Source: Caulobacterales bacterium | GTDB lineage: Bacteria > Pseudomonadota > Alphaproteobacteria > Caulobacterales > Caulobacteraceae | Direction: 5' to 3' | DNA length: 64,000 nucleotides | Assembly: GCA_947474395.1 (NCBI GenBank) | Contig: CANJID010000008.1 | Location: 1-64,000 of the forward strand | Shown here: positions 1-64,000 of the stretch, in pieces | Layout: each line of letters opens with the position of its first letter | Numbering within the stretch: position 1 is the first letter of the stretch | Program-made: the position numbers and the translations under genes | The notes under the pieces: model-generated | Told to the model about the DNA's origin: nothing | The model's input: only the letters and a program-made list of their open reading frames with translations | The model's database searches: none

Positions 1-389
1 AAGCGGCCGGCGTGGGACTTTTCGGCCTTGGCCAGGGTCTCGAACCAGTCGGCGATTTCGTCAAAGCCTTCGTCGCGGGCGGTGCGCGCCATGCCGGGGT
101 ACATGTCGGTGTACTCGTGGGTCTCGCCGGCGATGGCGGCCTTGAGGTTATTGCCGGTGGGGCCGATCGGCAGGCCGGTGGCCGGATCGCCGACCGCTTC
201 CATGAACTCCAGGTGCCCGTGGGCGTGGCCGGTCTCGCCTTCGGCGGTGGAGCGGAACACGGCGGCCACGTCGTTGTAGCCTTCCACGTCGGCCTTCTGG
301 GCGAAATAGAGGTAGCGGCGGTTGGCCTGGCTCTCGCCGGCGAACGCGTCCTTCAAATTCTGCAGGGTCTTGCTGGCAGCCAGGCTCAT
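1..389 (-). CDS. Rubrerythrin (3' end beyond window)
   Basis: Ferritin-like di-iron protein of the rubrerythrin family, expected to act in cytoplasmic peroxide detoxification or iron handling. About 129 N-terminal residues are visible, starting [16 protein letters not shown]. The four-helix-bundle ligand motifs are recognisable: an early helix with E-S-Q-A-N-R-R-Y, then E-G-E-T-G-H, and a later E-x-x-E-Y. The ATG at 389 follows a GGAGG-like site (cgggaggacacc on the coding strand). The C-terminus, where a rubredoxin-like domain may or may not exist, lies outside the window. The 130-bp upstream region contains a perfect inverted repeat. Family assignment is firm; the substrate is not visible. 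Confidence 0.9.
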
Positions 390-497
390 GGTGTCCTCCC
401 GAAAACTCGGCGGGGGCCCTTTGATGAGGCCGCGCCCGCGCGCGGCCGACCATAGGTACTCAGCAAACATAGAGACAATGGATATATTTTATGGGCG

Positions 498-516
498 CGA
501 TAGATGACCTCTATCG
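498..516. promoter_or_regulatory. Perfect inverted repeat upstream of rubrerythrin
   Basis: CGATAGA, five bases, TCTATCG: a 7-bp perfect dyad. It lies directly after the stop of the J-domain gene and about 110 bp upstream of the rubrerythrin start, in a locally AT-rich stretch (480-500). There is no T-run after it in the direction of the J-domain transcript, so it looks more like an operator than a terminator. The binding factor is unknown. Confidence 0.35.
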
Positions 517-521
517 GGCCC

Positions 522-1472
522 TCAACCGGGCAGCAGGGCGGCCAGCAGCCACATCGCCCCCAGGATCGCCATGACGATCAGCCAGGTCCGCAGGTCGTCC
601 TTCGGGGTGGGGTGGAGCTGGCGCTCGATGCGCTGATGCAGCAGGTCGGCGCGCCCGGGATCGACCCGTTCGCCGAGCAAGGGCGCGTGCAGGCGCAGGG
701 CCGCCAGCTCGGCGCGGATAGGCTCAATGTCGCGAGGGCGGAACTCCCGAGGAGCCCAGGCGGCCAGTAGCATGTGGGCGATCCGCGCGGACCTTCGGCC
801 GAACAGGGGAATGTGTCGCCGGCTCAACTCCAGCACCTCGGCGTACCAGCTTTCCGCGTCCAGGCGGGCGGTCAGGGCGTCCAGCAGCCGGACCGGCACG
901 TCGCGCACGCCGCACGCCGTGGCGGACAGAGCGCGCAGGTCCTCGGGCGCCGCCTCGGGATCGGCGAGGGCCGCCTCCAGCACCTGCTCCAGCCGCGCAC
1001 GCTCCTGACCCAGCGGGATAAGCCCGCGCGCCAGCCCCACCCGGTAGCGGTCGAGCAGGGCCGGCAGTCGCCCCGCCGCCCTGGCGTCCTCGAACCCCTT
1101 CACGAAGGCCGCGGTCTCGGCGGCCGGTGTGATCATTTCCGGCGGCGGCAGGATGATGGCGCCCCACTCTGAGGGATCGGGGGCCTCGATGCGGGGAGCC
1201 TTGCGTCGAGGGGGAGCGGGCTCGGGAAGGACTGGCGGTGGGAACAGCTCGTCGGGGGGGAACACGTCCCGCTCGGGAAACCATTCCCCCTGTGCATCGT
1301 CCTGCGTCTCGTCCAGCGTCTGGGCCCACTGCAGGGCCTCCTCATAGGCGGCGCGCAGGCGCATGAAGCCGGCGGCGTCGCGGTCGGGATGGACGGCGCG
1401 CACCCGTGCCGCATAGGCCCGGCGGATCGCGGCGGCGTCGCGGGTGGCGGGGATGCCCAGCTCCTCCCACAC
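522..1472 (-). CDS. J-domain protein with C-terminal membrane anchor (DjlB/DjlC-like)
   Basis: Co-chaperone expected to stimulate the ATPase of the adjacent Hsp70. The N-terminal ~60 residues form a J-domain with the HPD motif at residues 28-30, in helix context R-A-V-H-P-D-R-D. The middle is proline- and alanine-rich, without the Gly/Phe region or zinc fingers of DnaJ. The last ~20 residues form one hydrophobic helix (WLIVMAILGAMWLLAALLPG), so the protein is probably tail-anchored with the J-domain in the cytoplasm. It starts 10 bp after the hscC-like stop, clearly the same operon. Escherichia coli pairs HscC with the tail-anchored J-proteins DjlB/DjlC, and this layout matches. Function in this organism is inferred. 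Confidence 0.85.
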   Translation of the reverse strand: MWEELGIPATRDAAAIRRAYAARVRAVHPDRDAAGFMRLRAAYEEALQWAQTLDETQDDAQGEWFPERDVFPPDELFPPPVLPEPAPPRRKAPRIEAPDPSEWGAIILPPPEMITPAAETAAFVKGFEDARAAGRLPALLDRYRVGLARGLIPLGQERARLEQVLEAALADPEAAPEDLRALSATACGVRDVPVRLLDALTARLDAESWYAEVLELSRRHIPLFGRRSARIAHMLLAAWAPREFRPRDIEPIRAELAALRLHAPLLGERVDPGRADLLHQRIERQLHPTPKDDLRTWLIVMAILGAMWLLAALLPG

Positions 1473-1482
1473 CGCCCTGCCC

Positions 1483-3180
1483 TCAGGAGAAGACGTCGTC
1501 GTCGTAGCGCTCGACGACCCGCTCCAGGGCCTCGCGCGCCAGGCGCAGGTTATCCGGCTCCTGGGCCTCCAGGGCGGAGGAGAAGGCCACCAGGGCCTGG
1601 CCGATCAGTTCGCGCGGCGCGCCCAGTCTCTGCTCGTAGATGCGCTTGGCGCGGGCCAGCAGGGCGGCGTTGGCCGTGTCCTCGCGGGGGTGGACCTTCA
1701 GGGCCGCCAGCGTCGTCAGCCGCTCGGCGAGCTGCTCCGGCGTCAGGGCGCCCGGCGCGCCCTCGATCACCAGGGACTCGATCACCCCAGTCTCCACCGC
1801 CTTGGCTTCCACTTCCAGGAGGCCGCTGGTGTCCACGGTGAGGCGCACCTCCACGCCCTGCTTCCCGGCAGGGGCGGCGGGCACGCCGATGGTCAGGTTC
1901 CCCAGGCTGACATTGTCCTTCACGAAGCGGCTCTCGCCCTGGAACACCGAGATGCGCAGCTCCTTCTGGCCGTCCTCGGTGGTCACGACCCCGGTCACGC
2001 GGCTGGCGGGGGCCACGGTGTTGCGCTCGATCACCGGGCAGAAGACCCCGGCGATGTAGCCCCCCGCGGGCGTGCGGTTCATCACCTCGATGCCGAGGGT
2101 GAAGGGGGTGACGTCGATCATCACCGCCTCTTCCAGATCCACGGCGCGCATGGCCAGGCCCGCCCGCACGGCCGCGCCCCGGGCCACCACCTCGTCGGGG
2201 TTGATCTGCTGCAGCGGCATGCGGCGGAACAGGCGCGCGATCAGCCGCCGGATCATCGGCATGCGCGAGGCGCCGCCGGCCATGATCACCCGGGTCAGGT
2301 CCTCGGGCCGCACGCGGGCGTCGCGCAGGGCCCGCTCGATGGGCGCGCGCACCCGCGCCAGGGTCGGCTCGGAGATGGCCTCGAAGCGATCGCGGGTCAG
2401 GCTCCACTTCAGGACCCGTCCGGTCTCGTTGACTACCAGTTCGGCCTCGTCCGCGTCGCTGAGGCGGCGCATGGCCATCTCGGCCTGCCGGCGCAGCTCC
2501 GCCAGTTCCGACAGGCTGGGGGCGGTCATGCCGGCCTCGGCGCGGAAGGCGCCGGCGATGGCGTCGACGAAGTCCTCGCCCCCAAGCCAGCTGTCTCCGG
2601 CGGCGGCGCGCACCTCCATCACCCCTTCGAAGGCATGGACCACCGAGACGTCGAAGGTGCCGCCGCCGAGGTCAACCACCAGGATCAGTTCGTCGTCGGC
2701 GCCCGCTGCGACCCCATAGGCCAGCGCCGCCGCGGTCGGCTCGGTCAGCAGGCGCTCGACCTTCAGCCCGGCCAGCTCCCCGGCCTGGCGGGTGGCCTTG
2801 CGCTGCACGTCGTTGAAATAGGCCGGGACGGTGATGACGGCTTCGCGCACCGTCTCGCCCAGAAAGGCTTCCGCGTCGGCCCTGAGCGAGCCCAGCACCA
2901 GGGCCGACAGCTCCTCGGGGCGGAATTCCCGATCGCCCAGGTCCATGGCCCGGTCGGTCCCCATGTAGCGCTTGAAGGCGGCGGCTGTGCGCGCGGGGTG
3001 GGTCACCAGGCGCTCGCGGGCGGCCATGCCGACGAGCACCTCGCCCTTCTCGGACAGGCTGACGACCGAGGGGGTCATTACCTCGCCCAGCGCATTGGGG
3101 ATCAGCACGGGCGCGCCGTTGCGCCAGACTCCCACCAGGCTGTTGGTGGTGCCGAGGTCGATGCCGACGACAGTGCCCAC
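1483..3180 (-). CDS. hscC: Hsp70-family chaperone, HscC type
   Basis: Hsp70 of 565 aa, shorter than DnaK (~640) and close to HscC (~556). The actin-like ATPase domain carries phosphate motif 1 (GIDLGTTNS, residues 6-14), phosphate motif 2 (LVVDLGGGTFDVSV), the AVITVPAYF loop and the adenosine motif (MAGGASRMPMI). The substrate-binding domain follows (TPFTLGIEVMN). The long DnaK-type acidic lid tail is missing; the C-terminus is short (YDDDVFS). It is the first gene of a two-gene operon with the J-domain protein and is divergent from the aldehyde dehydrogenase gene. Assignment to HscC rather than DnaK or HscA rests on length, lid loss and the partner gene. Confidence 0.88.
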   Translation of the reverse strand: MGTVVGIDLGTTNSLVGVWRNGAPVLIPNALGEVMTPSVVSLSEKGEVLVGMAARERLVTHPARTAAAFKRYMGTDRAMDLGDREFRPEELSALVLGSLRADAEAFLGETVREAVITVPAYFNDVQRKATRQAGELAGLKVERLLTEPTAAALAYGVAAGADDELILVVDLGGGTFDVSVVHAFEGVMEVRAAAGDSWLGGEDFVDAIAGAFRAEAGMTAPSLSELAELRRQAEMAMRRLSDADEAELVVNETGRVLKWSLTRDRFEAISEPTLARVRAPIERALRDARVRPEDLTRVIMAGGASRMPMIRRLIARLFRRMPLQQINPDEVVARGAAVRAGLAMRAVDLEEAVMIDVTPFTLGIEVMNRTPAGGYIAGVFCPVIERNTVAPASRVTGVVTTEDGQKELRISVFQGESRFVKDNVSLGNLTIGVPAAPAGKQGVEVRLTVDTSGLLEVEAKAVETGVIESLVIEGAPGALTPEQLAERLTTLAALKVHPREDTANAALLARAKRIYEQRLGAPRELIGQALVAFSSALEAQEPDNLRLAREALERVVERYDDDVFS

Positions 3181-3316
3181 GCCCCGATGCCCCTTCCGGC
3201 CTTTCCGCCTTGCCTCAGCTTAGCAGAGTGACGGACTGTGACGCCGGCTGTCGAGGGGCGCCGCGTTGCGGCCCGCCCCCTAACGTGCTGACTATCCGCA
3301 TCCCGGAGAAGCGCCC

Positions 3317-4825
3317 ATGTCCCATCCCCGCCGCGCCCGCGCGCTCGAAGTCGTCGCCCCCTACACGAGCGCCCCGCTCGGCCATTTCATCGACGGCAAG
3401 CCCGTCGCCGGGGCGGGCGCCACCTTCGAGGTGATCGAGCCGGCCACGGGCCAGGTGCTGGGCCGGACCAGCGACGCCACGGAGGCCGAGTTGAACGCCG
3501 CCGTCGCCGCCGCCAAGGGCGCCTTCCCCGCCTGGGCCGCCCTGACCGGCGACAAGCGCAAGGAAATCCTGCACCGCATCGCCGACCTGATCGAGGAGCG
3601 GGCCGAGGACATCGCCGCAGTGGAATGCCTGGACGCCGGCCAGCCCTGGCGCTTCATGGCCAAGGCCGCCGTGCGGGGAGCGGAGAACTTCCGCTTCTAT
3701 GCCGACCGCGCGCCCATGGCGAACGACGGCAAGGCCCTGCCCTCCCCCGACCACCTGAATTTCACGACGCGGCACCCGATCGGGCCGGTGGCGGTGATCA
3801 CGCCCTGGAACACCCCCTTCATGCTCTCGACCTGGAAGATCGCCCCGGCCCTGGCGGCCGGCTGCACGGTCGTCCACAAGCCAGCCGAGTGGTCGCCCTA
3901 TTCGGCGCGGATGCTGGTGGAGATCGCGCTCGAAGCCGGCCTGCCCCCCGGCGTGTTCAACGCGGTCAACGGCCTGGGCGAGACCACAGGCAAGCGGCTG
4001 ACCGAGCATCCGGACATCAAGGCCGTGGCCTTCGTCGGCGAGAGCCGCACGGGCTCGGCGATCATGGCCCAGGGCGCCCCGACCCTGAAGCGGGTGCACT
4101 TCGAGCTCGGCGGCAAGAACCCGGTGATCGTGTTCGAGGACGCGGACCTGGACCGGGCGCTCGATGCGTCGATCTTCATGATCTACTCGTTGAACGGCCA
4201 GCGCTGCACCTCGTCCTCGCGCCTCCTGGTCCAGCGCTCGATCTACGACGCCTTTGTCGAGAAGGCGGCCGAGCGGGTGCGCAAGCTGAAGGTCGGCGAT
4301 CCCTTCGATCCCGCCACCGAGGTCGGGCCCCTGATCCACACCAACCACATCGAGAAGGTGCTGAGCTACATGCCCATCGCCCGCGAGGGCGGGGCCAAGA
4401 TCGCCGTGGGCGGGGAGCGCGTCCCGGGCGTCGGCGACGGCTACTTCTTCCAGCCGACCCTGATCACCGGGGCCGAACAGACCATGCGGGTGGCGCGTGA
4501 GGAGATCTTCGGACCCGTGTTGACCGCCATCCCCTTCGACGACGAGGCGGACGCCCTGAGAAAGGCCAACGACGTCGAATATGGCCTGGCCGCCTATCTC
4601 TGGACCAACGACGTGGGCCGGGCCTTGCGGGTCTCCGGCGCGCTGGAAGCCGGCATGGTCTGGGTCAACAGCGAGAACGTCCGCCACCTGCCCACTCCCT
4701 TCGGCGGGACGAAGTCGAGCGGCATCGGCCGCGACGGCGGCGACTGGAGCTTCGACTTCTACATGGAGACCAAGAACGTCGCCCTGGCCTACGGCGGCCA
4801 CAAGATCCAGCGGCTGGGGGTCTGA
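3317..4825 (+). CDS. Aldehyde dehydrogenase, carboxymethyl-hydroxymuconate semialdehyde type
   Basis: NAD(P)+-dependent aldehyde dehydrogenase of 502 aa. Catalytic Cys297 sits in G-Q-R-C-T-S-S, the general base Glu263 in F-E-L-G-G-K-N, and the Rossmann motif is I-T-P-W-N-T-P-F. Overall it most resembles 5-carboxymethyl-2-hydroxymuconate semialdehyde dehydrogenase (HpaE) and related semialdehyde dehydrogenases. It is followed after 6 bp by a LigB-type extradiol dioxygenase and then a RidA protein, so its likely substrate is the ring-cleavage semialdehyde made by the next gene. Which aromatic compound feeds the pathway cannot be read from the sequence. An ATG at 3317 follows GGAGAAG. Confidence 0.88.
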   Translation: MSHPRRARALEVVAPYTSAPLGHFIDGKPVAGAGATFEVIEPATGQVLGRTSDATEAELNAAVAAAKGAFPAWAALTGDKRKEILHRIADLIEERAEDIAAVECLDAGQPWRFMAKAAVRGAENFRFYADRAPMANDGKALPSPDHLNFTTRHPIGPVAVITPWNTPFMLSTWKIAPALAAGCTVVHKPAEWSPYSARMLVEIALEAGLPPGVFNAVNGLGETTGKRLTEHPDIKAVAFVGESRTGSAIMAQGAPTLKRVHFELGGKNPVIVFEDADLDRALDASIFMIYSLNGQRCTSSSRLLVQRSIYDAFVEKAAERVRKLKVGDPFDPATEVGPLIHTNHIEKVLSYMPIAREGGAKIAVGGERVPGVGDGYFFQPTLITGAEQTMRVAREEIFGPVLTAIPFDDEADALRKANDVEYGLAAYLWTNDVGRALRVSGALEAGMVWVNSENVRHLPTPFGGTKSSGIGRDGGDWSFDFYMETKNVALAYGGHKIQRLGV

Positions 4826-4831
4826 CCTCGC

Positions 4832-5854
4832 ATGGCGAGGATCAGCGCCGTCCTCTGCATGTCCCACTCCCCGTTTCTGTACGTGGGACCGGAGGAGTGG
4901 GGCCCGGCCGCCGCGGCGCGGCGGGCCAACGGCGGCATATCCGCCGACACACCGGTCGACGCGCCTGAGGAGAACGCCGCCAAGCATGCGCGCTGCACCG
5001 CCGCCTTCGCGGTGCTGGCGGGTAAGCTGGCCGAGGCCAAGCCGGACGTCCTCCTGATCTTCGGCGATGACCAGCTGGAGCAGTTCGATTTCCAGAACTT
5101 CCCGGCGCTCGCCCTCTTCGTCGGCGAGCGGTTCGAGGGCTATCGCATCTCCCCCTTCTTCGGCCTGCCGGTGAATCGCGAGCGGGCGCGGCGACCCAAG
5201 AGCCCCGAGCACTGGGCGAGCGTGGCGGGCCATCCCGCCCTGGCGCGCAGGCTGATGGTCGGGCTGATGGAGCGGGGCTTCGACCTTGCCTTCTCGACCG
5301 AGGTCGCCAAGGAGCGCGGCGTCGGCCACGCCTTCATGCGGCCGCTGGAAAAGCTGCGGCCGGAGGGCGACCTGCCGGTCATCCCCTTCTCCATCAACTG
5401 CTACTACGGCCCCCAGCCCACCGCCCGCCGCTGCCGGCAGGTCGGGCGGGCGGTGCGCGAGATCAGCGACGGCCTGGACGACGATCTTTCAGTGGCGGTG
5501 ATCGGCTCGGGCGGCCTCTGGCACACCCCGAACGAGCCCCACGCCTACCTCGACGGCGGCTTCGACGCCGACATCCTCGGCGCGCTGAGGAAGGGCGACA
5601 CGGCGCGGATGGCGGAGGTGTTGGACATGCGGGCGCCGCCCTTCGACCCGGGCGATCCCGAGGCCGTACGCCGGATCAGCGCCGGCACGGACATGGTGCT
5701 CGGCCTCGGCAACGGATCGGGCGAGACCCGCAACTGGATCGCCGCCGCCGCGACTGTGGACGGCGTCCCGGGGACGGTGGTGGACTACGTGCCGATCAAC
5801 GCCTCGCCCATCGGCGCGGGCTTCGCCTATTGGGATCTGGGAAGGAAGACATGA
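4832..5854 (+). CDS. Class III extradiol ring-cleavage dioxygenase (LigB family)
   Basis: Fe(II)-dependent extradiol dioxygenase of 340 aa. The N-terminal M-S-H-S-P motif holds the first histidine ligand, followed by D-V-L-L-I-F-G-D-D; a later G-S-G-G-L-W-H carries another conserved histidine. It has the LigB catalytic-subunit fold; no separate LigA-type small subunit is seen next to it. It sits between the aldehyde dehydrogenase (6-bp gap) and the RidA gene (4-nt overlap). The expected reaction is opening of a catechol or protocatechuate-like, or aminophenol-like, ring to a semialdehyde. Known relatives include protocatechuate 4,5-dioxygenase, homoprotocatechuate 2,3-dioxygenase and 2-aminophenol 1,6-dioxygenase; the choice among them is open. 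Confidence 0.85.
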   Translation: MARISAVLCMSHSPFLYVGPEEWGPAAAARRANGGISADTPVDAPEENAAKHARCTAAFAVLAGKLAEAKPDVLLIFGDDQLEQFDFQNFPALALFVGERFEGYRISPFFGLPVNRERARRPKSPEHWASVAGHPALARRLMVGLMERGFDLAFSTEVAKERGVGHAFMRPLEKLRPEGDLPVIPFSINCYYGPQPTARRCRQVGRAVREISDGLDDDLSVAVIGSGGLWHTPNEPHAYLDGGFDADILGALRKGDTARMAEVLDMRAPPFDPGDPEAVRRISAGTDMVLGLGNGSGETRNWIAAAATVDGVPGTVVDYVPINASPIGAGFAYWDLGRKT

Positions 5855-6234
5855 AGCGGCGGCAGACGATCTCGGGCGGAGCAGCCCACCACGCCCAGCC
5901 CTTTCCGACGGCGGTGAAACTCGGGAACCTGGTGTGCAGCTCGGCCATTTCCGGCCGCGACGCCTCGGGCGCCCTGCCGGAGGCTCTGGACGACCAGATC
6001 CGCAACGCCTTCCAAACCATCGAGGTCATCATGCGCGAGGCCGGCGGCTCCACCGCCGACATCGCCAAGGTAGTGGTCTACCTGACCGACCGGGCGCACC
6101 GGGAGGCGGTCAACCCGCACTGGATCGCCATGTTCCCCGACGAGGACGACCGCCCCGTCCGCCACTCCCTGACCATGCCCCTGCCGGCGGGCTTCCTGAT
6201 CCAGCTCGAGATCATCGCCATGCTGGAGGGCTGA
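5851..6234 (+). CDS. RidA/YjgF family protein (possible aminomuconate deaminase)
   Basis: RidA-family protein of 127 aa, expected to be a trimeric enamine/imine deaminase. Conserved elements: G-N-L-V-x-S-S-A-I-S-G near the N-terminus, V-V-V-Y-L-T-D in the middle, then R-P-V-R-H-S-L with the substrate-binding arginine and I-Q-L-E-I-I-A with the conserved glutamate. The ATG at 5851 overlaps the dioxygenase stop by four bases (ATGA) and follows GGGAAGGAAG. In aminophenol and related pathways a RidA homologue (AmnD type) deaminates 2-aminomuconate after an extradiol dioxygenase and a semialdehyde dehydrogenase. This gene order fits that scheme, but generic RidA housekeeping remains possible. Confidence 0.85.
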   Translation: MKRRQTISGGAAHHAQPFPTAVKLGNLVCSSAISGRDASGALPEALDDQIRNAFQTIEVIMREAGGSTADIAKVVVYLTDRAHREAVNPHWIAMFPDEDDRPVRHSLTMPLPAGFLIQLEIIAMLEG

Positions 6235-6252
6235 TGGCCCGGCCCTGCGCGA

Positions 6253-6783
6253 TCAGGCCGGAACGTAGGTCAGCCTGACCGTGTCCTCGCCGATCACATC
6301 GTTGGCCACAAGCCGAAGCGGCGGCCGGGGGCCGGCGAAGAACGGCTTGCCGCCGCCGACCACGACGGGATTGAAGTAGAGCCGATACTCGTCGATCAAA
6401 CCAAGCTCGGTCAGGCTTTGCGCCAGTTCCGGCCCGGCGACTTGAATGTCGCCGACGAGCCGCGCCTTCAGACCGCGTATCGCCGCCTCGAGGTCGCCCT
6501 CGACAAGCGTGGCGTTGGGACCGACCGACTTCAACGAGCGCGACACCACCCACTTCGGCTGGCGGCGCCACGCGTCGGCGAAGTCCCGTTTCGCCGCGTC
6601 CCACTCGGGATGGTCTTCGTCCCAGTAGCGCATGACCTCGTACATGCGCCGGCCGTACACGCTCCCGGCCAGGCCACCCACCTCATCGCAGTAATGGCGG
6701 AAGAGCTTGGGACCGGGCGCGAAGTTCTGGTGGTCGACGTAGCCGTCCAGGGACTGGTTCAGGCCGTAGTAGAGCTTCGCCAT
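6253..6783 (-). CDS. Dihydrofolate reductase-like protein (RibD C-terminal domain family)
   Basis: Protein of 176 aa belonging to the RibD_C/DHFR-fold reductases. It starts MAKLYYGLNQSLDGYV, the standard first strand of this family, and has I-Q-V-A-G-P-E-L-A-Q (the nucleotide-binding G-G/A-x-x-L region) and Y-F-N-P-V-V-V-G-G-G-K-P-F-F near the C-terminus. These are probably NAD(P)H-dependent reductases of unknown substrate; they are rarely true folate enzymes. The stop lies 18 bp from the convergent RidA stop, and the gene starts right after the SnoaL-like gene, with which it may share a transcript. Confidence 0.82.
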   Translation of the reverse strand: MAKLYYGLNQSLDGYVDHQNFAPGPKLFRHYCDEVGGLAGSVYGRRMYEVMRYWDEDHPEWDAAKRDFADAWRRQPKWVVSRSLKSVGPNATLVEGDLEAAIRGLKARLVGDIQVAGPELAQSLTELGLIDEYRLYFNPVVVGGGKPFFAGPRPPLRLVANDVIGEDTVRLTYVPA

Positions 6784-6784
6784 C

Positions 6785-8812
6785 CTACTGGCTGCGCGCC
6801 CGGCGTCGGCCCGAGCCGCCCGTCCCGCCGTTGTCGGCGACCACGGCCTTGGCCCAGCTGGCCTTGAACTCTGCGTTCCAGCGGCGGGTCAGCTTCACGG
6901 TCTTGAGCTTCCAGGTCCCGTCCTCGTTGACCATGGTGTCGTCGTAGAGCCCGGCGGCCCAGCCGCCCTGCCCTTGCGCCTTGCCGGTCATCTCGAACAG
7001 GCGGGCGTGGACGCTGGCCGAGCGGCCGTCCGGGGCGATGCGGATCACCGGCTGGAACACCAGATGGTTCACCAGGGTCCCGCCGGGGGTCCCGGTTTCG
7101 CCGTACCTGGCCTTCAGGAACGAGCCGACCCGGCCCGGGCCGCTGGCGTCGCCCGCCAGGGAGATCGAGCCGCCGCGGGCGAAGATGGCGTCGAGTTCGG
7201 CCGCCATGCTCTCGTCGGTGTAGTAGCCGTAGGCGCTGGTGAGGTTCTCGATGGCGTCATAGGCGGCGGCCCGCTTCACCTCCAGCTCGGCGCGGGCGAT
7301 CTCGGCGCGCACCTCGGCCAGGCTCGCCGGCCGGGCGGGCGCCGGCCTGGCGGCGAAGGCGATCACCTCGGCCTCGTGGGTCGCGGCCGGGGCGCCCTCC
7401 GGATACTGGGTCGGCTTGCCGGTGCCCGGGTTGAGGTAGTGGAGGGGCGCGAAATAGCCCTTCGGATAGATCTCGTAGACCTCGGTAGGCGGCCGGTCCG
7501 GCGGGAAGCTGGTCGAGGCCTTGCGGGGCTGGTGCGCTTCCTTGGCCCAGCCCTTGTCGGCGTCGGAGATCATGCGCGGGTAGTAGTGGATGGAGGCGAT
7601 CTGCCAGACGCCGCCCGACTTGACGAAGGTATTTTCGTAGACCCCCTGCTGGACCTCGCCCTTGCCGTCCTTGCCGATGAAGGTCAGCGAGGTGCCGTGC
7701 GCCTTGGCGATGCGCCCGTCCGCCCCGATCGTAACCAGGGGCCCGAAGTCCATGTGGTCGAACACCTCGCCGGCGCCCAGGCCCTGAGGCCCGTCCAGCT
7801 CCAGGGCCTTTCGGATGCGCGCGGGGCCGACATAGACGCCCTGCTGGCCGAGCTCGAGGGTCCCGTCGTCGGCGAAGAGGGCGCTCGCCTTGCTCCAGTC
7901 CTTCTGGTCGACGTGGTGGCCGTAGGCGTTGTTGAGGGCGATGACCTCGCCCTCGTCGCTCAGCCGCTGAATGCGGCGCTGCGCCTCGGCGAAGCGGGCG
8001 CCGAGCTCGCCCTGTTTGGCGTCGTCGTCGGTCTTCAGGAAGGCGGGGATCGGCCTCCCGACGAAGCCGGAGCCGAAGCTTGGGGCGAAGACGCAAGACA
8101 CTGCATAGCCGTCGCAGGCCTCGTTGTGGGCGCGAACGGGCGGCTGCGGCAGGCGGCCAAAGCGGCCCGGCGGGGGGGCTGCGCCGGGGACCGGCGGGCG
8201 GACGTTGGTCCAGCCCACGTCGAAGCCGCCGCCCCATTCGGAGTGGGTGCGCAGGTCCTGGATCTTCCAGGTCCCGTCGGCCTGCTTGGTGTAGCGGTCC
8301 TCGTAGAGGGCGCCGTTCCAGGAGGCCGTGCCGTTCCCGGTCATGTTGCCGAGCATGGCGAACACCTTCCATCTGGCCCAGGCGGTCTTGCCGTCCGGCG
8401 ATAGGGTGACCACCGGCTGGAAGCTGGTGTGGGGCATGATCCGGCCGTTCTCGACGCCGAGAATCCCCCGCCCGTTGTTGTCGATGAAGTGGGGGTAGAG
8501 CATGGCCCGGCCCTTGAAGACCCCGGCCGGATAGTCGCCGATGGCGTCGTCGGCGAAGATGTCGATCAGGTCCTTCCAGAGGCCGAATTCGAGGTAGCTG
8601 GAATAGGCGCGTTTGACCCGCTTGACCGCCCGGATGTCCTCGACCCGCCCCGCCGCCGTCTCCAGCCGCGCCACCCGCTCCTCCAGGCTGGCCTCGGCCG
8701 CCAGGGCCGTACCACCGAGCCCGACGAAGGCCGCGAGCGAGGTCTGAGCCAGGAGGAAGCGGCGCCGGTCCATGCCGGAACGCGTCTCGGTCGAAACGGT
8801 GTCGGACGCCAT
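6785..8812 (-). CDS. Exported protein with three SnoaL/NTF2-like domains
   Basis: Protein of 675 aa with a twin-arginine signal (M-D-R-R-R-F-L-L at residues 14-21, then a hydrophobic stretch ending A-L-A). A short coiled segment (ASLEERVARLETAAGRVED) precedes three tandem SnoaL-like domains at roughly 55-200, 275-430 and 515-650. Each repeats the same landmarks: a helix ending in Y-x-x-Y, D-I/L-F-A-D-D/G, a G-R/P-A-x-I turn, H-x-x-x-Q/G-P-x-V-x-I and a closing strand D-G-T/V-W-K/Q-I. SnoaL-like domains bind or isomerise small hydrophobic ligands, often in steroid or polyketide metabolism. The substrate is unknown. M14 at 8773 is an alternative start. Confidence 0.75.
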   Translation of the reverse strand: MASDTVSTETRSGMDRRRFLLAQTSLAAFVGLGGTALAAEASLEERVARLETAAGRVEDIRAVKRVKRAYSSYLEFGLWKDLIDIFADDAIGDYPAGVFKGRAMLYPHFIDNNGRGILGVENGRIMPHTSFQPVVTLSPDGKTAWARWKVFAMLGNMTGNGTASWNGALYEDRYTKQADGTWKIQDLRTHSEWGGGFDVGWTNVRPPVPGAAPPPGRFGRLPQPPVRAHNEACDGYAVSCVFAPSFGSGFVGRPIPAFLKTDDDAKQGELGARFAEAQRRIQRLSDEGEVIALNNAYGHHVDQKDWSKASALFADDGTLELGQQGVYVGPARIRKALELDGPQGLGAGEVFDHMDFGPLVTIGADGRIAKAHGTSLTFIGKDGKGEVQQGVYENTFVKSGGVWQIASIHYYPRMISDADKGWAKEAHQPRKASTSFPPDRPPTEVYEIYPKGYFAPLHYLNPGTGKPTQYPEGAPAATHEAEVIAFAARPAPARPASLAEVRAEIARAELEVKRAAAYDAIENLTSAYGYYTDESMAAELDAIFARGGSISLAGDASGPGRVGSFLKARYGETGTPGGTLVNHLVFQPVIRIAPDGRSASVHARLFEMTGKAQGQGGWAAGLYDDTMVNEDGTWKLKTVKLTRRWNAEFKASWAKAVVADNGGTGGSGRRRARSQ

Positions 8813-8962
8813 ACCTCGTAGTCCCCCTTTGAGGTCGCGCGCGTTCAGACGGCGACGTCCTTCCTGTGCTTACGACGACCGCTTGACGAAACTCCGCCGG
8901 GGCCTGTTTCTTCAGCCGTCGAGACTATGCCGAATTGGCGTCTCCTGGCCATTCCCGGGCTC

Positions 8963-9475
8963 ATGACCAAGACCCTGATCCACCTGATCTGCGGCGCCAC
9001 CGGCGCGGGCAAAACCACCTACGCCGTGCGGCTCTCGGGCGAACTGGGCGCCGTCCGCTTCTCGATCGACGAGTGGATGACGGCCCTCTTCTGGATGGAC
9101 GCGTCCCAGCCCCTGAACCCTCACTGGGCGATGGAGCGGGTCCGGCGCTGCTCGGCGCAGATCTGGCGCACCGCCGCCGAAGTCGCGGGTCGGGGCGTGC
9201 CCTGCATCCTGGAGGTCGGGCTCACGACCGCCGAGCGGCGGGCCCACTTCCTCGGCCTCGCCCGTGACGCCGGCCTTCCGGCCCGGCTGCATTTCCTGGA
9301 CGTCTCGGCGGACGAGCGCTGGCGCCGCGTCGAAGGCCGCAACGCGCGCAATGACGAGGCCGGCCAGCTCCCGTTCGAGCTGACCCGCGAGATGTTCGAC
9401 TTCGTCGAGACGATGTGGGAGGCGCCGAGCGACGAAGAGCTGGCGGCCGCCGACGGGGTGAAGGTGTCAGGCTAA
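8963..9475 (+). CDS. P-loop ATPase/kinase (AAA_33, zeta-toxin/nucleotide-kinase-like)
   Basis: Small cytoplasmic P-loop protein of 170 aa. Walker A is G-A-T-G-A-G-K-T-T right after the first strand (T-L-I-H-L-I-C), followed by R-F-S-I-D-E-W-M, where the acidic residues could bind substrate or metal. The later R-W-R-R-V-E-G-R-N resembles the lid of small-molecule kinases. These features fit the AAA_33/chloramphenicol-phosphotransferase-like kinase group. No antitoxin gene adjoins it, so a toxin role is not supported. Start M13 of the longer frame (ATG 8963) puts Walker A at the usual distance from the N-terminus; ATG 8927 is possible. Its 3' end overlaps the convergent MetE-like gene by 9 bp. 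Confidence 0.75.
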   Translation: MTKTLIHLICGATGAGKTTYAVRLSGELGAVRFSIDEWMTALFWMDASQPLNPHWAMERVRRCSAQIWRTAAEVAGRGVPCILEVGLTTAERRAHFLGLARDAGLPARLHFLDVSADERWRRVEGRNARNDEAGQLPFELTREMFDFVETMWEAPSDEELAAADGVKVSG

Positions 9476-10591
9476 GCCCCAGACCTCGCGGGCGGTCTCG
9501 ACCACCAGGGTGAGCTTCGCCTTCTCGTGCTCCAGATCCATGGTGTCGCCGCCGAGGCGGCTGGCGAAGCCGCATTGCGGGCTGAGGGCCAGCTGCTCCA
9601 GGGGCGCGAACTTGGCGGCCTCGTCGATGCGCCGCTTCAGGGCGTCCTTGGTCTCCAGCACGCCCCGCTTGGTGGTGACCAGCCCCAGCACCACGGTCTT
9701 GCCCTTCGGCAGGAAGCGCAGGGGCTCGAAGCCGCCGGAGCGCTGGTCGTCGTACTCCATGAAGTAGCCGTCGATCTCGAATTCATTGAACAGCACTTCG
9801 GCCACCGGCTCATAGCCGCCCTCGGCCATCCAGCGGCCGCCGAAGTTGCCGCGGCACAGGTGCATGCAGGCCACCATGTCCTTGGGGCGCCCCCGGATCG
9901 CGTCGTTGACCAGCCGGGCGTAGGTCATCGGCAGGGCGTCGGGGTCTTCCCCCAGGTTCGCCTGCACCTGGCGGCGCAACTCCGGATCGCAGAGGTAGGC
10001 CATGTTGACCTCGTCGAGCTGGATGTAGGTGCAGCCCGCCGCCGCGAGGTCGGCGATCTCCTCGGCGTAGACGCGGCCGAGGTCGGCGTAGAAATCGTTC
10101 ATGTCCGGATAGGCCGTCCGGTCGACCGCGTCCCGCCCGCCGCGGAAGTGCAGGACGCTGGGGGACGGGATGGTCACCTTCGGCGTCTCGCGGGTCACCG
10201 ACTTCAGGAACTTGAAGTCGTCCACGAACATCGGCGCCGGGCGTGAGACCTTGCCCACGACCTTCAGGGTGGCGGGCTTGCGCTCCTCGGCTCCCTGCTC
10301 GTTGTGGAAGGCGGTAGTGAAGCGCGGCTCACCCATGGCCACGTTGGCGATCTTCAGCAGGAAGTCGACCTGCCAGGACTCGCGGTTGAACTCCCCGTCG
10401 GTCACCGACCGCAGGCCGAGATCCTCCTGCACCCGCACCACATCGCGGATCGCCGCCTGCTGGACCGCCATCAGCTCGTCCGGGGATATCTCGCCGGCCG
10501 CCGCCTGCCGGCGCGCCTCCAGCAGGGCCGTGGGGCGAAGCAGGCTGCCGACCTGGTCGGCGCGGAAGGGTGGCTTGGTCCGTTGGGACAA
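9467..10591 (-). CDS. MetE C-terminal-like cobalamin-independent methyltransferase (YxjG/YxjH type)
   Basis: Protein of 374 aa corresponding to the C-terminal catalytic half of methionine synthase MetE. Zinc-binding residues can be placed: H and C in C-M-H-L-C-R-G-N, an acidic ligand in E-F-E-I-D-G-Y, and the last Cys in L-S-P-Q-C-G-F. The N-terminal F-R-A-D-Q-V-G-S-L-L-R-P motif is typical of the stand-alone family. These proteins transfer methyl groups to homocysteine or related thiols from donors other than methyltetrahydropteroyl-triglutamate, or act on methylthio compounds; the true donor is unknown. The start appears to be TTG with a GGAG about 10 bases upstream. Confidence 0.85.
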   Translation of the reverse strand: MSQRTKPPFRADQVGSLLRPTALLEARRQAAAGEISPDELMAVQQAAIRDVVRVQEDLGLRSVTDGEFNRESWQVDFLLKIANVAMGEPRFTTAFHNEQGAEERKPATLKVVGKVSRPAPMFVDDFKFLKSVTRETPKVTIPSPSVLHFRGGRDAVDRTAYPDMNDFYADLGRVYAEEIADLAAAGCTYIQLDEVNMAYLCDPELRRQVQANLGEDPDALPMTYARLVNDAIRGRPKDMVACMHLCRGNFGGRWMAEGGYEPVAEVLFNEFEIDGYFMEYDDQRSGGFEPLRFLPKGKTVVLGLVTTKRGVLETKDALKRRIDEAAKFAPLEQLALSPQCGFASRLGGDTMDLEHEKAKLTLVVETAREVWGLA

Positions 10592-10738
10592 GGGGCGGGC
10601 TCCTGGGCCGGGATCGGGGACTGGGTCGGGCGGCCACCTTATCCGCTACCCCGACCGGCTCAACCCGCCGCGTAACAGCGGATTTACTTCGATGGCTTAG
10701 GTTTATTGGACGAAACGTAAGCTCCCGGAGCGAACACG

Positions 10739-11104
10739 GTGTCCTTGGCGTCCCTTCTGCCGTCCAACCAACAGCCGCACATCGAAGGTCGGCGCTCGCG
10801 CCGCCAGAGGGTGCTGCTACCGGGCAAGATCGTGTTCGAGCGGGCCATGCGGACGGTGGATTGCATGGTCCGCGACCTATCCCCGACCGGCGCGCGCCTG
10901 CGCCTGCTCTCCCCCGAGATGCTCCCAAGCCGCTTCTATCTGATCGACTTCCGCCAGAGCGCGGCCTTCGAAGCCGAGGTCGAATGGCGCCGGCCGTCCG
11001 AGCTGGGGGTAAAGCTCGGCATTGGCCACCCCCTCAATCGCGCCAGGACCTTCGAGATGCGCACCATGCGCCAGATCTGGATGGAGCACGTCGCCCGTCC
11101 CTGA
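10739..11104 (+). CDS. PilZ-domain protein
   Basis: Protein of 121 aa, essentially a single PilZ domain, a c-di-GMP receptor module. The two ligand motifs are visible: the arginine-rich R-R-S-R-R-Q-R-V (RxxxR) near residue 20 and D-L-S-P-T-G-A-R-L (D/NxSxxG). It starts at GTG after CCGGAG. Two regulators and other genes follow; no partner is fixed by context. In Caulobacterales c-di-GMP controls holdfast and motility, so a link to the holdfast locus 7 kb away is possible but not shown. Confidence 0.85.
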   Translation: MSLASLLPSNQQPHIEGRRSRRQRVLLPGKIVFERAMRTVDCMVRDLSPTGARLRLLSPEMLPSRFYLIDFRQSAAFEAEVEWRRPSELGVKLGIGHPLNRARTFEMRTMRQIWMEHVARP

Positions 11105-11186
11105 TGCTCCTCTCCCCTGTTGACGCGCCCCGGCCTTTGGGCGGTGATGCGCGCAACCAGAACACGTCACCCGGGGAGGGACGAAC

Positions 11187-12371
11187 TTGACCAGGAAACT
11201 CATTGGCGGCGCCTTGAGCGCGGCCCTGATGGCCGGCGCCGCCATTACGCCCGCCTCGGCCCAGGTGCCTGAGCCGATCTACCAGCAGCTCGTGAAGATC
11301 GGCCAGATCGTCGATGTCGGCTGCACCGCCAAGCTCTACCGCCCGCTGATGCCGGCCAACGACTACAACACCTGGTGGGCCCCGGGGGCCGCCGCCCCTG
11401 ACGCATCCAAGGCCAAGCTCTATCCGGGGGTGACGATCGCCCGCGACCAGAAGTTCGGCGCCAATGCGCGGGACCTCGTCGATATCTTCCGCAGCGACAA
11501 CATGGGCTCGGGCAAGCCGGTCTTCATCTACGTGCCCGGCGGCGGCGGCAACAAGCTGGAACAGCAGGTCCGCGAGGCCAACGCCTTCTACGACAACATC
11601 GGCCGCTGGGGCGTGAAGAACGGCTTCGTGGTCGTCACCGTCCAGCGCCACCAGGGCACGAACTGGGACGACGGCGGGCGCGACATCGCCTCCGCGGTCG
11701 ACTGGGTGAAGGCGAACATTTCGAAGTACGGCGGCGACGGGAGCAAGATCGTCATGACCTCCCACTCGGCGGGCACCGGCCCGACCGGGGTCTACGTCGG
11801 CCATCCCGAGCGCTGGCCCAACGGCGTCCAGATCAAGGGCATGATCTACATGTCCGGCGGCCCGATCCCGACCATCCTGCCGCCGGGCGCGGGCGGGGGT
11901 GGAGGCGGCGGCGGCGGCGCGGGCGGCCCGCAGCCGGGCGCGACCTGCAGCGGCCCAGTCAACCAGGGCGGCAACCAGGGGGCTGTCACTGGCCCAAGCG
12001 CGGCGCCGGCCCCGGCGGCTCCCGGCGGCGGCGGCGGTCCGGGCGGTCCCGGCGGCGGTCAGCAGCTGACGGCAGAGCAGCGGGCCGAGCGGGACAACCT
12101 GCCCGGCTTCAAGAAGACCAACGTCAAGGTGATGCTGGTCCGCGCCGAGCTCGACCCGGGCGTCTCCGGCGACATGACCGCCGCCGACAAGGCGATCCAC
12201 ACCACCCTTTGCGCCGTCGACGGCCCGAACGCCAAGGACGGGACCGGCCACTGCCCGGTGATGTTCTACGCCAAGCGCCACAGCCACGTGTCCGAGGTCT
12301 TCGCCTTCGACAGCCCCGACACCACGGTCTCGCAGCCGATCCTCGACTTCGCCAGGTCGGTGACGAAATAG
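11187..12371 (+). CDS. Secreted alpha/beta-hydrolase with glycine-rich insertion
   Basis: Protein of 394 aa with an N-terminal signal peptide (about 1-25, cleavage after A-S-A). The fold is read from V-F-I-Y-V-P-G-G-G-G (oxyanion-loop strand, ~111-121), the nucleophile elbow T-S-H-S-A-G with Ser194, and a C-terminal K-R-H-S-H-V-S-E that probably carries the catalytic His; the acid is likely in R-A-E-L-D-P-G. A low-complexity Gly/Pro/Ala stretch (~232-291) interrupts the cap region. Related proteins are carboxylesterases of unknown substrate. It starts with a GGGGAGGG site upstream. A strong hairpin lies 48 bp after the stop. Confidence 0.78.
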   Translation: MTRKLIGGALSAALMAGAAITPASAQVPEPIYQQLVKIGQIVDVGCTAKLYRPLMPANDYNTWWAPGAAAPDASKAKLYPGVTIARDQKFGANARDLVDIFRSDNMGSGKPVFIYVPGGGGNKLEQQVREANAFYDNIGRWGVKNGFVVVTVQRHQGTNWDDGGRDIASAVDWVKANISKYGGDGSKIVMTSHSAGTGPTGVYVGHPERWPNGVQIKGMIYMSGGPIPTILPPGAGGGGGGGGGAGGPQPGATCSGPVNQGGNQGAVTGPSAAPAPAAPGGGGGPGGPGGGQQLTAEQRAERDNLPGFKKTNVKVMLVRAELDPGVSGDMTAADKAIHTTLCAVDGPNAKDGTGHCPVMFYAKRHSHVSEVFAFDSPDTTVSQPILDFARSVTK

Positions 12372-12418
12372 GGCCGACTGCGGGAAGCCAGGCGAGGTGA
12401 TAGACTCGCCCTACGATC

Positions 12419-12442
12419 GGGACGCGCCCATCGGCGCGTCCC
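12419..12442. terminator. Perfect 10-bp hairpin between hydrolase and Crp/Fnr gene
   Basis: GGGACGCGCC, loop CATC, GGCGCGTCCC. A second, weaker stem (GGCGAG...CTCGCC) lies about 20 bp before it. No T-run follows, so this may be a Rho-assisted terminator for the hydrolase gene or a leader hairpin 20 bp before the regulator start at 12462. Confidence 0.5.
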
Positions 12443-12461
12443 GCTGAGACCTGGTGGACGC

Positions 12462-13205
12462 ATGATCGCTCCAGAGAACGCCCTCCTGCGATCGCTCCTG
12501 CCGGAGGATCTGCAGCGGCTGCAGCCGCACCTGGAGTCGGTCGAGCTGGTTGTGGGCGGCGTCCTCTACGAGATGGAGGACCCCGTCACCTGGGTCTACT
12601 TCCCCGAGATCGGCCTGCTGTCAGTCATCACCGTGATGATCTCCGGCGACGCCATCGAGACCTCCATCGTAGGACGCGAAGGCGGGGTGGGTTTCATCGA
12701 GGCCCTGGGCAGCGAGACCATGTTCAGCCGCGTGATCGTTCAGGTGCCGGGAAAGGCCTTCCGCGTTCACGCGCGCCACTATCGTGCGGCCTTCGATGCA
12801 AGCACCGGAATGCGCCGCGCCGTGCACCGACAGACCGAGCTGCTGCAGGCCGAAAGTCGGCAGGCCATCGCCTGCCACGGCCTGCACACGGTAGAAAAAC
12901 GGTTCAACCGCTGGATGCTCGAATGCCAGGACCTGTCGGGCGGCCTGGAACGCCTGCCGCTCAAGCAGGAGTTCCTGGCCGTCATGCTCGGGGTTTCGCG
13001 CCCTACCGTCACAACCATCGCCATCGCCGCCCAGAAGCTCGGGCTGATCCGATATTCGAGGGGCATGGTCGAGATCGTGGACCGGGAGGGCCTCGAAGCG
13101 GGCGCCTGCGAATGCCGGGCGACCGTCCAGCACCTGCGACAGCTGCTGGAGCCTGACAGCGTTCTTGGCCGTCGAGCCGAGGCACGGCCCCGCGAAGGGG
13201 CCTGA
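12462..13205 (+). CDS. Crp/Fnr-family transcriptional regulator (first of pair)
   Basis: Regulator of 247 aa. The N-terminal half is a cyclic-nucleotide-binding-like beta-roll (V-V-G-G-V-L-Y-E-M-E-D-P, W-V-Y-F-P-E-I-G-L-L-S). The helix-turn-helix is L-A-V-M-L-G-V-S-R-P-T-V near residue 175, followed by the wing K-L-G-L-I-R-Y-S-R-G. It lacks the FNR cysteine cluster, and the cAMP-binding R-S pair is not obvious, so the signal is unknown. The C-terminal tail is longer than usual and holds C-E-C. It belongs to the Crp/Fnr subgroup common in alphaproteobacteria, in which sensors of this type often work in general stress or growth control. Confidence 0.85.
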   Translation: MIAPENALLRSLLPEDLQRLQPHLESVELVVGGVLYEMEDPVTWVYFPEIGLLSVITVMISGDAIETSIVGREGGVGFIEALGSETMFSRVIVQVPGKAFRVHARHYRAAFDASTGMRRAVHRQTELLQAESRQAIACHGLHTVEKRFNRWMLECQDLSGGLERLPLKQEFLAVMLGVSRPTVTTIAIAAQKLGLIRYSRGMVEIVDREGLEAGACECRATVQHLRQLLEPDSVLGRRAEARPREGA

Positions 13206-13292
13206 GGGCCCACGCTTCGATCCGGACAAGGCAACGCTCGCCCGGCTTGGCCGTTAAGCCGGCATGTCCGGGATTTCAGCCATGCGCAACTC

Positions 13293-14012
13293 ATGACCTC
13301 GCCCCTGATCCGCAAGCTGGCGCAGCGCGGGCCCCTGCGCGACGAGGAGCGACGCCTCCTCGAGTCCCTCCCCCAGACCACGCGGGAGTTCGCGACGGGA
13401 GAGGACATGGTCCGCATCGGCGAACGTCCCGCCTTCAGCACCCTGCTGCTCAGCGGCTACTGCGGTCGCTACAGCACGGTGGGCGACGGCTCGCGCCAGA
13501 TCACGGCGGTCCACGTCGCCGGCGACTTCGTCGACCTGCCCAGCTTCCTGCTCCACAAGATGGACCACGGCATCGTCGCGCTCTCGCGCTGCGTTGTCAT
13601 GCCGGTGGCCCATTCGATCCTGCACGACATCACCGAGCGCTTTCCCAACCTGACCCGCCTCTTGTGGCTCTCGACCCTGATCGACACAGCGATCCACCGG
13701 GAGTGGCTGGTGTCGATGGGGCGCCGCTCGGCGGCGGCGCAACTGGCGCACCTGCTCTGCGAACTGGCGGTGAAGCTGCGGATCGTCGGCCTGGGCGACG
13801 AGCGCGGCTATCGCCTGCCCTTTACGCAGGGCGAGGTGGCCGACATGCTGGGCCTCTCGGCCGTCCACGCCCACCGGGTGATCAAGGACCTGCGCGAACG
13901 CGGGCTGATCACCTGGCGCGCGGGCAAGCTCACGATCAACGACTGGGCGGGGCTCGAAGCCCTGGCCGAGTTCGATCCGGCCTACCTGCACCTGGAGACG
14001 GAGCAGCGTTAG
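13293..14012 (+). CDS. Crp/Fnr-family transcriptional regulator (second of pair)
   Basis: Regulator of 239 aa, divergent in sequence from the preceding one. The beta-roll is shown by F-S-T-L-L-L-S-G-Y-C-G-R-Y, D-G-S-R-Q-I-T-A-V-H-V-A-G-D-F-V-D-L; the HTH is F-T-Q-G-E-V-A-D-M-L-G-L-S-A-V-H-A-H-R-V near residue 185. No FNR-type Fe-S cysteines. It lies 87 bp after the first regulator in the same direction, so they may be co-transcribed, but they are not recent duplicates. Its stop is 9 bp from the convergent transglutaminase-like gene. Confidence 0.85.
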   Translation: MTSPLIRKLAQRGPLRDEERRLLESLPQTTREFATGEDMVRIGERPAFSTLLLSGYCGRYSTVGDGSRQITAVHVAGDFVDLPSFLLHKMDHGIVALSRCVVMPVAHSILHDITERFPNLTRLLWLSTLIDTAIHREWLVSMGRRSAAAQLAHLLCELAVKLRIVGLGDERGYRLPFTQGEVADMLGLSAVHAHRVIKDLRERGLITWRAGKLTINDWAGLEALAEFDPAYLHLETEQR

Positions 14013-14021
14013 GCCGCGAAG

Positions 14022-14834
14022 CTAGGCCGCGTCGGGCAGTTCCTCGCTGATGACCTTGAAGCCGGCGAGGTTGGCCACGCCGAAGGTGTTGGCGATCGGC
14101 ACGTCGGAGGCGTCTCGGCCTCGCCCGATCAGCACCCGTCCGACGCGGCGGCGGTTGTTGCGGGCGTCGAAGGCGTACCAGCGTCCGCCGAGATAGACCT
14201 CGAACCAGGCGCTGAAATCCATCACCCCGATGATCGGCACGCCGATGTCCCCGAGATAGCCGGTGCAGTAGCGCGCCGGGATGTTCATGCAGCGGCAGAA
14301 CGCGATGGCGAGGTGCGCGTAGTCGCGGCACACGCCCAGCGCCTCCTCGTGCGCCTCGTACGCTCCCTTGGTCGGCCGGGCGTGCTGGTAGCCGAAGGTG
14401 ATGTGGCTGTGGACGTAGTCGACGATGGCCTGGACCCGCGCCCAGCCCAGCGGCGTGCCCCCGAACAGCGACCAGGCGAGGTTCGAGAGCCGGTCGGTCT
14501 CGCAGTAGCGGCTGCCCAGGAGGTAGATCAGGCTGTCGTCGGGCAGATTGTGAACGGCCACCTGCTCCGCGTCGGGCTCGTAGTCGTCCGGCAGGCCTGT
14601 GTCGCGGATGATGAAGTCGGCGGAGATGACGAACCGTCCCGCCGGGGCCAGGACCCGGCTGCAGATGTTGCCGAAGCCGTCGATATACTGGCGGACGGGG
14701 ACGATCGGATCGGTACGGACCCAGTCGGGGGTCTCGAGGTCTTCGCGGCGCGAGGGATGCACGCTGAGCATCAGCAGCATCGGAACCATGTCCGGGCAGT
14801 CGTAGATGATCTCGAACCCGGTCCGTATGCGCAT
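14022..14834 (-). CDS. Transglutaminase-like protein with His-to-Ser substitution
   Basis: Protein of 270 aa with an N-terminal beta domain (MRIRTGFEIIYDCPDMVPML) and a C-terminal transglutaminase core. Cys169 is in A-L-G-V-C-R-D-Y-A-H-L and Asp223 in Y-A-F-D-A-R-N-N. The position of the catalytic His, normally H-A-W-x-E, reads D-F-S-A-W-F-E (Ser208). The acyl-transfer or protease activity usual for this fold may therefore be altered or lost. I chose ATG 14834 because GGAGG lies six bases upstream and the protein then starts at the conserved first strand; the frame is open to 14954. No signal peptide. No functional partner is evident. Confidence 0.8.
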   Translation of the reverse strand: MRIRTGFEIIYDCPDMVPMLLMLSVHPSRREDLETPDWVRTDPIVPVRQYIDGFGNICSRVLAPAGRFVISADFIIRDTGLPDDYEPDAEQVAVHNLPDDSLIYLLGSRYCETDRLSNLAWSLFGGTPLGWARVQAIVDYVHSHITFGYQHARPTKGAYEAHEEALGVCRDYAHLAIAFCRCMNIPARYCTGYLGDIGVPIIGVMDFSAWFEVYLGGRWYAFDARNNRRRVGRVLIGRGRDASDVPIANTFGVANLAGFKVISEELPDAA

Positions 14835-14837
14835 GAA

Positions 14838-14859
14838 GCCTCCGCGCCGCGGCGGAGGC
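14838..14859 (-). promoter_or_regulatory. Leader hairpin enclosing the Shine-Dalgarno of the transglutaminase-like gene
   Basis: On the mRNA, GCCUCCGC and GCGGAGGC form an 8-bp perfect stem with a 6-nt loop. The GGAGG used by the start at 14834 lies in the 3' arm, so folding would hide the ribosome-binding site. This could be an SD-sequestering or thermometer-like control, or simply a GC-rich coincidence. Confidence 0.4.
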
Positions 14860-15175
14860 GCGCGGGAATGACCCGTAACACGGGCCCCCTCTTGAACGCG
14901 GGGCCTATCGGGGCCGTTCCGCGATAAAGCCCTCCGCTGTCCTGCCCCCGACAATTGGACGCGAACTGTTCAGTCGATGAGCAGGCCGAGTGAAGCGGCG
15001 GCGGCGAAATCGGCCTCGGCTCTGTCCGGATTCGGTCGTGCTGGCCCTTCCCTTCGTCAATCTGCCCCTCGCCTTCGGAGACGGCTGGACGCTGAACACG
15101 TCGCACTAGAGACTGTGCGCCAAGAGAAGGGCCCAAAGCCCCCAGGAAACAGATGCTCGGGATAGGGAGAAGACG
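14860..15175. other. 316-bp stretch without a convincing gene
   Basis: No ORF here has coding character I trust. On the plus strand, the ~25 codons ending at the TAG near 15109 (D-S-V-V-L-A-L-P-F-V-N-L-P-L-A-F-G-D-G-W) read like a protein C-terminus without a body, possibly a gene remnant. The next two loci downstream are also damaged, so this may be one decayed patch. A promoter for the DUF6152-like gene at 15176 should lie in its right part (GGGAGAAG precedes that ATG). Confidence 0.4.
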
Positions 15176-15601
15176 ATGAGAATGGTCCTTGGACTGGCCA
15201 CGGCCGGCCTTCTGCTTGCGTCGGGCACGGCCGCCCTGGCGCATCACTCCGGCGCGATGTTCGACCGCCTGAAGGCGGTCACCCTGACCGGCGAGGTCAA
15301 GGAATACGTGTTCGAGAACCCGCACGTCTGGATCGAGCTCATCGTAGCCGCGAAGAACGGCAAGAAGACCCAGTGGGGGATCGAGGGCGAAGGCCCGCGC
15401 ACGATGAGCCGCATGGGCCTGTCGCCGGTGACGCTGCATCCCGGCGACAAGGTGACCATCCACGCCCATCCGCTACGTGACGGCCGTCCCGGCGGCAGCT
15501 TCATGGACATCAAGATGCCCAACGGCGACGTGCTCGTCGCCGGCCGCGCCGCGCCCGAGGGCCAGGCCGCCGCCCCCCCTGCTCCCGTCGCCCCGCGGTG
15601 A
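15176..15601 (+). CDS. Exported DUF6152-like protein
   Basis: Protein of 141 aa with a clear Sec signal peptide (cleavage after T-A-A-L-A) and then H-H-S-G-A-M-F-D-R, the hallmark start of the DUF6152 group. The mature part is one beta-rich domain (V-T-L-T-G-E-V-K-E-Y-V-F-E-N-P-H-V-W-I) with a Pro/Ala tail. Family members often lie beside secreted proteins beginning P-D-G-K-P-D-L-N-G-V-W, as here (the truncated gene on the opposite strand). Function unknown; the histidine pair after the cleavage site could bind metal. Confidence 0.75.
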   Translation: MRMVLGLATAGLLLASGTAALAHHSGAMFDRLKAVTLTGEVKEYVFENPHVWIELIVAAKNGKKTQWGIEGEGPRTMSRMGLSPVTLHPGDKVTIHAHPLRDGRPGGSFMDIKMPNGDVLVAGRAAPEGQAAAPPAPVAPR

Positions 15602-15609
15602 GCCTGGTG

Positions 15610-15708
15610 ATGTCGCTGAAGTCCCTGAAGGGCATGGCGATCGTCGCCGCGCTGGCGAGCGCCTTGGCTGTCGGAGCGGCTGAAGCCAAGTCCGCCGCGC
15701 CGTCCTAG
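15610..15708 (+). pseudogene. Orphan signal-peptide ORF (32 codons)
   Basis: Starts 9 bp after the DUF6152-like stop and encodes M-S-L-K-S-L-K-G-M-A-I-V-A-A-L-A-S-A-L-A, ending after A-E-A-K-S-A-A-P-S. It is a textbook signal peptide with no mature protein. Its TAG meets the TAG of the truncated gene on the other strand. I read it as the 5' end of a gene whose body was deleted; a true micropeptide is less likely. Confidence 0.45.
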
Positions 15709-16398
15709 CGACCGCCGTCCAGGATCTGCTTCATCCGGAAGGCGATCTGGTTGCGCTGGCTGTCGGCGAGCAGCGTGGTCGTTCTGGGCGGTGACGGTGA
15801 TCACCAGGCTGCCGCCCTCCCACTTGCCGACCGACTGGCCCATCCAGCTATCGAGTTGAGCCGGCCCAGGGTCCTTCAGGAAGACGTGACGTACGGCTCC
15901 GGCATACTGGTACGAGAACAGCAGTTGCGACTTTGATTGAACAATTTCAAAGGGAAACTGCATGTAGTTGGCGCGCGGGAGGCCGGGCAGGTAGCACTTC
16001 CGCTCCGGGTCGCGCTCGATCCACTTGGCGCGGTTCTCGGCCCGCGTCGCCAGGGCTTCGGGCTTATAGGGGATCGCCCCGCCTTCCACGACGCCAAGTC
16101 CCTGGGGCACCGCTCCGATCGCCCCCATGTCCAGGAGCTCCTTCGCCGCGACCGGCCCGGCGGGACCGGCCCGCGTCTGCAGCGCCGGCCGGCCGTCATG
16201 GTCCTCGATGTCCCAGTTGGCGGTGTTCATCACCTGCCAGACGCCGTTCAGGTCCGGCTTCCCGTCGGGGGTGCGGGCGGGGACGTAGCGGGCCGAGGCG
16301 CCGGCGCTCCTCTGGCCCCCGCGCTGGGCGCCGGATGCGGCGTACGGCGATAAAGAGAGGCCCGCGATGAGCGCGATAGTCAAAGCCCTGCCCAGCAT
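15705..16398 (-). pseudogene. Truncated exported protein (PDGKPDLNGVWQ family)
   Basis: The frame from ATG 16398 has a signal peptide and the recognisable body of a secreted family common in Caulobacterales and sphingomonads: T-P-D-G-K-P-D-L-N-G-V-W-Q-V-M-N-T, G-V-V-E-G-G-A-I-P-Y-K-P-E-A, E-R-K-C-Y-L-P-G-L-P-R and D-S-W-M-G-Q-S-V-G-K-W-E-G. At 15778-15786 (Q-N-D) homology stops; members known to me continue with T-W-F-D-R-A-G-N and about 80 more residues. A one-base shift there gives a short unrelated tail (L-A-D-S-Q-R-N-Q-I-A-F-R-M-K) ending at TAG 15705. The original frame runs on antisense to the DUF6152-like gene. I infer a deletion or recombination that removed the 3' end. Confidence 0.6.
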
Positions 16399-16588
16399 GC
16401 CTTCCCCAGCTTCCTGCCCACGCACGGAGCCTTTTCCCAGGCCTTGAATGAACGATGCGCTGGCGGGGCAAATCCGCCGCTCAGCCGACGGACCGGCCGC
16501 TTGGCGCTTTCGGACCCCGTTTCAAACTAGGCCGGGGTTGCCCTAAATGGCTGGGAAGCGACGCGCTTCGGGCCCGGGGGGATCCGCA

Positions 16589-17839
16589 ATGAACATCCAG
16601 GTGCTGTCCATCCTGGTGCTCGCGATCATGTTCGCGATCGCCACCGCCCTGCCGGTCAATATCGGCGCCCTTGCTTTCGCCGCCGCCTTCATCGTCGGGA
16701 ATGTGGCCGGGGGCATGACCCCGGCGGAGATATTCTCTGGCTTTCCGGGCGATCTCTTCGTCACCCTGGTCGGCATCACCTACCTGTTCGCCATCGCCCA
16801 GAAGAACGGGACCATCGACCTGCTCGTGGCCGGCGCGGTCCGCCTGGTGCGCGGCCGGGTCGCCGCCATCCCCTGGATCATGTTCCTGGTCGCCGCCGTC
16901 CTGACCGCATTGGGGGCGCTGGGCCCCGCCGCGGTCGCCATCCTGGCCCCGATCGCGCTTCGTTTCGCCGCCCAGCACAGGATCAGCCCGCTGATGATGG
17001 GGCTGATGGTGATCCACGGCGCGCAGGCCGGCGCCTTCTCGCCGACCAGCGTCTACGGCGGCATCGTCAACGGCGTCGTCGCCAAGGCCGGTTTGGCGTC
17101 CGATCCGGGCGCCCTCTTTCTGTCCAGCCTGGCCTTCAACTTCGCCATCGCCGTCGTCGTGTTCCTGGTCCTCGGCGGCCTAGAGTGCCTGCGCCGCTCG
17201 CCTGAACCGGCGCCGGAGGTCCCGTCCGCCCCGGCCCCGGGCTTCACGCCGCAAATCATCGCGACGCTGGGTGGCCTGATCGCCCTGGCGGTCTGCTCCC
17301 TGGGCCTGGGTTTCAATGTCGGCCTGGTCGCCGTCACCATCGCCGTCGGCCTCACCCTGCTGTCGCCGGGCGAACAGAAGGGCGCGGTGGACAAGATCAG
17401 CTGGTCCACGGTGCTGCTGATCTGCGGCGTCATCACCTACGTCGCCGTCATGCAGAAGATCGGGGCGGTCGATCTCACGGGAAAGGCGATCTCAGGCCTG
17501 CCGTCACCGCTGCTGGCCGGGCTGCTGCTCTGCTTCACGGCGGCCGTCGTCTCGGCGTTCGCGTCTTCGACCGCCCTCCTGGGCGTCCTCATCCCGTTGG
17601 GGGCTCCGCTGCTCATGGAGGGTCAGATCGGCGCGGTCGGACTGGTCTGCGCCATCTCGATCTCGACCACCATCGTCGACACCAGCCCCTTCTCCACCAA
17701 CGGGGCGCTGGTCGTCGCCAATGCGTCGGCCGAAGAGCGGGACCGCCTGCTGAGAGGATTGCTGATCTACACGGCCGTCATCGCCGTGGCCGGCCCGCTG
17801 CTCGCCTATGGTCTCCTGGTGCTGCCCGGCCTGCTCTGA
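16589..17839 (+). CDS. SLC13/MatC-like permease
   Basis: Polytopic inner-membrane protein of 416 aa with about 11-12 hydrophobic segments. The N-terminal M-N-I-Q-V-L-S-I-L-V-L-A-I-M-F and the conserved N-G-T-I-D, G-A-F-S-P-T-S-V-Y-G and D-T-S-P-F-S-T-N-G-A-L motifs match the MatC/SLC13-like group of putative dicarboxylate (malonate-type) carriers. S-P-T-S and S-P-F-S-T-N resemble the twin SNT-like substrate and sodium signatures of the DASS family. The start at 16589 follows GGGGGGAT; an in-frame ATG at 16547 has no ribosome site. No catabolic genes adjoin it, so the substrate is unknown. Confidence 0.78.
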   Translation: MNIQVLSILVLAIMFAIATALPVNIGALAFAAAFIVGNVAGGMTPAEIFSGFPGDLFVTLVGITYLFAIAQKNGTIDLLVAGAVRLVRGRVAAIPWIMFLVAAVLTALGALGPAAVAILAPIALRFAAQHRISPLMMGLMVIHGAQAGAFSPTSVYGGIVNGVVAKAGLASDPGALFLSSLAFNFAIAVVVFLVLGGLECLRRSPEPAPEVPSAPAPGFTPQIIATLGGLIALAVCSLGLGFNVGLVAVTIAVGLTLLSPGEQKGAVDKISWSTVLLICGVITYVAVMQKIGAVDLTGKAISGLPSPLLAGLLLCFTAAVVSAFASSTALLGVLIPLGAPLLMEGQIGAVGLVCAISISTTIVDTSPFSTNGALVVANASAEERDRLLRGLLIYTAVIAVAGPLLAYGLLVLPGLL

Positions 17840-17862
17840 TCCCCCGCCAAGGGAAGCGCTGT

Positions 17863-17931
17863 CAGAACTTGGCGGCCAGAACTTGGAGGCCAGATCTTGG
17901 AGGCCAGATCTTGGAGGCCAGATCTTGGCGG
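17863..17931. repeat. Five tandem copies of a 14-bp unit
   Basis: Units begin at 17863, 17877, 17891, 17905 and 17919 and read CAGA(A/T)CTTGG(C/A)GGC, the last lacking its final base. The first two have AACTT, the last three ATCTT; the outer copies share GCGG. The array lies between the permease stop and tRNA-Ser, outside any credible ORF. It is too short and has no spacers, so it is not a CRISPR; likely a slippage-generated microsatellite. Confidence 0.9.
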
Positions 17932-17985
17932 AATGTCCGAGGCTTGGATCCGAGCCCTCACCGGGAACAAGGCTCCCAGGGCCGG

Positions 17986-18077
17986 TGGCGGTGACGCAGG
18001 GATTCGAACCCTGGATACCCTTTAGGGGGTATGACGATTTAGCAAACCGTTGCCTTCAGCCACTCGGCCACGTCACC
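17986..18077 (-). tRNA. tRNA-Ser(GCU)
   Basis: 92-nt tRNA read on the minus strand. The acceptor arms GGTGACG (5') and CGTCACC (3') pair perfectly, followed by discriminator G and an encoded CCA (complement at 17986-17988). The D-arm GTGGCCGAGTGGCTGAAGGC and T-arm with GGTTCGAATCC are canonical. The anticodon loop TTTGCTAAA gives GCU, decoding AGC/AGU. A long variable arm (ATACCCCCTAAAGGGTAT) confirms the class II serine type. Confidence 0.97.
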
Positions 18078-18216
18078 ACTCGGAAGCTTGCGCCCCGGGC
18101 CGCGTGGGATAACCGGTTCGCCGCCCGCTGGCAAATGGCCGGGCGAGCGAATCGCTTCGGAAAATGCGGCCGCGTTAACGGGGCGCTTAGCGGGTCCGGG
18201 GCATGGTGGCTCCGTC

Positions 18217-19767
18217 GTGACGCCCCGCATCGCCCTCGCCCCCGCACAACCGGCCGAAGCCGTCCCTGAGACGGCGCGTGCGCCGGACGTCGCGCCGGCC
18301 ATCGCGGCCGTTCCCTCGGTCGACCCCAAGGACCGCCGCGGACCATTCCGCCCTGAACGGCTGATCCCCGCCCGCTCGCGCCTGCACGGCGCGACGGTGG
18401 CGCGGCTGCTGCGGGCCGTGGACTTCACCCTCGCCGCCTTCCTCGGCCTTGGCGTCGCCAGCACAGCGGGGCCCCTGCCGCCCCAGCCCTTCGGCGAAGT
18501 CCTGCCCTTCGTCATCGCCGCCGGCGGCGTGATCTGGGCCCTGATCAGCACCGGCGCCTACAACTTCGCCCCGCGCGAAGGCTTCGCCGTCCACCTCTCC
18601 CGCACCTTCGCCTCCGGGGTCCTGGCCAGCGGCGCGGCGTCCGCCGCCGCGGTCCTGCTGGGGGCGCCGGAGGTGCTCGACCGCATCGCCCTCTGGACCG
18701 CCTGCGCCATCGTGGGCCACAGCATGATCCACCTGTGGGTCTGGACCGCCGTCCGCGGCTGGCGCGCTTCAGGGCGGCTCTCGCCCAATATCGTCGTCGT
18801 CGGCGCCACCGAGAACGCCGCGCGCCTGATCGCCAGCGTGCTGGAGAGCCGCGAGGCCAATGTCCTGGCCATCTTCGACGACCGGATCGGCCGGGTGCCC
18901 CCCGCCATCCACGGCGTCCCGGTGCTGGGCGACACCAAGCAGCTCCTGAACCACCCCCTGCTGCCCTACATCGATCGCATCATCATCACCGTCACCTCCT
19001 CGGCCCAGGTGCGGGTGCGCACCCTGATCGAGCGGCTGAAGGTGCTGCCCAACGCCGTCACCCTGTTCGTCGACGTCGAGGGCCAGGACACCCGCGACGC
19101 CACCCTGTCGCGCATGGCCGACATGCCCCTGACCCAGGTCTCGGGCGTGACCGAGGACGAGCGCCGCGCCGCCGGCAAGCGGGTGCAGGACCTGGTGTTC
19201 GGCTCCCTCGCCATGCTGGTCGCCCTGCCGATCATGGGGCTGGTCGCCGTCGCCATCCGCCTCGACAGCCCGGGGCCGGTGTTCTTCCGCCAGCGCCGCC
19301 ACGGCTTCAACAATGAGCCGATCAACGTCTGGAAGTTCCGCTCCATGCGCCACGAGGCGGCCGACGCCGTGGCCGCCCAGCAGGTGCGCGCCGGCGACGA
19401 CCGCGTGACCAAGGTCGGCCGCTTCATCCGCCGCACCAGCCTCGACGAGCTGCCGCAGCTGTTCAACGTGCTGGCCGGGGAGATGTCCCTGGTGGGCCCG
19501 CGCCCCCACGCCATCGGCATGAAGACCGCCGGTGAGGAGTCCGCCCGCCTGATCGCCGAGTACGCCTGGCGTCACCGCATGAAGCCGGGCATGAGCGGCT
19601 GGGCCCAGATCAACGGCTCGGTCGGGCCGATCGACACGCCGGAGGCCGTGCGCCGCCGCGTCACCCTCGACATCGAATACATCGAGCGCCAGTCGTTCTG
19701 GTTCGACCTGCGGATCATGGTCATGACGATCCCGGCCCTGATCGCCCAGCGCAACATCGTCCGGTAG
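18217..19767 (+). CDS. hfsE: Polyprenyl-phosphate sugar phosphotransferase HfsE
   Basis: Initiating transferase that moves a sugar-1-phosphate onto undecaprenyl phosphate on the inner membrane. About 516 aa: four hydrophobic segments in residues ~60-170, a Rossmann-like middle (N-I-V-V-V-G-A-T-E-N-A-A-R-L), another membrane helix (V-F-G-S-L-A-M-L-V-A-L-P) and the C-terminal bacterial sugar transferase domain with W-K-F-R-S-M, R-R-T-S-L-D-E-L-P-Q, V-G-P-R-P-H and G-M-S-G-W-A-Q-I-N-G. First gene of the holdfast operon, 4 bp before hfsF. The GTG at 18217 is my chosen start; the frame stays open to a TTG only 11 bp from the tRNA gene. Caulobacter has redundant paralogues (PssY/PssZ), but neighbours make HfsE the best name. 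Confidence 0.88.
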   Translation: MTPRIALAPAQPAEAVPETARAPDVAPAIAAVPSVDPKDRRGPFRPERLIPARSRLHGATVARLLRAVDFTLAAFLGLGVASTAGPLPPQPFGEVLPFVIAAGGVIWALISTGAYNFAPREGFAVHLSRTFASGVLASGAASAAAVLLGAPEVLDRIALWTACAIVGHSMIHLWVWTAVRGWRASGRLSPNIVVVGATENAARLIASVLESREANVLAIFDDRIGRVPPAIHGVPVLGDTKQLLNHPLLPYIDRIIITVTSSAQVRVRTLIERLKVLPNAVTLFVDVEGQDTRDATLSRMADMPLTQVSGVTEDERRAAGKRVQDLVFGSLAMLVALPIMGLVAVAIRLDSPGPVFFRQRRHGFNNEPINVWKFRSMRHEAADAVAAQQVRAGDDRVTKVGRFIRRTSLDELPQLFNVLAGEMSLVGPRPHAIGMKTAGEESARLIAEYAWRHRMKPGMSGWAQINGSVGPIDTPEAVRRRVTLDIEYIERQSFWFDLRIMVMTIPALIAQRNIVR

Positions 19768-19771
19768 CCGC

Positions 19772-21220
19772 GTGTTCTGGCGCGGTGTCCTGGCCTACCT
19801 TCCGGTCAACCTGGTGCAGGTCGGCGCCGGCTTCGGCGCCATCATCGTCTTCACGCGCCTGCTGTCCCCCGCCGACTACGGGGCCTACGCCCTGGCCATG
19901 GCGGTGGTCAGCCTGGTGCACACCTGCATGTTCACCTGGGTGGAGGCGGCGCTCGCCCGCTTCAACGCGGCCGAGACGACCCCGCAAGGCCAGGCGTCGC
20001 TCTACGCCAGCCTCTACGCCGTCTTCGCGCTCATGGCGGTGGCCCTGCCGATCGCGGCCGGACTGATCCTGTGGTTGGCGCCAGTCGCCGTCGGCCTGAA
20101 GATGGCCATCGGCGCGGGCCTGGTCTCGGCCATCGCGCGGAGCCTCCTCAAGCTGGCGCAGGAGCGGCGCCGGGCCTCCGGAGAGGTGAAAGCCTTCGCC
20201 ATCCTTGACGTCCTGGCCACCGGCGGCGGCTTCCTGCTCGGCGTCGTCTTCGCCCTGATCGGCTGGGGCGCCGCCGCCCCCCTGGCGGGCGCGGGCGCGG
20301 CGAGCGCCCTGCTGCTGGCCTGGACCCTGCCCGGAGAGCTCGGCCGGCTGCGGGGCGGCCAGGTGGAGCGCGCGCGGATCGCGAGTTACGCCGCCTACGG
20401 CCTGCCCCTGTCGCTCTCCCTTGTGATGAGCCTGGCGCTCGCCACGACCGACCGTTTCGTCCTCGCCGCCTTCATGGATCAGGCGACGGTGGGCGCCTAC
20501 CACGCCGGCTACAGCCTCTCGAACCGCACCCTGGACCAGATGTACTTCTGGCTCGGCATGGCCGGGCAGCCGGCTTGCATTGCCGCTCTGGAGCGCGGCG
20601 GCGAGGCGGCCCTGAAGCGGACCGCCCTCGACCAGGCGTCGCTGATGCTGCTGATCGCCCTGCCCTGCGCCGTTGGCCTGGCGCTCGTCTCCCAGCCCCT
20701 CGCGCAGCTCATGGTCGGCGAGGGCCTCGCGGACCGCGCCGCCCAGGTCACGCCCTGGATCGCCATCGGCGGCTTCTTCGCCGGCGTCACCACCTACTAT
20801 TTCAACACCGCCTACAGCCTGGCCCGCCGGACCCGGCGGCTGTTCGTGGTCATCGCCATCCCGGCCATCTCCAACATCGTCCTTTGCCTGGTGCTCGTGC
20901 CCCGCTACGGCCTCGACGGCGCCCTGTGGGCGACGGTGGCCAGCTACATCCTCGGCGCCGTGGTCTCCGTCCTGCTCGCCCGCGACGTGCTGGTCCTGCC
21001 CGTGCCCTGGGGGACCCTGGCGCGGACGGCGGGCGCGACCGCCCTGATGGCCCTGGCGGTTGCAGGCCTGCCCGCCCTCGGCGGCCTGCCGGAACTGCTG
21101 CTGAAAGCGTCGGTAGGCGCGGGCGTCTACGCCCTCGTGGTCCTGGCGCTCGACGCCGGCGGGGCGCGCTCCCTGATCCTGAAGGCCCTGCGCGGCCTGC
21201 AGCCCAGGCTCGCCGCATGA
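19772..21220 (+). CDS. hfsF: Holdfast oligosaccharide flippase HfsF (Wzx-like)
   Basis: Inner-membrane flippase of the polysaccharide_synt/MOP superfamily, 482 aa with about 12-14 hydrophobic segments. The N-terminus (W-R-G-V-L-A-Y-L-P-V-N-L-V-Q-V-G-A-G-F) and F-T-R-L-L-S-P-A-D-Y-G-A-Y-A-L are typical Wzx features. It should move the lipid-linked holdfast repeat unit to the periplasm. It starts at GTG 4 bp after hfsE and overlaps hfsG by 4 bp. Confidence 0.88.
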   Translation: MFWRGVLAYLPVNLVQVGAGFGAIIVFTRLLSPADYGAYALAMAVVSLVHTCMFTWVEAALARFNAAETTPQGQASLYASLYAVFALMAVALPIAAGLILWLAPVAVGLKMAIGAGLVSAIARSLLKLAQERRRASGEVKAFAILDVLATGGGFLLGVVFALIGWGAAAPLAGAGAASALLLAWTLPGELGRLRGGQVERARIASYAAYGLPLSLSLVMSLALATTDRFVLAAFMDQATVGAYHAGYSLSNRTLDQMYFWLGMAGQPACIAALERGGEAALKRTALDQASLMLLIALPCAVGLALVSQPLAQLMVGEGLADRAAQVTPWIAIGGFFAGVTTYYFNTAYSLARRTRRLFVVIAIPAISNIVLCLVLVPRYGLDGALWATVASYILGAVVSVLLARDVLVLPVPWGTLARTAGATALMALAVAGLPALGGLPELLLKASVGAGVYALVVLALDAGGARSLILKALRGLQPRLAA

Positions 21221-22152
21221 GCGACGTCGTCCTCACCGACAGCACCGCGTGGAAGGCCGCCAAGCCCACCCTGTCGGTGCTGACGCCCTTCTTCCGCTAC
21301 GATCCCATCCCCCTGCTCGAAGCCCTCGACGCCGAGGGCGCCGGCCTGGACGGCGCGGTCGAGCTCGTGTTGCTGGACGACGGCGGGGGCGACGACGCCC
21401 TGGCCGAGGCCGTGGCCGCGAAGGTAAAGGCCCTCGCCCTTCCCGTCCGCTTCGTCCGCCTCCTGCAGAACGAAGGGCGCGCCAAGGGTCGCAACCGGCT
21501 GGCCGGCGCGGCGCGGGCGCGGCACCTGCTCTTCCTCGACTGCGACATGCTCCCCGACGGATCGGGGTTCCTGGCCGCCTACCTCGAGGTCATCGCCCAA
21601 GGGGATCCGCCCGTAGTGTTCGGCGGCTTCGCGGCTCCCTCAGGTCCCGTCCCCGTCGACCAGGCCGTCGCCAAGGCCATGGCGCTCAGCGGCGACTGCG
21701 CGAGCGCGGCGGCGCGGCAGTTGCAGCCAGAGAAGTACGTCTTCACCTCGAACCTCCTGGTCCGCCGCGACGTGTTCGAGGCCGAGGCCTTCGACGAGAC
21801 CTTCGTCGGCTGGGGCTGGGAGGACGTGGAGTGGGGCATCCGCACGGGCAAGCGCTGGCCCCTGCTGCACATCGACAATGCTGCGATCCACCTCGGGCTA
21901 GACCCGCCGGGGACCCTGGCGCGGAAGTACGAGCAGTCGGTCGGCAACTTCGCCCGCGTGGCGGCCCGGCACCCCGAGATCGTCCGCGCCTTCCCCAGCT
22001 ACCGCGTCGCCCGCGCCCTGCGGCACGCGCCGCTCCGCCGCCTGTGGCGGCCGTGGCTGAAGCAGGCCGCCCTGACCGAGGGCGCTCCCATGGGCGCCCG
22101 CGTCATGGCCCTGAAGCTCTACCGCGCCGCCCTCTACTCGGACGTGGTGTGA
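21217..22152 (+). CDS. hfsG: Holdfast glycosyltransferase HfsG (GT2)
   Basis: Family 2 glycosyltransferase of 311 aa on the cytoplasmic side of the membrane. The GT-A fold is shown by P-T-L-S-V-L-T-P-F-F-R-Y, V-L-L-D-D-G-G-G-D-D, A-K-G-R-N-R-L-A and the nucleotide-metal motif F-L-D-C-D-M; the acceptor-site acidic motif is W-G-W-E-D-V-E-W-G. The start ATGA overlaps the hfsF stop. By position it matches Caulobacter hfsG, which extends the holdfast glycan (GlcNAc transfer is proposed). Confidence 0.85.
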   Translation: MSDVVLTDSTAWKAAKPTLSVLTPFFRYDPIPLLEALDAEGAGLDGAVELVLLDDGGGDDALAEAVAAKVKALALPVRFVRLLQNEGRAKGRNRLAGAARARHLLFLDCDMLPDGSGFLAAYLEVIAQGDPPVVFGGFAAPSGPVPVDQAVAKAMALSGDCASAAARQLQPEKYVFTSNLLVRRDVFEAEAFDETFVGWGWEDVEWGIRTGKRWPLLHIDNAAIHLGLDPPGTLARKYEQSVGNFARVAARHPEIVRAFPSYRVARALRHAPLRRLWRPWLKQAALTEGAPMGARVMALKLYRAALYSDVV

Positions 22153-23111
22153 TGGGCCAGATCGCGGTTCTCGTTCCGACCATGCGGCGCCCGGAAAGCC
22201 TGGCCCGCGCGCTCAGGTCTCTGTTCGCCCAGGATGCGCCCCAGCTGATCGCGCAGATCGTGGTGGTGGACAATTCGCCGGAGGCCTCGGCCCGCGCCAC
22301 GGTGGACGCCCTGCGCTCCGCCTCGCCCGTCGCGCTCACCTATGTCCATGAGCCGCGTCCCGGCGTCGCCACCGCCCGCAACGCCGGCCTCGCCGCCGCC
22401 GATGCGCCCCTGATCGCCTTCCTCGACGACGACGAGGAGGCCCCGCCGCAATGGCTGGCGCGCCTCGCCGCCGCCCACGCTTCTTACGGCGCCGCCGTCA
22501 CCTTCGGCCCGGTGCAGGGCGTGACGCCCCCGGGAACCGGATGGGCCGCGCCCTACCTCGACCGTTTCTTCTCCCGGCTCGGCCCCGAGACCTCGGGCCC
22601 GATCGAGGAGGCCTACGGCTGCGGCAACTCGATCATGACCAGGGCCCTGGCCCTGCCCGGCCCCGCCCCCTTCGACACCGGCTCGGACGAGACCGGCGGC
22701 GAGGACGACAAGCTGTTCGCGGCCTTACGCGCCCGCGGCGGCGGCTTCGCCTGGGCCGCCGACGCGCCTGTGCTGGAGCACGCCCCAGCCGACCGCGCCA
22801 AGCTCTCCTACGCCCTGTGGCGCGCCTTCGGTTACGGCCAGACGCCCTCGGAACTCTGCGCCCGGGATGGCGACTGGCCCGGCGTCGCCAAGTGGATGGC
22901 GGTGGGCGTCGCCCAGGTCCTCGTCTTTTCGCTGAAGGCGGCCATGCTGTGGGCCGCCAACAACCCCGCCCGCGCCGAAGCGGCGGATCGGGCCGCGCGG
23001 GGCCTCGGAAAGGTGTTCTGGTGGTCTCCGCAGCGCTTCTACGGCCAGGCGGCCGCCAAGCGGTCTAGCGCCAGCGCGGGTGTGGCGGCGGCTCCGGCGC
23101 CCATCGGCTGA
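22152..23111 (+). CDS. Second GT2 glycosyltransferase, in the hfsH position (HfsL-like?)
   Basis: Family 2 glycosyltransferase of 319 aa, sharing one base with the hfsG stop (TGATG). Motifs: I-A-V-L-V-P-T-M-R-R-P, V-V-V-D-N-S-P, G-V-A-T-A-R-N-A-G, the metal motif F-L-D-D-D-E-E and the acidic G-G-E-D-D-K-L-F. A hydrophobic C-terminal segment (V-G-V-A-Q-V-L-V-F-S-L-K-A-A-M-L-W) probably tethers it to the membrane. In Caulobacter crescentus the gene after hfsG is hfsH, a polysaccharide deacetylase; this protein has no deacetylase motifs. It could correspond to HfsL, encoded elsewhere in Caulobacter. Its last 47 bp overlap the convergent hfsC. Confidence 0.8.
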   Translation: MGQIAVLVPTMRRPESLARALRSLFAQDAPQLIAQIVVVDNSPEASARATVDALRSASPVALTYVHEPRPGVATARNAGLAAADAPLIAFLDDDEEAPPQWLARLAAAHASYGAAVTFGPVQGVTPPGTGWAAPYLDRFFSRLGPETSGPIEEAYGCGNSIMTRALALPGPAPFDTGSDETGGEDDKLFAALRARGGGFAWAADAPVLEHAPADRAKLSYALWRAFGYGQTPSELCARDGDWPGVAKWMAVGVAQVLVFSLKAAMLWAANNPARAEAADRAARGLGKVFWWSPQRFYGQAAAKRSSASAGVAAAPAPIG

Positions 23112-24426
23112 GGTCGCGGTTCGGGAACAACAGCCCGCCGCCCATGTCCTGCTCGACCTTCGGCGTGGCGTCGACCGCAACGCTGCCCGGCATGGCCAGG
23201 CGCGAGGCGATGATGGCGAACATCACCCAGATGAAGTCGTGGTAGATGAAGGCCACGCTCTCGGTCATGGTCGAGATCGTATAGATCACTAGGAAGGGCG
23301 CGGCGAACCAGCCGCCCGGATTGGTGTAGGCGGCCCAGAGGGCCTTCACCCATGTCTCCACGAACAGCAGCACCCAGACCGCCAGGCCGATGTAGCCGAC
23401 CCCCAGCCAGGTCTCCAGCCAGCTGTTGTGGGCGTGCTGGGCGGTGAACTTGGCGTCGTGGCTGATCCAGGCGTAGGGGCCCCATCCCGACCTGTCGCTC
23501 CAGACCACGCCATAGCCGAAGCCAGTCCAGGGACGGGTCTCGACCTGGCGGATGATCCCCGCCCAGATCGCCGTCCGGCCCGTCAGGGTGGCGTCCTTGC
23601 CCAGGAGGGCGAAGAAGACGTCCGAGGCGAAGACGATGAAGCAGGCCAGGGCCAGCGCCCCCACCATGGCCAGGAAGGTCGCCGCCACCGCCATGGCCGG
23701 GCCGCGCTTGACCAGGGCCACGAAGGTGATGGCCCCAAGGCCCAGGATCAGGGCCACCAGGGAGGTCTTGGAGGTGGAGGCCAAAACCAGGAGGAAGGCC
23801 AGGCACGCGAAGCCGGCCCACCGCAGCCGATGGCGCGGATTGAGCACAGCGGCCGAGACGAAGATGGCGAAGCCCTGGGCCATGTAGCCGCCCAGCGCGT
23901 TCTTGTCGGCCCACAGTCCCCGCCAGGCCCCGGGGAAGATCTCGTGCATCACCCCAAAGCCGGGGACCGCCACGGCGACGAACAGGGAGCCCACCGCAAG
24001 GACGCCGAAGGCCGTCGCCATCACCTCCATCAGCTCGGGCCAGTCGTAGCGGGAGGCGATCACCACCCCGCCCAGGGTGGTGAAGATGACGGCCACGGCC
24101 CGCCGACTGGTCATGCCGGGGTCGATCGACCAGCTGACGGATGCGACCACCACCCCCATCAGCACCCACAGCAGGGGCGTCCGGACCATGGCCGACAGCA
24201 CCCGCTCGGGCCGCATGGCCACCAGGGCCAGGGCGCAGAGATAGGCGGGGAAATAGAGCACTCGGATAAAGCCGGGCTCGGATTTGCCGTCCGAGCCGAG
24301 GGCGGTCATCCAGCTCTGGCTGAAGGTCAGGACGATGAAAACGGCGAGGCCGAAGGCGATCTTCTCGGCCGGAGCGCGAACCTCCGTCCGCCCTCCCCCT
24401 TGCGGGATGGCGGTGGCGACACTCAC
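23065..24426 (-). CDS. hfsC: Holdfast polysaccharide polymerase HfsC (Wzy/O-antigen ligase-like)
   Basis: Inner-membrane protein of 453 aa with about 10-11 hydrophobic segments and the Wzy_C/O-antigen-ligase signature: G-R-T-A-I-W-A-G-I, T-G-F-G-Y-G-V-V-W, a periplasmic loop with H-A-H-N-S-W-L-E-T-W-L-G-V-G-Y. It should join repeat units in the periplasm. It overlaps hfsB by 4 bp and is last in the hfsA-B-C operon, antiparallel to hfsEFG. The tail is Pro-rich (P-E-P-P-P-H-P-R-W-R) and its coding sequence overlaps the convergent GT2 gene. Confidence 0.87.
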   Translation of the reverse strand: MSVATAIPQGGGRTEVRAPAEKIAFGLAVFIVLTFSQSWMTALGSDGKSEPGFIRVLYFPAYLCALALVAMRPERVLSAMVRTPLLWVLMGVVVASVSWSIDPGMTSRRAVAVIFTTLGGVVIASRYDWPELMEVMATAFGVLAVGSLFVAVAVPGFGVMHEIFPGAWRGLWADKNALGGYMAQGFAIFVSAAVLNPRHRLRWAGFACLAFLLVLASTSKTSLVALILGLGAITFVALVKRGPAMAVAATFLAMVGALALACFIVFASDVFFALLGKDATLTGRTAIWAGIIRQVETRPWTGFGYGVVWSDRSGWGPYAWISHDAKFTAQHAHNSWLETWLGVGYIGLAVWVLLFVETWVKALWAAYTNPGGWFAAPFLVIYTISTMTESVAFIYHDFIWVMFAIIASRLAMPGSVAVDATPKVEQDMGGGLLFPNRDLSRWAPEPPPHPRWR

Positions 24427-25214
24427 GGCAACATCGCCCGGATGGCCGACGGCGGCTCGGCGGGGGCGCGGTTGAACACCATGCCGGCGAACTCCCCGCC
24501 CGCCTGCTCGATGGCGTTCTTGAGGGCGGCGGGGGCGCCGGTGTCGCGGCCGTCGGCCGAGACCACCAGCACATTGGCGTCGGCGAAGGGCGCCACGGCC
24601 AGCGCTGCGCGGCTGCGCGAGGCGGCGGGGGCGTCGATCACCACATAGTCGGCGAACTTGCGAAGGGCGTTCCAGTAGGCGGGGTCGGCGGTGATCTGCA
24701 CCGACTGGCCGATCCGCAAGGCCTCGCGGCGAAAGCGCGTCACCCAGAAGCGCCGCCCGCCCACCGCATAGGCCAGCAGATAGGGCGCGTTCTGGAAGGC
24801 CAGGCCGTCCGGGCGGCGGGCCGGCGGCTCAACGCTGAAGAAGGCGGTGCCGTCGGGGCTGGCGTGGCTGGCGGTGCCGATGAAGCCGTAGCGCTCCGGG
24901 TCGGCGGCGATGGCCGCGTACTGCTCCCCGCTCATGACGTCGAGCTCGACCAGCCAGACGCCGCGGCGCGAGCGCTCGGACGCCAGGCGCGCAAACTCCC
25001 TCGCCACGGTGGAGACACCCTCCCCCGCGCTCGCGGCGACAAATTGCACCACGCGCCCTTCGGCCCCCGGTGAGGGGCCGAGCGCATGGAGCAGTTCCGC
25101 CATCTCGGACGCCAGATCCACCATTGGCTCGAATCGCTCAGGAGCGCTGGCGCCCACTGTAGGCGACGAAACGAGCCCCCCGCCATGTGCGAAGCCGTCA
25201 AGGGGCTTAGCCAT
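24423..25214 (-). CDS. hfsB: HfsB, CpsD/Wzc-like protein with degenerate Walker A
   Basis: Protein of 263 aa with the fold of the cytoplasmic domain of bacterial tyrosine-kinase copolymerases. The P-loop equivalent is A-S-A-G-E-G-V-S-T (residues 61-69): the lysine of G-E-G-K-S-T is valine. Walker B-like Y-V-V-I-D-A-P-A-A and V-F-N-R remain. There is no tyrosine-rich C-terminus. It probably works with HfsA in export as a structural or ligand-sensing partner rather than an active kinase. Start overlaps hfsA by 8 bp; stop overlaps hfsC by 4 bp. Confidence 0.85.
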   Translation of the reverse strand: MAKPLDGFAHGGGLVSSPTVGASAPERFEPMVDLASEMAELLHALGPSPGAEGRVVQFVAASAGEGVSTVAREFARLASERSRRGVWLVELDVMSGEQYAAIAADPERYGFIGTASHASPDGTAFFSVEPPARRPDGLAFQNAPYLLAYAVGGRRFWVTRFRREALRIGQSVQITADPAYWNALRKFADYVVIDAPAASRSRAALAVAPFADANVLVVSADGRDTGAPAALKNAIEQAGGEFAGMVFNRAPAEPPSAIRAMLP

Positions 25215-26658
25215 TGGACTTCAACGGAGCGCTGACCAGAACCGGAAGTTCCAGGGTGCGCTCGGCATAGGCGGCGGTGGGGAAGCCGCGGGACAGGAAA
25301 GCGCGCAGCAGGCCGGCGCAGATGGCCGCGAAACCGGCGAACAGCAGGGCCAGGACCAGCACCGGCTTCCTCAGGCTGGTGCCCTTCACCGGGGCGTAGG
25401 CGCGCTCGACCACGCGGATGTTGTCGTCGCCCTTCTGGGCCAGGGACTGGGCGGCGCCGGCCTCCTGCTCGCGGGCGATGAAGGTCTTGACGTTGGCGGA
25501 GAGGGCGTCGCGTTGGCGGGCGAGGTCCTGGTACTGCGGCTCCAGCTCGGCGATCTTCTGACGGCGAGCGGTGACCTGCTCCAGGGAGGTCGCGATGGCC
25601 CCCTGGCGTTCGCGCAAGGACGCCGCCTGGGCCTCGACCTGGTTCCGGTCGGTCTGCAGGGCTTGGTAGACCGGATTGACCCCGATCCGACGCGCGCTCG
25701 TGCCCTCCGGCATCAGCGGCGCCTGCAGCGCGGCGATCTTCTGGTCGATGTCGCGGATGTTGGGGGCGTCGGGCCTGTAGCGGGACAACAAGTCCTGGCG
25801 CTCGATCCGCAGCTTGGTCAGGGCGCTCGACTGGGTCTGGTCGACGTCGCGGAAGAGGCCGATCTCCTTCTCGGAGCCGGCCATGGTCTTGGCGGTGGCC
25901 GTCAGCCGGCCTTGCGCCTCGGACAGCTGGGCCTGGACGCTGTAGCGCTCGGCCATGAGCGAGGCGTAGAGCTGGTTCAACGACGCCTTCTCGGTGTCGA
26001 AGTCGCCGATCATGTTGTCGGTCAGGAACTTCTGGTAGGCGGCGTCGGTCATGTTCAGCTGGTTCTGGAAGCTGAGCCGCTGGTCGCGCAGGGCCTGGAC
26101 GTCGTGGTTCACCAGCACCGTCTTGCGGAAGATCAGGTACTCGTCGATCAAGGTGTTGAGGATCTCCGCCGCCATGTGGCCGTCCTCGGCGGTGTAGGTC
26201 AGTCGCACCACGGCGGTGTCCGGGGCGCTCTCGATCTTGAGCGCCGTCTCCATCGACTTGATGGCGAGGCCCTCCATGGTCTTCTTCTCGTTGGGAGAAG
26301 CCTTGGCGTATTCGGCGGCGGCCGTGGGGAACATGCGGGCGAAGCCGATGCGGCGGATCACCCGCTCCTTGAGGGCCGCGCTGGAGAGAATCTCGGTTTC
26401 CGACTGGATGACCTGGTCGCCGGTGGGGGTCGCCCCCCTCGCCGCGTCGCCGACGCGGGGGTTGTAGACGTATTCCTGGCTGAGCTGGATCAGCAGGCTG
26501 GAGTGGGCGGCGTAGCTCTTCTTCAGGAGCAGGGCCCCGAATATCCCGATCGCCAGGACCACCAGGAACACCACCACCATGAAGTAGCGCTGGCGCCAGA
26601 CCAGGGCGACGAAGTCCTCGAGGTCGTAGCGCGGACGCGCGGCGACGCGCGCGTTCAT
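25207..26658 (-). CDS. hfsA: HfsA, Wzz/GumC-type chain-length and export protein
   Basis: Polysaccharide copolymerase of about 483 aa. A Wzz domain starts at Y-D-L-E-D-F-V-A-L-V-W-R-Q-R with the first membrane helix (V-V-V-F-L-V-V-L-A-I-G-I-F), followed by a long periplasmic alpha-helical/coiled region (residues ~180-440) and a second helix near the C-terminus (P-V-L-V-L-A-L-L-F-A-G-F-A). It links the polymerase to the outer-membrane channel HfsD. I prefer ATG 26658, directly before the conserved N-terminus; in-frame ATGs at 26703 and 26760 are possible but run into the promoter shared with hfsD. Confidence 0.87.
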   Translation of the reverse strand: MNARVAARPRYDLEDFVALVWRQRYFMVVVFLVVLAIGIFGALLLKKSYAAHSSLLIQLSQEYVYNPRVGDAARGATPTGDQVIQSETEILSSAALKERVIRRIGFARMFPTAAAEYAKASPNEKKTMEGLAIKSMETALKIESAPDTAVVRLTYTAEDGHMAAEILNTLIDEYLIFRKTVLVNHDVQALRDQRLSFQNQLNMTDAAYQKFLTDNMIGDFDTEKASLNQLYASLMAERYSVQAQLSEAQGRLTATAKTMAGSEKEIGLFRDVDQTQSSALTKLRIERQDLLSRYRPDAPNIRDIDQKIAALQAPLMPEGTSARRIGVNPVYQALQTDRNQVEAQAASLRERQGAIATSLEQVTARRQKIAELEPQYQDLARQRDALSANVKTFIAREQEAGAAQSLAQKGDDNIRVVERAYAPVKGTSLRKPVLVLALLFAGFAAICAGLLRAFLSRGFPTAAYAERTLELPVLVSAPLKSNG

Positions 26659-26761
26659 GCGCAAGGCCCCCGGCCCGTCATTCGGCCATGCCGAGGCGCC
26701 CATACTCACAGCCAGACTCGGATCGGATTCGCTTCCACGTCCGACCCTGGGCCTCGGCACG

Positions 26762-26776
26762 TTAACTGTTCGTTAC
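26762..26776. promoter_or_regulatory. CtrA-like site in the hfsA/hfsD divergent promoter
   Basis: TTAA, seven bases, TTAC (26762-26776), one mismatch from the CtrA consensus TTAA-N7-TTAA. It is followed by two more TTAACC-like half sites at 26780 and 26786. The cluster sits 43-57 bp before the hfsD start and about 105 bp before the preferred hfsA start. The match is by eye; TTAA is rare in such GC-rich DNA. Confidence 0.45.
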
Positions 26777-26818
26777 CCATTAACCTTAACCCTTCAGATA
26801 GATTTGTAGGGCTGGGAA

Positions 26819-27613
26819 ATGACCATGAGGCGTCTATCCGTTGCGGGCATTGCGGTTGCGGCGAGCTTGGCCGCGGGCTGCGAAAGCGCCCCTCGTGTCA
26901 CCATGCCGCGCCTGACCATGCCCACCGTTTCCATGCCGAACCCGCCGTCGCTTTTCGGCCTGCCGCCGCAGCAGACCGGGTTCAGCGGCATCCCCTTCGC
27001 CACCTGGCAGGACAACGAGCCCGCCTACCGCTTCTATCCGGGCGACGTGGTGGACGTGACCTTCCCGTCGGCGCCGGAGAACAACCGCTCGGTGACGGTC
27101 GCCCCGGACGGCCGCATCGCCCTGCCCTTCATCGCGCCGATCATGGTGGCCGACCGCACCGTGCCGGACGTGCAGTACTTCCTGGCCCAGGCCTACCGGC
27201 CGGTGCTCAATGAGCCTCGCGTCGAGGTCTCCGTGAAGCAGGCTTCCCCGATCAAGGTGTTCGTGGGCGGCGAGGTGGACAAGCCGGGGGTCTACGACAT
27301 GGCCGGCGACATCAGCGCCCTGCAGGCCGTGATCATGGCCGGATGGGTCAAGCCCACCGCCAAGACCAACATGGCCGTCCTGATCCGCCGCGGCTTCGGC
27401 GAGCCGGCGATGATGCGGACCGTGGACCTGCGGCGGGCGACCTTCCAGCCGGGCACGACGGATTCGGTGGCCATGCGACGAGGCGACATCCTGATCGTGC
27501 CCCGCAGCGGCATCGCCAACTGGGACCTCTTCGTGAAGCAGTACATCACCGACGGCATCCCGATCCAGTTCGGCCGCTCCCTCGACGGGACGCAGTTCTT
27601 CACCACGAAGTAG
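26819..27613 (+). CDS. hfsD: Outer-membrane polysaccharide export lipoprotein HfsD (Wza/OPX)
   Basis: Lipoprotein of 264 aa with signal peptide and lipobox S-L-A-A-G-C (lipidated Cys21). The Poly_export domain follows (Y-R-F-Y-P-G-D-V-V-D-V-T, V-A-P-D-G-R-I-A-L-P-F-I) and then an SLBB-type domain (I-K-V-F-V-G-G-E-V-D-K-P-G-V-Y). It should form the outer-membrane exit for holdfast polysaccharide. It is monocistronic here, divergent from hfsA, as in Caulobacter. Start at ATG 26819 (T-M-R follows; an internal ATG at 26825 is possible). Confidence 0.9.
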   Translation: MTMRRLSVAGIAVAASLAAGCESAPRVTMPRLTMPTVSMPNPPSLFGLPPQQTGFSGIPFATWQDNEPAYRFYPGDVVDVTFPSAPENNRSVTVAPDGRIALPFIAPIMVADRTVPDVQYFLAQAYRPVLNEPRVEVSVKQASPIKVFVGGEVDKPGVYDMAGDISALQAVIMAGWVKPTAKTNMAVLIRRGFGEPAMMRTVDLRRATFQPGTTDSVAMRRGDILIVPRSGIANWDLFVKQYITDGIPIQFGRSLDGTQFFTTK

Positions 27614-27677
27614 CGGCCGCCCTAGCGCCGATAGGTCGCCCCCGCTATCCTCGCCAAAAGCGTCGGGGAGAGTGGGA

Positions 27678-29198
27678 ATGGGTTTGTCGCCGATCGGCGG
27701 CTGGTGGATGGGCGCGGCCCTGGCGGTCGCCCTGGCGGCGCCTGTAGTCGCCGCCTCCAGCGGAACAGGCGCGCCGGACTGGTGGTCGCCGGGCGAGGGC
27801 AAGCGGATGCCCGCCGAGGCGTCCTACGACAATCCCTACGGCAAGCTGACCGTCCTCAACACCACGGGGCCGATCGAGACCGCCGGCCATCCCTTCTTCA
27901 CGCCCCTGGGCGCCAACGGCCGGGCCTGCGTCACCTGCCACCAGCCTTCCGACGGGATGAGCGTCTCGGCCGCCCACATCCAGGCCCGCTGGCTGGAGAC
28001 CAAGGGCAAGGACCCCCTGTTCGCCGCCGTGGACGGGTCCAACTGCCCGGCCTTGCCGCAGGACAAGCGCGCCTCCCACTCCCTGCTGCTGGATCACGGC
28101 CTCTTCCGCATCTTCGTGCCCTGGCCGCCGAAGAACGCGGACGGCTCGTCCCTGAACCCCGACTTCTCCATCGAGGTCGTGCGCGACCCGACCGGGTGCA
28201 ACACCGACAAGACCTACGGCCTGAAAAGCGCCAACCCGATGGTCTCGGTGTTCCGGCGGCCCCGCCCGGCGGTCAACACCAAATACCTGACCACCCCCGA
28301 CAGCATCGCCGGCTTCAACGCCAAGACCGGCATGCCCTTCGCGCGCGATCCGGAGACGGGCGCCTTCGTCTCCCAGGAGCTGATGGCGGACGGGCGGACC
28401 CTGACCCTGAAGACCCAGGCGGTGGACGCCGGCCTTAGTCACCTGGAGACGGCCGCGCCCCTCTCGCCGGCCCAGCTCAACGCTATCGTCGCCTTCGAAA
28501 CCCAGGTCTACGCCGCCCAGTCCGCCAGCAGCATCGGCGGGGCGTTCGCGGCCACGGGCGCGCCCCCGGGCCTGGGCGCCCTAGCCATGGCCAAGGGGCG
28601 GCCCGGCATCCTCGGCAACGACCTCAAGACCCCGGTCTTCCAGTCCTTCGAGGTCTGGCGGCCCAAGCCGGGCGGGCCCACCGACGCCGGTGCGGCCTTC
28701 CGGGCCTCGGTCGTCAGGGGCGCGGACCTTTACATGACCAAGACCTTCTGGATCCGCGACAGCGCCCACCTTAACACCGTGGGCCTGGGCAATCCGATCA
28801 AGCGGACCTGCTCGACCTGCCACAACGCCCAGATGACCGGCATGGACGTGGCGCCCGGCTGGATGGACATCGGCACCAACAACCTGCCGACCGCCGATCC
28901 CCTGGCCCACCTGCCGCTGTTCAAGGTCACCTGCCGCAAGGACGCCTACCCCCATCCCTTCCTCGGCCGGGTGATCTACACCCACGATCCCGGGCGGGCG
29001 CTCACCACCGGCAAGTGCGACGACGTCGGCTCCATCACCATGCAGCAGTTCCGGGGCCTCGCCGCGCGGGCGCCCTATTTCGCCAACGGCTCGGCCAAGG
29101 ACCTGATGGCGCTGATCGTCTATTACGACCGCCGCTACGAGATGAAGCTGACGGACCAGGAGAAGCAGGACTTCGTGAACTTCATGAGCGTCCTGTGA
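27678..29198 (+). CDS. Exported c-type cytochrome with two CXXCH motifs
   Basis: Secreted protein of about 506 aa. A signal peptide (G-G-W-W-M-G-A-A-L-A-V-A-L-A) is followed by two haem-c sites, C-V-T-C-H (residues 84-88) and C-S-T-C-H in the C-terminal third, which fits a di-haem periplasmic protein. The rest carries family blocks (Y-D-N-P-Y-G-K, A-G-H-P-F-F-T-P-L-G) seen in uncharacterised cytochromes; the late G-L-A-A-R-A-P-Y-F-A-N-G-S-A resembles the MauG/CcP-like region, so electron transfer or peroxidase/dioxygenase-type chemistry is possible. ATG 27678 is preferred over GTG 27672 because GGGGAG lies 7 bases upstream. It overlaps the next gene by GTGA. Confidence 0.8.
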   Translation: MGLSPIGGWWMGAALAVALAAPVVAASSGTGAPDWWSPGEGKRMPAEASYDNPYGKLTVLNTTGPIETAGHPFFTPLGANGRACVTCHQPSDGMSVSAAHIQARWLETKGKDPLFAAVDGSNCPALPQDKRASHSLLLDHGLFRIFVPWPPKNADGSSLNPDFSIEVVRDPTGCNTDKTYGLKSANPMVSVFRRPRPAVNTKYLTTPDSIAGFNAKTGMPFARDPETGAFVSQELMADGRTLTLKTQAVDAGLSHLETAAPLSPAQLNAIVAFETQVYAAQSASSIGGAFAATGAPPGLGALAMAKGRPGILGNDLKTPVFQSFEVWRPKPGGPTDAGAAFRASVVRGADLYMTKTFWIRDSAHLNTVGLGNPIKRTCSTCHNAQMTGMDVAPGWMDIGTNNLPTADPLAHLPLFKVTCRKDAYPHPFLGRVIYTHDPGRALTTGKCDDVGSITMQQFRGLAARAPYFANGSAKDLMALIVYYDRRYEMKLTDQEKQDFVNFMSVL

Positions 29199-30031
29199 GA
29201 GCCCTCCGCACGGCCCTTCTCGCCGCCCTGGCCCTGGCCCTGGCCAGCGCCCCCGCCACCGCCGGCGACGGCACGCCCCCGCCGGGGACCAAGCCGCCCG
29301 CGGGACGGATGAATTTCGTCGGCTGCCCGGTGATCCGCGACACCGCCGAGGTGCCCTGCTGGCTCGCCGAGTATCAGGGCGAGCTCTATTACATCGGCAT
29401 CCAGAACGACATCACGGCGACCTTCCACCCGCCCCAGCTCAAGCACCGGGCCCTGGTCGAGGGGATGGTGTCGAAGAAGCCGCGCATCTGCGGCGGCATA
29501 GTGCTGGAACCGGTGAACGTCTCGGTGATCCCCGAGGTGGATACGCGCTGCAACAAGATCCTGCCGGCCCAGGGCTATCGCATCGACAATGCGCCCCGCG
29601 GGACGGGCCCCGCCAGCCGGGGCATGCAGGCCGCCAGCGACCCCAATCCCCCGCCGCCCGCGCCGCCGCCTCCGCCCCCCGCGCCGCCTTTCGCGCCCAG
29701 GGACGTGGCGGTCCGCTTCGGCTTCGACGGCCTCTATATGAACTTCCACAACTTCAAGATCGTGCAGGACACGGCCGCCTACGTCAGGGCGTCGGGGGCC
29801 CGGAAAATCCGGATCGAGGGACACAGGGGCGCAACCCTGCTCTCGAACGGGCGCACCCTGGTCGAGACGGCAGGCCTCGCCCGGCAGCGGGCGGACAAGG
29901 TGGCCGAGGCGTTGAGGGGATTGGGCGTCGCGCCCGCCAGCCTGGAGGTGGCGGCCAGCGAGGTGATCGAGACTCCCGACGGGGTCGCCGACTTCGAGCG
30001 TCGCCGCGTCCGGATCGTGGTCACGCCCTAG
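29195..30031 (+). CDS. Exported OmpA-like C-terminal domain protein
   Basis: Protein of 278 aa starting at a GTG that overlaps the cytochrome stop. Signal peptide (A-L-L-A-A-L-A-L-A-L-A-S-A), then a domain with G-C-P-V-I-R-D-T-A-E-V-P-C-W-L-A (a likely disulfide pair), a Pro-rich linker (~155-170), and a C-terminal OmpA-like peptidoglycan-binding fold: Y-V-R-A-S-G-A-R-K-I-R-I-E-G-H-R, A-R-Q-R-A-D-K-V-A-E-A-L and F-E-R-R-R-V-R-I-V-V. The aspartate usual in G-H-T-D is replaced (G-H-R-G), so peptidoglycan binding is uncertain. Coupling to the cytochrome suggests a joint periplasmic role. Confidence 0.75.
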   Translation: MRALRTALLAALALALASAPATAGDGTPPPGTKPPAGRMNFVGCPVIRDTAEVPCWLAEYQGELYYIGIQNDITATFHPPQLKHRALVEGMVSKKPRICGGIVLEPVNVSVIPEVDTRCNKILPAQGYRIDNAPRGTGPASRGMQAASDPNPPPPAPPPPPPAPPFAPRDVAVRFGFDGLYMNFHNFKIVQDTAAYVRASGARKIRIEGHRGATLLSNGRTLVETAGLARQRADKVAEALRGLGVAPASLEVAASEVIETPDGVADFERRRVRIVVTP

Positions 30032-30037
30032 GCGTCC

Positions 30038-30178
30038 GAGTCGCTCCCCCGCTGGGGGAGCTGTCAGGCCGAACGGCCTGACTGTGGGGGCTCAAGGGCG
30101 CTGCGGTCAGAGTTGCGCCCTGCAGCCCCTATCGTCGTCCCGTTCGGGCCGACACTTTCCCCAGAGGGGAAAGGACCT
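30038..30178. repeat. Dispersed hairpin repeat, copy A (141 bp)
   Basis: Composite element with at least four short stems: GCTCCCCC/GGGGGAGC, GTCAGGCCG/CGGCCTGAC (loop AA), a region around GCCCCTATCGTC with CCCGTTCGGG, and CTTTCCCC/GGGGAAAG. It aligns along its full length with copy B at 48214-48354; its right half also matches copies at 51193-51345 and 63893-63958. It lies between the OmpA-like gene and the Sel1-like gene. Confidence 0.9.
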
Positions 30179-30182
30179 GGGT

Positions 30183-30470
30183 TCAGCCCACGCCCCTCGC
30201 CAGCCATTCGCGCGCCTGGCGCTGGGCTTCGGCGACGGTGTCGCGGTCCATCTCGGCGGAGATTTCCTTGCGGTAGCGCTTGGCTTCTTCCGAACCGCGC
30301 ATGGCGGCCAGGTTGAACAGCATGTGGGCCGACACGTAGTCGAGCGGCGCGCCGCCCTGGCCGGTGGAATAAAGCAGGCCCAGCCGCAGCAGCTCGTCGC
30401 CGGTGGCGTCGGCGCCCGGAAGGGGAATGCCGCCCGGGATGGGTTCATGCTCGGAAGCCGAATGCATCAC
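30183..30470 (-). CDS. Small Sel1-repeat protein
   Basis: Protein of 95 aa with one Sel1-like (TPR-type) repeat: L-G-L-L-Y-S-T-G-Q-G-G-A-P-L-D-Y-V-S-A-H, then M-L-F-N-L-A-A-M-R-G-S-E-E-A. Such single-repeat proteins are conserved in Caulobacterales without known role. No signal peptide. The AT-rich region directly upstream (30551-30660) should hold its promoter. Confidence 0.75.
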   Translation of the reverse strand: MMHSASEHEPIPGGIPLPGADATGDELLRLGLLYSTGQGGAPLDYVSAHMLFNLAAMRGSEEAKRYRKEISAEMDRDTVAEAQRQAREWLARGVG

Positions 30471-30550
30471 TGTCTTTTCCTCTCAGCCCTCGGACGCGTT
30501 TTGCGTCCGCCCCGACTTTCGGTATCTCGCTGAGTAGAAAAGTCCGCCGC

Positions 30551-30660
30551 GACTAAAAATATAGTTAAGTCGAAAAATACCGTGTGAAATTTATTTGGTA
30601 AACCGGAAGTGTACAGAAATATACAGATTTACTTCTCGGAAATAGCTTAATCAGAAGTTT
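30551..30660. other. AT-rich island with dyad, upstream of the Sel1-like gene
   Basis: About 110 bp with strikingly low GC compared with its surroundings, containing TAAAAATATAG, GAAATTTATTTGG and the near-repeat TACAGAAATATACAGA. GGAAGT at 30605-30610 and ACTTC at 30631-30635 flank the centre as inverted arms, as do GTAAA and TTTAC. It is probably a promoter/operator or nucleoid-protein site; I find no ORF. Confidence 0.5.
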
Positions 30661-30676
30661 CGGCCGTCCGCAGTTG

Positions 30677-31204
30677 TTACTCAATCCTTTCATCGCTCAT
30701 GACGCCATCGGCGAGCAGGGCCCAGCGCTCGTGATCGCGCCAGTCGCCGTCCACCTTGAGATAGCGCGGCGAGAACCCTTCCTTGCGGAATCCCAGCCGT
30801 CGAACCAGGGCGACGGAGCGCAGGTTCCCGGGCTGGATATTGGCTTCCAGCCGGTGCAGGCCGAGCACCTCGAAGGCGTGCCGCACGCTGAGCCGCACCC
30901 CCTCGGTCATCAGGCCGCGCCCCGCGAGGGCCACCGCGCCGTAATAGCTGAGGTAGGCGCTCAGGAAGGGGCCCCGGACGATCTCACTGAGGACGACCGC
31001 CCCGGCGACGCCGCTCGAGGCGCGGTCGCGGACGACAAGGCCGACCTTTCGCCCATCCGTCATCTGGGCGAACCAGGCGTCGAACCCCGCAAGGTCGGTG
31101 AAGGGCTCGACCCAGGGCGCGTGGTGGGCGCGGCTCTCGACATTGGCGCGGATCAGGTCTTCCGCGTCCGCCCGCGTGACAGGCGCCAGCAGGACCCGCG
31201 TCAG
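30677..31204 (-). CDS. GNAT acetyltransferase (RimJ/RimL type), apparent CTG start
   Basis: N-acetyltransferase of 175 aa with acetyl-CoA-binding features: G-R-G-L-M-T-E-G-V-R (the R/Q-x-x-G-x-G/A loop), H-R-L-E-A-N-I-Q-P-G-N-L-R-S and L-V-R-R-L-G-F-R-K-E-G. This matches RimJ/RimL, which acetylate protein or small-molecule amines. No ATG, GTG or TTG occurs in frame where the domain begins; a CTG overlaps the GST stop as CTGA, with GAGG eight bases upstream. I take that as the start. The gene is coupled to the glutathione transferase upstream. Confidence 0.75.
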   Translation of the reverse strand: MTRVLLAPVTRADAEDLIRANVESRAHHAPWVEPFTDLAGFDAWFAQMTDGRKVGLVVRDRASSGVAGAVVLSEIVRGPFLSAYLSYYGAVALAGRGLMTEGVRLSVRHAFEVLGLHRLEANIQPGNLRSVALVRRLGFRKEGFSPRYLKVDGDWRDHERWALLADGVMSDERIE

Positions 31205-31932
31205 GTGCGCGCCCTCTGGCCGAAGAGGGTCTGGCGCGCCTGTTCGGCCTCCTTGGAGGTGTCGTGGGCCATGACGCTCTTGACCTTGTCTGCCTGCGCC
31301 AGGGCGCGGACCACCGCCGGGCGGGCGGCGATGCGGTCGAGCCAGCCCTTCACATGGGGGAAGTCCTCGATCTGCACCCCCTGCTTCTTGTGCGAGGTCG
31401 ACCAGGGCCAGGCCAGCATGTCGGCGATGGAATAGTCGCCGGCCAGGAAGTCGCGGCCCTGCAGGCGCTTGTTCATCACCCCGAACAGGCGGTGGGTCTC
31501 GTTGGTGTAGCGGTTGGCGCCGTAGACGCTCATGCGGGCGTCCGGGACCAGCACCGGGGCGTAGAAGCGGAAGTGCTGCGACTGGCCGACCATGGGGCCG
31601 AGCCCGCCCACCTGCCAGAAGCTCCACTCCTCGACCTCGACGCGGCCGCGCTCGCCCGTCCCGTGAAACTTGCCGGTCTTGCGGGCGAGGTATTGCAGGA
31701 TCGCCCCGGACTCGAACACCGAGATCGGCTTTCCGTCCGGCCCGTCGGGGTCGATGATCGCCGGCATGCGGTTGTTGGGGCTGATGGCCAGGAACTCGGG
31801 CTTGAACTGGTCGCCTGCGCCGATGTTCACCGGCTTTATCACGTAGGGGAGGCCCATCTCCTCCAGCGCGATGGTCAGCTTGTGGCCGTTGGGCGTGGGC
31901 CAGTAGTAGGCCTCGATCGGCTGCTGCGGCAT
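31201..31932 (-). CDS. Glutathione S-transferase, Nu class (YfcG/YghU-like)
   Basis: Cytoplasmic protein of 243 aa. The thioredoxin-fold domain opens with Y-Y-W-P-T-P-N-G-H-K-L-T-I and includes P-N-N-R-M-P-A-I-I-D and V-F-E-S-G-A-I-L-Q-Y-L-A; the helical domain has D-Y-S-I-A-D-M-L-A-W-P-W. The T-P-N-G-x-K motif is typical of the YfcG/YghU disulfide-bond oxidoreductase group, so reductase activity on disulfides is likely. It is followed by the GNAT gene with a 4-base overlap. Confidence 0.87.
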   Translation of the reverse strand: MPQQPIEAYYWPTPNGHKLTIALEEMGLPYVIKPVNIGAGDQFKPEFLAISPNNRMPAIIDPDGPDGKPISVFESGAILQYLARKTGKFHGTGERGRVEVEEWSFWQVGGLGPMVGQSQHFRFYAPVLVPDARMSVYGANRYTNETHRLFGVMNKRLQGRDFLAGDYSIADMLAWPWSTSHKKQGVQIEDFPHVKGWLDRIAARPAVVRALAQADKVKSVMAHDTSKEAEQARQTLFGQRART

Positions 31933-32104
31933 GGGCGACGCTCCTTGAACCGTGGGGGACGAAGACGGCTGGACCCCCCGCGCAACCGCTAGCCCACCTG
32001 CGCTTTTTTATGAAGCGCCCGTTCAGACCCCGTTCAAGCGGGCGGCTTCATCTTCCCTTAACGCTGGCGCACTCCCGCGCCCCACAACCTCAAGGAGACG
32101 TCTC

Positions 32105-32620
32105 ATGAAGCGTCTGTTGATCGCCGTGACGGCTCTGTCCCTGATCGGGGGCTCCGCGGCCTTCGCCGCGGACCGCGACCGGGACGGCATCCCGAACCGC
32201 TACGACAACCGTAACGACAACCGCGCCGACCGCGACCGGGACGGCATTCCCAATCGCTACGACAACCGCAACAATAACCGCAACGACAACCGTGCGGGCC
32301 GCGGCGACCGCGACCGCGACGGCATCGCGAACCGCTATGACAACCGCGACAACCGGTTCTCCTACGGCGGGCGCTCATACAACCGCTTCCGCGGCTCGGC
32401 CTACTCCAATCCGCGCGGCTACACCTATCGTAGCTGGGCGCGCGGCCAGGCCCTGCCCCGGGCCTATTTCGCCAGCCCCTACTACGTCGACAACTACAGC
32501 TACTACGGCCTGCGCGCCCCGCCCCGCGGCTACCGCTACGTCCGCGTCGGCAACGACGTGGTCTTGGCGGCTATCGCCGGCGGCCTGATCGCCGAGGTGA
32601 TCGGCAACCTGTTCTACTGA
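32105..32620 (+). CDS. RcnB-like secreted protein 1, with DRDRDGIPNRYDNR repeats
   Basis: Protein of 171 aa with a signal peptide (cleavage near A-F-A-A, residue 22). Three repeats of D-R-D-R-D-G-I-P/A-N-R-Y-D-N-R follow at 23-36, 42-55 and 68-81; the D-x-D-x-D-G spacing resembles calcium-binding thrombospondin type 3 repeats. The C-terminus has the RcnB hallmark P-P-R-G-Y-R-Y-V-R-V-G-N-D-V-V-L and ends in a hydrophobic stretch. RcnB in E. coli is a periplasmic protein that helps nickel/cobalt homeostasis. Metal binding here is inferred. ATG 32105 follows AAGGAGA. Confidence 0.8.
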   Translation: MKRLLIAVTALSLIGGSAAFAADRDRDGIPNRYDNRNDNRADRDRDGIPNRYDNRNNNRNDNRAGRGDRDRDGIANRYDNRDNRFSYGGRSYNRFRGSAYSNPRGYTYRSWARGQALPRAYFASPYYVDNYSYYGLRAPPRGYRYVRVGNDVVLAAIAGGLIAEVIGNLFY

Positions 32621-32626
32621 GTAACC

Positions 32627-32657
32627 GGGGGCCGCGCCCGATCCCGGCGCGGCCCCC
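32627..32657 (+). terminator. 12-bp GC hairpin after first RcnB-like gene
   Basis: GGGGGCCGCGCC, loop of 7, GGCGCGGCCCCC, starting 6 bp after the stop. No T-run follows, so termination efficiency is uncertain; it would at least protect the 3' end of the transcript. Confidence 0.6.
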
Positions 32658-32715
32658 CGATAACCGCTGATTTCGCATCATCGCGCCCCGGCCATTCGGG
32701 GCATTGGAGAAAGCC

Positions 32716-33621
32716 ATGAAGAGGCTGTTGGCCACGGTCGCCTTGACCGCACTACTGGTCCCCCTGGCGGCGTCCGCCCAGGAACGTGGAAACCGTGGAG
32801 ACCGGGGCGGCCAAGGCGGCCGAGGCGGTGGAAACTACCAGGGCGCTCCCCAGGCGGCGGCGCCGGTTCCGGCCTCCCCGCAAGCGGCGCCCCCACCGGT
32901 GCAGGCGGCGCCCCAGGTCGGTCCCCAAGGCGGCTTCGGCCGCGGCGGAAACCGCGGCAGCCCGCCCTCCATCGGCAGCGGACGGCTGGGTCGGTCCCAG
33001 GACACCATCCGTCAGCAGCAGGCGCAGCAGCAGGGCCAGGGGCAGGCGCAGTTCCAGGCTCAGGCCCAGCAGCGGGCCCAGCAACAAGCGCAGCAACAGG
33101 CCCAGCAACAGGCCCAGGCGCAGCAACGCGCCCAGCAGCAGGGTCAGCAGAACCGCGGCGGCGGCCAGCGCAGCGACCGCAACGGCGGGAACACCTGGAA
33201 CGGCCAGGCCATCGGCCGAGGCGACAACCGCTTCCAGGGCAACGATCGGCGGGATGACAACCGCTATCGCGGCGCCGACAACCGCAACGACAACCGCTAC
33301 GGCAATAACAGCCGCAGCCAGTGGAACCGCGGCTGGGCCGACCAACGCCGGCTGTCCTCGAGCAATCGCGGGACCTACCTGCGCTACCGCGCCTCGCCGT
33401 TCCGCTGGCCCTCGGGCTATGGCGCCCAGCGCTGGTCGCTCGGCCAGTACCTGCCCTCGATCTTCTTCAGCTCGACCTATTCGATCTTCAACTACTACGA
33501 CATCGGCCTGCCCTACCCGCCTCCGGGAACGGACTGGATCCGCAACGGCAACGACGCCCTGCTGGTCGACCGCTACTCGGGCGAGATCATCGATGTGGTC
33601 TACGACGTCTTCTACTGGTGA
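32716..33621 (+). CDS. RcnB-like secreted protein 2, Gln-rich
   Basis: Protein of 301 aa with a signal peptide (cleavage after A-S-A). The mature N-terminus is Gly/Arg- then Pro/Ala-rich; residues ~105-145 are dominated by Q-A-Q-Q-Q units; an Asn/Arg/Asp-rich stretch (N-R-Y-R-G-A-D-N-R-N-D-N-R-Y) follows. The conserved C-terminus, P-P-P-G-T-D-W-I-R-N-G-N-D-A-L-L-V-D and then I-I-D-V-V-Y-D-V-F-Y, matches the RcnB family. It is the largest of three adjacent paralogues. ATG 32716 has GGAGA upstream. Confidence 0.8.
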   Translation: MKRLLATVALTALLVPLAASAQERGNRGDRGGQGGRGGGNYQGAPQAAAPVPASPQAAPPPVQAAPQVGPQGGFGRGGNRGSPPSIGSGRLGRSQDTIRQQQAQQQGQGQAQFQAQAQQRAQQQAQQQAQQQAQAQQRAQQQGQQNRGGGQRSDRNGGNTWNGQAIGRGDNRFQGNDRRDDNRYRGADNRNDNRYGNNSRSQWNRGWADQRRLSSSNRGTYLRYRASPFRWPSGYGAQRWSLGQYLPSIFFSSTYSIFNYYDIGLPYPPPGTDWIRNGNDALLVDRYSGEIIDVVYDVFYW

Positions 33622-33660
33622 GGCCGAAAGGTCGCTCTCCAGGAACATGAGCATGAGAAA

Positions 33661-33706
33661 CGCCGCCTGGATCGTCCGTTCAGGACCGATTCAGGCGGCG
33701 GCTTTT
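33661..33706 (+). terminator. Intrinsic terminator after second RcnB-like gene
   Basis: Arms CGCCGCCTG and CAGGCGGCG, extended by ATC/GAT, with the loop between and TTTT two bases beyond the stem. A standard Rho-independent layout, 40 bp downstream of the stop. Confidence 0.75.
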
Positions 33707-33735
33707 AAGCTCGGTGTGCGTTTAAGGTCCCGCGT

Positions 33736-34272
33736 ATGAAACAGCTTTTCGCCATCCTCTGCCTCTCGGCCGCCCTCGCCGCGCCCCTGGCTGCGACGGC
33801 CGGCGCGCGGGAGAACGGGCGCGGTCGCGGCGCCTGGGCCAGCGCCGCGGGAGATGGTCGCGGGAACGGCTGGGGCCGGGGCGGCGGCGGCGGCGTCTAC
33901 CGCGCCATGCCCGCCGGCGGGCGCAACGATCGCGTGGAGCGGGATCGCGGGGGCCGGGTAAACCCGGGCCGGGGCAATGGCCGCGTCGAGCGTGACCCGC
34001 CGAGGGAGTATCAGGATCGCTCAGACCGGCAGTACCGCAATGTCCGCCCTGACGACGGCGGCCGGTTCGGCCGGGGCGACTATCTGCCCGACACCTATCG
34101 CGGCGAGCGCGTGCCCGATCCCGGCAGCTTCCACCTGCGCACGGCGCCGCCAGGCTATTCCTGGATGCGGGTCGGCGATTCCCTGGTGCTGATGCAGCAG
34201 TCCACCGGACGGATCCTGGAATCGGTCCCGGGCGGCGACGCGCCTCCGCCGCGTGGGCGGGGGCGGCGCTAG
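33736..34272 (+). CDS. RcnB-like secreted protein 3
   Basis: Protein of 178 aa with a signal peptide (cleavage near A-T-A-G-A). The middle is rich in Gly, Arg and Asp, with R-V-E-R-D repeated twice. The C-terminal RcnB block is A-P-P-G-Y-S-W-M-R-V-G-D-S-L-V-L-M and a following G-R-I-L-E-S-V. It lies 30 bp after the terminator of the second paralogue, so it probably has its own promoter. Its 3' end nearly touches the convergent Flp pilin gene. Confidence 0.78.
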   Translation: MKQLFAILCLSAALAAPLAATAGARENGRGRGAWASAAGDGRGNGWGRGGGGGVYRAMPAGGRNDRVERDRGGRVNPGRGNGRVERDPPREYQDRSDRQYRNVRPDDGGRFGRGDYLPDTYRGERVPDPGSFHLRTAPPGYSWMRVGDSLVLMQQSTGRILESVPGGDAPPPRGRGRR

Positions 34273-34276
34273 CGCA

Positions 34277-34441
34277 TTACTTCACCGCGTTGGCGATGTT
34301 GTTGAACTTGGTGCGCAGGTTCGTGCCGAGGGTGGTGACGGCGGTGATGATGACGACAGCGATCAGGGCCGCGATCAGACCGTATTCGATGGCCGTCGCT
34401 CCCCTTTGATCTTCGGCAAACCGTCGTAGAAACAGCATCAT
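34277..34441 (-). CDS. Flp/Fap-type pilin
   Basis: Small pilin of 54 aa: a short basic leader (M-M-L-F-L-R-R-F-A-E-D-Q-R-G), then A-T-A-I-E-Y-G-L-I-A-A-L-I-A and a hydrophobic helix, ending T-K-F-N-N-I-A-N-A-V-K. The G/A-T-A-I-E-Y-G signature with Glu at +5 after the prepilin cleavage site defines type IVb Flp pilins of tad systems. GGGGAG lies seven bases before ATG 34441. No cpa/tad assembly genes are in the window, so this is an orphan copy that would rely on a tad locus elsewhere. Confidence 0.88.
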   Translation of the reverse strand: MMLFLRRFAEDQRGATAIEYGLIAALIAVVIITAVTTLGTNLRTKFNNIANAVK

Positions 34442-34587
34442 CGCATCGCTCCCCACAAGCGCGTGGTGAACAGTGATGGGGCTAGATTGGCTAACCGCTC
34501 GTAAATACGACCCGGTAAACCTGAAAAGCCACTCACCGCGACAGTGGTAGACCGCCCGCCCTCAAGTCTATCTGTCGGAAACCCAAC

Positions 34588-36060
34588 TTAGAGGCCGAGC
34601 TTGACCTTCAGGATTTCGTTGACTGCGGCTGGGTTGGCCTTGCCGCCGGTCTCCCTCATCACCTGGCCGACGAACCAGCCGATGGCCTGGGGCCTGGTCT
34701 TAGCGGCCTCGGCCTTGTCGGGGTTGGCGGCGATGATGGAGTCGACCACACGCTCGATGGCGCCCGTGTCGGTCACCTGCCGCAGGCCGCGCGCCTCGAC
34801 GATCTGGGCCGGCGTCCCCTCCTTGGCGACCATGCCCTCGAACAGCTCCTTGGCGGTGCGGGAAGACACCGTGCCGTCCTCAATCAGGGCCAGGTAGGCC
34901 GAGAGCGCCTTCGTATCGATGTGCAGGACACCGTCGGCGGTAACCTCTTCGTTGTGGGCGTTGGCGAAGGTCAGGAGCGACTGGGTCACGGTGTTGGCGA
35001 CCAGCTTGGGATCGTGCTTTTTGGCCAGGGTTTCATAGAGGCTCGCACGCTCGGCGTCGGTGACCAGCACGCCCGCGTCATAGGCCGACAGGCCGTATTG
35101 GCTTTGCAGCCGCTCGGCCATCTCGTCCGGCAGTTCGGGCAGGCTGTCCTGGATGCGCTTGACCCAGTCGGGGTCCAGCTCCAGCGGCAACAGGTCGGGA
35201 TCGGGGAAGTAGCGGTAGTCGTGCGCCTCTTCCTTCGAGCGCATGGAACGGGTCTCGCCCTTCACCGCGTCGAACAGGCGGGTCTCCTGGTCGATCTTGC
35301 CCCCGTCCTCGAGGATTTCCACCTGCCGGCGCGCCTCGTAGACGATGGACTGCTGGATGAAGCGCATCGAGTTCACGTTCTTGATCTCGCAGCGGGTGCC
35401 GAGTTCGCCGCCGGGCTTGCGCACCGAGACATTCACGTCGGCGCGCAGATTGCCCTTCTCCATGTCCCCGTCGCAGGTGCCGAGCCAGCGCACCAGGGCG
35501 CGCAGCCGCTTGACGTAGGCGCCGGCCTCTTCGGGAGAGCGCATGTCGGGCTTCGACACGATCTCCATCAGGGCGACCCCGGCCCGATTCAAATCCACGT
35601 AGGTCCAGTTCGGGTCCATGTCGTGGATGGACTTGCCCGCGTCCTGCTCCAGGTGGAGCCGCTCGATGCCCACGGTGAAGGTCGAGCCGTCGTCGCGCTC
35701 GACGGTCAGCACGCCCTCGCCGACCACCGGGTCCTTGAACTGGCTGATCTGATAGCCGGCCGGCAGGTCGGGGTAGAAGTAGTTCTTCCGGTCGAAGCGG
35801 CTCTTCAGGTTGATCTGCGCCTTCAGGCCCAGGCCCGTGCGCACCGCCTGCTCGACGCAGTAGCGGTTGATCACCGGCAGCATCCCCGGCATGGCGGCGT
35901 CCACGAGGCTGACCTGCTCGTTGGGCCCGGCGCCGAAGGAGGTCGCCGCCCCCGAGAACAGCTTGGCGTTGGAGGCGACCTGGGCGTGGACCTCCAGCCC
36001 GATCACGACCTCCCAGTCCCCGGTGCGTCCGGAAATCCGATAGGGTTCTCGCTCGGCCAC
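34588..36060 (-). CDS. gatB: Asp-tRNA(Asn)/Glu-tRNA(Gln) amidotransferase subunit B
   Basis: Subunit of the GatCAB complex that amidates misacylated Glu-tRNA(Gln) and/or Asp-tRNA(Asn), 490 aa. The cradle domain begins [13 protein letters not shown], and includes the conserved [10 protein letters not shown] and [11 protein letters not shown]. The C-terminal YqeY-like tRNA-binding tail ends [12 protein letters not shown]. It is separated from gatCA by two plus-strand genes, about 1.3 kb. Confidence 0.97.
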
Positions 36061-36222
36061 GCATCCCTCCTGGTCCGCCCGCGCGGAACTGGCGCGGGCC
36101 CACCCCGGTATTTAGCGGTGCGTGCGCCCATGTCCATGCCGCGGGCCCATCCGCCCGAATACGGCCACGTTTGTCGCCGCCCATCACCGGGCGTAGACTC
36201 GACGCGCAACGGAGGCCCCCAG

Positions 36223-36849
36223 ATGCAGTCTCCCACCCGCCGCCGCCTCGTCATGGCCGCCGGCGCCGCCATCCTCTCCTCCCCCGCACGAGCGGCCGCG
36301 CCGCTCGTGGCCACGCCGGAGATGACGGAGGGCCCCTTCTATCCGGACCACCTGCCTTCAGACCTCGATTCGGACCTGGTGAAGGTCGCGGGGCGCAACG
36401 GCCAGGCGTCGGGCGAAATCCTGGCGCTGTCGGGGCGCGTGCTGGGCCTCGACGGCAATCCGATCCGCGGCGCCGTGGTGGAGATCTGGCAGGTGGACGC
36501 CCACGGCCACTACCTGCACTCGGGGGACTACGCGGAGGGCGAGCGCGACGCCAACTTCCAGGGCTACGGCCGGGCCCAGGTGGACGCCCAGGGCCTCTAC
36601 CGCTTCCGCACCCTGAAGCCCGTGGCTTATGACTTCCGCGCGCCGCACATCCACGTCCGGGTGCTGAGGCCCGGCGGGCGGTCCCTGACCACCCAGATGA
36701 TGATCGCCGGAGACCCTCAGAACGCCCGCGACTCGATCTATCGTCGCGTGCGCCCGGACCTGCAGAGGCTGGTGGCGGTCGAACTGCGTCCCAACCTGGT
36801 TGGTCCGGACGCCGGTTCCACGGCCCGGTTCGACCTCGTCCTGGCTTGA
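36223..36849 (+). CDS. Exported intradiol ring-cleavage dioxygenase
   Basis: Protein of 208 aa related to the beta subunit of protocatechuate 3,4-dioxygenase. After a Tat-like leader (P-T-R-R-R-L-V-M-A-A-G-A-A, cleavage near A-R-A-A-A) come M-T-E-G-P-F-Y-P, V-E-I-W-Q-V-D-A-H-G-H-Y (one Tyr ligand) and Y-R-F-R-T-L-K-P-V-A-Y...R-A-P-H-I-H-V-R-V with the second Tyr and the two His ligands of Fe(III). A leader of this kind is unusual for cytoplasmic Pca enzymes but known for a periplasmic intradiol group of unknown substrate. GGAGG lies nine bases before ATG 36223. Confidence 0.83.
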   Translation: MQSPTRRRLVMAAGAAILSSPARAAAPLVATPEMTEGPFYPDHLPSDLDSDLVKVAGRNGQASGEILALSGRVLGLDGNPIRGAVVEIWQVDAHGHYLHSGDYAEGERDANFQGYGRAQVDAQGLYRFRTLKPVAYDFRAPHIHVRVLRPGGRSLTTQMMIAGDPQNARDSIYRRVRPDLQRLVAVELRPNLVGPDAGSTARFDLVLA

Positions 36850-36913
36850 AGCGCGGCCGGCAACGCAATCAAATGCGGTGCGTTTGGCCTAGCGGAGCGG
36901 CTGGGAGATTTGC

Positions 36914-37324
36914 GTGAGGTCGGTTTCGTTGGCGAAATTGGGTCTGGGCATAGCGGCCGTGGCGGCGGCGGCGGCATTGAGCGCCTGCGCGGACGTGCCC
37001 CTGATCGGCGCCAATCACGGCGAGGCCCTGCCGGGCGACACCACAGCGACGGGAACGGCCGCCGCGGACGCCAGCGCCCAGGCCGGCGCCCGCGCGGGCC
37101 GCGCGGCCATGGCGAAATACTCCTCGAGCTCGACCATGGCCGTGCTGCTCGACACCCCCGCCTGCCGGGCGGTGCTGGAGAAGCACATCCCCAGCGTGGT
37201 CAACAGCAATCAGATCAGCATGGCCCGGGGCATCAGCCTGAAACAGGTGGCGGGCTTCGGCAGTTCGGGCATCACGCCCCAGCAACTGGCCGCGATCGAC
37301 CGCGACCTGGCCCGGATCCGCTAG
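36914..37324 (+). CDS. Putative lipoprotein of unknown function
   Basis: Protein of 136 aa starting at GTG. The leader ends in lipobox A-L-S-A-C (Cys25). A low-complexity Ala/Gly/Thr segment follows (~40-65), then a helical domain with C-R-A-V-L-E-K-H-I-P-S-V-V and S-G-I-T-P-Q-Q-L-A-A-I-D-R-D-L. I do not recognise a characterised family; the C-terminal block resembles conserved regions of uncharacterised Caulobacterales proteins. It ends 4 bp from the convergent gatA stop. Confidence 0.65.
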   Translation: MRSVSLAKLGLGIAAVAAAAALSACADVPLIGANHGEALPGDTTATGTAAADASAQAGARAGRAAMAKYSSSSTMAVLLDTPACRAVLEKHIPSVVNSNQISMARGISLKQVAGFGSSGITPQQLAAIDRDLARIR

Positions 37325-37328
37325 GTCC

Positions 37329-38804
37329 CTACCACCACTTCTCAGGCTTGGAGCGGAAGCCGGCGGCGTCTTCCATGGCGCCGGCGAGGCTGAACAGCGT
37401 GCCTTCGTCGAGGGGGCGGCCGATCAGTTGCAGGCCGAGCGGCAGGCCGGTTGAGTCCAGGCCCGCCGGCAGGCTAAGGCCGGGCAGGCCCGCCAGGTTG
37501 GTCGTCACCGTGAAGACGTCGTTCAGGTACATGGCGATGGGGTCCGCCACCCGCTCGCCCAGGCCGAAGGCCGCCGAGGGCGCCGTGGGCGTCAGGAGCG
37601 CGTCCACCTCGGTAAAGGCCGCCTCGAAGTCGTCGGCGATCCGGCGGCGCACCTTGAGGGCCTTGAGGTAGTAGGCGTCGTAGTAGCCCGCCGACAGCAC
37701 ATAGGTGCCGATCAGGATGCGCCGCTGCACCTCCGCGCCGAAGCCGGCGGCGCGGCTGTTCTCGTAGGTCTCGGTGAGGGTGCCGCCCTCCTGGCGCAGG
37801 CCGAAGCGCATGCCGTCGTAGCGCGCCAGGTTCGACGAGGCCTCCGCCGGGGCGATGATGTAGTAGGCCGGCAGGGCGTATTTGGTGTGGGGCAGCGACA
37901 CCTCGCGAATCTCGCAGCCCGCAGCCTTCAGCCAGGCGATCCCCTGGTCCCAGAGCGCGGCGATCTCCGCCGGCATGGAGTCGAGGCGGTATTCCTTCGG
38001 CACGCCGATGCGCAAGCCCTTCACCGACTTGCCCACGAAGGACGCGAAGTCCGGCACCTCGATGTTGAGGCTGGTGGAGTCCTTCTGGTCGTGGCCGGCC
38101 ATGGCCCGCAGGAGGATCGCCGCGTCCTCCACGGTCTTGGCGATCGGCCCGGCCTGATCCAGGGACGAGGCGAAGGCGACGATGCCGTAGCGCGAGCAGC
38201 GCCCGTAGGTCGGCTTGATCCCGACCGTGCCCGTGAACGCCGCGGGCTGGCGGATGGAGCCGCCGGTGTCGGTCGCAGTCGCGGCCAGGCACAGGTCCGC
38301 AGCCACCGCCGCCGCCGAGCCGCCGGAGGAGCCGCCGGGGGTCAGGGGCTGGTTGGAGCCGCGGGACTTCCACGGATTGACCACGGGTCCGAACGCCGAG
38401 CTCTCGTTGGAGGAGCCCATGGCGAATTCGTCGAGGTTCAGCTTGCCCAGCATCACCGCGCCCTCGCGCCACAGATTGGCGGTGACGGTGGATTCGTAGG
38501 GCGGGATGAAGTTGCCGAGGATCTTGGAGCAGGCGGTCGAGCGCACGCCCTCGGTGCAGAACAGGTCCTTGATGCCGATGGGCGCGCCTTCCAGCGGGCG
38601 GGCCTCGCCGGCGGCGATTCTGGCGTCGGCGGCGCGGGCGCCTTCCAGCGCCTTTTCGGGCGTGGTCAGGACATAGGCGTTGAGCTGCGGGTTCGCGGCC
38701 TCGATCGCGGCGATGTGGGCGCGGGTGATCTCCTCGGAGGAGAACTGCTTGGAGGCCAGCCCCTCGAGGGCTCCCTTCAGCGTCAGGGCGGTCAGCGCGC
38801 TCAC
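37329..38804 (-). CDS. gatA: Asp-tRNA(Asn)/Glu-tRNA(Gln) amidotransferase subunit A
   Basis: Amidase subunit that releases ammonia from glutamine for GatB, 491 aa. Amidase-signature residues: the catalytic Lys in P-I-G-I-K-D-L-F, the cis-Ser in [10 protein letters not shown] and the nucleophile Ser in T-D-T-G-G-S-I-R. The start is a GTG overlapping the gatC stop as GTGA at 38801-38804. Operon gatC-gatA. Confidence 0.97.
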
Positions 38805-39088
38805 TCGACCACCTTCGGGACCACGAAGAAGCCGTCGGCGGACTTGGGCGCATTGGCCAGCACCTTGTCGCGCTGGGCCCCGTCGGTGATCACGTCCTCG
38901 CGCATGGGCAGCTTGACCGCCACCGCCGAGGTCATGGGCTCCACCCCGTCGGTGTCCACCTCGCCGAGCTGCTCGATCCAGGCGATGATCGCGTTGAGCT
39001 CCTTGGCCAGGGGCTCCAGCCGCGCCTCGGGCACGGCCAGGCGCGCCAGTCTGGCGACCTTCTTCACGGTGGCGGCGTCGACGGCCAT
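38801..39088 (-). CDS. gatC: Asp-tRNA(Asn)/Glu-tRNA(Gln) amidotransferase subunit C
   Basis: Small scaffold subunit (95 aa) that wraps around GatA and stabilises the complex. It has the usual [12 protein letters not shown] and an extended C-terminal strand [11 protein letters not shown]. Coupled to gatA by a 4-base overlap. AGGAGG lies just upstream of ATG 39088. Confidence 0.96.
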
Positions 39089-39210
39089 GGGCCCTCCTAT
39101 CGTGCCGGTGGGTTAGCGGCGGGCGGCGGGGGAGGCAAGTCCCGCGCGCCGCCGGTAGCGGGCGGCGGTGCTTTCGCCTACCGTTCGCGGGCGTTGTGGA
39201 GACAGATTGG

Positions 39211-39795
39211 ATGAGCGTGCGAGGGATAGGGCGGTGGGCGCTCATGGCCGCGGCTCTGTTCACGGCCGGGCCGACTCTCGCCGCCCAGCCCCAGATCGCG
39301 CCCCTCCCTTCCGCTTGGATGGCGGCCGCCCGTACCGGCTGCAAGGTCTGGAACCCTCAGCCGGAGCGAGGCGAGACCGTCACCTGGACGGGGGCCTGCG
39401 TCGGCGGCTTCGCGTCGGGCCCCGGCGTCACCCAATGGATCGAGGACGGTGTTCCCGGCGAGCGGACCGAGGGCGCTCGGGTCGCCGGCCACCTGCAGGG
39501 CCGGGGCGTGCAGTTCTTCGAGAACGGCGACCGCTTCGACGGAGAATGGAAGGACGACCGGAAGTCCGGCCAGGGGACCTACAAGGCCGCCAACGGCCTG
39601 ACCTATGTCGGGGGCTTCAAGGACGACGTCTTCGACGGGATGGGGACCCTCGATGACGGAGCGGGCTACCGCTACGTCGGCGAGTGGAAGGCCGGCCGGC
39701 GCAACGGCGTGGGAACAGCGACCTTCAAGGACGGCTCCCGCTACGTCGGCCGATGGGTCGACGACAAGCCCGTCGACCCGGTGACCGGCGCCTAG
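39211..39795 (+). CDS. Exported MORN-repeat protein
   Basis: Protein of 194 aa. A signal peptide ([12 protein letters not shown], cleavage near L-A-A) precedes a domain with one Cys pair (G-C-K-V-W ... G-A-C-V-G-G-F) and then at least four MORN-like repeats: [36 protein letters not shown] and [12 protein letters not shown] repeats form an open beta-sheet that binds proteins or lipids. Start at ATG 39211 after GGAG; GTG 39196 is an alternative. Confidence 0.78.
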
Positions 39796-39809
39796 CGAAA
39801 GACCGACCG

Positions 39810-40046
39810 CTAGGCGGTGATGAAGCTGTTCATCTTGCGCTGGACCTCGTTGAGGTCGACGCCCGCGGCCTGCTCGAGGGCCTTCACCAGGCAGATGCCC
39901 TCGCCGTCCCAGTAGAGCTCGTCCGGCTCGATGACGTAGCCGACCACGCGCACGCCCAGGAGGGTCGGGTGGGGCATGTCGATACGGCGGGCCTCCAACA
40001 GGGCCAGCCGGCCGACGCTCTCTTGGGTAGTGGGTTCGCGGTTCAT
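39810..40046 (-). CDS. Small conserved hypothetical protein
   Basis: Soluble protein of 78 aa (T-T-Q-E-S-V-G-R-L-A-L-L-E-A-R-R, V-V-G-Y-V-I-E-P-D-E-L-Y-W-D-G). No domain recognised. Codon use and an AAAGGGCG site before ATG 40046 support a real gene. It lies directly downstream of the hybrid histidine kinase's 5'-to-3' neighbour space without overlap and could be transcribed from the kinase promoter; no functional hint beyond that. Confidence 0.55.
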   Translation of the reverse strand: MNREPTTQESVGRLALLEARRIDMPHPTLLGVRVVGYVIEPDELYWDGEGICLVKALEQAAGVDLNEVQRKMNSFITA

Positions 40047-40111
40047 GGTGACGCCCTTTCTCTGGGACGCACCTTGCGGCTCCGTTCATGAACGGCGGTG
40101 GAACGCGGCCT

Positions 40112-42070
40112 TCACCCCACGGATGGCTGGGACCGGGCGGCCTTTTGCAGCGTCCGTGAGAGCTGCTCCACCGAATAGGGCTTGTGCACGAGGTCGAAGC
40201 CGGAGGCGCCGTGCTGGGCCAGGGCCTGGCTGTAGCCGCTGGTCAGCACCACCGGCAGGTCCTGGTAGAGCCGGCGGATCTCCTCGCCGAGCTCGATCCC
40301 GGTCATGCCGGGCATGATTACGTCGGAGAAGACGAGGTTGAAGCGCCCCGCGTCCTTCTCCAGCTCCGCCAGGGCCGCGGGCCCGTCGGCGGCCAGCACC
40401 GTCTCGCAGCCGAGCTGGGTCAGGGCGTCTACCGCGAAATTGCCGACCTCGGGATTGTCCTCCACCACCAGGACGCTGAGGCCCCGCCCGTCCGCCAGCG
40501 GCGCCGTCTCGCTCTCGGCCGCCTCGGCCTGGGGGGACGCGACCTGCGGCAGGAAGAGGGTGAAGGTCGTCCCCGCCCCGACCTCGCTCTCGACCAGGAT
40601 CTCGCCCCCGGACTGGCGGGAGAAGCCGAACACCTGGCTGAGCCCGAGCCCCGTCCCCTTGCCCACCGTCTTGGTGGTGAAGAAGGGCTCGAAGATGTGC
40701 GCCAGGTTGGCTTGCAGGATGCCGACGCCAGTGTCGGCGATAGAGACGGCCACGAAGTCGCCGTCCACGGGGGCCCGCTCGCGGATGGCCGGAAGCCCGT
40801 CGACCGCCGCGACCGAGACCGTCAGCCGCCCCTCCCCGTTCATCGCGTCCCGGGCGTTGATGGCCATGTTGATGATCGAGGTGTCGAACTGGCTGGAGTC
40901 GGCGTTCACCCAGGCCGGGGCCTCGGGCGCCTCCACGACGATCTCGATCCCGGGGCCCGAGAGGGTGCGGATCATCTCGGCCACGGTCTTCAGGCTGGCC
41001 CCGGCGTCGAACACCTCCGGCGTCAGGGCCTGGCGGCGGGAGAAGGCCAGAAGCTGGGCGGTCAGGCGGGTGGCCCGCTCCGAGGTCTCCGAGATGGCGG
41101 CAAGGTAGCGCTGGCGGCGCTCCTCGCTCACCCCTGGCCGCTGCAGCAGGTCGATCGAGCCGCGGATGACGGTCAGGAGGTTGTTGAAGTCGTGCGCCAC
41201 CCCGCCGGTGAGCTGGCCGACCGACTCCATCTTCTGGGCCTGACGCAGGGCCTCCTCGGTGCGGCGCCGGTCGGTGGTCTCGATGGCCTCGGCGACCAGG
41301 GCCATGATCTCGCCCGCGTCGTCGCGGATCGGCCGCATAGCGAAGTCGAACCAGCGCCGCCCGCCCACGGGCAACTCCACCTCGATCTCCTGGCGGATCA
41401 CCGCGCCTTGCGCGACCAGCAGGGTCGCCTCCCTGACCTGCTCGCTCATTCCCGGCGTGCCGGAGAACCAGGGGGTCTCCCAGAAGGGCGATCCGACCAC
41501 CGCCTTCAGGGGCAAGCCGACGGCCTCCAGCGAGGTGGCGTTGGCGTCGATCAGCACCCCGTTCTTGGTCAGCAGGCCCTGGAAGCCGAAACTGGTCTCG
41601 AAGATGGTGCGAAGCCGCGCGCGGCTTTCCTGCAGGTCCTTGATCCCCGCGGCGACCTGCTGCTCCAGCGACTGGTTGGTGGTGATGGCGGCCTCGGCGC
41701 GGAAGCGCGGGCCCACGTCCACGGCCAGGTGGAAGGCGGCCACCACCGCTCCGGCCGCGTCTCGTATCGGGGCGTAGGAGATTTCCCAGCAGGGATTGCC
41801 GAGGGCCGGATTGCCGAACTCCTCGACCACGCTGAAGCGCTCGCCGGTCAGGGCCCGCTTCATCAGGCTGCGCATCATGGAGGCCTGCTCGGGCACGAAC
41901 AGGTCGGGGAAGACGTCGCCGATCCGGGTGTAGTAGCCGTTGACCCGGAAGAACTCGTCGTTGTGCGCCTGGTTGAAGGCGATCAGGCGGAAGTCGTGGT
42001 CGAAAACGCAGATCGGCGCCCGCCCCGCCAGGCCGATCTGCTCCCACAAGTCAGGCGGCGCCGTCCCCAT
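40112..42070 (-). CDS. Hybrid histidine kinase with two PAS domains and receiver
   Basis: Cytoplasmic sensor kinase of 652 aa without membrane segments. PAS-like domains at ~15-125 and ~150-268; HisKA with phospho-acceptor His293 in G-G-V-A-H-D-F-N-N-L-L; HATPase_c with N box N-M-A-I-N-A-R-D-A-M, G1 D-T-G-V-G-I and G2 G-K-G-T-G-L-G-L-S; and a C-terminal receiver domain with Asp583 in F-S-D-V-I-M-P-G-M and K-P-Y. The H-D-F-N-N-L-L type is the HWE-unlike, NtrB/blue-light PAS group common in alphaproteobacteria. ATG 42070 is preferred (CGGGA upstream); the longer open frame is antisense to the next gene. The partner regulator is not adjacent. Confidence 0.9.
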   Translation of the reverse strand: MGTAPPDLWEQIGLAGRAPICVFDHDFRLIAFNQAHNDEFFRVNGYYTRIGDVFPDLFVPEQASMMRSLMKRALTGERFSVVEEFGNPALGNPCWEISYAPIRDAAGAVVAAFHLAVDVGPRFRAEAAITTNQSLEQQVAAGIKDLQESRARLRTIFETSFGFQGLLTKNGVLIDANATSLEAVGLPLKAVVGSPFWETPWFSGTPGMSEQVREATLLVAQGAVIRQEIEVELPVGGRRWFDFAMRPIRDDAGEIMALVAEAIETTDRRRTEEALRQAQKMESVGQLTGGVAHDFNNLLTVIRGSIDLLQRPGVSEERRQRYLAAISETSERATRLTAQLLAFSRRQALTPEVFDAGASLKTVAEMIRTLSGPGIEIVVEAPEAPAWVNADSSQFDTSIINMAINARDAMNGEGRLTVSVAAVDGLPAIRERAPVDGDFVAVSIADTGVGILQANLAHIFEPFFTTKTVGKGTGLGLSQVFGFSRQSGGEILVESEVGAGTTFTLFLPQVASPQAEAAESETAPLADGRGLSVLVVEDNPEVGNFAVDALTQLGCETVLAADGPAALAELEKDAGRFNLVFSDVIMPGMTGIELGEEIRRLYQDLPVVLTSGYSQALAQHGASGFDLVHKPYSVEQLSRTLQKAARSQPSVG

Positions 42071-42178
42071 CTGATTCCCGCTGAACGTGTTCGCCTCAGG
42101 GTCGATGATGATGGCTTTCTGGGCAAGCGTTGCAGCACACGCCGGGTTCCCATTGAGGGTCGCCCCGGCGGCTCCTAA

Positions 42179-42676
42179 GTGAGCTTGGCCGCGGATTTCC
42201 CGGCCTCGAAGCGATTGGGCATGATCGGTCTTGCGCTGTTGCTGCTGTTCGCCGGCGCGGTCATCGCCCTGGCTCCGGAGACGGCCGTCGGCAAGGGCCT
42301 GCGGCGTCACCTCGTCGAAGAACCGGCGCGCCTGCTCAATCGGGGGCCGTTGGAAGTGTTTGTCGCCGTGTTCGTGGTGGTCGGCTTCGCGGCCTTCATG
42401 ATCGGCGCGCCCGAACTGATCGCCATCGCCGGAGGGGCGGCCGATTTCGCCCTCGTGCTGGACGCCGCGGCGCTCTTCCTGGTTTTCGGCGGCGTGGGCG
42501 TTGCGAGAACCGCGCGCATCGTCGCCGTCCGCCTGGCGCGAGGCGCCGGGGGCGGCCTTGTCCTCGTCCGCCGGAGCCTCGCCCGGTCCCGCGAGCGCAG
42601 ACCGCGAGCGCACAAACCCAGGCGCCCGCGGTCCGACGACTATGCAGACCCCTTCGGAGCCTGGGCGCCGGCGTAG
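42179..42676 (+). CDS. Small membrane protein of unknown function
   Basis: Protein of 165 aa from GTG 42179, divergent from the histidine kinase. Hydrophobic segments at ~15-33 (I-G-L-A-L-L-L-L-F-A-G-A-V), ~60-80 and ~83-108, then a strongly basic tail rich in Arg (R-R-S-L-A-R-S-R-E-R-R-P-R) ending D-P-F-G-A-W-A-P-A. No family recognised. The stop is 7 bp from the convergent M56 gene. Confidence 0.6.
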   Translation: MSLAADFPASKRLGMIGLALLLLFAGAVIALAPETAVGKGLRRHLVEEPARLLNRGPLEVFVAVFVVVGFAAFMIGAPELIAIAGGAADFALVLDAAALFLVFGGVGVARTARIVAVRLARGAGGGLVLVRRSLARSRERRPRAHKPRRPRSDDYADPFGAWAPA

Positions 42677-42683
42677 TCGTCAG

Positions 42684-44933
42684 TCAGTCGAGCCGCATGC
42701 CCGACGGAGGCGGCATCGGGCTCTGGAGACAAGCGGGCTGCTCCCGATAGACCTTGAGCGTCTCTGCGTAGGTCGTGGTGAAGCCCACGCTCTGGCGCCG
42801 CTCCTCAACATGCTCGGGGTCCTCCATCGGGTAAGGCCGGAACTTGCCGCCATCGCATCGGACGGCTGTGCCATAGCGCTGAGCTTCGCGCTTATCGATG
42901 GCCACTTGGTCGAACAGGAATCCATAGGAATCCCCGCTGATCGCCTTGGCCTTCGCCAAAGACTCTAGTCGCCGCAGCAATGCCTCCTGGGTCGCAAGGT
43001 CGAAGTTGCGAGCCAGGCTGATCGACGCGCGCACCGCCCGGTCGCCGTATGTGGTGCTGGAGAACCAGCCCTCGGCGGGAACGAGCTTCAACAGGGCGGC
43101 CTGGTTCTCAGCGCTGAGGGCCGTGAACGGGGCTGAGGATGCGATCATCGACGCCTGACGCTCGGCGAGCGGAAACGCAGTGAAGTCGACCTTGGCGAGG
43201 ACGTTGATCCCCGCCATCTGCAGGTCCCGCATGCGTAGGATGCGCTCGGCGTCGTCCTTCGGCGCCGGCAAGGCCGCCTGCCGGGCGCGCTCCTTGTCGA
43301 TGGCCGCCTGGACGCTGTCGCGGATGGCCTGGACCTGGGGCGAGAGCGTCGTCGCAGCAATGGGCTTGGTTTGCGGCGCCGCCTGGCCGGACCGTGGCGG
43401 GTTCGGGAGGGGAAAAGCCTCCTCCAGAGTAGGGAGCTTCGCCAAGCCGCTGTAGGACGCGGTATCGGGGAGGCTCAGGACCATGCGCCCCCCGCCGCGA
43501 GGTACGAAGGCGACCCCGACTCCGGCGTTCTTCTGCAGCCGAATGAAGCGCGCGGTCGCTATGTCGAGCACGATCGGCGGATAGCCCACAAAGGGCGCGG
43601 GCAGCCGGCCATCGTCGGTAAGAGCTTTCGCCACATCCTGGGGCGAGCCTCCGCCAAGAAACATTCGACGCGCAGCCAACTGTTTAGCGGTCGGCGGCAG
43701 GGGCGGTGGCGGGGCCCCCAGGGCCTCTTCCAGGGTCGGCAAGCTGGCGACGCCTCCGGGGGGCTCATAGCCCATGAACTCCCGAAGCATGAGACTGCCC
43801 TGCTGCTTATCCCCGGAGCGGGTGTAGGCCAGCGAAAACGCCGCGCCTGCCCCTTTGACCCAGACGGCGGAGTTGGGATCGATGTCCTGACCCCTGGCCT
43901 TCAGCATCCCGCCGATGTCCCGCGCCGTCGCGCCGAGCTTCAAGGCTTCGCGCATGTCGCCGGAGGCAATGGCGGCGGCAGGCGCGGGATCGGGCGCCGC
44001 CACTGCCTTCACTACCGGCGGCTCGGCGGACCAGGCGGCGAGGCCGGCGCTTAAGGTCAGGGCGGCGACGAAGGCGGCGCCGAAAGCGAGGCGGGCGCGG
44101 CCGGGGGATGGCAGGGCAAGCATCTCGATCCTCTCCTCCAGAAGGCTTTGGGAGCGCACCGGCCAGTCGCAGCCGAGGGGCAGCGGGACGGTCGCGAGCT
44201 GGGTCTTGAGCAGGGCTTCGGCATAACTCCGGCGCTCGCCGGGGAAGCGGCGGACGACCGCGGCGTCGCAGGCGAGCTCCTGGTCCACCCGCGCGCAGCG
44301 GGCGGCGAGATGGACCAGGGGATTGAACCAGTTCACCGCCCGCATCAGGGCGACCAGGGCGTTGACCGCGGTGTCGCCGCCCGAGAGGTGGATGCGCTCA
44401 TGGGCCAGGATCATGGCTCGCTCGCCCGCGTCGAAGCGGGTTTCGAAGTCGGCGGGCACGATCACCCTCGGGCGCAGGAAGCCGACGAGCGCCGGGCCGA
44501 CCTCGGGATTGGCGGCGCGGGCCAGGCGGGGGTCTTCAGGGTCGGCCGTAATGGGTCCGAAGCGGCTCAGCGCCCGCCGCTGGCCGATCGCCAGCAGGAT
44601 CAGGGAGACGGCGACTCCGGTAAGCCAGACGGCCAGGGCGAGCTGCGAGAGGTCGAGGGCCGGGCCCGACGCAATCGGGGCGGCCAGAGCGGCCGGCGTA
44701 AGGACCTGAGTGGGCTCCAGGGCGACGGCCATGGGCGGGGCGGCCGGGACCAGGATCGACCGGGCCGGCGCCAGCGTCGCCAGCATGGCGGCGGGGACGA
44801 TCAGCCAGAGGGCGTAGGCCGTCCGTGCGCCGAGCAGGCTCCGCGCCCTGCCCCGCAAGGCCAGGACGATCAGGATCGCCGCAGCGGCGGCGAGGTTGGC
44901 GACGCCGAGCGAGGTCAGCAGATCACTTGTCAC
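42684..44933 (-). CDS. M56-family (BlaR1-like) membrane metallopeptidase
   Basis: Protein of 749 aa. The N-terminal ~305 residues are the BlaR1-type peptidase: hydrophobic segments near 12-26, 40-58, 97-117 and 283-303, and the zinc motif H-E-R-I-H at 178-182 with E-L-A-C-D (Glu219) as third ligand. The remaining ~440 residues are not a penicillin-binding sensor; they contain two repeats of S/K-L-P-T-L-E-E-A and Pro/Ala-rich linkers, ending in a Cys-containing tail. In the BlaR1/MecR1 model the peptidase triggers removal of the BlaI-type repressor, here the adjacent gene. It overlaps the repressor gene by 11 bp. The signal sensed is unknown; a beta-lactam role is not supported. Confidence 0.83.
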   Translation of the reverse strand: MTSDLLTSLGVANLAAAAAILIVLALRGRARSLLGARTAYALWLIVPAAMLATLAPARSILVPAAPPMAVALEPTQVLTPAALAAPIASGPALDLSQLALAVWLTGVAVSLILLAIGQRRALSRFGPITADPEDPRLARAANPEVGPALVGFLRPRVIVPADFETRFDAGERAMILAHERIHLSGGDTAVNALVALMRAVNWFNPLVHLAARCARVDQELACDAAVVRRFPGERRSYAEALLKTQLATVPLPLGCDWPVRSQSLLEERIEMLALPSPGRARLAFGAAFVAALTLSAGLAAWSAEPPVVKAVAAPDPAPAAAIASGDMREALKLGATARDIGGMLKARGQDIDPNSAVWVKGAGAAFSLAYTRSGDKQQGSLMLREFMGYEPPGGVASLPTLEEALGAPPPPLPPTAKQLAARRMFLGGGSPQDVAKALTDDGRLPAPFVGYPPIVLDIATARFIRLQKNAGVGVAFVPRGGGRMVLSLPDTASYSGLAKLPTLEEAFPLPNPPRSGQAAPQTKPIAATTLSPQVQAIRDSVQAAIDKERARQAALPAPKDDAERILRMRDLQMAGINVLAKVDFTAFPLAERQASMIASSAPFTALSAENQAALLKLVPAEGWFSSTTYGDRAVRASISLARNFDLATQEALLRRLESLAKAKAISGDSYGFLFDQVAIDKREAQRYGTAVRCDGGKFRPYPMEDPEHVEERRQSVGFTTTYAETLKVYREQPACLQSPMPPPSGMRLD

Positions 44934-45291
44934 GGCCGAGCCTTTCGATGAGTTGGCGCAGGCGCGCGATCTGCGCAGGGCTGAGGTCCTCGCGCTCGGA
45001 GAAATGGGCCACGAAGGGTTCGAGCTGGCCGTCGAACAGCCGGTCGATCAGGCCCTTGCTCTCGGCGTGGACGTAGTCGCCCCGGGCGATCAGCGGGCGG
45101 TACAGGAACCGGCGCCCGTCCTTGGTCGCGGCGACCGCCTTCTTCTGCACCAGCCGCGACAGGAAGGTGCGGATGGTGGCGTCCGTCCACTCCTCCTCGG
45201 CCAAGGCCTCGCGCACGTCCTCGACGGCGACGGGATGGTCCGCCCGCCACAGGACTTCCATAATCAGGGCTTCGGCTGTGGTGATCTTCAC
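44923..45291 (-). CDS. BlaI/MecI/CopY-family repressor
   Basis: Winged-helix repressor of about 122 aa: K-I-T-T-A-E-A-L-I-M-E-V-L-W, the recognition region W-T-D-A-T-I-R-T-F-L-S-R-L-V-Q-K-K-A-V and wing G-R-R-F-L-Y-R-P, then a dimerisation tail. This is the Penicillinase_R family. I prefer the inner GTG at 45291: the outer in-frame GTG (45321) lies inside a palindrome that looks like its operator, and the inner start matches the usual N-terminus. It probably represses its own operon. Confidence 0.87.
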   Translation of the reverse strand: MKITTAEALIMEVLWRADHPVAVEDVREALAEEEWTDATIRTFLSRLVQKKAVAATKDGRRFLYRPLIARGDYVHAESKGLIDRLFDGQLEPFVAHFSEREDLSPAQIARLRQLIERLGRDK

Positions 45292-45315
45292 GGTTCGACC
45301 TGCCTCGACTAAAAG

Positions 45316-45376
45316 CGACACCTGTCGCGATTCGAAAAGTGACAGTCGTCGCGATTGCCGTCAACGACAATTGTCG
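45316..45376. promoter_or_regulatory. Three evenly spaced CGACA-N2-TGTCG operator-like sites
   Basis: Site 1 at 45316-45327 is CGACA-CC-TGTCG; site 3 at 45365-45376 is CGACA-AT-TGTCG, a perfect palindrome. Site 2 at 45340-45351 (TGACA-GT-CGTCG) is a degenerate copy. Starts are 24 and 25 bp apart, so all lie on nearly the same DNA face every ~2.4 turns. They cover the region between the BlaI-type repressor gene and the divergent ruvX, and are likely its operators. Confidence 0.65.
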
Positions 45377-45432
45377 CGGTTCGCGGAACGAGCCCCCTTC
45401 CCCTCCCCGTCCATCCCGCCGATAAGCTCCCC

Positions 45433-45897
45433 ATGGCCGTCATCGACATCATGGAATTGCCCGCCCTCCTGCCGCGCCGGTCGCCGGTGGTGGGGCTGGA
45501 CCTGGGGGAGAACACCATCGGGGTGGCGGTCTCGGACTTCACCCGCACCATCGCCAGCCCGCTTGCCCTGATCGAGCGCAGGAAGTTCACCATCGACGTG
45601 GAGGCCCTGTTCAAGCTGATGGACGGGCGCGGCGCCGATGGCATCGTCATCGGCCTGCCCTTCAACATGGACGGGACTGAGGGTGCGCGCTGCCAGTCCA
45701 ACCGCGCCTTCGCGCGGCACCTGCTGCGGCTGCGGGACGTTCCCATCGCCTTCTGGGACGAGCGGCTCTCGACCGTCGCGGTCAACAAGATGCTGATCGG
45801 CGAGCACGACATGACCCGCGGCCGCCGGGCCGAAGTCGTGGACAAGACCGCCGCCGCCTACATCCTGCAAGGCGCCCTCGACAGGCTCCGCGCTTGA
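45433..45897 (+). CDS. ruvX: RuvX/YqgF Holliday-junction resolvase-like protein
   Basis: RNase H-fold protein of 154 aa, with [13 protein letters not shown] (first catalytic Asp), [22 protein letters not shown] and the late [11 protein letters not shown] that holds the last acidic residue. In bacteria it is an essential nuclease linked to rRNA processing and/or junction resolution. First of a probable ruvX-pyrB-pyrC group. Its promoter lies in or next to the BlaI-type operator array. Confidence 0.92.
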
Positions 45898-45932
45898 GCG
45901 GGGGCGCACTTGGCCCTATAGCCTCCGCTTCG

Positions 45933-46916
45933 ATGGGAAGCGCCGCAGACATCGAAACCTCGATCCGAGCGCGCGTATTCCCGTTTCCCCAGCCGCATCT
46001 CCTCGCCGTCGAGGGCATGGAGCGTTCCGACGCCCTGGCCCTGCTGGACCTCGCCGACGCCTTCGTCGGGCTGAACCTGCAGCACGAGAAGAAGATCGGG
46101 CTGCTGTCCGGCCAGACCCTGGTCAATCTGTTCTTCGAGGCCTCGACCCGCACCCAGAGCTCCTTCGAGCTGGCGGGAAAGCGGTTGGGCGCGGACGCCA
46201 TCAACATGAGCCCGCGCACCTCGTCCATGACCAAGGGCGAGACCCTGATCGACACCGCCGTCACCCTGAACGCCATGAAGCCGGACCTGCTGGTGGTCCG
46301 CCACGGCGCCTCGGGGGGGGCCGCCCTACTGTCTCAAAAGGTGAGCTGCGCCGTAGTCAACGCCGGGGACGGCAGCCATGAGCACCCCACCCAGGCCCTG
46401 CTCGACGCCCTGACCCTGCGCCGCTCCTTCGGCCATATCGAGGGCCTGACCGTGGCCATCTGCGGGGACGTGGCCCACAGCCGGGTGGCCCGTTCCAACA
46501 TCGCCCTGTTGCAGATCCTCGGAGCGCAGGTGCGGCTGGTCGGACCGCCGACATTGCTGCCCGCCGGGGCCGACATGTGGGGCGCGGACGTCTTCACCGA
46601 CATGAAGAAGGGCATCGCCGGCGTCGACGTTGTCATGATGCTGCGCCTGCAGCTCGAGCGCATGGACGGCGCCTTCGTCCCCTCCACCCGCGAGTACTTC
46701 CGCTACTGGGGCCTCGACCCCGAGAAACTGGCCCTCGCCGCCCCCGGGGTGAAGGTCATGCACCCGGGGCCGATGAACCGGGGCGTCGAGATCGACTCGG
46801 TGGTGGCGGACGATCCGGCCGTCAGCCTGATCCAGGACCAGGTGGAGATGGGGGTGGCCGTTCGCATGGCCGTGCTCGCGTCGCTCGCCGCCCGCCAGAG
46901 CGGATCCGCCCGATGA
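45933..46916 (+). CDS. pyrB: Aspartate carbamoyltransferase catalytic chain
   Basis: Catalyses the committed step of pyrimidine synthesis: carbamoyl phosphate plus aspartate to carbamoyl-aspartate. Around 327 aa. Carbamoyl-phosphate loop [12 protein letters not shown], then S-S-M-T-K-G-E-T (the lysine loop), [16 protein letters not shown] and [13 protein letters not shown] 45933 is the likely start; the frame is open from a TTG that overlaps the ruvX stop. The gene overlaps pyrC by 4 bp; no regulatory pyrI is present, as expected for the PyrB/PyrC' class. Confidence 0.95.
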
Positions 46917-48205
46917 GCGCCCGCCCCGTCGCCTTCATCAACGCCCGCCTGGTGGATCCGGAGAGCCGCTACGACGGCCCCGGCGCTCTGGTGGTGCAGG
47001 ACGGCGCCATCGCCGAGGTGTTCCGGCGCCCCTCGATCGAGAACCTCTCCGCCGACGTCACGGTGATCGACTGCGACGGGTCGATGCTGGCCCCGGGCCT
47101 GGTGGACCTGCGCGTCAAGACCGGGGAGCCCGGCGCGGAGCCCAAGGAGACCCTGAAGTCGGCGAGCCGAGCCGCCGCCGCCGGGGGCGTCACCAGCTTC
47201 GTGATCCAGCCCGACACCGACCCGACGGTGGACGAGCCGGCCATGGTCGACTTCGTCATCCACCGGGCCCGCGACATCGGCCTCGTCAACGTCTGCGTCG
47301 CCGGAGCCGCCACCAAGGGCTGCGGCGGACAGCGCATGGCCGAGCTGGGACTGATGGCGGAAGCGGGCGCGGTCTACTTCACCGATGTCGACAAACCCAT
47401 TGTCGATTCAAAGGTTTTCCGCCGCGTCCTCGCCTACGCCAAGGCTTTCGATCGGCTGGTCGCCCACCGGCCGCACGACCCCTATCTGTCGGCCGGCGCG
47501 GTCGCCACCTCGGGGGAGTTCGCCAGCCGCCTTGGCCTGCCGTCCGTGCCCGCCGTGGCCGAGCGGATCATGCTGGAGCGCGACCTGGGCCTGGCCGAAG
47601 TCACCGGCGCGCGCCTGCTGGTCGACCAGATCACCACCGCCGACGCCCTGGAGAGCCTGGCCCGCGCCCGGGCCAAGGGCGTGCGCGCCTCGGCCAGCGC
47701 CTCGATCAACCACCTGTCGTTCAACGAGCTCGACATCGGCGACTACCGCACCTTCTACCGCCTCGATCCGCCGCTGCGCCCCGAGACGGACCGGCAGGCG
47801 CTGGTGGACGCGGTGGCGAGCGGCCTGGTGGAAGTGATCGTCTCCGCCCACGCCCCCGCCCCCGCCGAGGACAAGCGCCTGCCCTTCGCCGAGGCCGCGC
47901 CGGGCGCCGTGGGACTGGAAACCTTCCTGCCGGCCTTGCTGGTCCTGCACCATTCCGGCGGCCTGCCGCTGATCGACGTGATCACGGCGGCGACCCTCGC
48001 CCCCGCCCGTATGATCGGCCTGAAGTGCGGGCGCCTCACCGCCGGCGCTCCGGCCGACCTGGTGCTCTGCGACATCGGCGCCCCGATCCTGATCGACGCC
48101 GAGAAGCTCCTCTCCAAGTCCAAGAACTCCCCCTTCGACCGCCGCCGCCTGCAGGGCCGCATCCGCCTGACCATGACCGGCGGGCGGGTGGTGCACGGGG
48201 CGTGA
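46913..48205 (+). CDS. pyrC: Dihydroorotase-like protein lacking metal ligands (PyrC', structural)
   Basis: Amidohydrolase-fold protein of 430 aa, coupled to pyrB (ATGA). The zinc motif that reads D-I-H-V-H in active dihydroorotase is D-L-R-V-K here (residues 65-69); later ligand positions are also altered ([22 protein letters not shown] without the catalytic Asp). Pseudomonas-type ATCase contains exactly such an inactive homologue (PyrC'/PyrX) that holds the PyrB dodecamer together. A functional dihydroorotase should therefore be encoded elsewhere. Downstream of it lies a dispersed repeat. Confidence 0.9.
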
Positions 48206-48213
48206 GCGCCCCC

Positions 48214-48354
48214 TAGTCGCTCCCCCTCTGGGGGAGCTGTCAGGCCGAACGGCCTGACTGAAGGGGCTCGTGGGCGCTGCGGCTGTCGTCGCGCCAGTAA
48301 GCCCCTATCGTCGGCCCGGTCGGGCCGACACTTCCCCCAGAGGGGGAAGGACCA
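48214..48354. repeat. Dispersed hairpin repeat, copy B (141 bp)
   Basis: Same length and stem order as copy A (30038-30178): GCTCCCCC/GGGGGAGC, GTCAGGCCG/CGGCCTGAC, CGGCCC/GGGCCG and CTTCCCCC/GGGGGAAG. It fills the gap between pyrC and plsY and could act as a transcript-end structure. Confidence 0.9.
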
Positions 48355-48402
48355 AATAGCGGACGTCTTGCACCGCAACGCCTCTGCCGTAACAATCCGC
48401 CC

Positions 48403-49029
48403 ATGTTCTCCTTGAGCCTTCCCCTCGCCCTCGCCGTGGTCCTCGGCGGCTATCTCCTCGGGTCGATCCCGTTCGGGGTGATCGTCACGCGGCTGGCGGG
48501 CGCAGGCGACGTGCGCAAGATCGGCTCGGGCAATATCGGGGCGACAAACGTCCTGCGCACCGGCCGCAAGGACCTGGCGCTCGCCACCCTGATCGGCGAC
48601 GGGGCCAAGGGCGCGATCGCCCTGCTCATCGCCCGCTGGACGGTGGGTGAGGACGCGGCCATCTGGGCAGGGGCGGCGGCGTTTCTGGGCCACCTCTATC
48701 CTGTGTGGCTGCGGTTCAAGGGCGGCAAGGGAGTGGCCACCTTCCTCGGACTGATGATCGCCGCCTGGTGGCCGGTGGGGCTGGCGGCCTGCGCCACCTG
48801 GCTCCTGGTCTTCTACCTGATGCGGTTCTCGTCGCTCGCGGCCCTGGCGGCGGCGGCGCTCTCGCCCCTCTACGCCTTCCTGCTGCACGCGGGGCGCGGG
48901 ATCATCGCCCTGGCGCTCTTCGGCGCGGTGCTGATCTTCATCCGTCACCACGAGAACATCGCCCGCCTGCTCAAGGGCGAGGAGCCCAAGGTCGCCAGGA
49001 AGGCCAAGGCCGCGGAGCCTGCCTCCTGA
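48403..49029 (+). CDS. plsY: Glycerol-3-phosphate acyltransferase PlsY
   Basis: Inner-membrane acyltransferase of 208 aa that moves an acyl group from acyl-phosphate to glycerol-3-phosphate, first step of phospholipid synthesis. Motifs: G-S-I-P-F-G (1), I-G-S-G-N-I-G-A-T-N-V-L-R (1b), F-K-G-G-K-G-V-A-T (2) and R-H-H-E-N-I-A-R-L (3). Five to six hydrophobic segments. It ends in a basic Lys/Ala tail and overlaps the next gene at CTGA. Confidence 0.95.
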   Translation: MFSLSLPLALAVVLGGYLLGSIPFGVIVTRLAGAGDVRKIGSGNIGATNVLRTGRKDLALATLIGDGAKGAIALLIARWTVGEDAAIWAGAAAFLGHLYPVWLRFKGGKGVATFLGLMIAAWWPVGLAACATWLLVFYLMRFSSLAALAAAALSPLYAFLLHAGRGIIALALFGAVLIFIRHHENIARLLKGEEPKVARKAKAAEPAS

Positions 49030-50120
49030 CCGGGGAGGCTTTTCCCGAAGCCGAACTGCTCGCGCGCCTCCGCCTGGCGCGGACGGAGAACGTGGGGCCG
49101 GTGGCGTTCCGCGAGCTGGTGCGGCGCGAAGGTTCCGCTTCCAAAGCCCTGGAAAGATTGCCGGAACTGGCCCGGCGCGGCGGCCGCAGCGGGCCCCTGC
49201 GCATCCCCTCGATCCAGGACGCCGAGCGTGAGTTGGCGGCGGGCGACAAGCTCGGCGCCAAGCTGATCCTGTGGGGCGAGGCCGCCTTCCCGCCCCTCCT
49301 GGCCGCCGTCGATCCGCCGCCGCCGCTGCTGTGGGTGAGAGGCGATCCGGCCATCCTGTCCCGCCCCACCGTCGCCGTGGTCGGCGCGCGGGTCGCCTCG
49401 GCCGCCGGCCAGCGCTTCGCCCGCACCCTGGCGCACGACCTCGGACAGGCGGGCTATGTCATCATCTCCGGCCTTGCCCGCGGCATCGACGGAGCGGCGC
49501 ACGAGGGCTCGCTCGCCACCGGCACGGCGGCGGTCCTGGGCGGCGGGGTGGACGACGTCTATCCGCCCGAGCACCGCGGCCTCTACGACCGGCTGGCCGC
49601 CCAGGGCGCCGTGGTCTCCGAGAGCGCCGTCGGCCACCGGGCCCAGGCGCGGGACTTCCCCCGTCGCAACCGCATCATCTCCGGACTGTCGCTGGGCGTG
49701 GTGGTGGTGGAGGCGGAAGTCCGCTCCGGCTCCCTGATCACCGCGCGGCTGGCCGCCGAACAGGGCCGCGAGGTCTTCGCCGTCCCCGGCTCGCCGCTGG
49801 ACCCCCGCGCCAAGGGGACCAACGACCTGATCCGCCAGGGCGCGACCCTATGCGAAGGCGCCGAAGACGTGCTGGGCGCCCTGAACGCCATGGCGAGCTT
49901 CCGCGAACCCCAGGGCGACCTCTTCGACGGCCCCTGGGGCGACGCCGACGAGGCCTTGCGCACCCGCGCGGAGGCCCTGCTCTCCCCCACGCCCATCCCC
50001 ATCGACGAGCTGGTCCGCGACCTTGGCGCGCCGGCCCCGGCGGTCTTCGCCGCCCTGGTGGAGCTGTCCCTGGCAGGGCGTTGCGAGCTGCTGCCCGGCG
50101 GCATGGTGGCCAAGGGCTAG
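49026..50120 (+). CDS. dprA: DNA-processing protein DprA, apparent CTG start
   Basis: Single-strand DNA-binding protein that loads RecA in transformation, about 364 aa. The Rossmann-like core has V-A-V-V-G-A-R-V-A-S-A-A-G, Y-V-I-I-S-G-L-A-R-G-I-D-G-A-A-H, P-R-R-N-R-I-I-S-G-L-S and E-G-A-E-D-V-L; the N-terminal SAM-like (L-A-R-L-R-L-A-R-T-E-N-V-G-P) and C-terminal winged-helix (D-E-L-V-R-D-L-G-A) domains are present. No ATG/GTG/TTG is in frame before the conserved N-terminus; CTG 49026 overlaps the plsY stop and has GGAG eight bases upstream. Confidence 0.92.
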   Translation: MTGEAFPEAELLARLRLARTENVGPVAFRELVRREGSASKALERLPELARRGGRSGPLRIPSIQDAERELAAGDKLGAKLILWGEAAFPPLLAAVDPPPPLLWVRGDPAILSRPTVAVVGARVASAAGQRFARTLAHDLGQAGYVIISGLARGIDGAAHEGSLATGTAAVLGGGVDDVYPPEHRGLYDRLAAQGAVVSESAVGHRAQARDFPRRNRIISGLSLGVVVVEAEVRSGSLITARLAAEQGREVFAVPGSPLDPRAKGTNDLIRQGATLCEGAEDVLGALNAMASFREPQGDLFDGPWGDADEALRTRAEALLSPTPIPIDELVRDLGAPAPAVFAALVELSLAGRCELLPGGMVAKG

Positions 50121-50180
50121 CCGCCCCCCGTCCGCGCCGTATAGGCTCGCCCCAAAGAACCCTGGGGAGGGTCGCATCCG

Positions 50181-51188
50181 ATGATGGGCAGGCAGCTTTC
50201 GGCCGTCGCAATAGCTGCGGCCCTATGGGGGCTCGGCGCGCCCACCGATGCGGGGCAAAGGGCCAGGCCCGCCGCGCCGACCTGCGGCCGAGAATGCCTG
50301 GCCGACATCGCCGACGACTATTTCCAGGCCCTTTTGAAGCGCGACCCACGCGGCCTGCCCTGGGCGGCCAAGCCCAAGTTCACCGAGAACAACGTCGCGC
50401 TTCCCGTCGGCGACGGGCTGTGGGGGACCATCGACGGCTTCGGGCCCAACATCCTGAAGGTGACGGACCCGCAAACAGGGACCGTCGCCTGGTTCGGCGT
50501 GGTGCGCGAGCGCGACATCCTCTCCTTCTGGGGCGGGCGCATGAAGGTCGTGGGCGGCAGGATCGGCGAGGTGGAAACGGTCGTCGTCCGCAAGGCGCAC
50601 CAGAATGGCGGACCCTGGAGCGACCCGGCCAAGCTCGCCTTCGATCCCATCTATCTGCAGCCGATCCCCGCCGCCAAACGCCTGACCCGCGCGAAACTCA
50701 TCGCGGTGGCCGAGGGCTATTTCGACACTCTGCAAAAGAACAATGGCGTGCTGCACACCAAGTTCGCGGCCGCCTGCGCGCGCCAGGAGAACGGCCAGAT
50801 CACCGCCGGCGACCCGGACCCCAAGTCCGGGCGCAACCACATGTTCTGCGGGCCGCAGTTCGAGCCCGGCTATTTCGCCTGGGACGACCGGGTGCGCGAC
50901 CGCCGCTATACCCTGGTCGATCCGGAGCATGGGCTGGTGCTGGCGAGCGTCTTCATCGACCACTCGGGCAAGACCACCGAGATCACCTTGCGCGACGGCA
51001 CCAAGACCAAGCCGCCCAAGATGATGCCCGACACCGCCCACGTGCTGGAGCTGTTCAAGGTCGACGCCGACGGCGCGATTCCCCGCGCCGAGACCGTCCT
51101 GGGGGCCACGCTCTACCGCGCGCCCTCGCCCTGGACCCTGGACGGCGCCCCCACCACCCACCGGCTCGCCAGCTACGGGAGGCCGTGA
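50181..51188 (+). CDS. Exported protein, tandem paralogue 1 (DUF8021-like)
   Basis: Protein of 335 aa with a signal peptide (residues 1-24). The mature part holds two related SnoaL/NTF2-like units: C-L-A-D-I-A-D-D-Y-F-Q-A-L-L-K-R-D and I-A-V-A-E-G-Y-F-D-T-L-Q-K-N-N, each followed by a beta-rich segment. Blocks such as F-T-E-N-N-V-A-L-P-V-G-D-G-L-W and R-R-Y-T-L-V-D-P-E-H-G-L-V-L are shared with the next gene. I believe it belongs to the DUF8021-like group; function unknown. Stop and next start share one base (TGATG). Confidence 0.75.
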   Translation: MMGRQLSAVAIAAALWGLGAPTDAGQRARPAAPTCGRECLADIADDYFQALLKRDPRGLPWAAKPKFTENNVALPVGDGLWGTIDGFGPNILKVTDPQTGTVAWFGVVRERDILSFWGGRMKVVGGRIGEVETVVVRKAHQNGGPWSDPAKLAFDPIYLQPIPAAKRLTRAKLIAVAEGYFDTLQKNNGVLHTKFAAACARQENGQITAGDPDPKSGRNHMFCGPQFEPGYFAWDDRVRDRRYTLVDPEHGLVLASVFIDHSGKTTEITLRDGTKTKPPKMMPDTAHVLELFKVDADGAIPRAETVLGATLYRAPSPWTLDGAPTTHRLASYGRP

Positions 51189-52324
51189 TGACAGCGCCCT
51201 TCAGCCCCCTTCGTCGCCGCGTTCGCGTCGACACTTCCCCCAATGGGGGCAGAGTGGAAAAGCCGAACCCGCGACGCATAACTCTGCCCCCCCTGGGGGA
51301 AGTGGCCCGAGCTTGCCTCGGGACGAAGGGGGCCTTCCTGGCCGTGATCACCGCAGCTTTGAGCCTCGCGCCCACCCTGGTCTCCGCCGACATGCCCGCC
51401 GAGACGCGCCGCGTGGTGCCCTACGCCGTGGCCTGCGACCGGGCCTGCCTCTACGCCATTGCCGACCGCTACATGGCGGCCCTGATCACCAAGGACCCGA
51501 CGAAGCTGTCGGTCGCCAGGGACATCCGCTTCTCCGAGAACCAGGTGATGATGCCGCTCGGCGAAGGGGCCTGGAACACCGCCGACGCGCTTGGCCCCCA
51601 TTTCGAGTTCGCAGACGTCCGCACCGGCCAGGTCGGCTGGATGGGGCAGATCGTCGAGCGCGGCGTGCCGGCGGTCTACGGCATGCGCATGAAGGTCCGG
51701 GACGGGAAGATCACCGAGGTGGAGACCAACATCTCCCGCGTAGGCGTGACCAACTCCTTCACCGCCGCCGACTTCGCCGCCTATTCCGTTCCTCCGCAGG
51801 CGATCGCACCCCTGCCCCCCGAGAAGCGCCGCTGGCGCGACCGGATGATCTCCATCGCCGACGGCTATTTCGACACCCTGCAGCTCAACGACGGGACCCT
51901 GTTCACCCAGTTCACCCCCGACTGCAGCCGGCGCGAAAACGCGGTCTGGACCGCCAGCGATCCCAACCCCAACGCCACGGGCCCCCTCGCCCGCTACGGC
52001 AAGATGACCTGCGAGCAGGGCTTCCTGAACGGCACCTATCGCTGGGACGACGCCCTGCGCGAGCGGCGCTACCCGATGGTGGACGAGGAGCTGGGGATCG
52101 TCCTGTCCACCGCCTTCATCGACCACTCGGGCGTGCTGGAGACCTATCGCACCAACGACGGCCAGACCCTCGACACCAACCAGAAGTCTCCGCACAGCTT
52201 CGCGGTCATGGAGCTGTTCAAGATCGTCGACGGCAAGATCCGCCACGCCGAGGCGACCTTTTTCACCGCCCCCTACCGGACCCGCAACCCGTGGGTTCCA
52301 GCGCCGTTATGGCCAGAGCAGTAA
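51188..52324 (+). CDS. Exported protein, tandem paralogue 2 with repeat-derived N-terminus
   Basis: Protein of 378 aa, clearly paralogous to the preceding one (I-A-D-R-Y-M-A-A-L-I-T-K-D, F-S-E-N-Q-V-M-M-P-L-G-E-G-A-W, A-D-G-Y-F-D-T-L-Q-L-N-D, F-I-D-H-S-G). The first ~50 residues (A-P-F-S-P-L-R-R-R-V-R-V-D-T-S-P-N-G-G) are encoded by a dispersed hairpin repeat; the hydrophobic signal-like core comes only after them (F-L-A-V-I-T-A-A-L-S-L-A-P-T-L-V-S-A). Either the repeat extended the leader or the true start is the GTG at 51344, which would give a short leader. Function unknown. Confidence 0.75.
   Translation: MTAPFSPLRRRVRVDTSPNGGRVEKPNPRRITLPPLGEVARACLGTKGAFLAVITAALSLAPTLVSADMPAETRRVVPYAVACDRACLYAIADRYMAALITKDPTKLSVARDIRFSENQVMMPLGEGAWNTADALGPHFEFADVRTGQVGWMGQIVERGVPAVYGMRMKVRDGKITEVETNISRVGVTNSFTAADFAAYSVPPQAIAPLPPEKRRWRDRMISIADGYFDTLQLNDGTLFTQFTPDCSRRENAVWTASDPNPNATGPLARYGKMTCEQGFLNGTYRWDDALRERRYPMVDEELGIVLSTAFIDHSGVLETYRTNDGQTLDTNQKSPHSFAVMELFKIVDGKIRHAEATFFTAPYRTRNPWVPAPLWPEQ
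51193..51345. repeat. Dispersed hairpin repeat, copy D, inside a coding sequence
   Basis: 24-bp arms at 51232-51255 and 51281-51304 are inverted repeats with few mismatches (CACTTCCCCC ... GGGGGAAGTG), 25 bp apart; weaker outer arms surround them (AGCCCCCTTCGTC ... GACGAAGGGGGCC). The left part aligns with the right half of copies A, B and C (AGCGCCCTTCAGCCCC...CGTCG). The reading frame of the downstream gene passes through it without a stop. Confidence 0.85.
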
Positions 52325-52342
52325 GAACCTGAGAGAGCCCCA

Positions 52343-53360
52343 ATGACCGCCTCCCGCACCGCCTGGACCGCCGTCGCCGCCGTAGCGGCCTTCACCGCCG
52401 TGACCGCCCCGGTGGCGCGCGCGCAGACCGTCGGCCACCAGGAGAGCTACACCTGGGTCTCCATCGACCAGCGGACCTGCCTGGACCGCGCCCAGGCGGC
52501 GCTGGAGGACGTCAACGACCGCACCCGCGTCAACGCCCGGGTCCAGACCCGCGAGGGCTGGTACGCGATGCTGGAAGGCAATGGCCTCTATGTGGGCGTG
52601 CACTGCGTGGCCGACGACAATTCCTCCAGCCTGACCAGTTCCTTCGCGCGGCGGATGATGGTCTCGGTGCAGGTCGCCTCGTCGCGCGGCGACCTGCGCG
52701 GCGCCGAGGGCAACATCCGCGCCGAGGTCACCGACTGCCTGCGCACCGGCTCGTGCTTGAACAACCGGCGCGGAAACGGCGGCGGCGGCTTCGGCGGACG
52801 CGATGGCCGCGATGGGCGCGACGACCGCGACAACCGGGGCGGCGGGTTCGGCCAGAACAACCAGGGCAATCAGGGCAATCAGGGCAATCAGGGGGGGCGC
52901 CGGACGCTGCGGCTGGGTCAACGCCCAGGATCGCTCGCTGGGCGCCGACGCCGGGCGCGGCGTGACCGATCCCGCGGGCCACCGCGCCTACGCCCTGCAG
53001 GGCGGCGCCCAGACGACGCCGGGCTTCGTGCGCGACCGCCTTCAGGCCCTGCGCGGCTGCCTGTCTCCCGGCAACTACTCCACCCTCTACGGCGACGTCT
53101 CGGTGACGATCGCGGCGGTCGGCCGCGCCAACCTCGGCTGGCCCGACGGCACGGACAACTCCAACCCGTCGGATACCGGCCGCGGCGTTTCCAACGTCCA
53201 GTCCCACCGCGACTACGCGGCCCGCGGCGGCGCGCCGACCACGCCGGACGCCGTCGCCGCCCGCCTCCAGACTCTGGCCAGCCGCGTGCGGCCGGACGTC
53301 TACGCCCAGGTCTATGCCGACATCTCGGTGATCATGGCGCGAGCGGGCGTGTTGAACTGA
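52343..53360 (+). pseudogene. Exported duplicated-domain protein split by a frameshift at a G7 tract
   Basis: The frame from ATG 52343 gives a signal peptide (cleavage near A-R-A-Q-T), a Cys-containing N-domain (~30-135) and a Gly/Asn/Asp-rich linker ending N-Q-G-N-Q-G-N-Q-G. At GGGGGGG (52891-52897) coding shifts to the +1 frame, which runs to TGA 53358-53360. The shifted part holds two similar ~60-aa units, both starting D-A/T-G-R-G-V and containing R-L-Q-A/T-L ... Y-x-x-x-Y-A/G-D-I/V-S-V. Removing one G would join them into one ~338-aa protein. Alternatives: sequencing error, phase variation or programmed slippage. Family unknown. Confidence 0.7.
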
Positions 53361-53376
53361 CGCCGTAGGGGCGGGC

Positions 53377-53733
53377 CTACTCGGCCTGTTCGCGCTCGGG
53401 CTCGGCTTCGGAGTCAGACTCGGAGTCGGACTCGGCGCCGATCTCGGAAATCCCGCCGGGCTCTTCCTCGTCCTCGGCCGCCTCGTCGGCCTCGGCTTGC
53501 GCCGCGGCGGCGGCTTCAGCGGCAAGGGCCTTAGCGGACTTCTTGCGCGGCTTGGGCGTGGCCTTGGGCTTGGCGGCCTTGCGGGCGGCGATCTCGGCCT
53601 CCACGACGGGCAGAATCTCCAGCGCGGACGCCTGGCGCGGTCCGGCGGGCCCGCCCGACAGGCGGATCGCATTGTTCCTCAGGTTGACGAGGGAGGGATC
53701 GTCCATCGTCGGGATCATCGCGGCCAAGCTCAT
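53377..53733 (-). CDS. Small charged protein of unknown function
   Basis: Protein of 118 aa: an N-terminal conserved-looking part (D-D-P-S-L-V-N-L-R-N-N-A-I-R-L-S-G-G), a basic Lys/Pro/Ala middle (K-P-K-A-T-P-K-P-R-K-K-S-A-K) and a very acidic tail (E-D-E-E-E-P, S-D-S-E-S-D-S-E-A-E). No signal or membrane segment. Probably disordered, possibly nucleic-acid associated. The start is uncertain; M7 or M10 would also serve. Confidence 0.55.
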   Translation of the reverse strand: MSLAAMIPTMDDPSLVNLRNNAIRLSGGPAGPRQASALEILPVVEAEIAARKAAKPKATPKPRKKSAKALAAEAAAAAQAEADEAAEDEEEPGGISEIGAESDSESDSEAEPEREQAE

Positions 53734-53898
53734 GGGATCAGCGCTCCAGCAAACGGCCCCCAGGCCGCGGGAAAGACATCGAGTCTGAAAGGTCGGCTGG
53801 AACGGTCCACGCCAGGCAAAATCCGGCCGTGGGAGCGTTGCGAGCGTAGTCCGATGACGGAGATATAGGCGCTCCGGGGCTGCTTTACGAGCCCGTCC

Positions 53899-54963
53899 CT
53901 ATTCCCCCGTCCCCACGGTCTCGAACACGCGGCTGCCGGTGGGGCTGAAATAGACCCGGCCCTGGCTGTTGGCGATCATCACGCGGTGGGCGCGGAAGAA
54001 GTCGGCGCCGAGGAGCATCTCCGGCGTGCCGGCGGGGCGGCGTAAGAGGCGGGTGCCCGTCAGGGTGCGCGATTCCTCGTAGTAGGGGTCGGCGATCTGG
54101 AGCCTCAGGCCCCCCACGATCTTCTCGTTGCCGACGGTGAAACTGTCAAAGGCGCCGGTCCAGGATTTCAGGGGGATGCGCGTGAACCGGCCCCCCAGCT
54201 CGATCGGCTTTACGGACTTGTCGGTGCGGGCGCGCACCCGCTGCGCCGCCGGGGCGGTGACCAGGGAGATCGGAGAGCCCGAGGCCAGGATGGCGGTGAC
54301 GTCCTTGCCGTTCAGGGTCGCGTCCAGCTTGAACTCATAATAGGCGTCGTCGCTGGTCCTCATGGCTGCATCGGAGAAGGGCCCGCCCCAATAGACCATC
54401 TGCTCGGCTTTGCAGTCGCGGGTCAGGAACATGCGGATGGCGCCGTGGGGCAGGTCGAACTCCACGTCCAGGCTCCAGAACATCGAGGCGCCCACGGCCC
54501 CGGCCACGTCCGGACGCCCGAGGGTGTCGGCGGTGCCGACCACCAGGATCGGAGCGTTCTTCACGGCGATGGAATCGATGTCGAGGTCGACGGTGGTGGA
54601 ATGGACGTCCTCCGGATTGCCGATCCCGATCAGCTCCGGGAGCATCACCGGGTCCTCCAGGGTCATGACCCCGTGCTTGATCCCCAGCCGGTCGGCCGCC
54701 GCCCGCAGCAGCATGGTGTTGGCCGTACCGGTGTCGGCCAGCATCATCACCTTCTGGCCATTGATGACGCTCGGGATCATCGGCCGCCCGTCGACCATCT
54801 CCACGTGCAGCTCCTTCAACTGCAGGAGCTGGCACTGTCCGGTGCGCTCGACCTTCTGGGATTTGTCCGCCGTCTCGCCCGCCGACGCGCCCTGTGGGGC
54901 GAGCAGCGGCGCCAGCATGGCGGCGGCGGTCAGGGTCTTACGCAAGGCGGAACGGGTCATCAT
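53899..54963 (-). CDS. Exported retropepsin-like aspartyl protease homologue with one catalytic Asp
   Basis: Protein of 354 aa with a signal peptide (A-P-L-L-A-P-Q-G-A-S-A). Two beta-rich lobes resemble retropepsin-like/aspartyl protease domains. Lobe 1 has M-L-A-D-T-G-T-A-N-T with Asp77; the matching site in lobe 2 is A-I-L-A-S-G-S-P (Ala227) where D-S/T-G is expected. The G-A-D-F-F-R-A-H-R-V and G-R-V-Y-F-S-P ends are typical of the family. With one Asp per molecule, activity would need dimerisation of lobe 1, or the protein is inactive. Substrate unknown. Confidence 0.75.
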   Translation of the reverse strand: MMTRSALRKTLTAAAMLAPLLAPQGASAGETADKSQKVERTGQCQLLQLKELHVEMVDGRPMIPSVINGQKVMMLADTGTANTMLLRAAADRLGIKHGVMTLEDPVMLPELIGIGNPEDVHSTTVDLDIDSIAVKNAPILVVGTADTLGRPDVAGAVGASMFWSLDVEFDLPHGAIRMFLTRDCKAEQMVYWGGPFSDAAMRTSDDAYYEFKLDATLNGKDVTAILASGSPISLVTAPAAQRVRARTDKSVKPIELGGRFTRIPLKSWTGAFDSFTVGNEKIVGGLRLQIADPYYEESRTLTGTRLLRRPAGTPEMLLGADFFRAHRVMIANSQGRVYFSPTGSRVFETVGTGE

Positions 54964-55055
54964 GGCCTCCGGCTAGTCCAACGCGGGAGGAAAAGCGATC
55001 CGCCGGTGGCGCCGGGCTAGATTGCGCGGCCGAGCCTGCGAGCTAAGGTCGAGCC

Positions 55056-55406
55056 ATGTTCGGATCAAACTCCCGCGTCGCCACCAGGGCCTTCGCCAGG
55101 CAGTTCGAGCCGGAAGGCGACGGCTATCTCTATCATCGGAGATCGGGTGGGCCGGCCGTCCATGTGACCGCTGCCGAGCGTGACCGCTTTCTGACAGAAT
55201 TTGAACGTCGATGGAAAACGGCGTTCTGGGCGTTTGTGACCGCAACCGTCCTGGCGATGGTGGGGGCCTGCGTGGCAATCTTCAAAGGCGTACCGCTACC
55301 TGTCGTCTTGCTTCCGACAATCCTGGTCTGGCTAGCCTACTGCGCTGTTCTCATGCGGATCGGGAAAGTCCCGGACAAGCCCTTGATCGGTCGTCCGCCG
55401 TTCTAG
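55056..55406 (+). CDS. Small two-helix membrane protein
   Basis: Protein of 116 aa with a soluble N-terminal ~50 residues (F-E-P-E-G-D-G-Y-L-Y-H-R-R-S-G-G-P-A-V-H-V) and two hydrophobic helices (~55-77 and ~82-101). The N-terminal block looks like a short conserved domain of alphaproteobacterial inner-membrane proteins. Function unknown. It converges on the OmpA-like lipoprotein gene with a terminator between. Confidence 0.65.
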   Translation: MFGSNSRVATRAFARQFEPEGDGYLYHRRSGGPAVHVTAAERDRFLTEFERRWKTAFWAFVTATVLAMVGACVAIFKGVPLPVVLLPTILVWLAYCAVLMRIGKVPDKPLIGRPPF

Positions 55407-55424
55407 CCAAGCGAGAATGAAGAA

Positions 55425-55446
55425 GGAGCCGCTGCTGAGCGGCTCC
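55425..55446. terminator. Terminator hairpin between convergent genes
   Basis: GGAGCCGCT, loop GCTG, AGCGGCTCC. Read on the minus strand it is followed by TTCTTCATTCTC, a fair U-rich tract, so it best serves the OmpA-like lipoprotein gene; it may also stop the plus-strand gene. Confidence 0.75.
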
Positions 55447-55462
55447 CTCTACAAACGTAACG

Positions 55463-56116
55463 CTACGCCAGCACGACGATGGACACGCGCCGGTTCTGGG
55501 CGCGGCCGTCACGGGTGGTGTTCTTCGCCACCGGCTGGTCCTCGCCGTAGGAGATGGTGGCCATCCGGTTCAGGGCGATGCCCTGCTTGGACAGGAACCG
55601 GCGCACGGCCTCGGCCCGATCCTGGCCCAGACGCAGGTTGCCGGCTTCCGAGCCGCGACCGTCCGTGAAGCCCTGGATCTCGACGTAGACGTTGCGGTTC
55701 TCGGCCTTCAGCCGGTTAGCGAGCTCGGTCAGACGCGCCTGGCCCTCGGGGGTCAGCTCGGCGTGGCCGGCCTTGAACTTCACGCTGTCGTCGGCGAGCA
55801 CCTGCTGGAACAGGAACTTGCCCTCGGCCAGCTTGCCGGCGGCCTCGGCGCGTTCGAGCGCCTCGCGGGAGGTCTTGTCGAGCTGCGCCAGCTGGGCGTC
55901 GTGCTGCTGCAGGGCGCCCCCCTGCCTGGTCAGGGTCGCGCCCTGCTCCGACAGGGCTGCGCCCTGCTGATTGACCGTCGATTCGACGCCGCTGACCCGG
56001 CCGTCGACCGTCGCGACCTGCTCGCGGACGAAATCCTTGGTCGCGCAGCCGCCCAGCGCCAATGCGCCGATCAGAACGGCCCCGGCGGCCATAGCGCTCG
56101 ATCTAACCCTCTGCAT
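55463..56116 (-). CDS. OmpA-family lipoprotein (Pal/YiaD-like)
   Basis: Outer-membrane lipoprotein of 217 aa. Lipobox A-L-G-G-C (Cys24), then a heptad-like coiled segment (~30-95: V-N-Q-Q-G-A-A-L-S-E-Q-G-A-T-L) and a C-terminal OmpA domain: V-K-F-K-A-G-H-A-E-L-T, V-E-I-Q-G-F-T-D-G-R-G, N-L-R-L-G-Q-D-R-A-E-A-V and N-R-R-V-S-I-V-V. The Asp and Arg that hold meso-diaminopimelate are present, so peptidoglycan binding is likely. The start at 56116 follows GGAGG at seven bases. Confidence 0.87.
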   Translation of the reverse strand: MQRVRSSAMAAGAVLIGALALGGCATKDFVREQVATVDGRVSGVESTVNQQGAALSEQGATLTRQGGALQQHDAQLAQLDKTSREALERAEAAGKLAEGKFLFQQVLADDSVKFKAGHAELTPEGQARLTELANRLKAENRNVYVEIQGFTDGRGSEAGNLRLGQDRAEAVRRFLSKQGIALNRMATISYGEDQPVAKNTTRDGRAQNRRVSIVVLA

Positions 56117-56334
56117 GGGGGAACCTCCACTTTGCATGCGAGTGGCCCCGGCTGAATTCCAGGACCGTCAAAAACAACCCAGCCCCCCACGGCGGAGTTC
56201 CCGCGCCTAATGGGGCTGAAAGGCGGCGGGAAAAAGGGCCTTTTCCGAACTGAGCCGTTTCAACGCGCCATGATCTGGACGAGTCTTTGTGGTCTGGGTT
56301 GAGCTAAGGTCTTGCGCCAGCGCATGGATTCCGG

Positions 56335-57096
56335 ATGACGGGGCTTTCGCAAAAACGGACGGGACGGACCAGAAATCCCCGGCTGATTCCGGGTGTGCTC
56401 AGCGTTGCGGCGCACGGCGCCATCGTTCTGGCCATCATGTTCGTGCACGCAGACGCCCCGGCGATTCCCGATTCGACGCCCGTGCCGGTGACCCTCATCG
56501 ACGGCTTCCAGCTCACGCCGCAGCCCGCCCCCGCCGCCCCGACGCCCCCCACGGAGACCCCCAAGGCGGCGAGCGCGCCCACGCCCGCCAAGGCCCCGCC
56601 CGTTGAAAAGCCCGCGCCGGTCCGCAAGGCGCGGCCGGTGACCGTGCGTCCCGACGTCGTGACCCTGGCGGCGGGCGAGGCCGGCTCCCCCGCCCCCGCC
56701 CTCGAACTGAGCGACGCCCAGCTCGCGGGCGCCTCCACCGCCGACTCAGGAGGCGCGGGGGGCGGAGCGGGCGGGAGCTGCAACATGGTGCGCTGGCTGC
56801 AGCGACAGCTGCGCAAGAACCCAAACCTGCAGGGCATGGTCGCCGGAGCGAGCACCGCACGGCGGGGGCTGGTGGTGTGGAACGGCGATTGGGTGAGGAG
56901 CGGCGTGCAGGAGGGCAAGGGCCTCGCCGGCGTGCGCCAGGCGGTGATGGTCGAGATCGCCTTCGCCCCCGACGCCTGCAAGGCCGAGCGTGCGCATGGG
57001 GTGGTGCTGGTTTCGCTTGCCGACGTCCCCGGCGCCCCGAAGATCGCCTTCGGCCCGGCCGAGTGGCGCTGGTCCGACCTGCTGTTCCCGCGCTAG
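56335..57096 (+). CDS. TonB-like N-terminal architecture, novel C-terminus
   Basis: Protein of 253 aa. A basic N-terminus and one hydrophobic helix (~20-38, V-A-A-H-G-A-I-V-L-A-I-M-F) carry the His seen in TonB-type transmembrane segments. A Pro/Ala/Lys-rich periplasmic stretch follows (~68-110). The C-terminal ~110 residues do not show the TonB_C signature (Y-P... beta-alpha-beta-beta); instead they contain N-M-V-R-W-L-Q-R-Q-L-R-K-N-P and P-A-E-W-R-W-S-D-L-L. No ExbB/ExbD genes adjoin. It may be an energy-transducer relative or another envelope-spanning protein. Confidence 0.65.
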   Translation: MTGLSQKRTGRTRNPRLIPGVLSVAAHGAIVLAIMFVHADAPAIPDSTPVPVTLIDGFQLTPQPAPAAPTPPTETPKAASAPTPAKAPPVEKPAPVRKARPVTVRPDVVTLAAGEAGSPAPALELSDAQLAGASTADSGGAGGGAGGSCNMVRWLQRQLRKNPNLQGMVAGASTARRGLVVWNGDWVRSGVQEGKGLAGVRQAVMVEIAFAPDACKAERAHGVVLVSLADVPGAPKIAFGPAEWRWSDLLFPR

Positions 57097-57100
57097 GACC

Positions 57101-57448
57101 TCACCGCCGCTGCAATAGCAGCCGGTCGAAGTCGCCGCCTTCGGTGGCCCATACGCCCTTCACCAGAGGCTTCAGGACGAGGACGGCGCGGCGGGTGGGA
57201 TCGGCCATCACCACCGCACCCTGCGGATTGACGTACCAGGCGTAGAGGTCCTCCGCCCGCGGGGTCACCTTGGCGCAGACCTTCGCCGCGACGAGCTGAA
57301 ACCCGCCGATCACGGGCGGCGCGTTCAGCCGGACACGGCAGGTGTCCGCCCCCTCGCCGTCCCCGCCCAGATACCAGGCGCCGACAAAGGCCTTCGGCGC
57401 GGTCGGGGCGCCACTGGCCACGGCGGCCGCAAACAGGATCGCTATCAT
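57101..57448 (-). CDS. Secreted AprI/Inh-like protease-inhibitor domain protein
   Basis: Protein of 115 aa with a short signal peptide (I-A-I-L-F-A-A-A-V-A-S-G). The body resembles the AprI/Omp19 beta-barrel: F-V-G-A-W-Y-L-G-G-D-G, C-R-V-R-L-N-A-P, G-G-F-Q-L-V-A-A-K-V-C (a disulfide pair), and V-V-M-A-D-P-T-R-R-A-V-L-V. Members inhibit secreted metalloproteases; no protease is seen nearby. It converges on the previous gene with 4 bp between stops. Confidence 0.7.
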   Translation of the reverse strand: MIAILFAAAVASGAPTAPKAFVGAWYLGGDGEGADTCRVRLNAPPVIGGFQLVAAKVCAKVTPRAEDLYAWYVNPQGAVVMADPTRRAVLVLKPLVKGVWATEGGDFDRLLLQRR

Positions 57449-57634
57449 CCGGACACCTTGTCCCTCGGGCCGATCGCCCGCCATCCCGGGGCCGCGAAAT
57501 TTGTCGCCTTCTCGCTCACGACCGCCGCCGCCGGACCCGCCACGCCGCGCCCCTCGTTGACACGGCCACGCCTCGCCCCCACTTTCGCGCCCCTTGAGCG
57601 CCTCCCCGCACCCTGAAGAAATCCCCTGGGCCGC

Positions 57635-60277
57635 ATGAACGTCGTCGTTGTCGAAAGCCCCGCCAAGGCCAAGACCATCAACAAGTACCTGGGCGCCGGC
57701 TACACCGTGCTGGCTTCCTACGGCCACGTGCGGGACCTGCCCTCCAAGGACGGCTCGGTGCAGCCCGACGACGACTTCGCCATGCTGTGGGACGTGGACC
57801 CGAAGTCCGCCAAGCGCCTGTCCGACATCGCCACGGCCCTGAAGGGCGCGAGCAAGCTGATCCTGGCCACCGACCCCGACCGCGAGGGCGAGGCCATCTC
57901 CTGGCACGTCCTGGAGGTGCTGAACAAAAAGCGGGTGCTGAAAGGCGTCGAGATCCAGCGGGTGGTGTTCAACGCCATCACCAAGACCGCCGTCACCGAG
58001 GCGATGGCCAAGCCCCGCGCCCTCGACATGGAGCTGGTGGAGGCCTACCTCGCCCGCCGCGCCCTCGACTACCTGGTGGGCTTCACCCTCTCGCCGGTGC
58101 TGTGGCGCAAGCTGCCGGGCGCCCGCTCGGCCGGCCGCGTGCAGTCGGTCGCCCTGCGGCTGGTGGTCGACCGCGAGATCGAGATCGAGGCATTCCGCGC
58201 CCAGGAATACTGGGCCGTCGAGGCGGACGTCTCGGCCGGCTCCGACCCCTTCCTGGCCCGCCTGCACAAGCACGAGGGCAAGCGCCTCGCCAAGTTCGAC
58301 CTCCCGAACAAGGACTCCGCCGAGGTGGCGCGCGCCGCTGTCGCCGCCGGGACGTTCAAGATCTCCGCGGTAGAGAAGAAGCCCGCCAAGCGCTATCCCG
58401 CCCCGCCCTTCACCACCTCCACCCTGCAGCAGGAAGCGGCCCGCAAGCTCGGCTTCAACGCCCAGCGCACCATGCGCGCGGCCCAGCAGCTCTATGAGGG
58501 CGTGGACGTCGGCGGCGAGACCGCCGGCCTGATCACCTACATGCGGACCGACGGGGTTCAGTCCGCGCCCGAGGCCCTGCAGGAAGCCCGCAAGGTGATC
58601 GCCGAGCGCTTCGGGACGGCCTATGTCCCGCAGGAGCCGCGCTTCTATAAGACCAAGGCCAAGAACGCCCAGGAGGCCCACGAGGCGATCCGCCCGACCT
58701 CCATGGCCCGCCGGCCGGAGACCCTGCGCCTGGAGGGCGACCTCTTCCGCCTCTACGACCTGATCTGGAAGCGCATGATGGCGAGCCAGATGGAGTCCGC
58801 GAGAGTCGAGCGAACGACCATCGACCTCGAGACCCCGGACGCGAGGACAGGCCTGCGGGCCACCGGCACCGTGGTGCTCTTCGACGGCTACCTGGCTGTG
58901 TACGAAGAGGGCCGCGACGACGAGGAGGACGAGGACGGCGGTCGCCTGCCGATCGTCAAGGAAGGCGCCGAGGGCAAGGTCTCGGCCGCCCGCGCCGACC
59001 AGCACTTCACCGAGCCCCCGCCCCGCTACTCCGAAGCCAGCCTGGTCAAGAAGCTGGAGGAGCTCGGCATCGGCCGGCCCTCGACCTACGCCTCGATCCT
59101 GACCGTGCTGCGCGAGCGTGACTACGTCCGCATGGACAAGAACCGCTTCATCCCCGAGGACAAGGGCCGCCTGGTCACCGCCTTCCTGGAGCAGTTCTTC
59201 CACCGCTATGTGGAGTACGACTTCACCGCCGACCTGGAGGGCAAGCTCGACCTGGTCTCGGCCGGCGAGCTGAACTGGAAGGCCCTGCTGCGGGAGTTCT
59301 GGAAGGACTTCCACGCCGCCGTCGCCGATATCGCCGAGCTGCGCGTCACCAATGTGCTGGATGCCCTCAACGACGCCCTCGGGCCCCACATCTTCCCGGA
59401 CAAGGGCGACGGGTCGGACCCCCGCGCCTGCCCCGTCTGCGGGACCGGTCGCCTGTCCCTGAAGACCAGCCGCTTCGGCGCCTTCATCGGCTGCTCGAAC
59501 TATCCCGAATGCCGCTTCACCCGCCCCGTGGCCACGCCCGAAGGCGGTGAGGAGGGCGGCGCGGGCGGCGACCGCGAGCTGGGGACCGACCCCGAGACCG
59601 GCCGCGCCGTCTGGCTGAAGATCGGCCGCTTCGGCCCCTATGTGGAGCTGGCCGCCGACCCTGCGGACAAGGACGCCAAGCCCAAGCGGTCCAGCCTGCC
59701 CAAGGGCTGGGAGCCCGCGATTATGGACCTGGAGCGGGCGCTTCGGCTCTTACGCCTGCCCCGTGAGCTGGGCCCGCACCCCGAGGACGGCCAGCCGATC
59801 AAGGCCGGGATCGGCCGCTACGGCCCCTACGTCCAGCACGGCTCGACCTTCGCCAATCTCGACAGCGGCGACGAGGTGTTCGACGTCGGCCTGAACCGCG
59901 CCATCACCCTCTTGGCCGAGAAGAAGGCCGGCGGGCGGGCGCGCACCGGCCCCACCGCCCTGAAGGACCTCGGCGCCCACCCGGCCACCGGCGAGGCGAT
60001 CCGCGTCCTGTCCGGCCGCTACGGGCCCTACGTCAACGCCGGCAAGGTCAACGCCAACGTGCCCAAGGGCATGGAGCCGACCGCCGTCACCCTGGAGCAG
60101 GCGGTGGCCCTGCTCGCCGAACGCGCGGCCAAGGGCGGCGGCAAGCCCGCGCGAGGCGCGAAGAAGGCCGCGGCCCCCAAGGCCGCCTCGGCCAAGCCCG
60201 CCGCCGCCAAGAAACCCGCCACGAAGAAGGCGGGCGCGAAAAAGAAGGCGCCGGCGAAGAAGCCCAAGCCCAAATAG
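57635..60277 (+). CDS. topA: DNA topoisomerase I
   Basis: Type IA topoisomerase relaxing negative supercoils, 880 aa. Toprim domain M-N-V-V-V-V-E-S-P-A-K-A-K-T-I with D-P-D-R-E-G-E-A-I-S-W-H; the nucleophile Tyr is in G-L-I-T-Y-M-R-T-D-G-V. The C-terminus has one four-Cys zinc finger (C-P-V-C-G ... G-C-S-N-Y-P-E-C), three further G-R-F/Y-G-P-Y-V repeats, and a ~45-residue Lys/Ala/Pro tail of the kind that tethers topoisomerase I to DNA or RNA polymerase. The 5' region follows no close gene. Confidence 0.97.
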   Translation: MNVVVVESPAKAKTINKYLGAGYTVLASYGHVRDLPSKDGSVQPDDDFAMLWDVDPKSAKRLSDIATALKGASKLILATDPDREGEAISWHVLEVLNKKRVLKGVEIQRVVFNAITKTAVTEAMAKPRALDMELVEAYLARRALDYLVGFTLSPVLWRKLPGARSAGRVQSVALRLVVDREIEIEAFRAQEYWAVEADVSAGSDPFLARLHKHEGKRLAKFDLPNKDSAEVARAAVAAGTFKISAVEKKPAKRYPAPPFTTSTLQQEAARKLGFNAQRTMRAAQQLYEGVDVGGETAGLITYMRTDGVQSAPEALQEARKVIAERFGTAYVPQEPRFYKTKAKNAQEAHEAIRPTSMARRPETLRLEGDLFRLYDLIWKRMMASQMESARVERTTIDLETPDARTGLRATGTVVLFDGYLAVYEEGRDDEEDEDGGRLPIVKEGAEGKVSAARADQHFTEPPPRYSEASLVKKLEELGIGRPSTYASILTVLRERDYVRMDKNRFIPEDKGRLVTAFLEQFFHRYVEYDFTADLEGKLDLVSAGELNWKALLREFWKDFHAAVADIAELRVTNVLDALNDALGPHIFPDKGDGSDPRACPVCGTGRLSLKTSRFGAFIGCSNYPECRFTRPVATPEGGEEGGAGGDRELGTDPETGRAVWLKIGRFGPYVELAADPADKDAKPKRSSLPKGWEPAIMDLERALRLLRLPRELGPHPEDGQPIKAGIGRYGPYVQHGSTFANLDSGDEVFDVGLNRAITLLAEKKAGGRARTGPTALKDLGAHPATGEAIRVLSGRYGPYVNAGKVNANVPKGMEPTAVTLEQAVALLAERAAKGGGKPARGAKKAAAPKAASAKPAAAKKPATKKAGAKKKAPAKKPKPK

Positions 60278-60448
60278 GCCGCGAGCGCCGAGACGGCCCG
60301 CGTCACAACCTCTGCGATAACCGTCCAGAAAATAGCATTGGTTGTAATGGCTTAAGCTGGGTTTTCACCGTCGTCGGCGCGAACGTCGTTACGATATCTC
60401 AACCTTGAATTGTTAAGTTCCCTGCGATCGCCCCCTGGGAGCAGGCCC

Positions 60449-61546
60449 ATGCAGCCCGCTACGAGTACGGCCGCACGACCGCGCTACAACCAGGCCCAGA
60501 TGGACCAGTTCATCGCGGCCCATGAGCGCTATCACCACCGCGAGCCGCGCGGCCGGCGCGCCGTGATGCGCTTCGTCCAGGCCCCCAACATCGACTTCAG
60601 CCGCCGCGTCCTGGTGGAGGCCGACTTCACCGGCGCCGACTTTCAGAACGCCTGCTTCGCCCTCGCGAACCTGGAACGCGCCGCCCTGTTCTGCGCCGAC
60701 ATGCGCGGGGTGGACGCCCGGGGCGCCAACCTGCTGCGTGCCGACCTTCGCGGATGCAGCCTCCGTCAGGCCAACCTCACCGCCGCCAAGCTCGACGGGG
60801 CGGACATGCGCGAGGCCGTGCTGGCGCGCGCCGACATGGACGGCGGCTTCAAGCTCGCCGGCCGCTCCGGGGGCGTCCCCGCCGACGGAAGCATGGGCCG
60901 CTCCTTCGCGGTGGATTTCAGCAACTGCTCGATGAAGCGGGTCAAGCTCGGCCAGGCCAAGCTGAAGGGCGCCAACTTCTCCGGCGCCATCCTGCAGGGC
61001 GCCGACCTCTCGGGCGCCATCCTCGACGGGGCCCGGTTCGACGGGGCTGTGCTGATCGACGCCAACCTCTCATCGGCCCGGATCGACCAAGGGGCCCTGG
61101 CCAACTGCGTCCTCGACCCTTCGCCCACCTCCCTCCAGCGCGTCGCCGAACTGACGGAGCGACTGGTCTCGGCCGCCCGCTGGATCGCCACCAACGGCAA
61201 GGAGGGCCTGCCCGCGCGCCTCGACGGCGAGGACCTGCGCCCCATGGGCGAGGCTTTCGAGAAGGCCCAGCTCACGGCCCTCTCGGCCAAGGGAGCCTGC
61301 GCCCTCGGCGTCAGCTTCGCCGGAGCCCAGCTCCAGGGCGCCCGCTTCGACAACGCCGACCTGAGGGACGCCGACTTCTCCGGGGCCGATCTGCGCGGCG
61401 CCTCGTTCCACGGCGCCAACCTGAACCACGCCCGGTTCGCCGCCGCCGACATGCGCCCCCTGCCCCTGGCCAGCGGCGTGCGCACGGTCGACCTCACCGA
61501 CGCCTCCCACGGCGAGGACGCCTTCGTGGCCGCCAGGCGCGAATAG
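60449..61546 (+). CDS. Pentapeptide-repeat protein
   Basis: Protein of 365 aa built largely of A(D/N)LxX-type pentapeptides in two blocks (~55-125 and ~150-200, then ~285-330), e.g. F-T-G-A-D-F-Q-N-A-C-F, A-N-L-L-R-A-D-L-R-G, G-A-N-F-S-G-A-I-L-Q-G-A-D-L. The repeats form a right-handed beta-helix. A non-repeat insert (~210-280) interrupts them. Some relatives (Qnr, MfpA) mimic DNA and protect topoisomerases; the neighbour topA makes that worth testing, but no direct evidence supports it. ATG 60449 follows GGGAGC. Confidence 0.82.
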   Translation: MQPATSTAARPRYNQAQMDQFIAAHERYHHREPRGRRAVMRFVQAPNIDFSRRVLVEADFTGADFQNACFALANLERAALFCADMRGVDARGANLLRADLRGCSLRQANLTAAKLDGADMREAVLARADMDGGFKLAGRSGGVPADGSMGRSFAVDFSNCSMKRVKLGQAKLKGANFSGAILQGADLSGAILDGARFDGAVLIDANLSSARIDQGALANCVLDPSPTSLQRVAELTERLVSAARWIATNGKEGLPARLDGEDLRPMGEAFEKAQLTALSAKGACALGVSFAGAQLQGARFDNADLRDADFSGADLRGASFHGANLNHARFAAADMRPLPLASGVRTVDLTDASHGEDAFVAARRE

Positions 61547-61607
61547 AACCTGCCACGGGCGGCCGCTTCAGGCATTAAGGCCTGGAGGCCCACCGCCCGG
61601 AGGATTC

Positions 61608-63887
61608 GTGGCCAAGCCGCCAGCCAACCGACCACCCCAAGGCCTGCCCGACCGCGAGGCCCTGGCCCGCTTCATCCGTGAGGCGGGGGAGACGGACGTC
61701 GCGGCCATCGCGCGCCACTTCGGCCTGAAGGGCGGCGACCGGCGGGCGCTGCGCCAGATGCTCAAATCCATGCAGGGCGAAGGCAAGCTCGGGAAGCGCG
61801 GCCGCAAGGGCCTGGCGGAGGCCGGCGCGCTGCCCCCCGTCGGGGTGGTGGACGTGGTCGAGCGCGACGCCGACGGCGACCTCTATGTCCGCCTCGCCAA
61901 GGCTGGCGGGGACGCCCCGCTGGTTCGCCTCGCCCCCAGCAAGGGGGAAGGCCCCGCCGGCGCCCCCGGCATGGGCGACCGCCTGCTGGTCCGCTTCGAG
62001 CCCCTTGAAGACGGGGTGTTCGAGGCCAAGATCATCAAGCGGCTGGGCCAGAGCGCCCACAAGATCCTCGGCGTCGTGCGCAAGTCCGCCCGCGAGGTCC
62101 GGGTCGAGCCGGTGGACCGCAAGTCCCGCGACACCCTGGTCCTGACCGATCCCGCCGCCAAGGACCTCCGCGACGGCGACCTTGTGGTGGCCCAGATGGG
62201 CGGCCAGTCCGACCGCCGCTTCGGCCCCAAGTACGGCAAGCTCCTGGAGGTAGTGGGCCGCGAGGACCAGCCCCGCGCCGCCTCCCTGATCGCCATCCAC
62301 ACCCATGGCATCCCCATGGGCTTCTCCGAACAGGCCGAGGCCGAGGCCAAGGCCGCGCCCCTGCCGAAACTCGGCGACCGGACGGACCTGCGCGACCTGC
62401 CGCTGATCACCATCGACCCGGTGGACGCCCGCGACCACGACGACGCGGTCTATGCGCAGACCGACGACGATCCGAACAACCCCAACGGCTGGGTGGTGTG
62501 GGTCGCCATCGCCGACGTCGCCGCCTACGTCCGCACCGGTTCGGCGCTGGACCGGGAAGCCTGGACCAAGGCCAATTCGGTCTATTTCCCCGACCGGGTC
62601 GAGCCCATGCTGCCCGAGCACCTGTCGGCGGGCCTGTGCTCCCTGGTCGCCGGCCAGGACCGGGCCTGCATGGCCGTGCGCATGACCTTCAGCGCGGAGG
62701 GCAGGAAGACCGGCCACCGCTTCGTGCGCGGCCTGATGCGCTCGGCCGCCAAGCTTTCCTACGAGCAGGCGCAGGCCGCCGTGGACGGCGAGCCGGACGA
62801 CACGACCGGCCCCCTGCTCGATCCCATCCTGCACCCCCTCTGGCGCGCCTACCTGACCATGAAGAAGGGCCGCGACGTCCGCTCGCCGCTCGCGATCGAA
62901 ACGCTGGAGCGGCGCATCCAGCTCTCGCCCGAAGGCGAGGTCCTCTCCATCACCCCCCGCCGCAGCCTCGAGGCTCACAAGCTGATCGAGGAGATGATGA
63001 TCCAGGCCAATGTCTGCGCCGCGGAGACCCTGGAGCAGCGCAAGACGCCCCTGATCTACCGGATCCACGACACCCCCAGCCAGGAGAAGCTGTTCGCCCT
63101 GGGCGACTTCCTCTCGACCGTTGGGATCAACTGGAGCAAGGGCCAGGCGGCCACCACCAAACGGTTCAACGAGCTCTTGCTGCAGACCCGCGGCGGGCCC
63201 CACGCCGAGATCGTCAACGAGGTGGTGCTGCGCAGCCAGATGCAGGCCATCTACACCAGCGACAACATCGGCCACTTCGGCCTGAACCTCGACCGCTACG
63301 CCCACTTCACCTCGCCGATCCGCCGCTACGCCGACCTGGTGGTGCACCGGGGGCTGATCCGCGCCCTGAAGCTGGGGGACGACGGCCTCTCGGACCACGA
63401 TGTGGCGCGGCTGACCGCCACCGCCGAGCACATCACCGCCGCCGAGCGCCGGGCCATGGCCGCCGAGCGCGACGCCACCGACCGCTACATCGCCGCCTTC
63501 CTCTCCGACCGGGTTGGCGCCGAGTTCGAGGGCCGCATCACCGGCGTCACCCGCTTCGGCCTGTTCGTGCGGCTGGGCGAGACCGGGGCGGACGGCCTGA
63601 TCCCGGTATCCACCCTAGGCGACGAGTACTTCGTCCACGACGACCGCGCCCACGCCCTGGTCGGCGAGCGGACGGGGCGCCGCTGGCGCCTGGGCCGCCA
63701 GGTCAGCGTGCGCCTGCGCGAAGCCACCCCCGTCACCGGCGGCCTGCTGTTCGACATGCTGAGCGAGCCGGAAGCCGCCGACCCCAACGCCCCCCGTCCC
63801 CGCCTCGGCATCCGAAGCCGCAGCGGCCCGCCCCGTGGCGGCTTCGCCAAGGCCGGCCGCCCCGGCGGCCGGGGCAAGCGCCGCTGA
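61608..63887 (+). CDS. rnr: Ribonuclease R
   Basis: 3'-5' exoribonuclease of 759 aa. Domains in order: N-terminal helical/winged region (~10-65), cold-shock domains (~75-230), the RNB catalytic domain with the acidic cluster D-P-V-D-A-R-D-H-D-D-A (~268-278), and a C-terminal S1 domain (F-E-G-R-I-T-G-V-T-R-F-G-L-F-V). It ends in a basic Arg/Gly tail. It starts at GTG with GGAGG 4-5 bases upstream. It degrades structured RNA and helps in rRNA and tmRNA quality control. Confidence 0.96.
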   Translation: MAKPPANRPPQGLPDREALARFIREAGETDVAAIARHFGLKGGDRRALRQMLKSMQGEGKLGKRGRKGLAEAGALPPVGVVDVVERDADGDLYVRLAKAGGDAPLVRLAPSKGEGPAGAPGMGDRLLVRFEPLEDGVFEAKIIKRLGQSAHKILGVVRKSAREVRVEPVDRKSRDTLVLTDPAAKDLRDGDLVVAQMGGQSDRRFGPKYGKLLEVVGREDQPRAASLIAIHTHGIPMGFSEQAEAEAKAAPLPKLGDRTDLRDLPLITIDPVDARDHDDAVYAQTDDDPNNPNGWVVWVAIADVAAYVRTGSALDREAWTKANSVYFPDRVEPMLPEHLSAGLCSLVAGQDRACMAVRMTFSAEGRKTGHRFVRGLMRSAAKLSYEQAQAAVDGEPDDTTGPLLDPILHPLWRAYLTMKKGRDVRSPLAIETLERRIQLSPEGEVLSITPRRSLEAHKLIEEMMIQANVCAAETLEQRKTPLIYRIHDTPSQEKLFALGDFLSTVGINWSKGQAATTKRFNELLLQTRGGPHAEIVNEVVLRSQMQAIYTSDNIGHFGLNLDRYAHFTSPIRRYADLVVHRGLIRALKLGDDGLSDHDVARLTATAEHITAAERRAMAAERDATDRYIAAFLSDRVGAEFEGRITGVTRFGLFVRLGETGADGLIPVSTLGDEYFVHDDRAHALVGERTGRRWRLGRQVSVRLREATPVTGGLLFDMLSEPEAADPNAPRPRLGIRSRSGPPRGGFAKAGRPGGRGKRR

Positions 63888-63892
63888 AAATT

Positions 63893-63958
63893 GGTCCTTT
63901 CCCCTCTGGGGAAAGTGTTGCCCCGAACGGGGCGACGATAGGGGCTGAAGGGCGCTAA
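63893..63958. repeat. Dispersed hairpin repeat, copy C (partial, inverted)
   Basis: Reverse complement of the right half of copies A and B: CCTTTCCCC/GGGGAAAG stem, CCCGAACGGGG, then GACGATAGGGGCTGAAGGGC. It begins 5 bp after the rnr stop and may act as its 3' end structure. Confidence 0.85.
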
Positions 63959-63967
63959 CCTCTCCGC

Positions 63968-64000
63968 ATGGACGCCCCGAAACGCACCGTCAGGCGGGCT
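63968..64000 (+). CDS. Start of a possible gene cut by the window end
   Basis: ATG followed by D-A-P-K-R-T-V-R-R-A and open to the window edge, 80 bp after rnr. Too short to assign. In related genomes a small DUF983-type membrane protein often follows rnr, which would fit the position, but nothing in these 11 codons confirms it. Confidence 0.3.
   Translation, partial: MDAPKRTVRRA

Follow-up and report, generated by a model that had tools for sequence, protein, structure and literature searches.

The window, that is, the whole stretch of 64,000 nucleotides that was analyzed, carries a holdfast (hfs) locus at positions 18217-27613, in which hfsE, hfsF, hfsG and a gene for a GT2 glycosyltransferase on the forward strand are followed by hfsC, hfsB and hfsA on the reverse strand and by hfsD on the forward strand; neither the list of open reading frames nor profile searches revealed a deacetylase gene among them. 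The first gene, hfsE (18217..19767, +), starts with GTG at a coordinate taken from an earlier note on this DNA and encodes a predicted initiating sugar-phosphate transferase (Bac_transf) that scored 655 bits on the NCBIfam model NF050817 (HfsE; cut-off 750). It is followed by hfsF (19772..21220, +) for a flippase (636 bits on NF050818, HfsF; cut-off 700) and hfsG (21223..22152, +) for a GT2 glycosyltransferase (453 bits on NF050819, HfsG; cut-off 500), and all three products lie below their equivalog cut-offs, at 87-91% of them. The fourth gene (22152..23111, +), whose product of 319 amino acids matched PF00535 with 78 bits, is called hfsL here on account of its placement with HfsL in a tree. 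Its start codon shares one base with the hfsG stop codon (TGATG, 22150..22154, +), at the junction where relatives such as G225 and G121 have hfsH, and this overlap leaves no hfsH remnant between the two genes. At its 3' end hfsL overlaps by 47 bp the convergent hfsC (23065..24426, -), encoding a Wzy-type polymerase (Pfam Wzy_C). The autokinase-like hfsB (24423..25214, -) was assigned from its position and from NCBIfam matches that were all weak and of autokinase type, while its Pfam search gave zero matches; hfsA (25207..26760, -) encodes a Wzz-type protein (Pfam Wzz, 26.5 bits; cut-off 25.5) and hfsD (26819..27613, +) an export protein (Pfam Poly_export).

The earlier note had described gene order and strands as those of Caulobacter at seven of eight positions, which agrees with locus L070 of the Caulobacter genome G161, where E-F-G-H, C-B-A and D lie on matching strands. 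It was also right that the eighth gene encodes a GT2 enzyme with an FLDDDE motif: the Pfam matches were to GT2 families, with none to a deacetylase, and the polysaccharide deacetylase domain of HfsH (NF050820) was not found in this product. The window thus shares seven of eight genes, in matching order and on matching strands, with the C. crescentus-type hfsEFGH-CBA-D locus, but differs from it in being without hfsH and in having hfsL within the locus, whereas the Caulobacter copy lies about 149 kb away.

The glycosyltransferase gene behind hfsG

The same note had read the GT2 enzyme as standing in the place of hfsH and had called for a tree of it with HfsG and HfsL. In this tree, the 68 rows of HfsL and the 23 rows of HfsG were separated with a support of 100, and the window's gene fell among HfsL, as sister to the copy of G225 (support 92) within a 23-row clade of the window's family (support 99). 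By its placement, the GT2 at 22152-23111 is therefore HfsL, a known holdfast glycosyltransferase, and its reading as a novel replacement of hfsH was rejected: the gene stands in a common position, and the order is the usual one in Brevundimonas. Among 145 hfsG genomes drawn from the order, 104 have a relative of HfsL next to hfsG. The Caulobacter row of the tree is a G161 gene, 50% identical in its product to the window's HfsL; this gene is separated from hfsG by about 149 kb and immediately follows an acetyltransferase gene (PF13480), and judged by this distance and this neighbor, it would correspond to C. crescentus hfsL, and it stands in for that gene in the tree. An excerpt of PMC6372794 gives C. 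crescentus hfsL as CCNA_02360 and describes HfsL as needed for holdfast synthesis there. The window's gene would belong to the same GT2 group as CCNA_02360, but is linked to hfsG, whereas Caulobacter hfsL is unlinked. Comparison with solved structures matched the GT2 profile to general GT2 enzymes, e.g. chondroitin synthase, and a search of the window's draft genome for a second, closer HfsL returned other GT2 matches that were weak (E about 4e-4).

An hfsH-type gene is present at the hfs locus in 107 of the 145 hfsG genomes. The order hfsEFGL without hfsH, as in the window, was found in 43 of the 48 named Brevundimonas loci showing hfsG (B. diminuta, B. bacteroides, B. lenta and others), and these genomes, like the window's, have an HfsH-like deacetylase elsewhere. 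Searches with PF01522 and the HfsH model revealed no canonical hfsH in the window's draft assembly. On this comparative evidence, hfsH is lost from the slot between hfsG and hfsL, and the GT2 is not its substitute.

A deacetylase outside the locus and its distribution

The sole PF01522 match in the draft genome was a protein of 246 amino acids (G000:C26:30456-31193), encoded on a contig other than that of the hfs locus. HfsH was its only NCBIfam match, with 166.7 bits on NF050820, i.e. 42% of the equivalog cut-off of 400. It was 33-39% identical to the 22 in-locus HfsH proteins of the window's family and fell into a separate group, designated clade I (support 99; 100/100 in a more careful tree). 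The suggestion that hfsH might be kept elsewhere, and the genome search proposed for it, therefore held insofar as one polysaccharide deacetylase is present; it failed insofar as this enzyme is of another clade and is not the family's own hfsH moved. Within the family, clade I proteins scored 148-196 bits on the HfsH model and in-locus HfsH 326-480 (12 of the 22 copies); in other families, in-locus HfsH scored 167-248 bits, overlapping clade I, and two named in-locus HfsH 294-295 bits. In the careful tree, the family's in-locus HfsH (100/100) stood apart from clade I, which may nest within the hfsH-type enzymes, with in-locus genes from families f2 and f3 as neighbors (80/69); clade I may therefore have arisen by transfer of an HfsH and not as an old paralog. 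An HfsH transferred from another family is likewise compatible with this tree.

The C26 protein keeps the SFDD, HxxxH, Arg and His-Asp positions, and its motif positions (D, D, H, H, R, H and D) were invariant in all 33 aligned rows of clade I after the removal of two that were broken or truncated. With HfsH (NF050820; excerpts of PMC8449245) it shares the Polysacc_deac_1 family, SFDD and HxxxH, and residue D43 named there would, by position, lie in SFDD; it differs in its location outside the hfs locus, its separate clade and its pairing with an FkbH-like gene. Among solved structures, it weakly matched one peptidoglycan deacetylase (E 5e-4).

The deacetylase gene starts on the last base of the FkbH-like gene, whose product contains an FkbH domain (TIGR01686, 234.8 bits; cut-off 146.65), has by profile match a HAD-type domain and matched the solved structure 3slr (E 7e-10). 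FkbH proteins have an acyltransferase-like half. An FkbH-like gene adjoins the clade I deacetylase in 17 genomes; none of the Brevundimonas loci examined has one beside the deacetylase, in which they differ from the window's genome. The conserved neighbors of clade I in Brevundimonas are limited to that genus group and look housekeeping-like (by eye, from sequence starts). The C26 deacetylase gene is followed by a DUF6065 gene, for which a search of the other 65 loci compared (E 1e-10) gave zero matches.

The two deacetylases were distributed in a complementary manner among the 145 hfsG genomes: hfsH was found in none of the 35 with clade I, clade I in none of the 109 with an hfsH-type enzyme (76 of them tree-placed), and one genome had neither. 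All 35 clade I genomes of the sample carry HfsG, and their next best match to the HfsH model elsewhere in the genome reached at most 53 bits. In the window's family, clade I was present in 20 of 20 hfsG genomes without in-locus hfsH, in 0 of 22 with it and in 0 of 9 without hfsG. On the tree, however, the distribution was clumped, with 5 to 7 switches, and a pair test, which is weak since it took the two traits as complements of each other, gave p = 0.0625. Among named genomes without in-locus hfsH, 33 of the 34 tested carry an HfsH-like deacetylase elsewhere; of these, the trees assign 15 to clade I, and a further one, a partial gene, matches that clade. Clade I genes are present in B. diminuta ATCC 11568 (L294) and B. 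bacteroides DSM 4726 (L295), both without hfsH in the locus. A metagenome-assembled genome without in-locus hfsH (L217 = G278) gave only 21-bit matches, and G041 has HfsG with neither a deacetylase nor HfsL. Weaker deacetylase matches, outside the trees, occurred in genomes without a strong HfsG, e.g. G087 (E 2e-24). Canonical hfsH and the FkbH-clade I pair occur together in two named genomes, L220 (G249) and L231 (G251, Caulobacter sp. S45). Mutual exclusion is therefore not strict, and clade I can exist without replacing HfsH; it may have a role of its own. In G236, the clade I gene lies directly behind hfsG, the one case in which we saw it beside hfs genes.

Holdfast deacetylation and competing explanations

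These findings led us to favor, as likely, a holdfast cluster with HfsL as its fourth forward gene, from which canonical hfsH was lost and in which deacetylation is most likely provided in trans by the clade I enzyme of C26. Following the C. crescentus model, HfsE would start the undecaprenyl-linked repeat, HfsG would extend it and HfsL add one sugar, after which HfsF would flip the unit, HfsC polymerize it and HfsA, HfsB and HfsD export the polymer; the deacetylation step would fall to the G000:C26:30456-31193 enzyme. Judged from genome comparisons, clade I would act on the holdfast, deacetylation is probably not lost in the window's organism, and clade I most likely replaces HfsH functionally in several lineages of Caulobacterales, having presumably been gained, perhaps by transfer, before the loss of hfsH. 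No HfsJ-family gene was found in the window's draft genome, so that synthesis may proceed differently from that in Caulobacter; the gene may lie in an assembly gap, and its surroundings in eight genomes showed no common neighbor besides the gene itself (E 1e-15).

The undeacetylated adhesin envisaged in the earlier note is less likely, since the genome retains at another site a deacetylase whose motifs are intact and whose occurrence follows the lack of hfsH. We regard it as unlikely that hfsH was simply lost and that the C26 deacetylase and its FkbH-like partner serve another polysaccharide: the two named genomes with both enzymes, the location of the pair away from hfs genes and a score far below the HfsH equivalog cut-off would fit this, but the presence of HfsG in every sampled clade I genome, none with hfsH or a second strong match to its model, the contrast within the family and the gene behind hfsG in G236 speak against it. 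That the C26 gene arose by a move of the family's own hfsH is very improbable; in spite of the single NCBIfam match to HfsH and the identity to the in-locus proteins, this was rejected, since the trees place the gene outside the family's in-locus HfsH, the copies of Brevundimonas relatives included, HfsH-model scores are bimodal within the family, and two named genomes have both genes. That the GT2 is a new enzyme altering the sugar make-up of the adhesin seems scarcely credible, for although it occupies the hfsH position of Caulobacter, it groups with HfsL, which neighbors hfsG with or without an intervening hfsH. A rather speculative extension of the in-trans reading is that a two-gene cassette of FkbH-like gene and clade I spreads in Caulobacterales, persists initially alongside HfsH, as in L220 and L231, and later supplants it because its action goes beyond deacetylation: the deacetylase would free an amine of the holdfast and the FkbH-like enzyme add a different acyl group to it, to yield a chemically different bioadhesive.

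According to excerpts of the respective papers, how well the holdfast of C. crescentus and H. baltica adheres and coheres is set by HfsH deacetylation (PMC8449245), the genes listed for holdfast synthesis in B. abyssalis include one for a polysaccharide deacetylase (PMC3798453), and hfs genes were surveyed across Caulobacterales by orthology to C. crescentus (PMC12700997). In the open-licence PMC literature, we found nothing joining holdfast with FkbH, FkbH with polysaccharide deacetylase, Brevundimonas with hfsH, or holdfast, Phenylobacterium and hfsH; two papers there mention hfsH and hfsL along with holdfast. From the complementary distribution, it seems that other Caulobacterales, among them type strains such as B. 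diminuta ATCC 11568, rely on a different deacetylase, an unstudied one encoded off the locus, and best-hit surveys against C. crescentus may score clade I as hfsH, or deacetylation as lost. Clade I is a directly testable candidate gene, and the FkbH-like gene a candidate partner in the window's lineage.

The holdfast cluster and its GT2 gene

The stretch from 18217 to 27613 is a holdfast cluster. Family assignment by profiles placed hfsE (18217-19767), hfsF (19772-21220) and hfsG (21223-22152) on the forward strand, hfsC (23065-24426), hfsB (24423-25214) and hfsA (25207-26760) on the reverse strand, and hfsD (26819-27613) on the forward strand. The remaining forward-strand gene (22152-23111), with a GT2 match, shares one base with hfsG at the junction TGATG, where its start codon begins on the final base of the hfsG stop. 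Its protein contains FLDDDE and gave no deacetylase match in a domain profile search; the earlier note was accurate on coordinates, strands and this protein. The layout is identical in G161 (a Caulobacter genome, judged from context), where the fourth slot holds an HfsH scoring 480 bits.

The earlier note regarded the GT2 gene as an oddity in place of hfsH, a view that did not hold. Among 249 genomes surveyed from the order, 145 had a strong HfsG match; GT2 relatives were present anywhere in 142 of these and adjoined hfsG in 104. A tree of 68 GT2 relatives (from 93 HfsL candidates, 42 of the window's family and every second one of the rest) and 23 subsampled HfsG proteins resolved two groups with a support of 100. 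The 319-aa window protein, for which the earlier note had proposed such a tree, fell into the HfsL group, pairing with that of G225 (92) inside a 23-row clade of the window's family (99). On the basis of this separation and pairing, we call the gene at 22152-23111 a predicted hfsL. It occupies a common position, and the gene order is usual in Brevundimonas, so the arrangement is ordinary.

HfsL is needed for holdfast synthesis in C. crescentus, where its gene is CCNA_02360 (available part of PMC6372794), and the hfsK paralogue CC_2277 is located outside the main locus (available part of PMC8449245). In G161, where hfsG is at 1487656, the GT2 relative lies at 1338231, directly behind a PF13480 acetyltransferase gene, the end of which it overlaps (both in L142:5997-8152). 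We infer that CCNA_02360 and CC_2277 are likewise neighbours, equal to this pair. As to HfsL and HfsJ, both of which the earlier note proposed to search for, the former was found as the window gene and the latter was not. HfsJ belongs to the WecG/TagA family (PF03808), for which a profile search of the window's draft genome (G000) gave no match. This family was present in 69 of 71 hfsG genomes tested (exceptions: G000 and G126) and in 17 of 17 further named genomes. The absence from G000 may reflect a loss or, in a draft of 103 contigs at 99.65% completeness, an assembly gap.

A deacetylase of a distinct clade

The single PF01522 match in the window's genome (G000:C26:30456-31193; 246 aa) lies on another contig, C26. 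The suggestion that hfsH might be kept elsewhere was therefore right in that a deacetylase is present and wrong in that it falls into clade I, apart from the in-locus HfsH of the family. In a 120-row tree, clade I (35 rows, including this protein) was separated from the other 85 rows ("clade II") with a support of 99, and a more careful 79-row tree, which included named genomes, recovered clade I (100/100) and, as another clade, the in-locus HfsH of the family (100/100). With some roots, clade I may nest among hfsH-type enzymes, beside in-locus genes of two other families, f2 and f3 (80/69), so that clade II may not be one clade. On the HfsH model (NF050820), the C26 protein scored 166 bits; within the family, 20 clade I members reached 148-196 bits and 12 in-locus HfsH proteins 326-480 bits, while in-locus HfsH of other families (167-248 bits) overlapped clade I. 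All 33 clade I rows compared agree at the motif residues, leaving out the truncated G217 and the broken G102 (L056), a genome with HfsG in which a frameshift disrupts the deacetylase.

Recurrent exchange with hfsH

An hfsH-type deacetylase was found at the locus in 107 of the 145 hfsG genomes (103 from the locus table, G029, G098, G046, and G203, where a contig end falls between hfsG and the deacetylase) and only off the locus in two (G056, G150). Trees gave the assignment for 76 of these 109 genomes and position only for the other 33; matches of E 1e-27 or stronger were eligible for tree placement. Clade I genes occurred in 35 genomes, 34 off the locus and one, G236 (L012/L082), directly behind hfsG, the sole such case among the genomes compared, with HfsL on a different contig. 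G041 had neither deacetylase type and no HfsL. Within the window's family (51 genomes), clade I was present in 20/20 hfsG genomes without in-locus hfsH, in 0/22 with hfsH, and in 0/9 without strong HfsG, two of which gave only matches of E ~1e-3.

C. crescentus and H. baltica depend on HfsH for the cohesion and adhesion of their holdfast (available part of PMC8449245). In the window's organism, the clade I deacetylase would take over holdfast deacetylation; its distribution, its conserved motifs and the gene order in G236 make it likely that clade I substitutes for HfsH, a reading made marginally less likely by the overlapping scores of other families and by the nesting that clade I may show. 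The HfsG tree forces at least five switches between hfsH and clade I, and the best tree needs seven. The worthwhile finding is this repeated replacement of hfsH by a separate clade of deacetylases that is as yet unstudied. The nearest relative of the window's HfsG and HfsL is G225, which keeps hfsH in the slot, whereas the deacetylase groups with L284, L282, L283, L285 and also with G008, which is of another family (99/93, careful tree). This mismatch suggests transfer of the deacetylase together with an FkbH-like gene, the exact order inside the deacetylase group being uncertain.

Named genomes, limited to the top 80 loci by similarity to HfsL of the window and so tilted to Brevundimonas, partly overlap the 249-genome sample and are not independent of it. 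Among them, 55 had hfsG beside hfsL without hfsH, 15 had hfsH in between, one had hfsH with hfsG cut off, and nine had hfsL without hfsG; 43 of 48 Brevundimonas-titled loci showing hfsG were without hfsH. Fifty of these genomes were searched with the HfsH model. In-locus HfsH scored 205-379 bits in all 16 with hfsH, and an off-locus deacetylase of 119-193 bits was present in 33 of 34 (from the 55) without it, one being partial at a contig end; the last (L217, G278) gave HfsH-model matches of 21 bits only. The region was retrieved for 16 of these 33; the tree put 15 of the genes in clade I, and the remaining one, which is partial, gave a BLAST match to that clade. Two of the 16 hfsH genomes carry a second deacetylase gene (150-157 bits), in both cases clade I with an FkbH-like neighbour. 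They look like an intermediate, with gain before loss, but are just as much evidence that one genome can keep both clade I and HfsH.

Neighbours of the deacetylase genes

The gene ahead of the deacetylase on C26 is 614 aa long and has an FkbH domain (234.8 bits; cut-off 146.65); the two genes share one base at the deacetylase start. FkbH-like matches were found in 19 of 80 genomes searched, long in 14 and restricted to the shared domain in five. Thirteen of the long matches adjoin a clade I deacetylase; the other is in G086, where HfsG has no strong match. Adding four named relatives brings the total to 17 pairs, all same-strand, 16 with less than 160 bp between matched stretches. The FkbH-like gene is split in G072 and G102. 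Apart from the 13 genomes with a pair, none of the 35 clade I genomes has such a gene beside the deacetylase; these 22 include the 18 of the Brevundimonas group. In L014:7613-11043 (C26), the FkbH-like, deacetylase and DUF6065 genes stand in a row; comparison with 65 other loci at E 1e-10 gave no match to the DUF6065 gene.

HfsH-type deacetylases also occur in L046, L048 and L057 (G197, G137, G122; genus g31), from genomes without a strong HfsG match. Six genomes, all of f2, carry two hfsH-type copies. The second copies, together with the sole copies of G056 and G150, make up L047 and L049-L055 (f2, genera g14 and g36) and adjoin genes of one conserved family. A domain scan of a single member, that of L055, identified a PF13480 acetyltransferase; HfsK would be expected to have this domain, which would make this another deacetylase-acyltransferase pairing.
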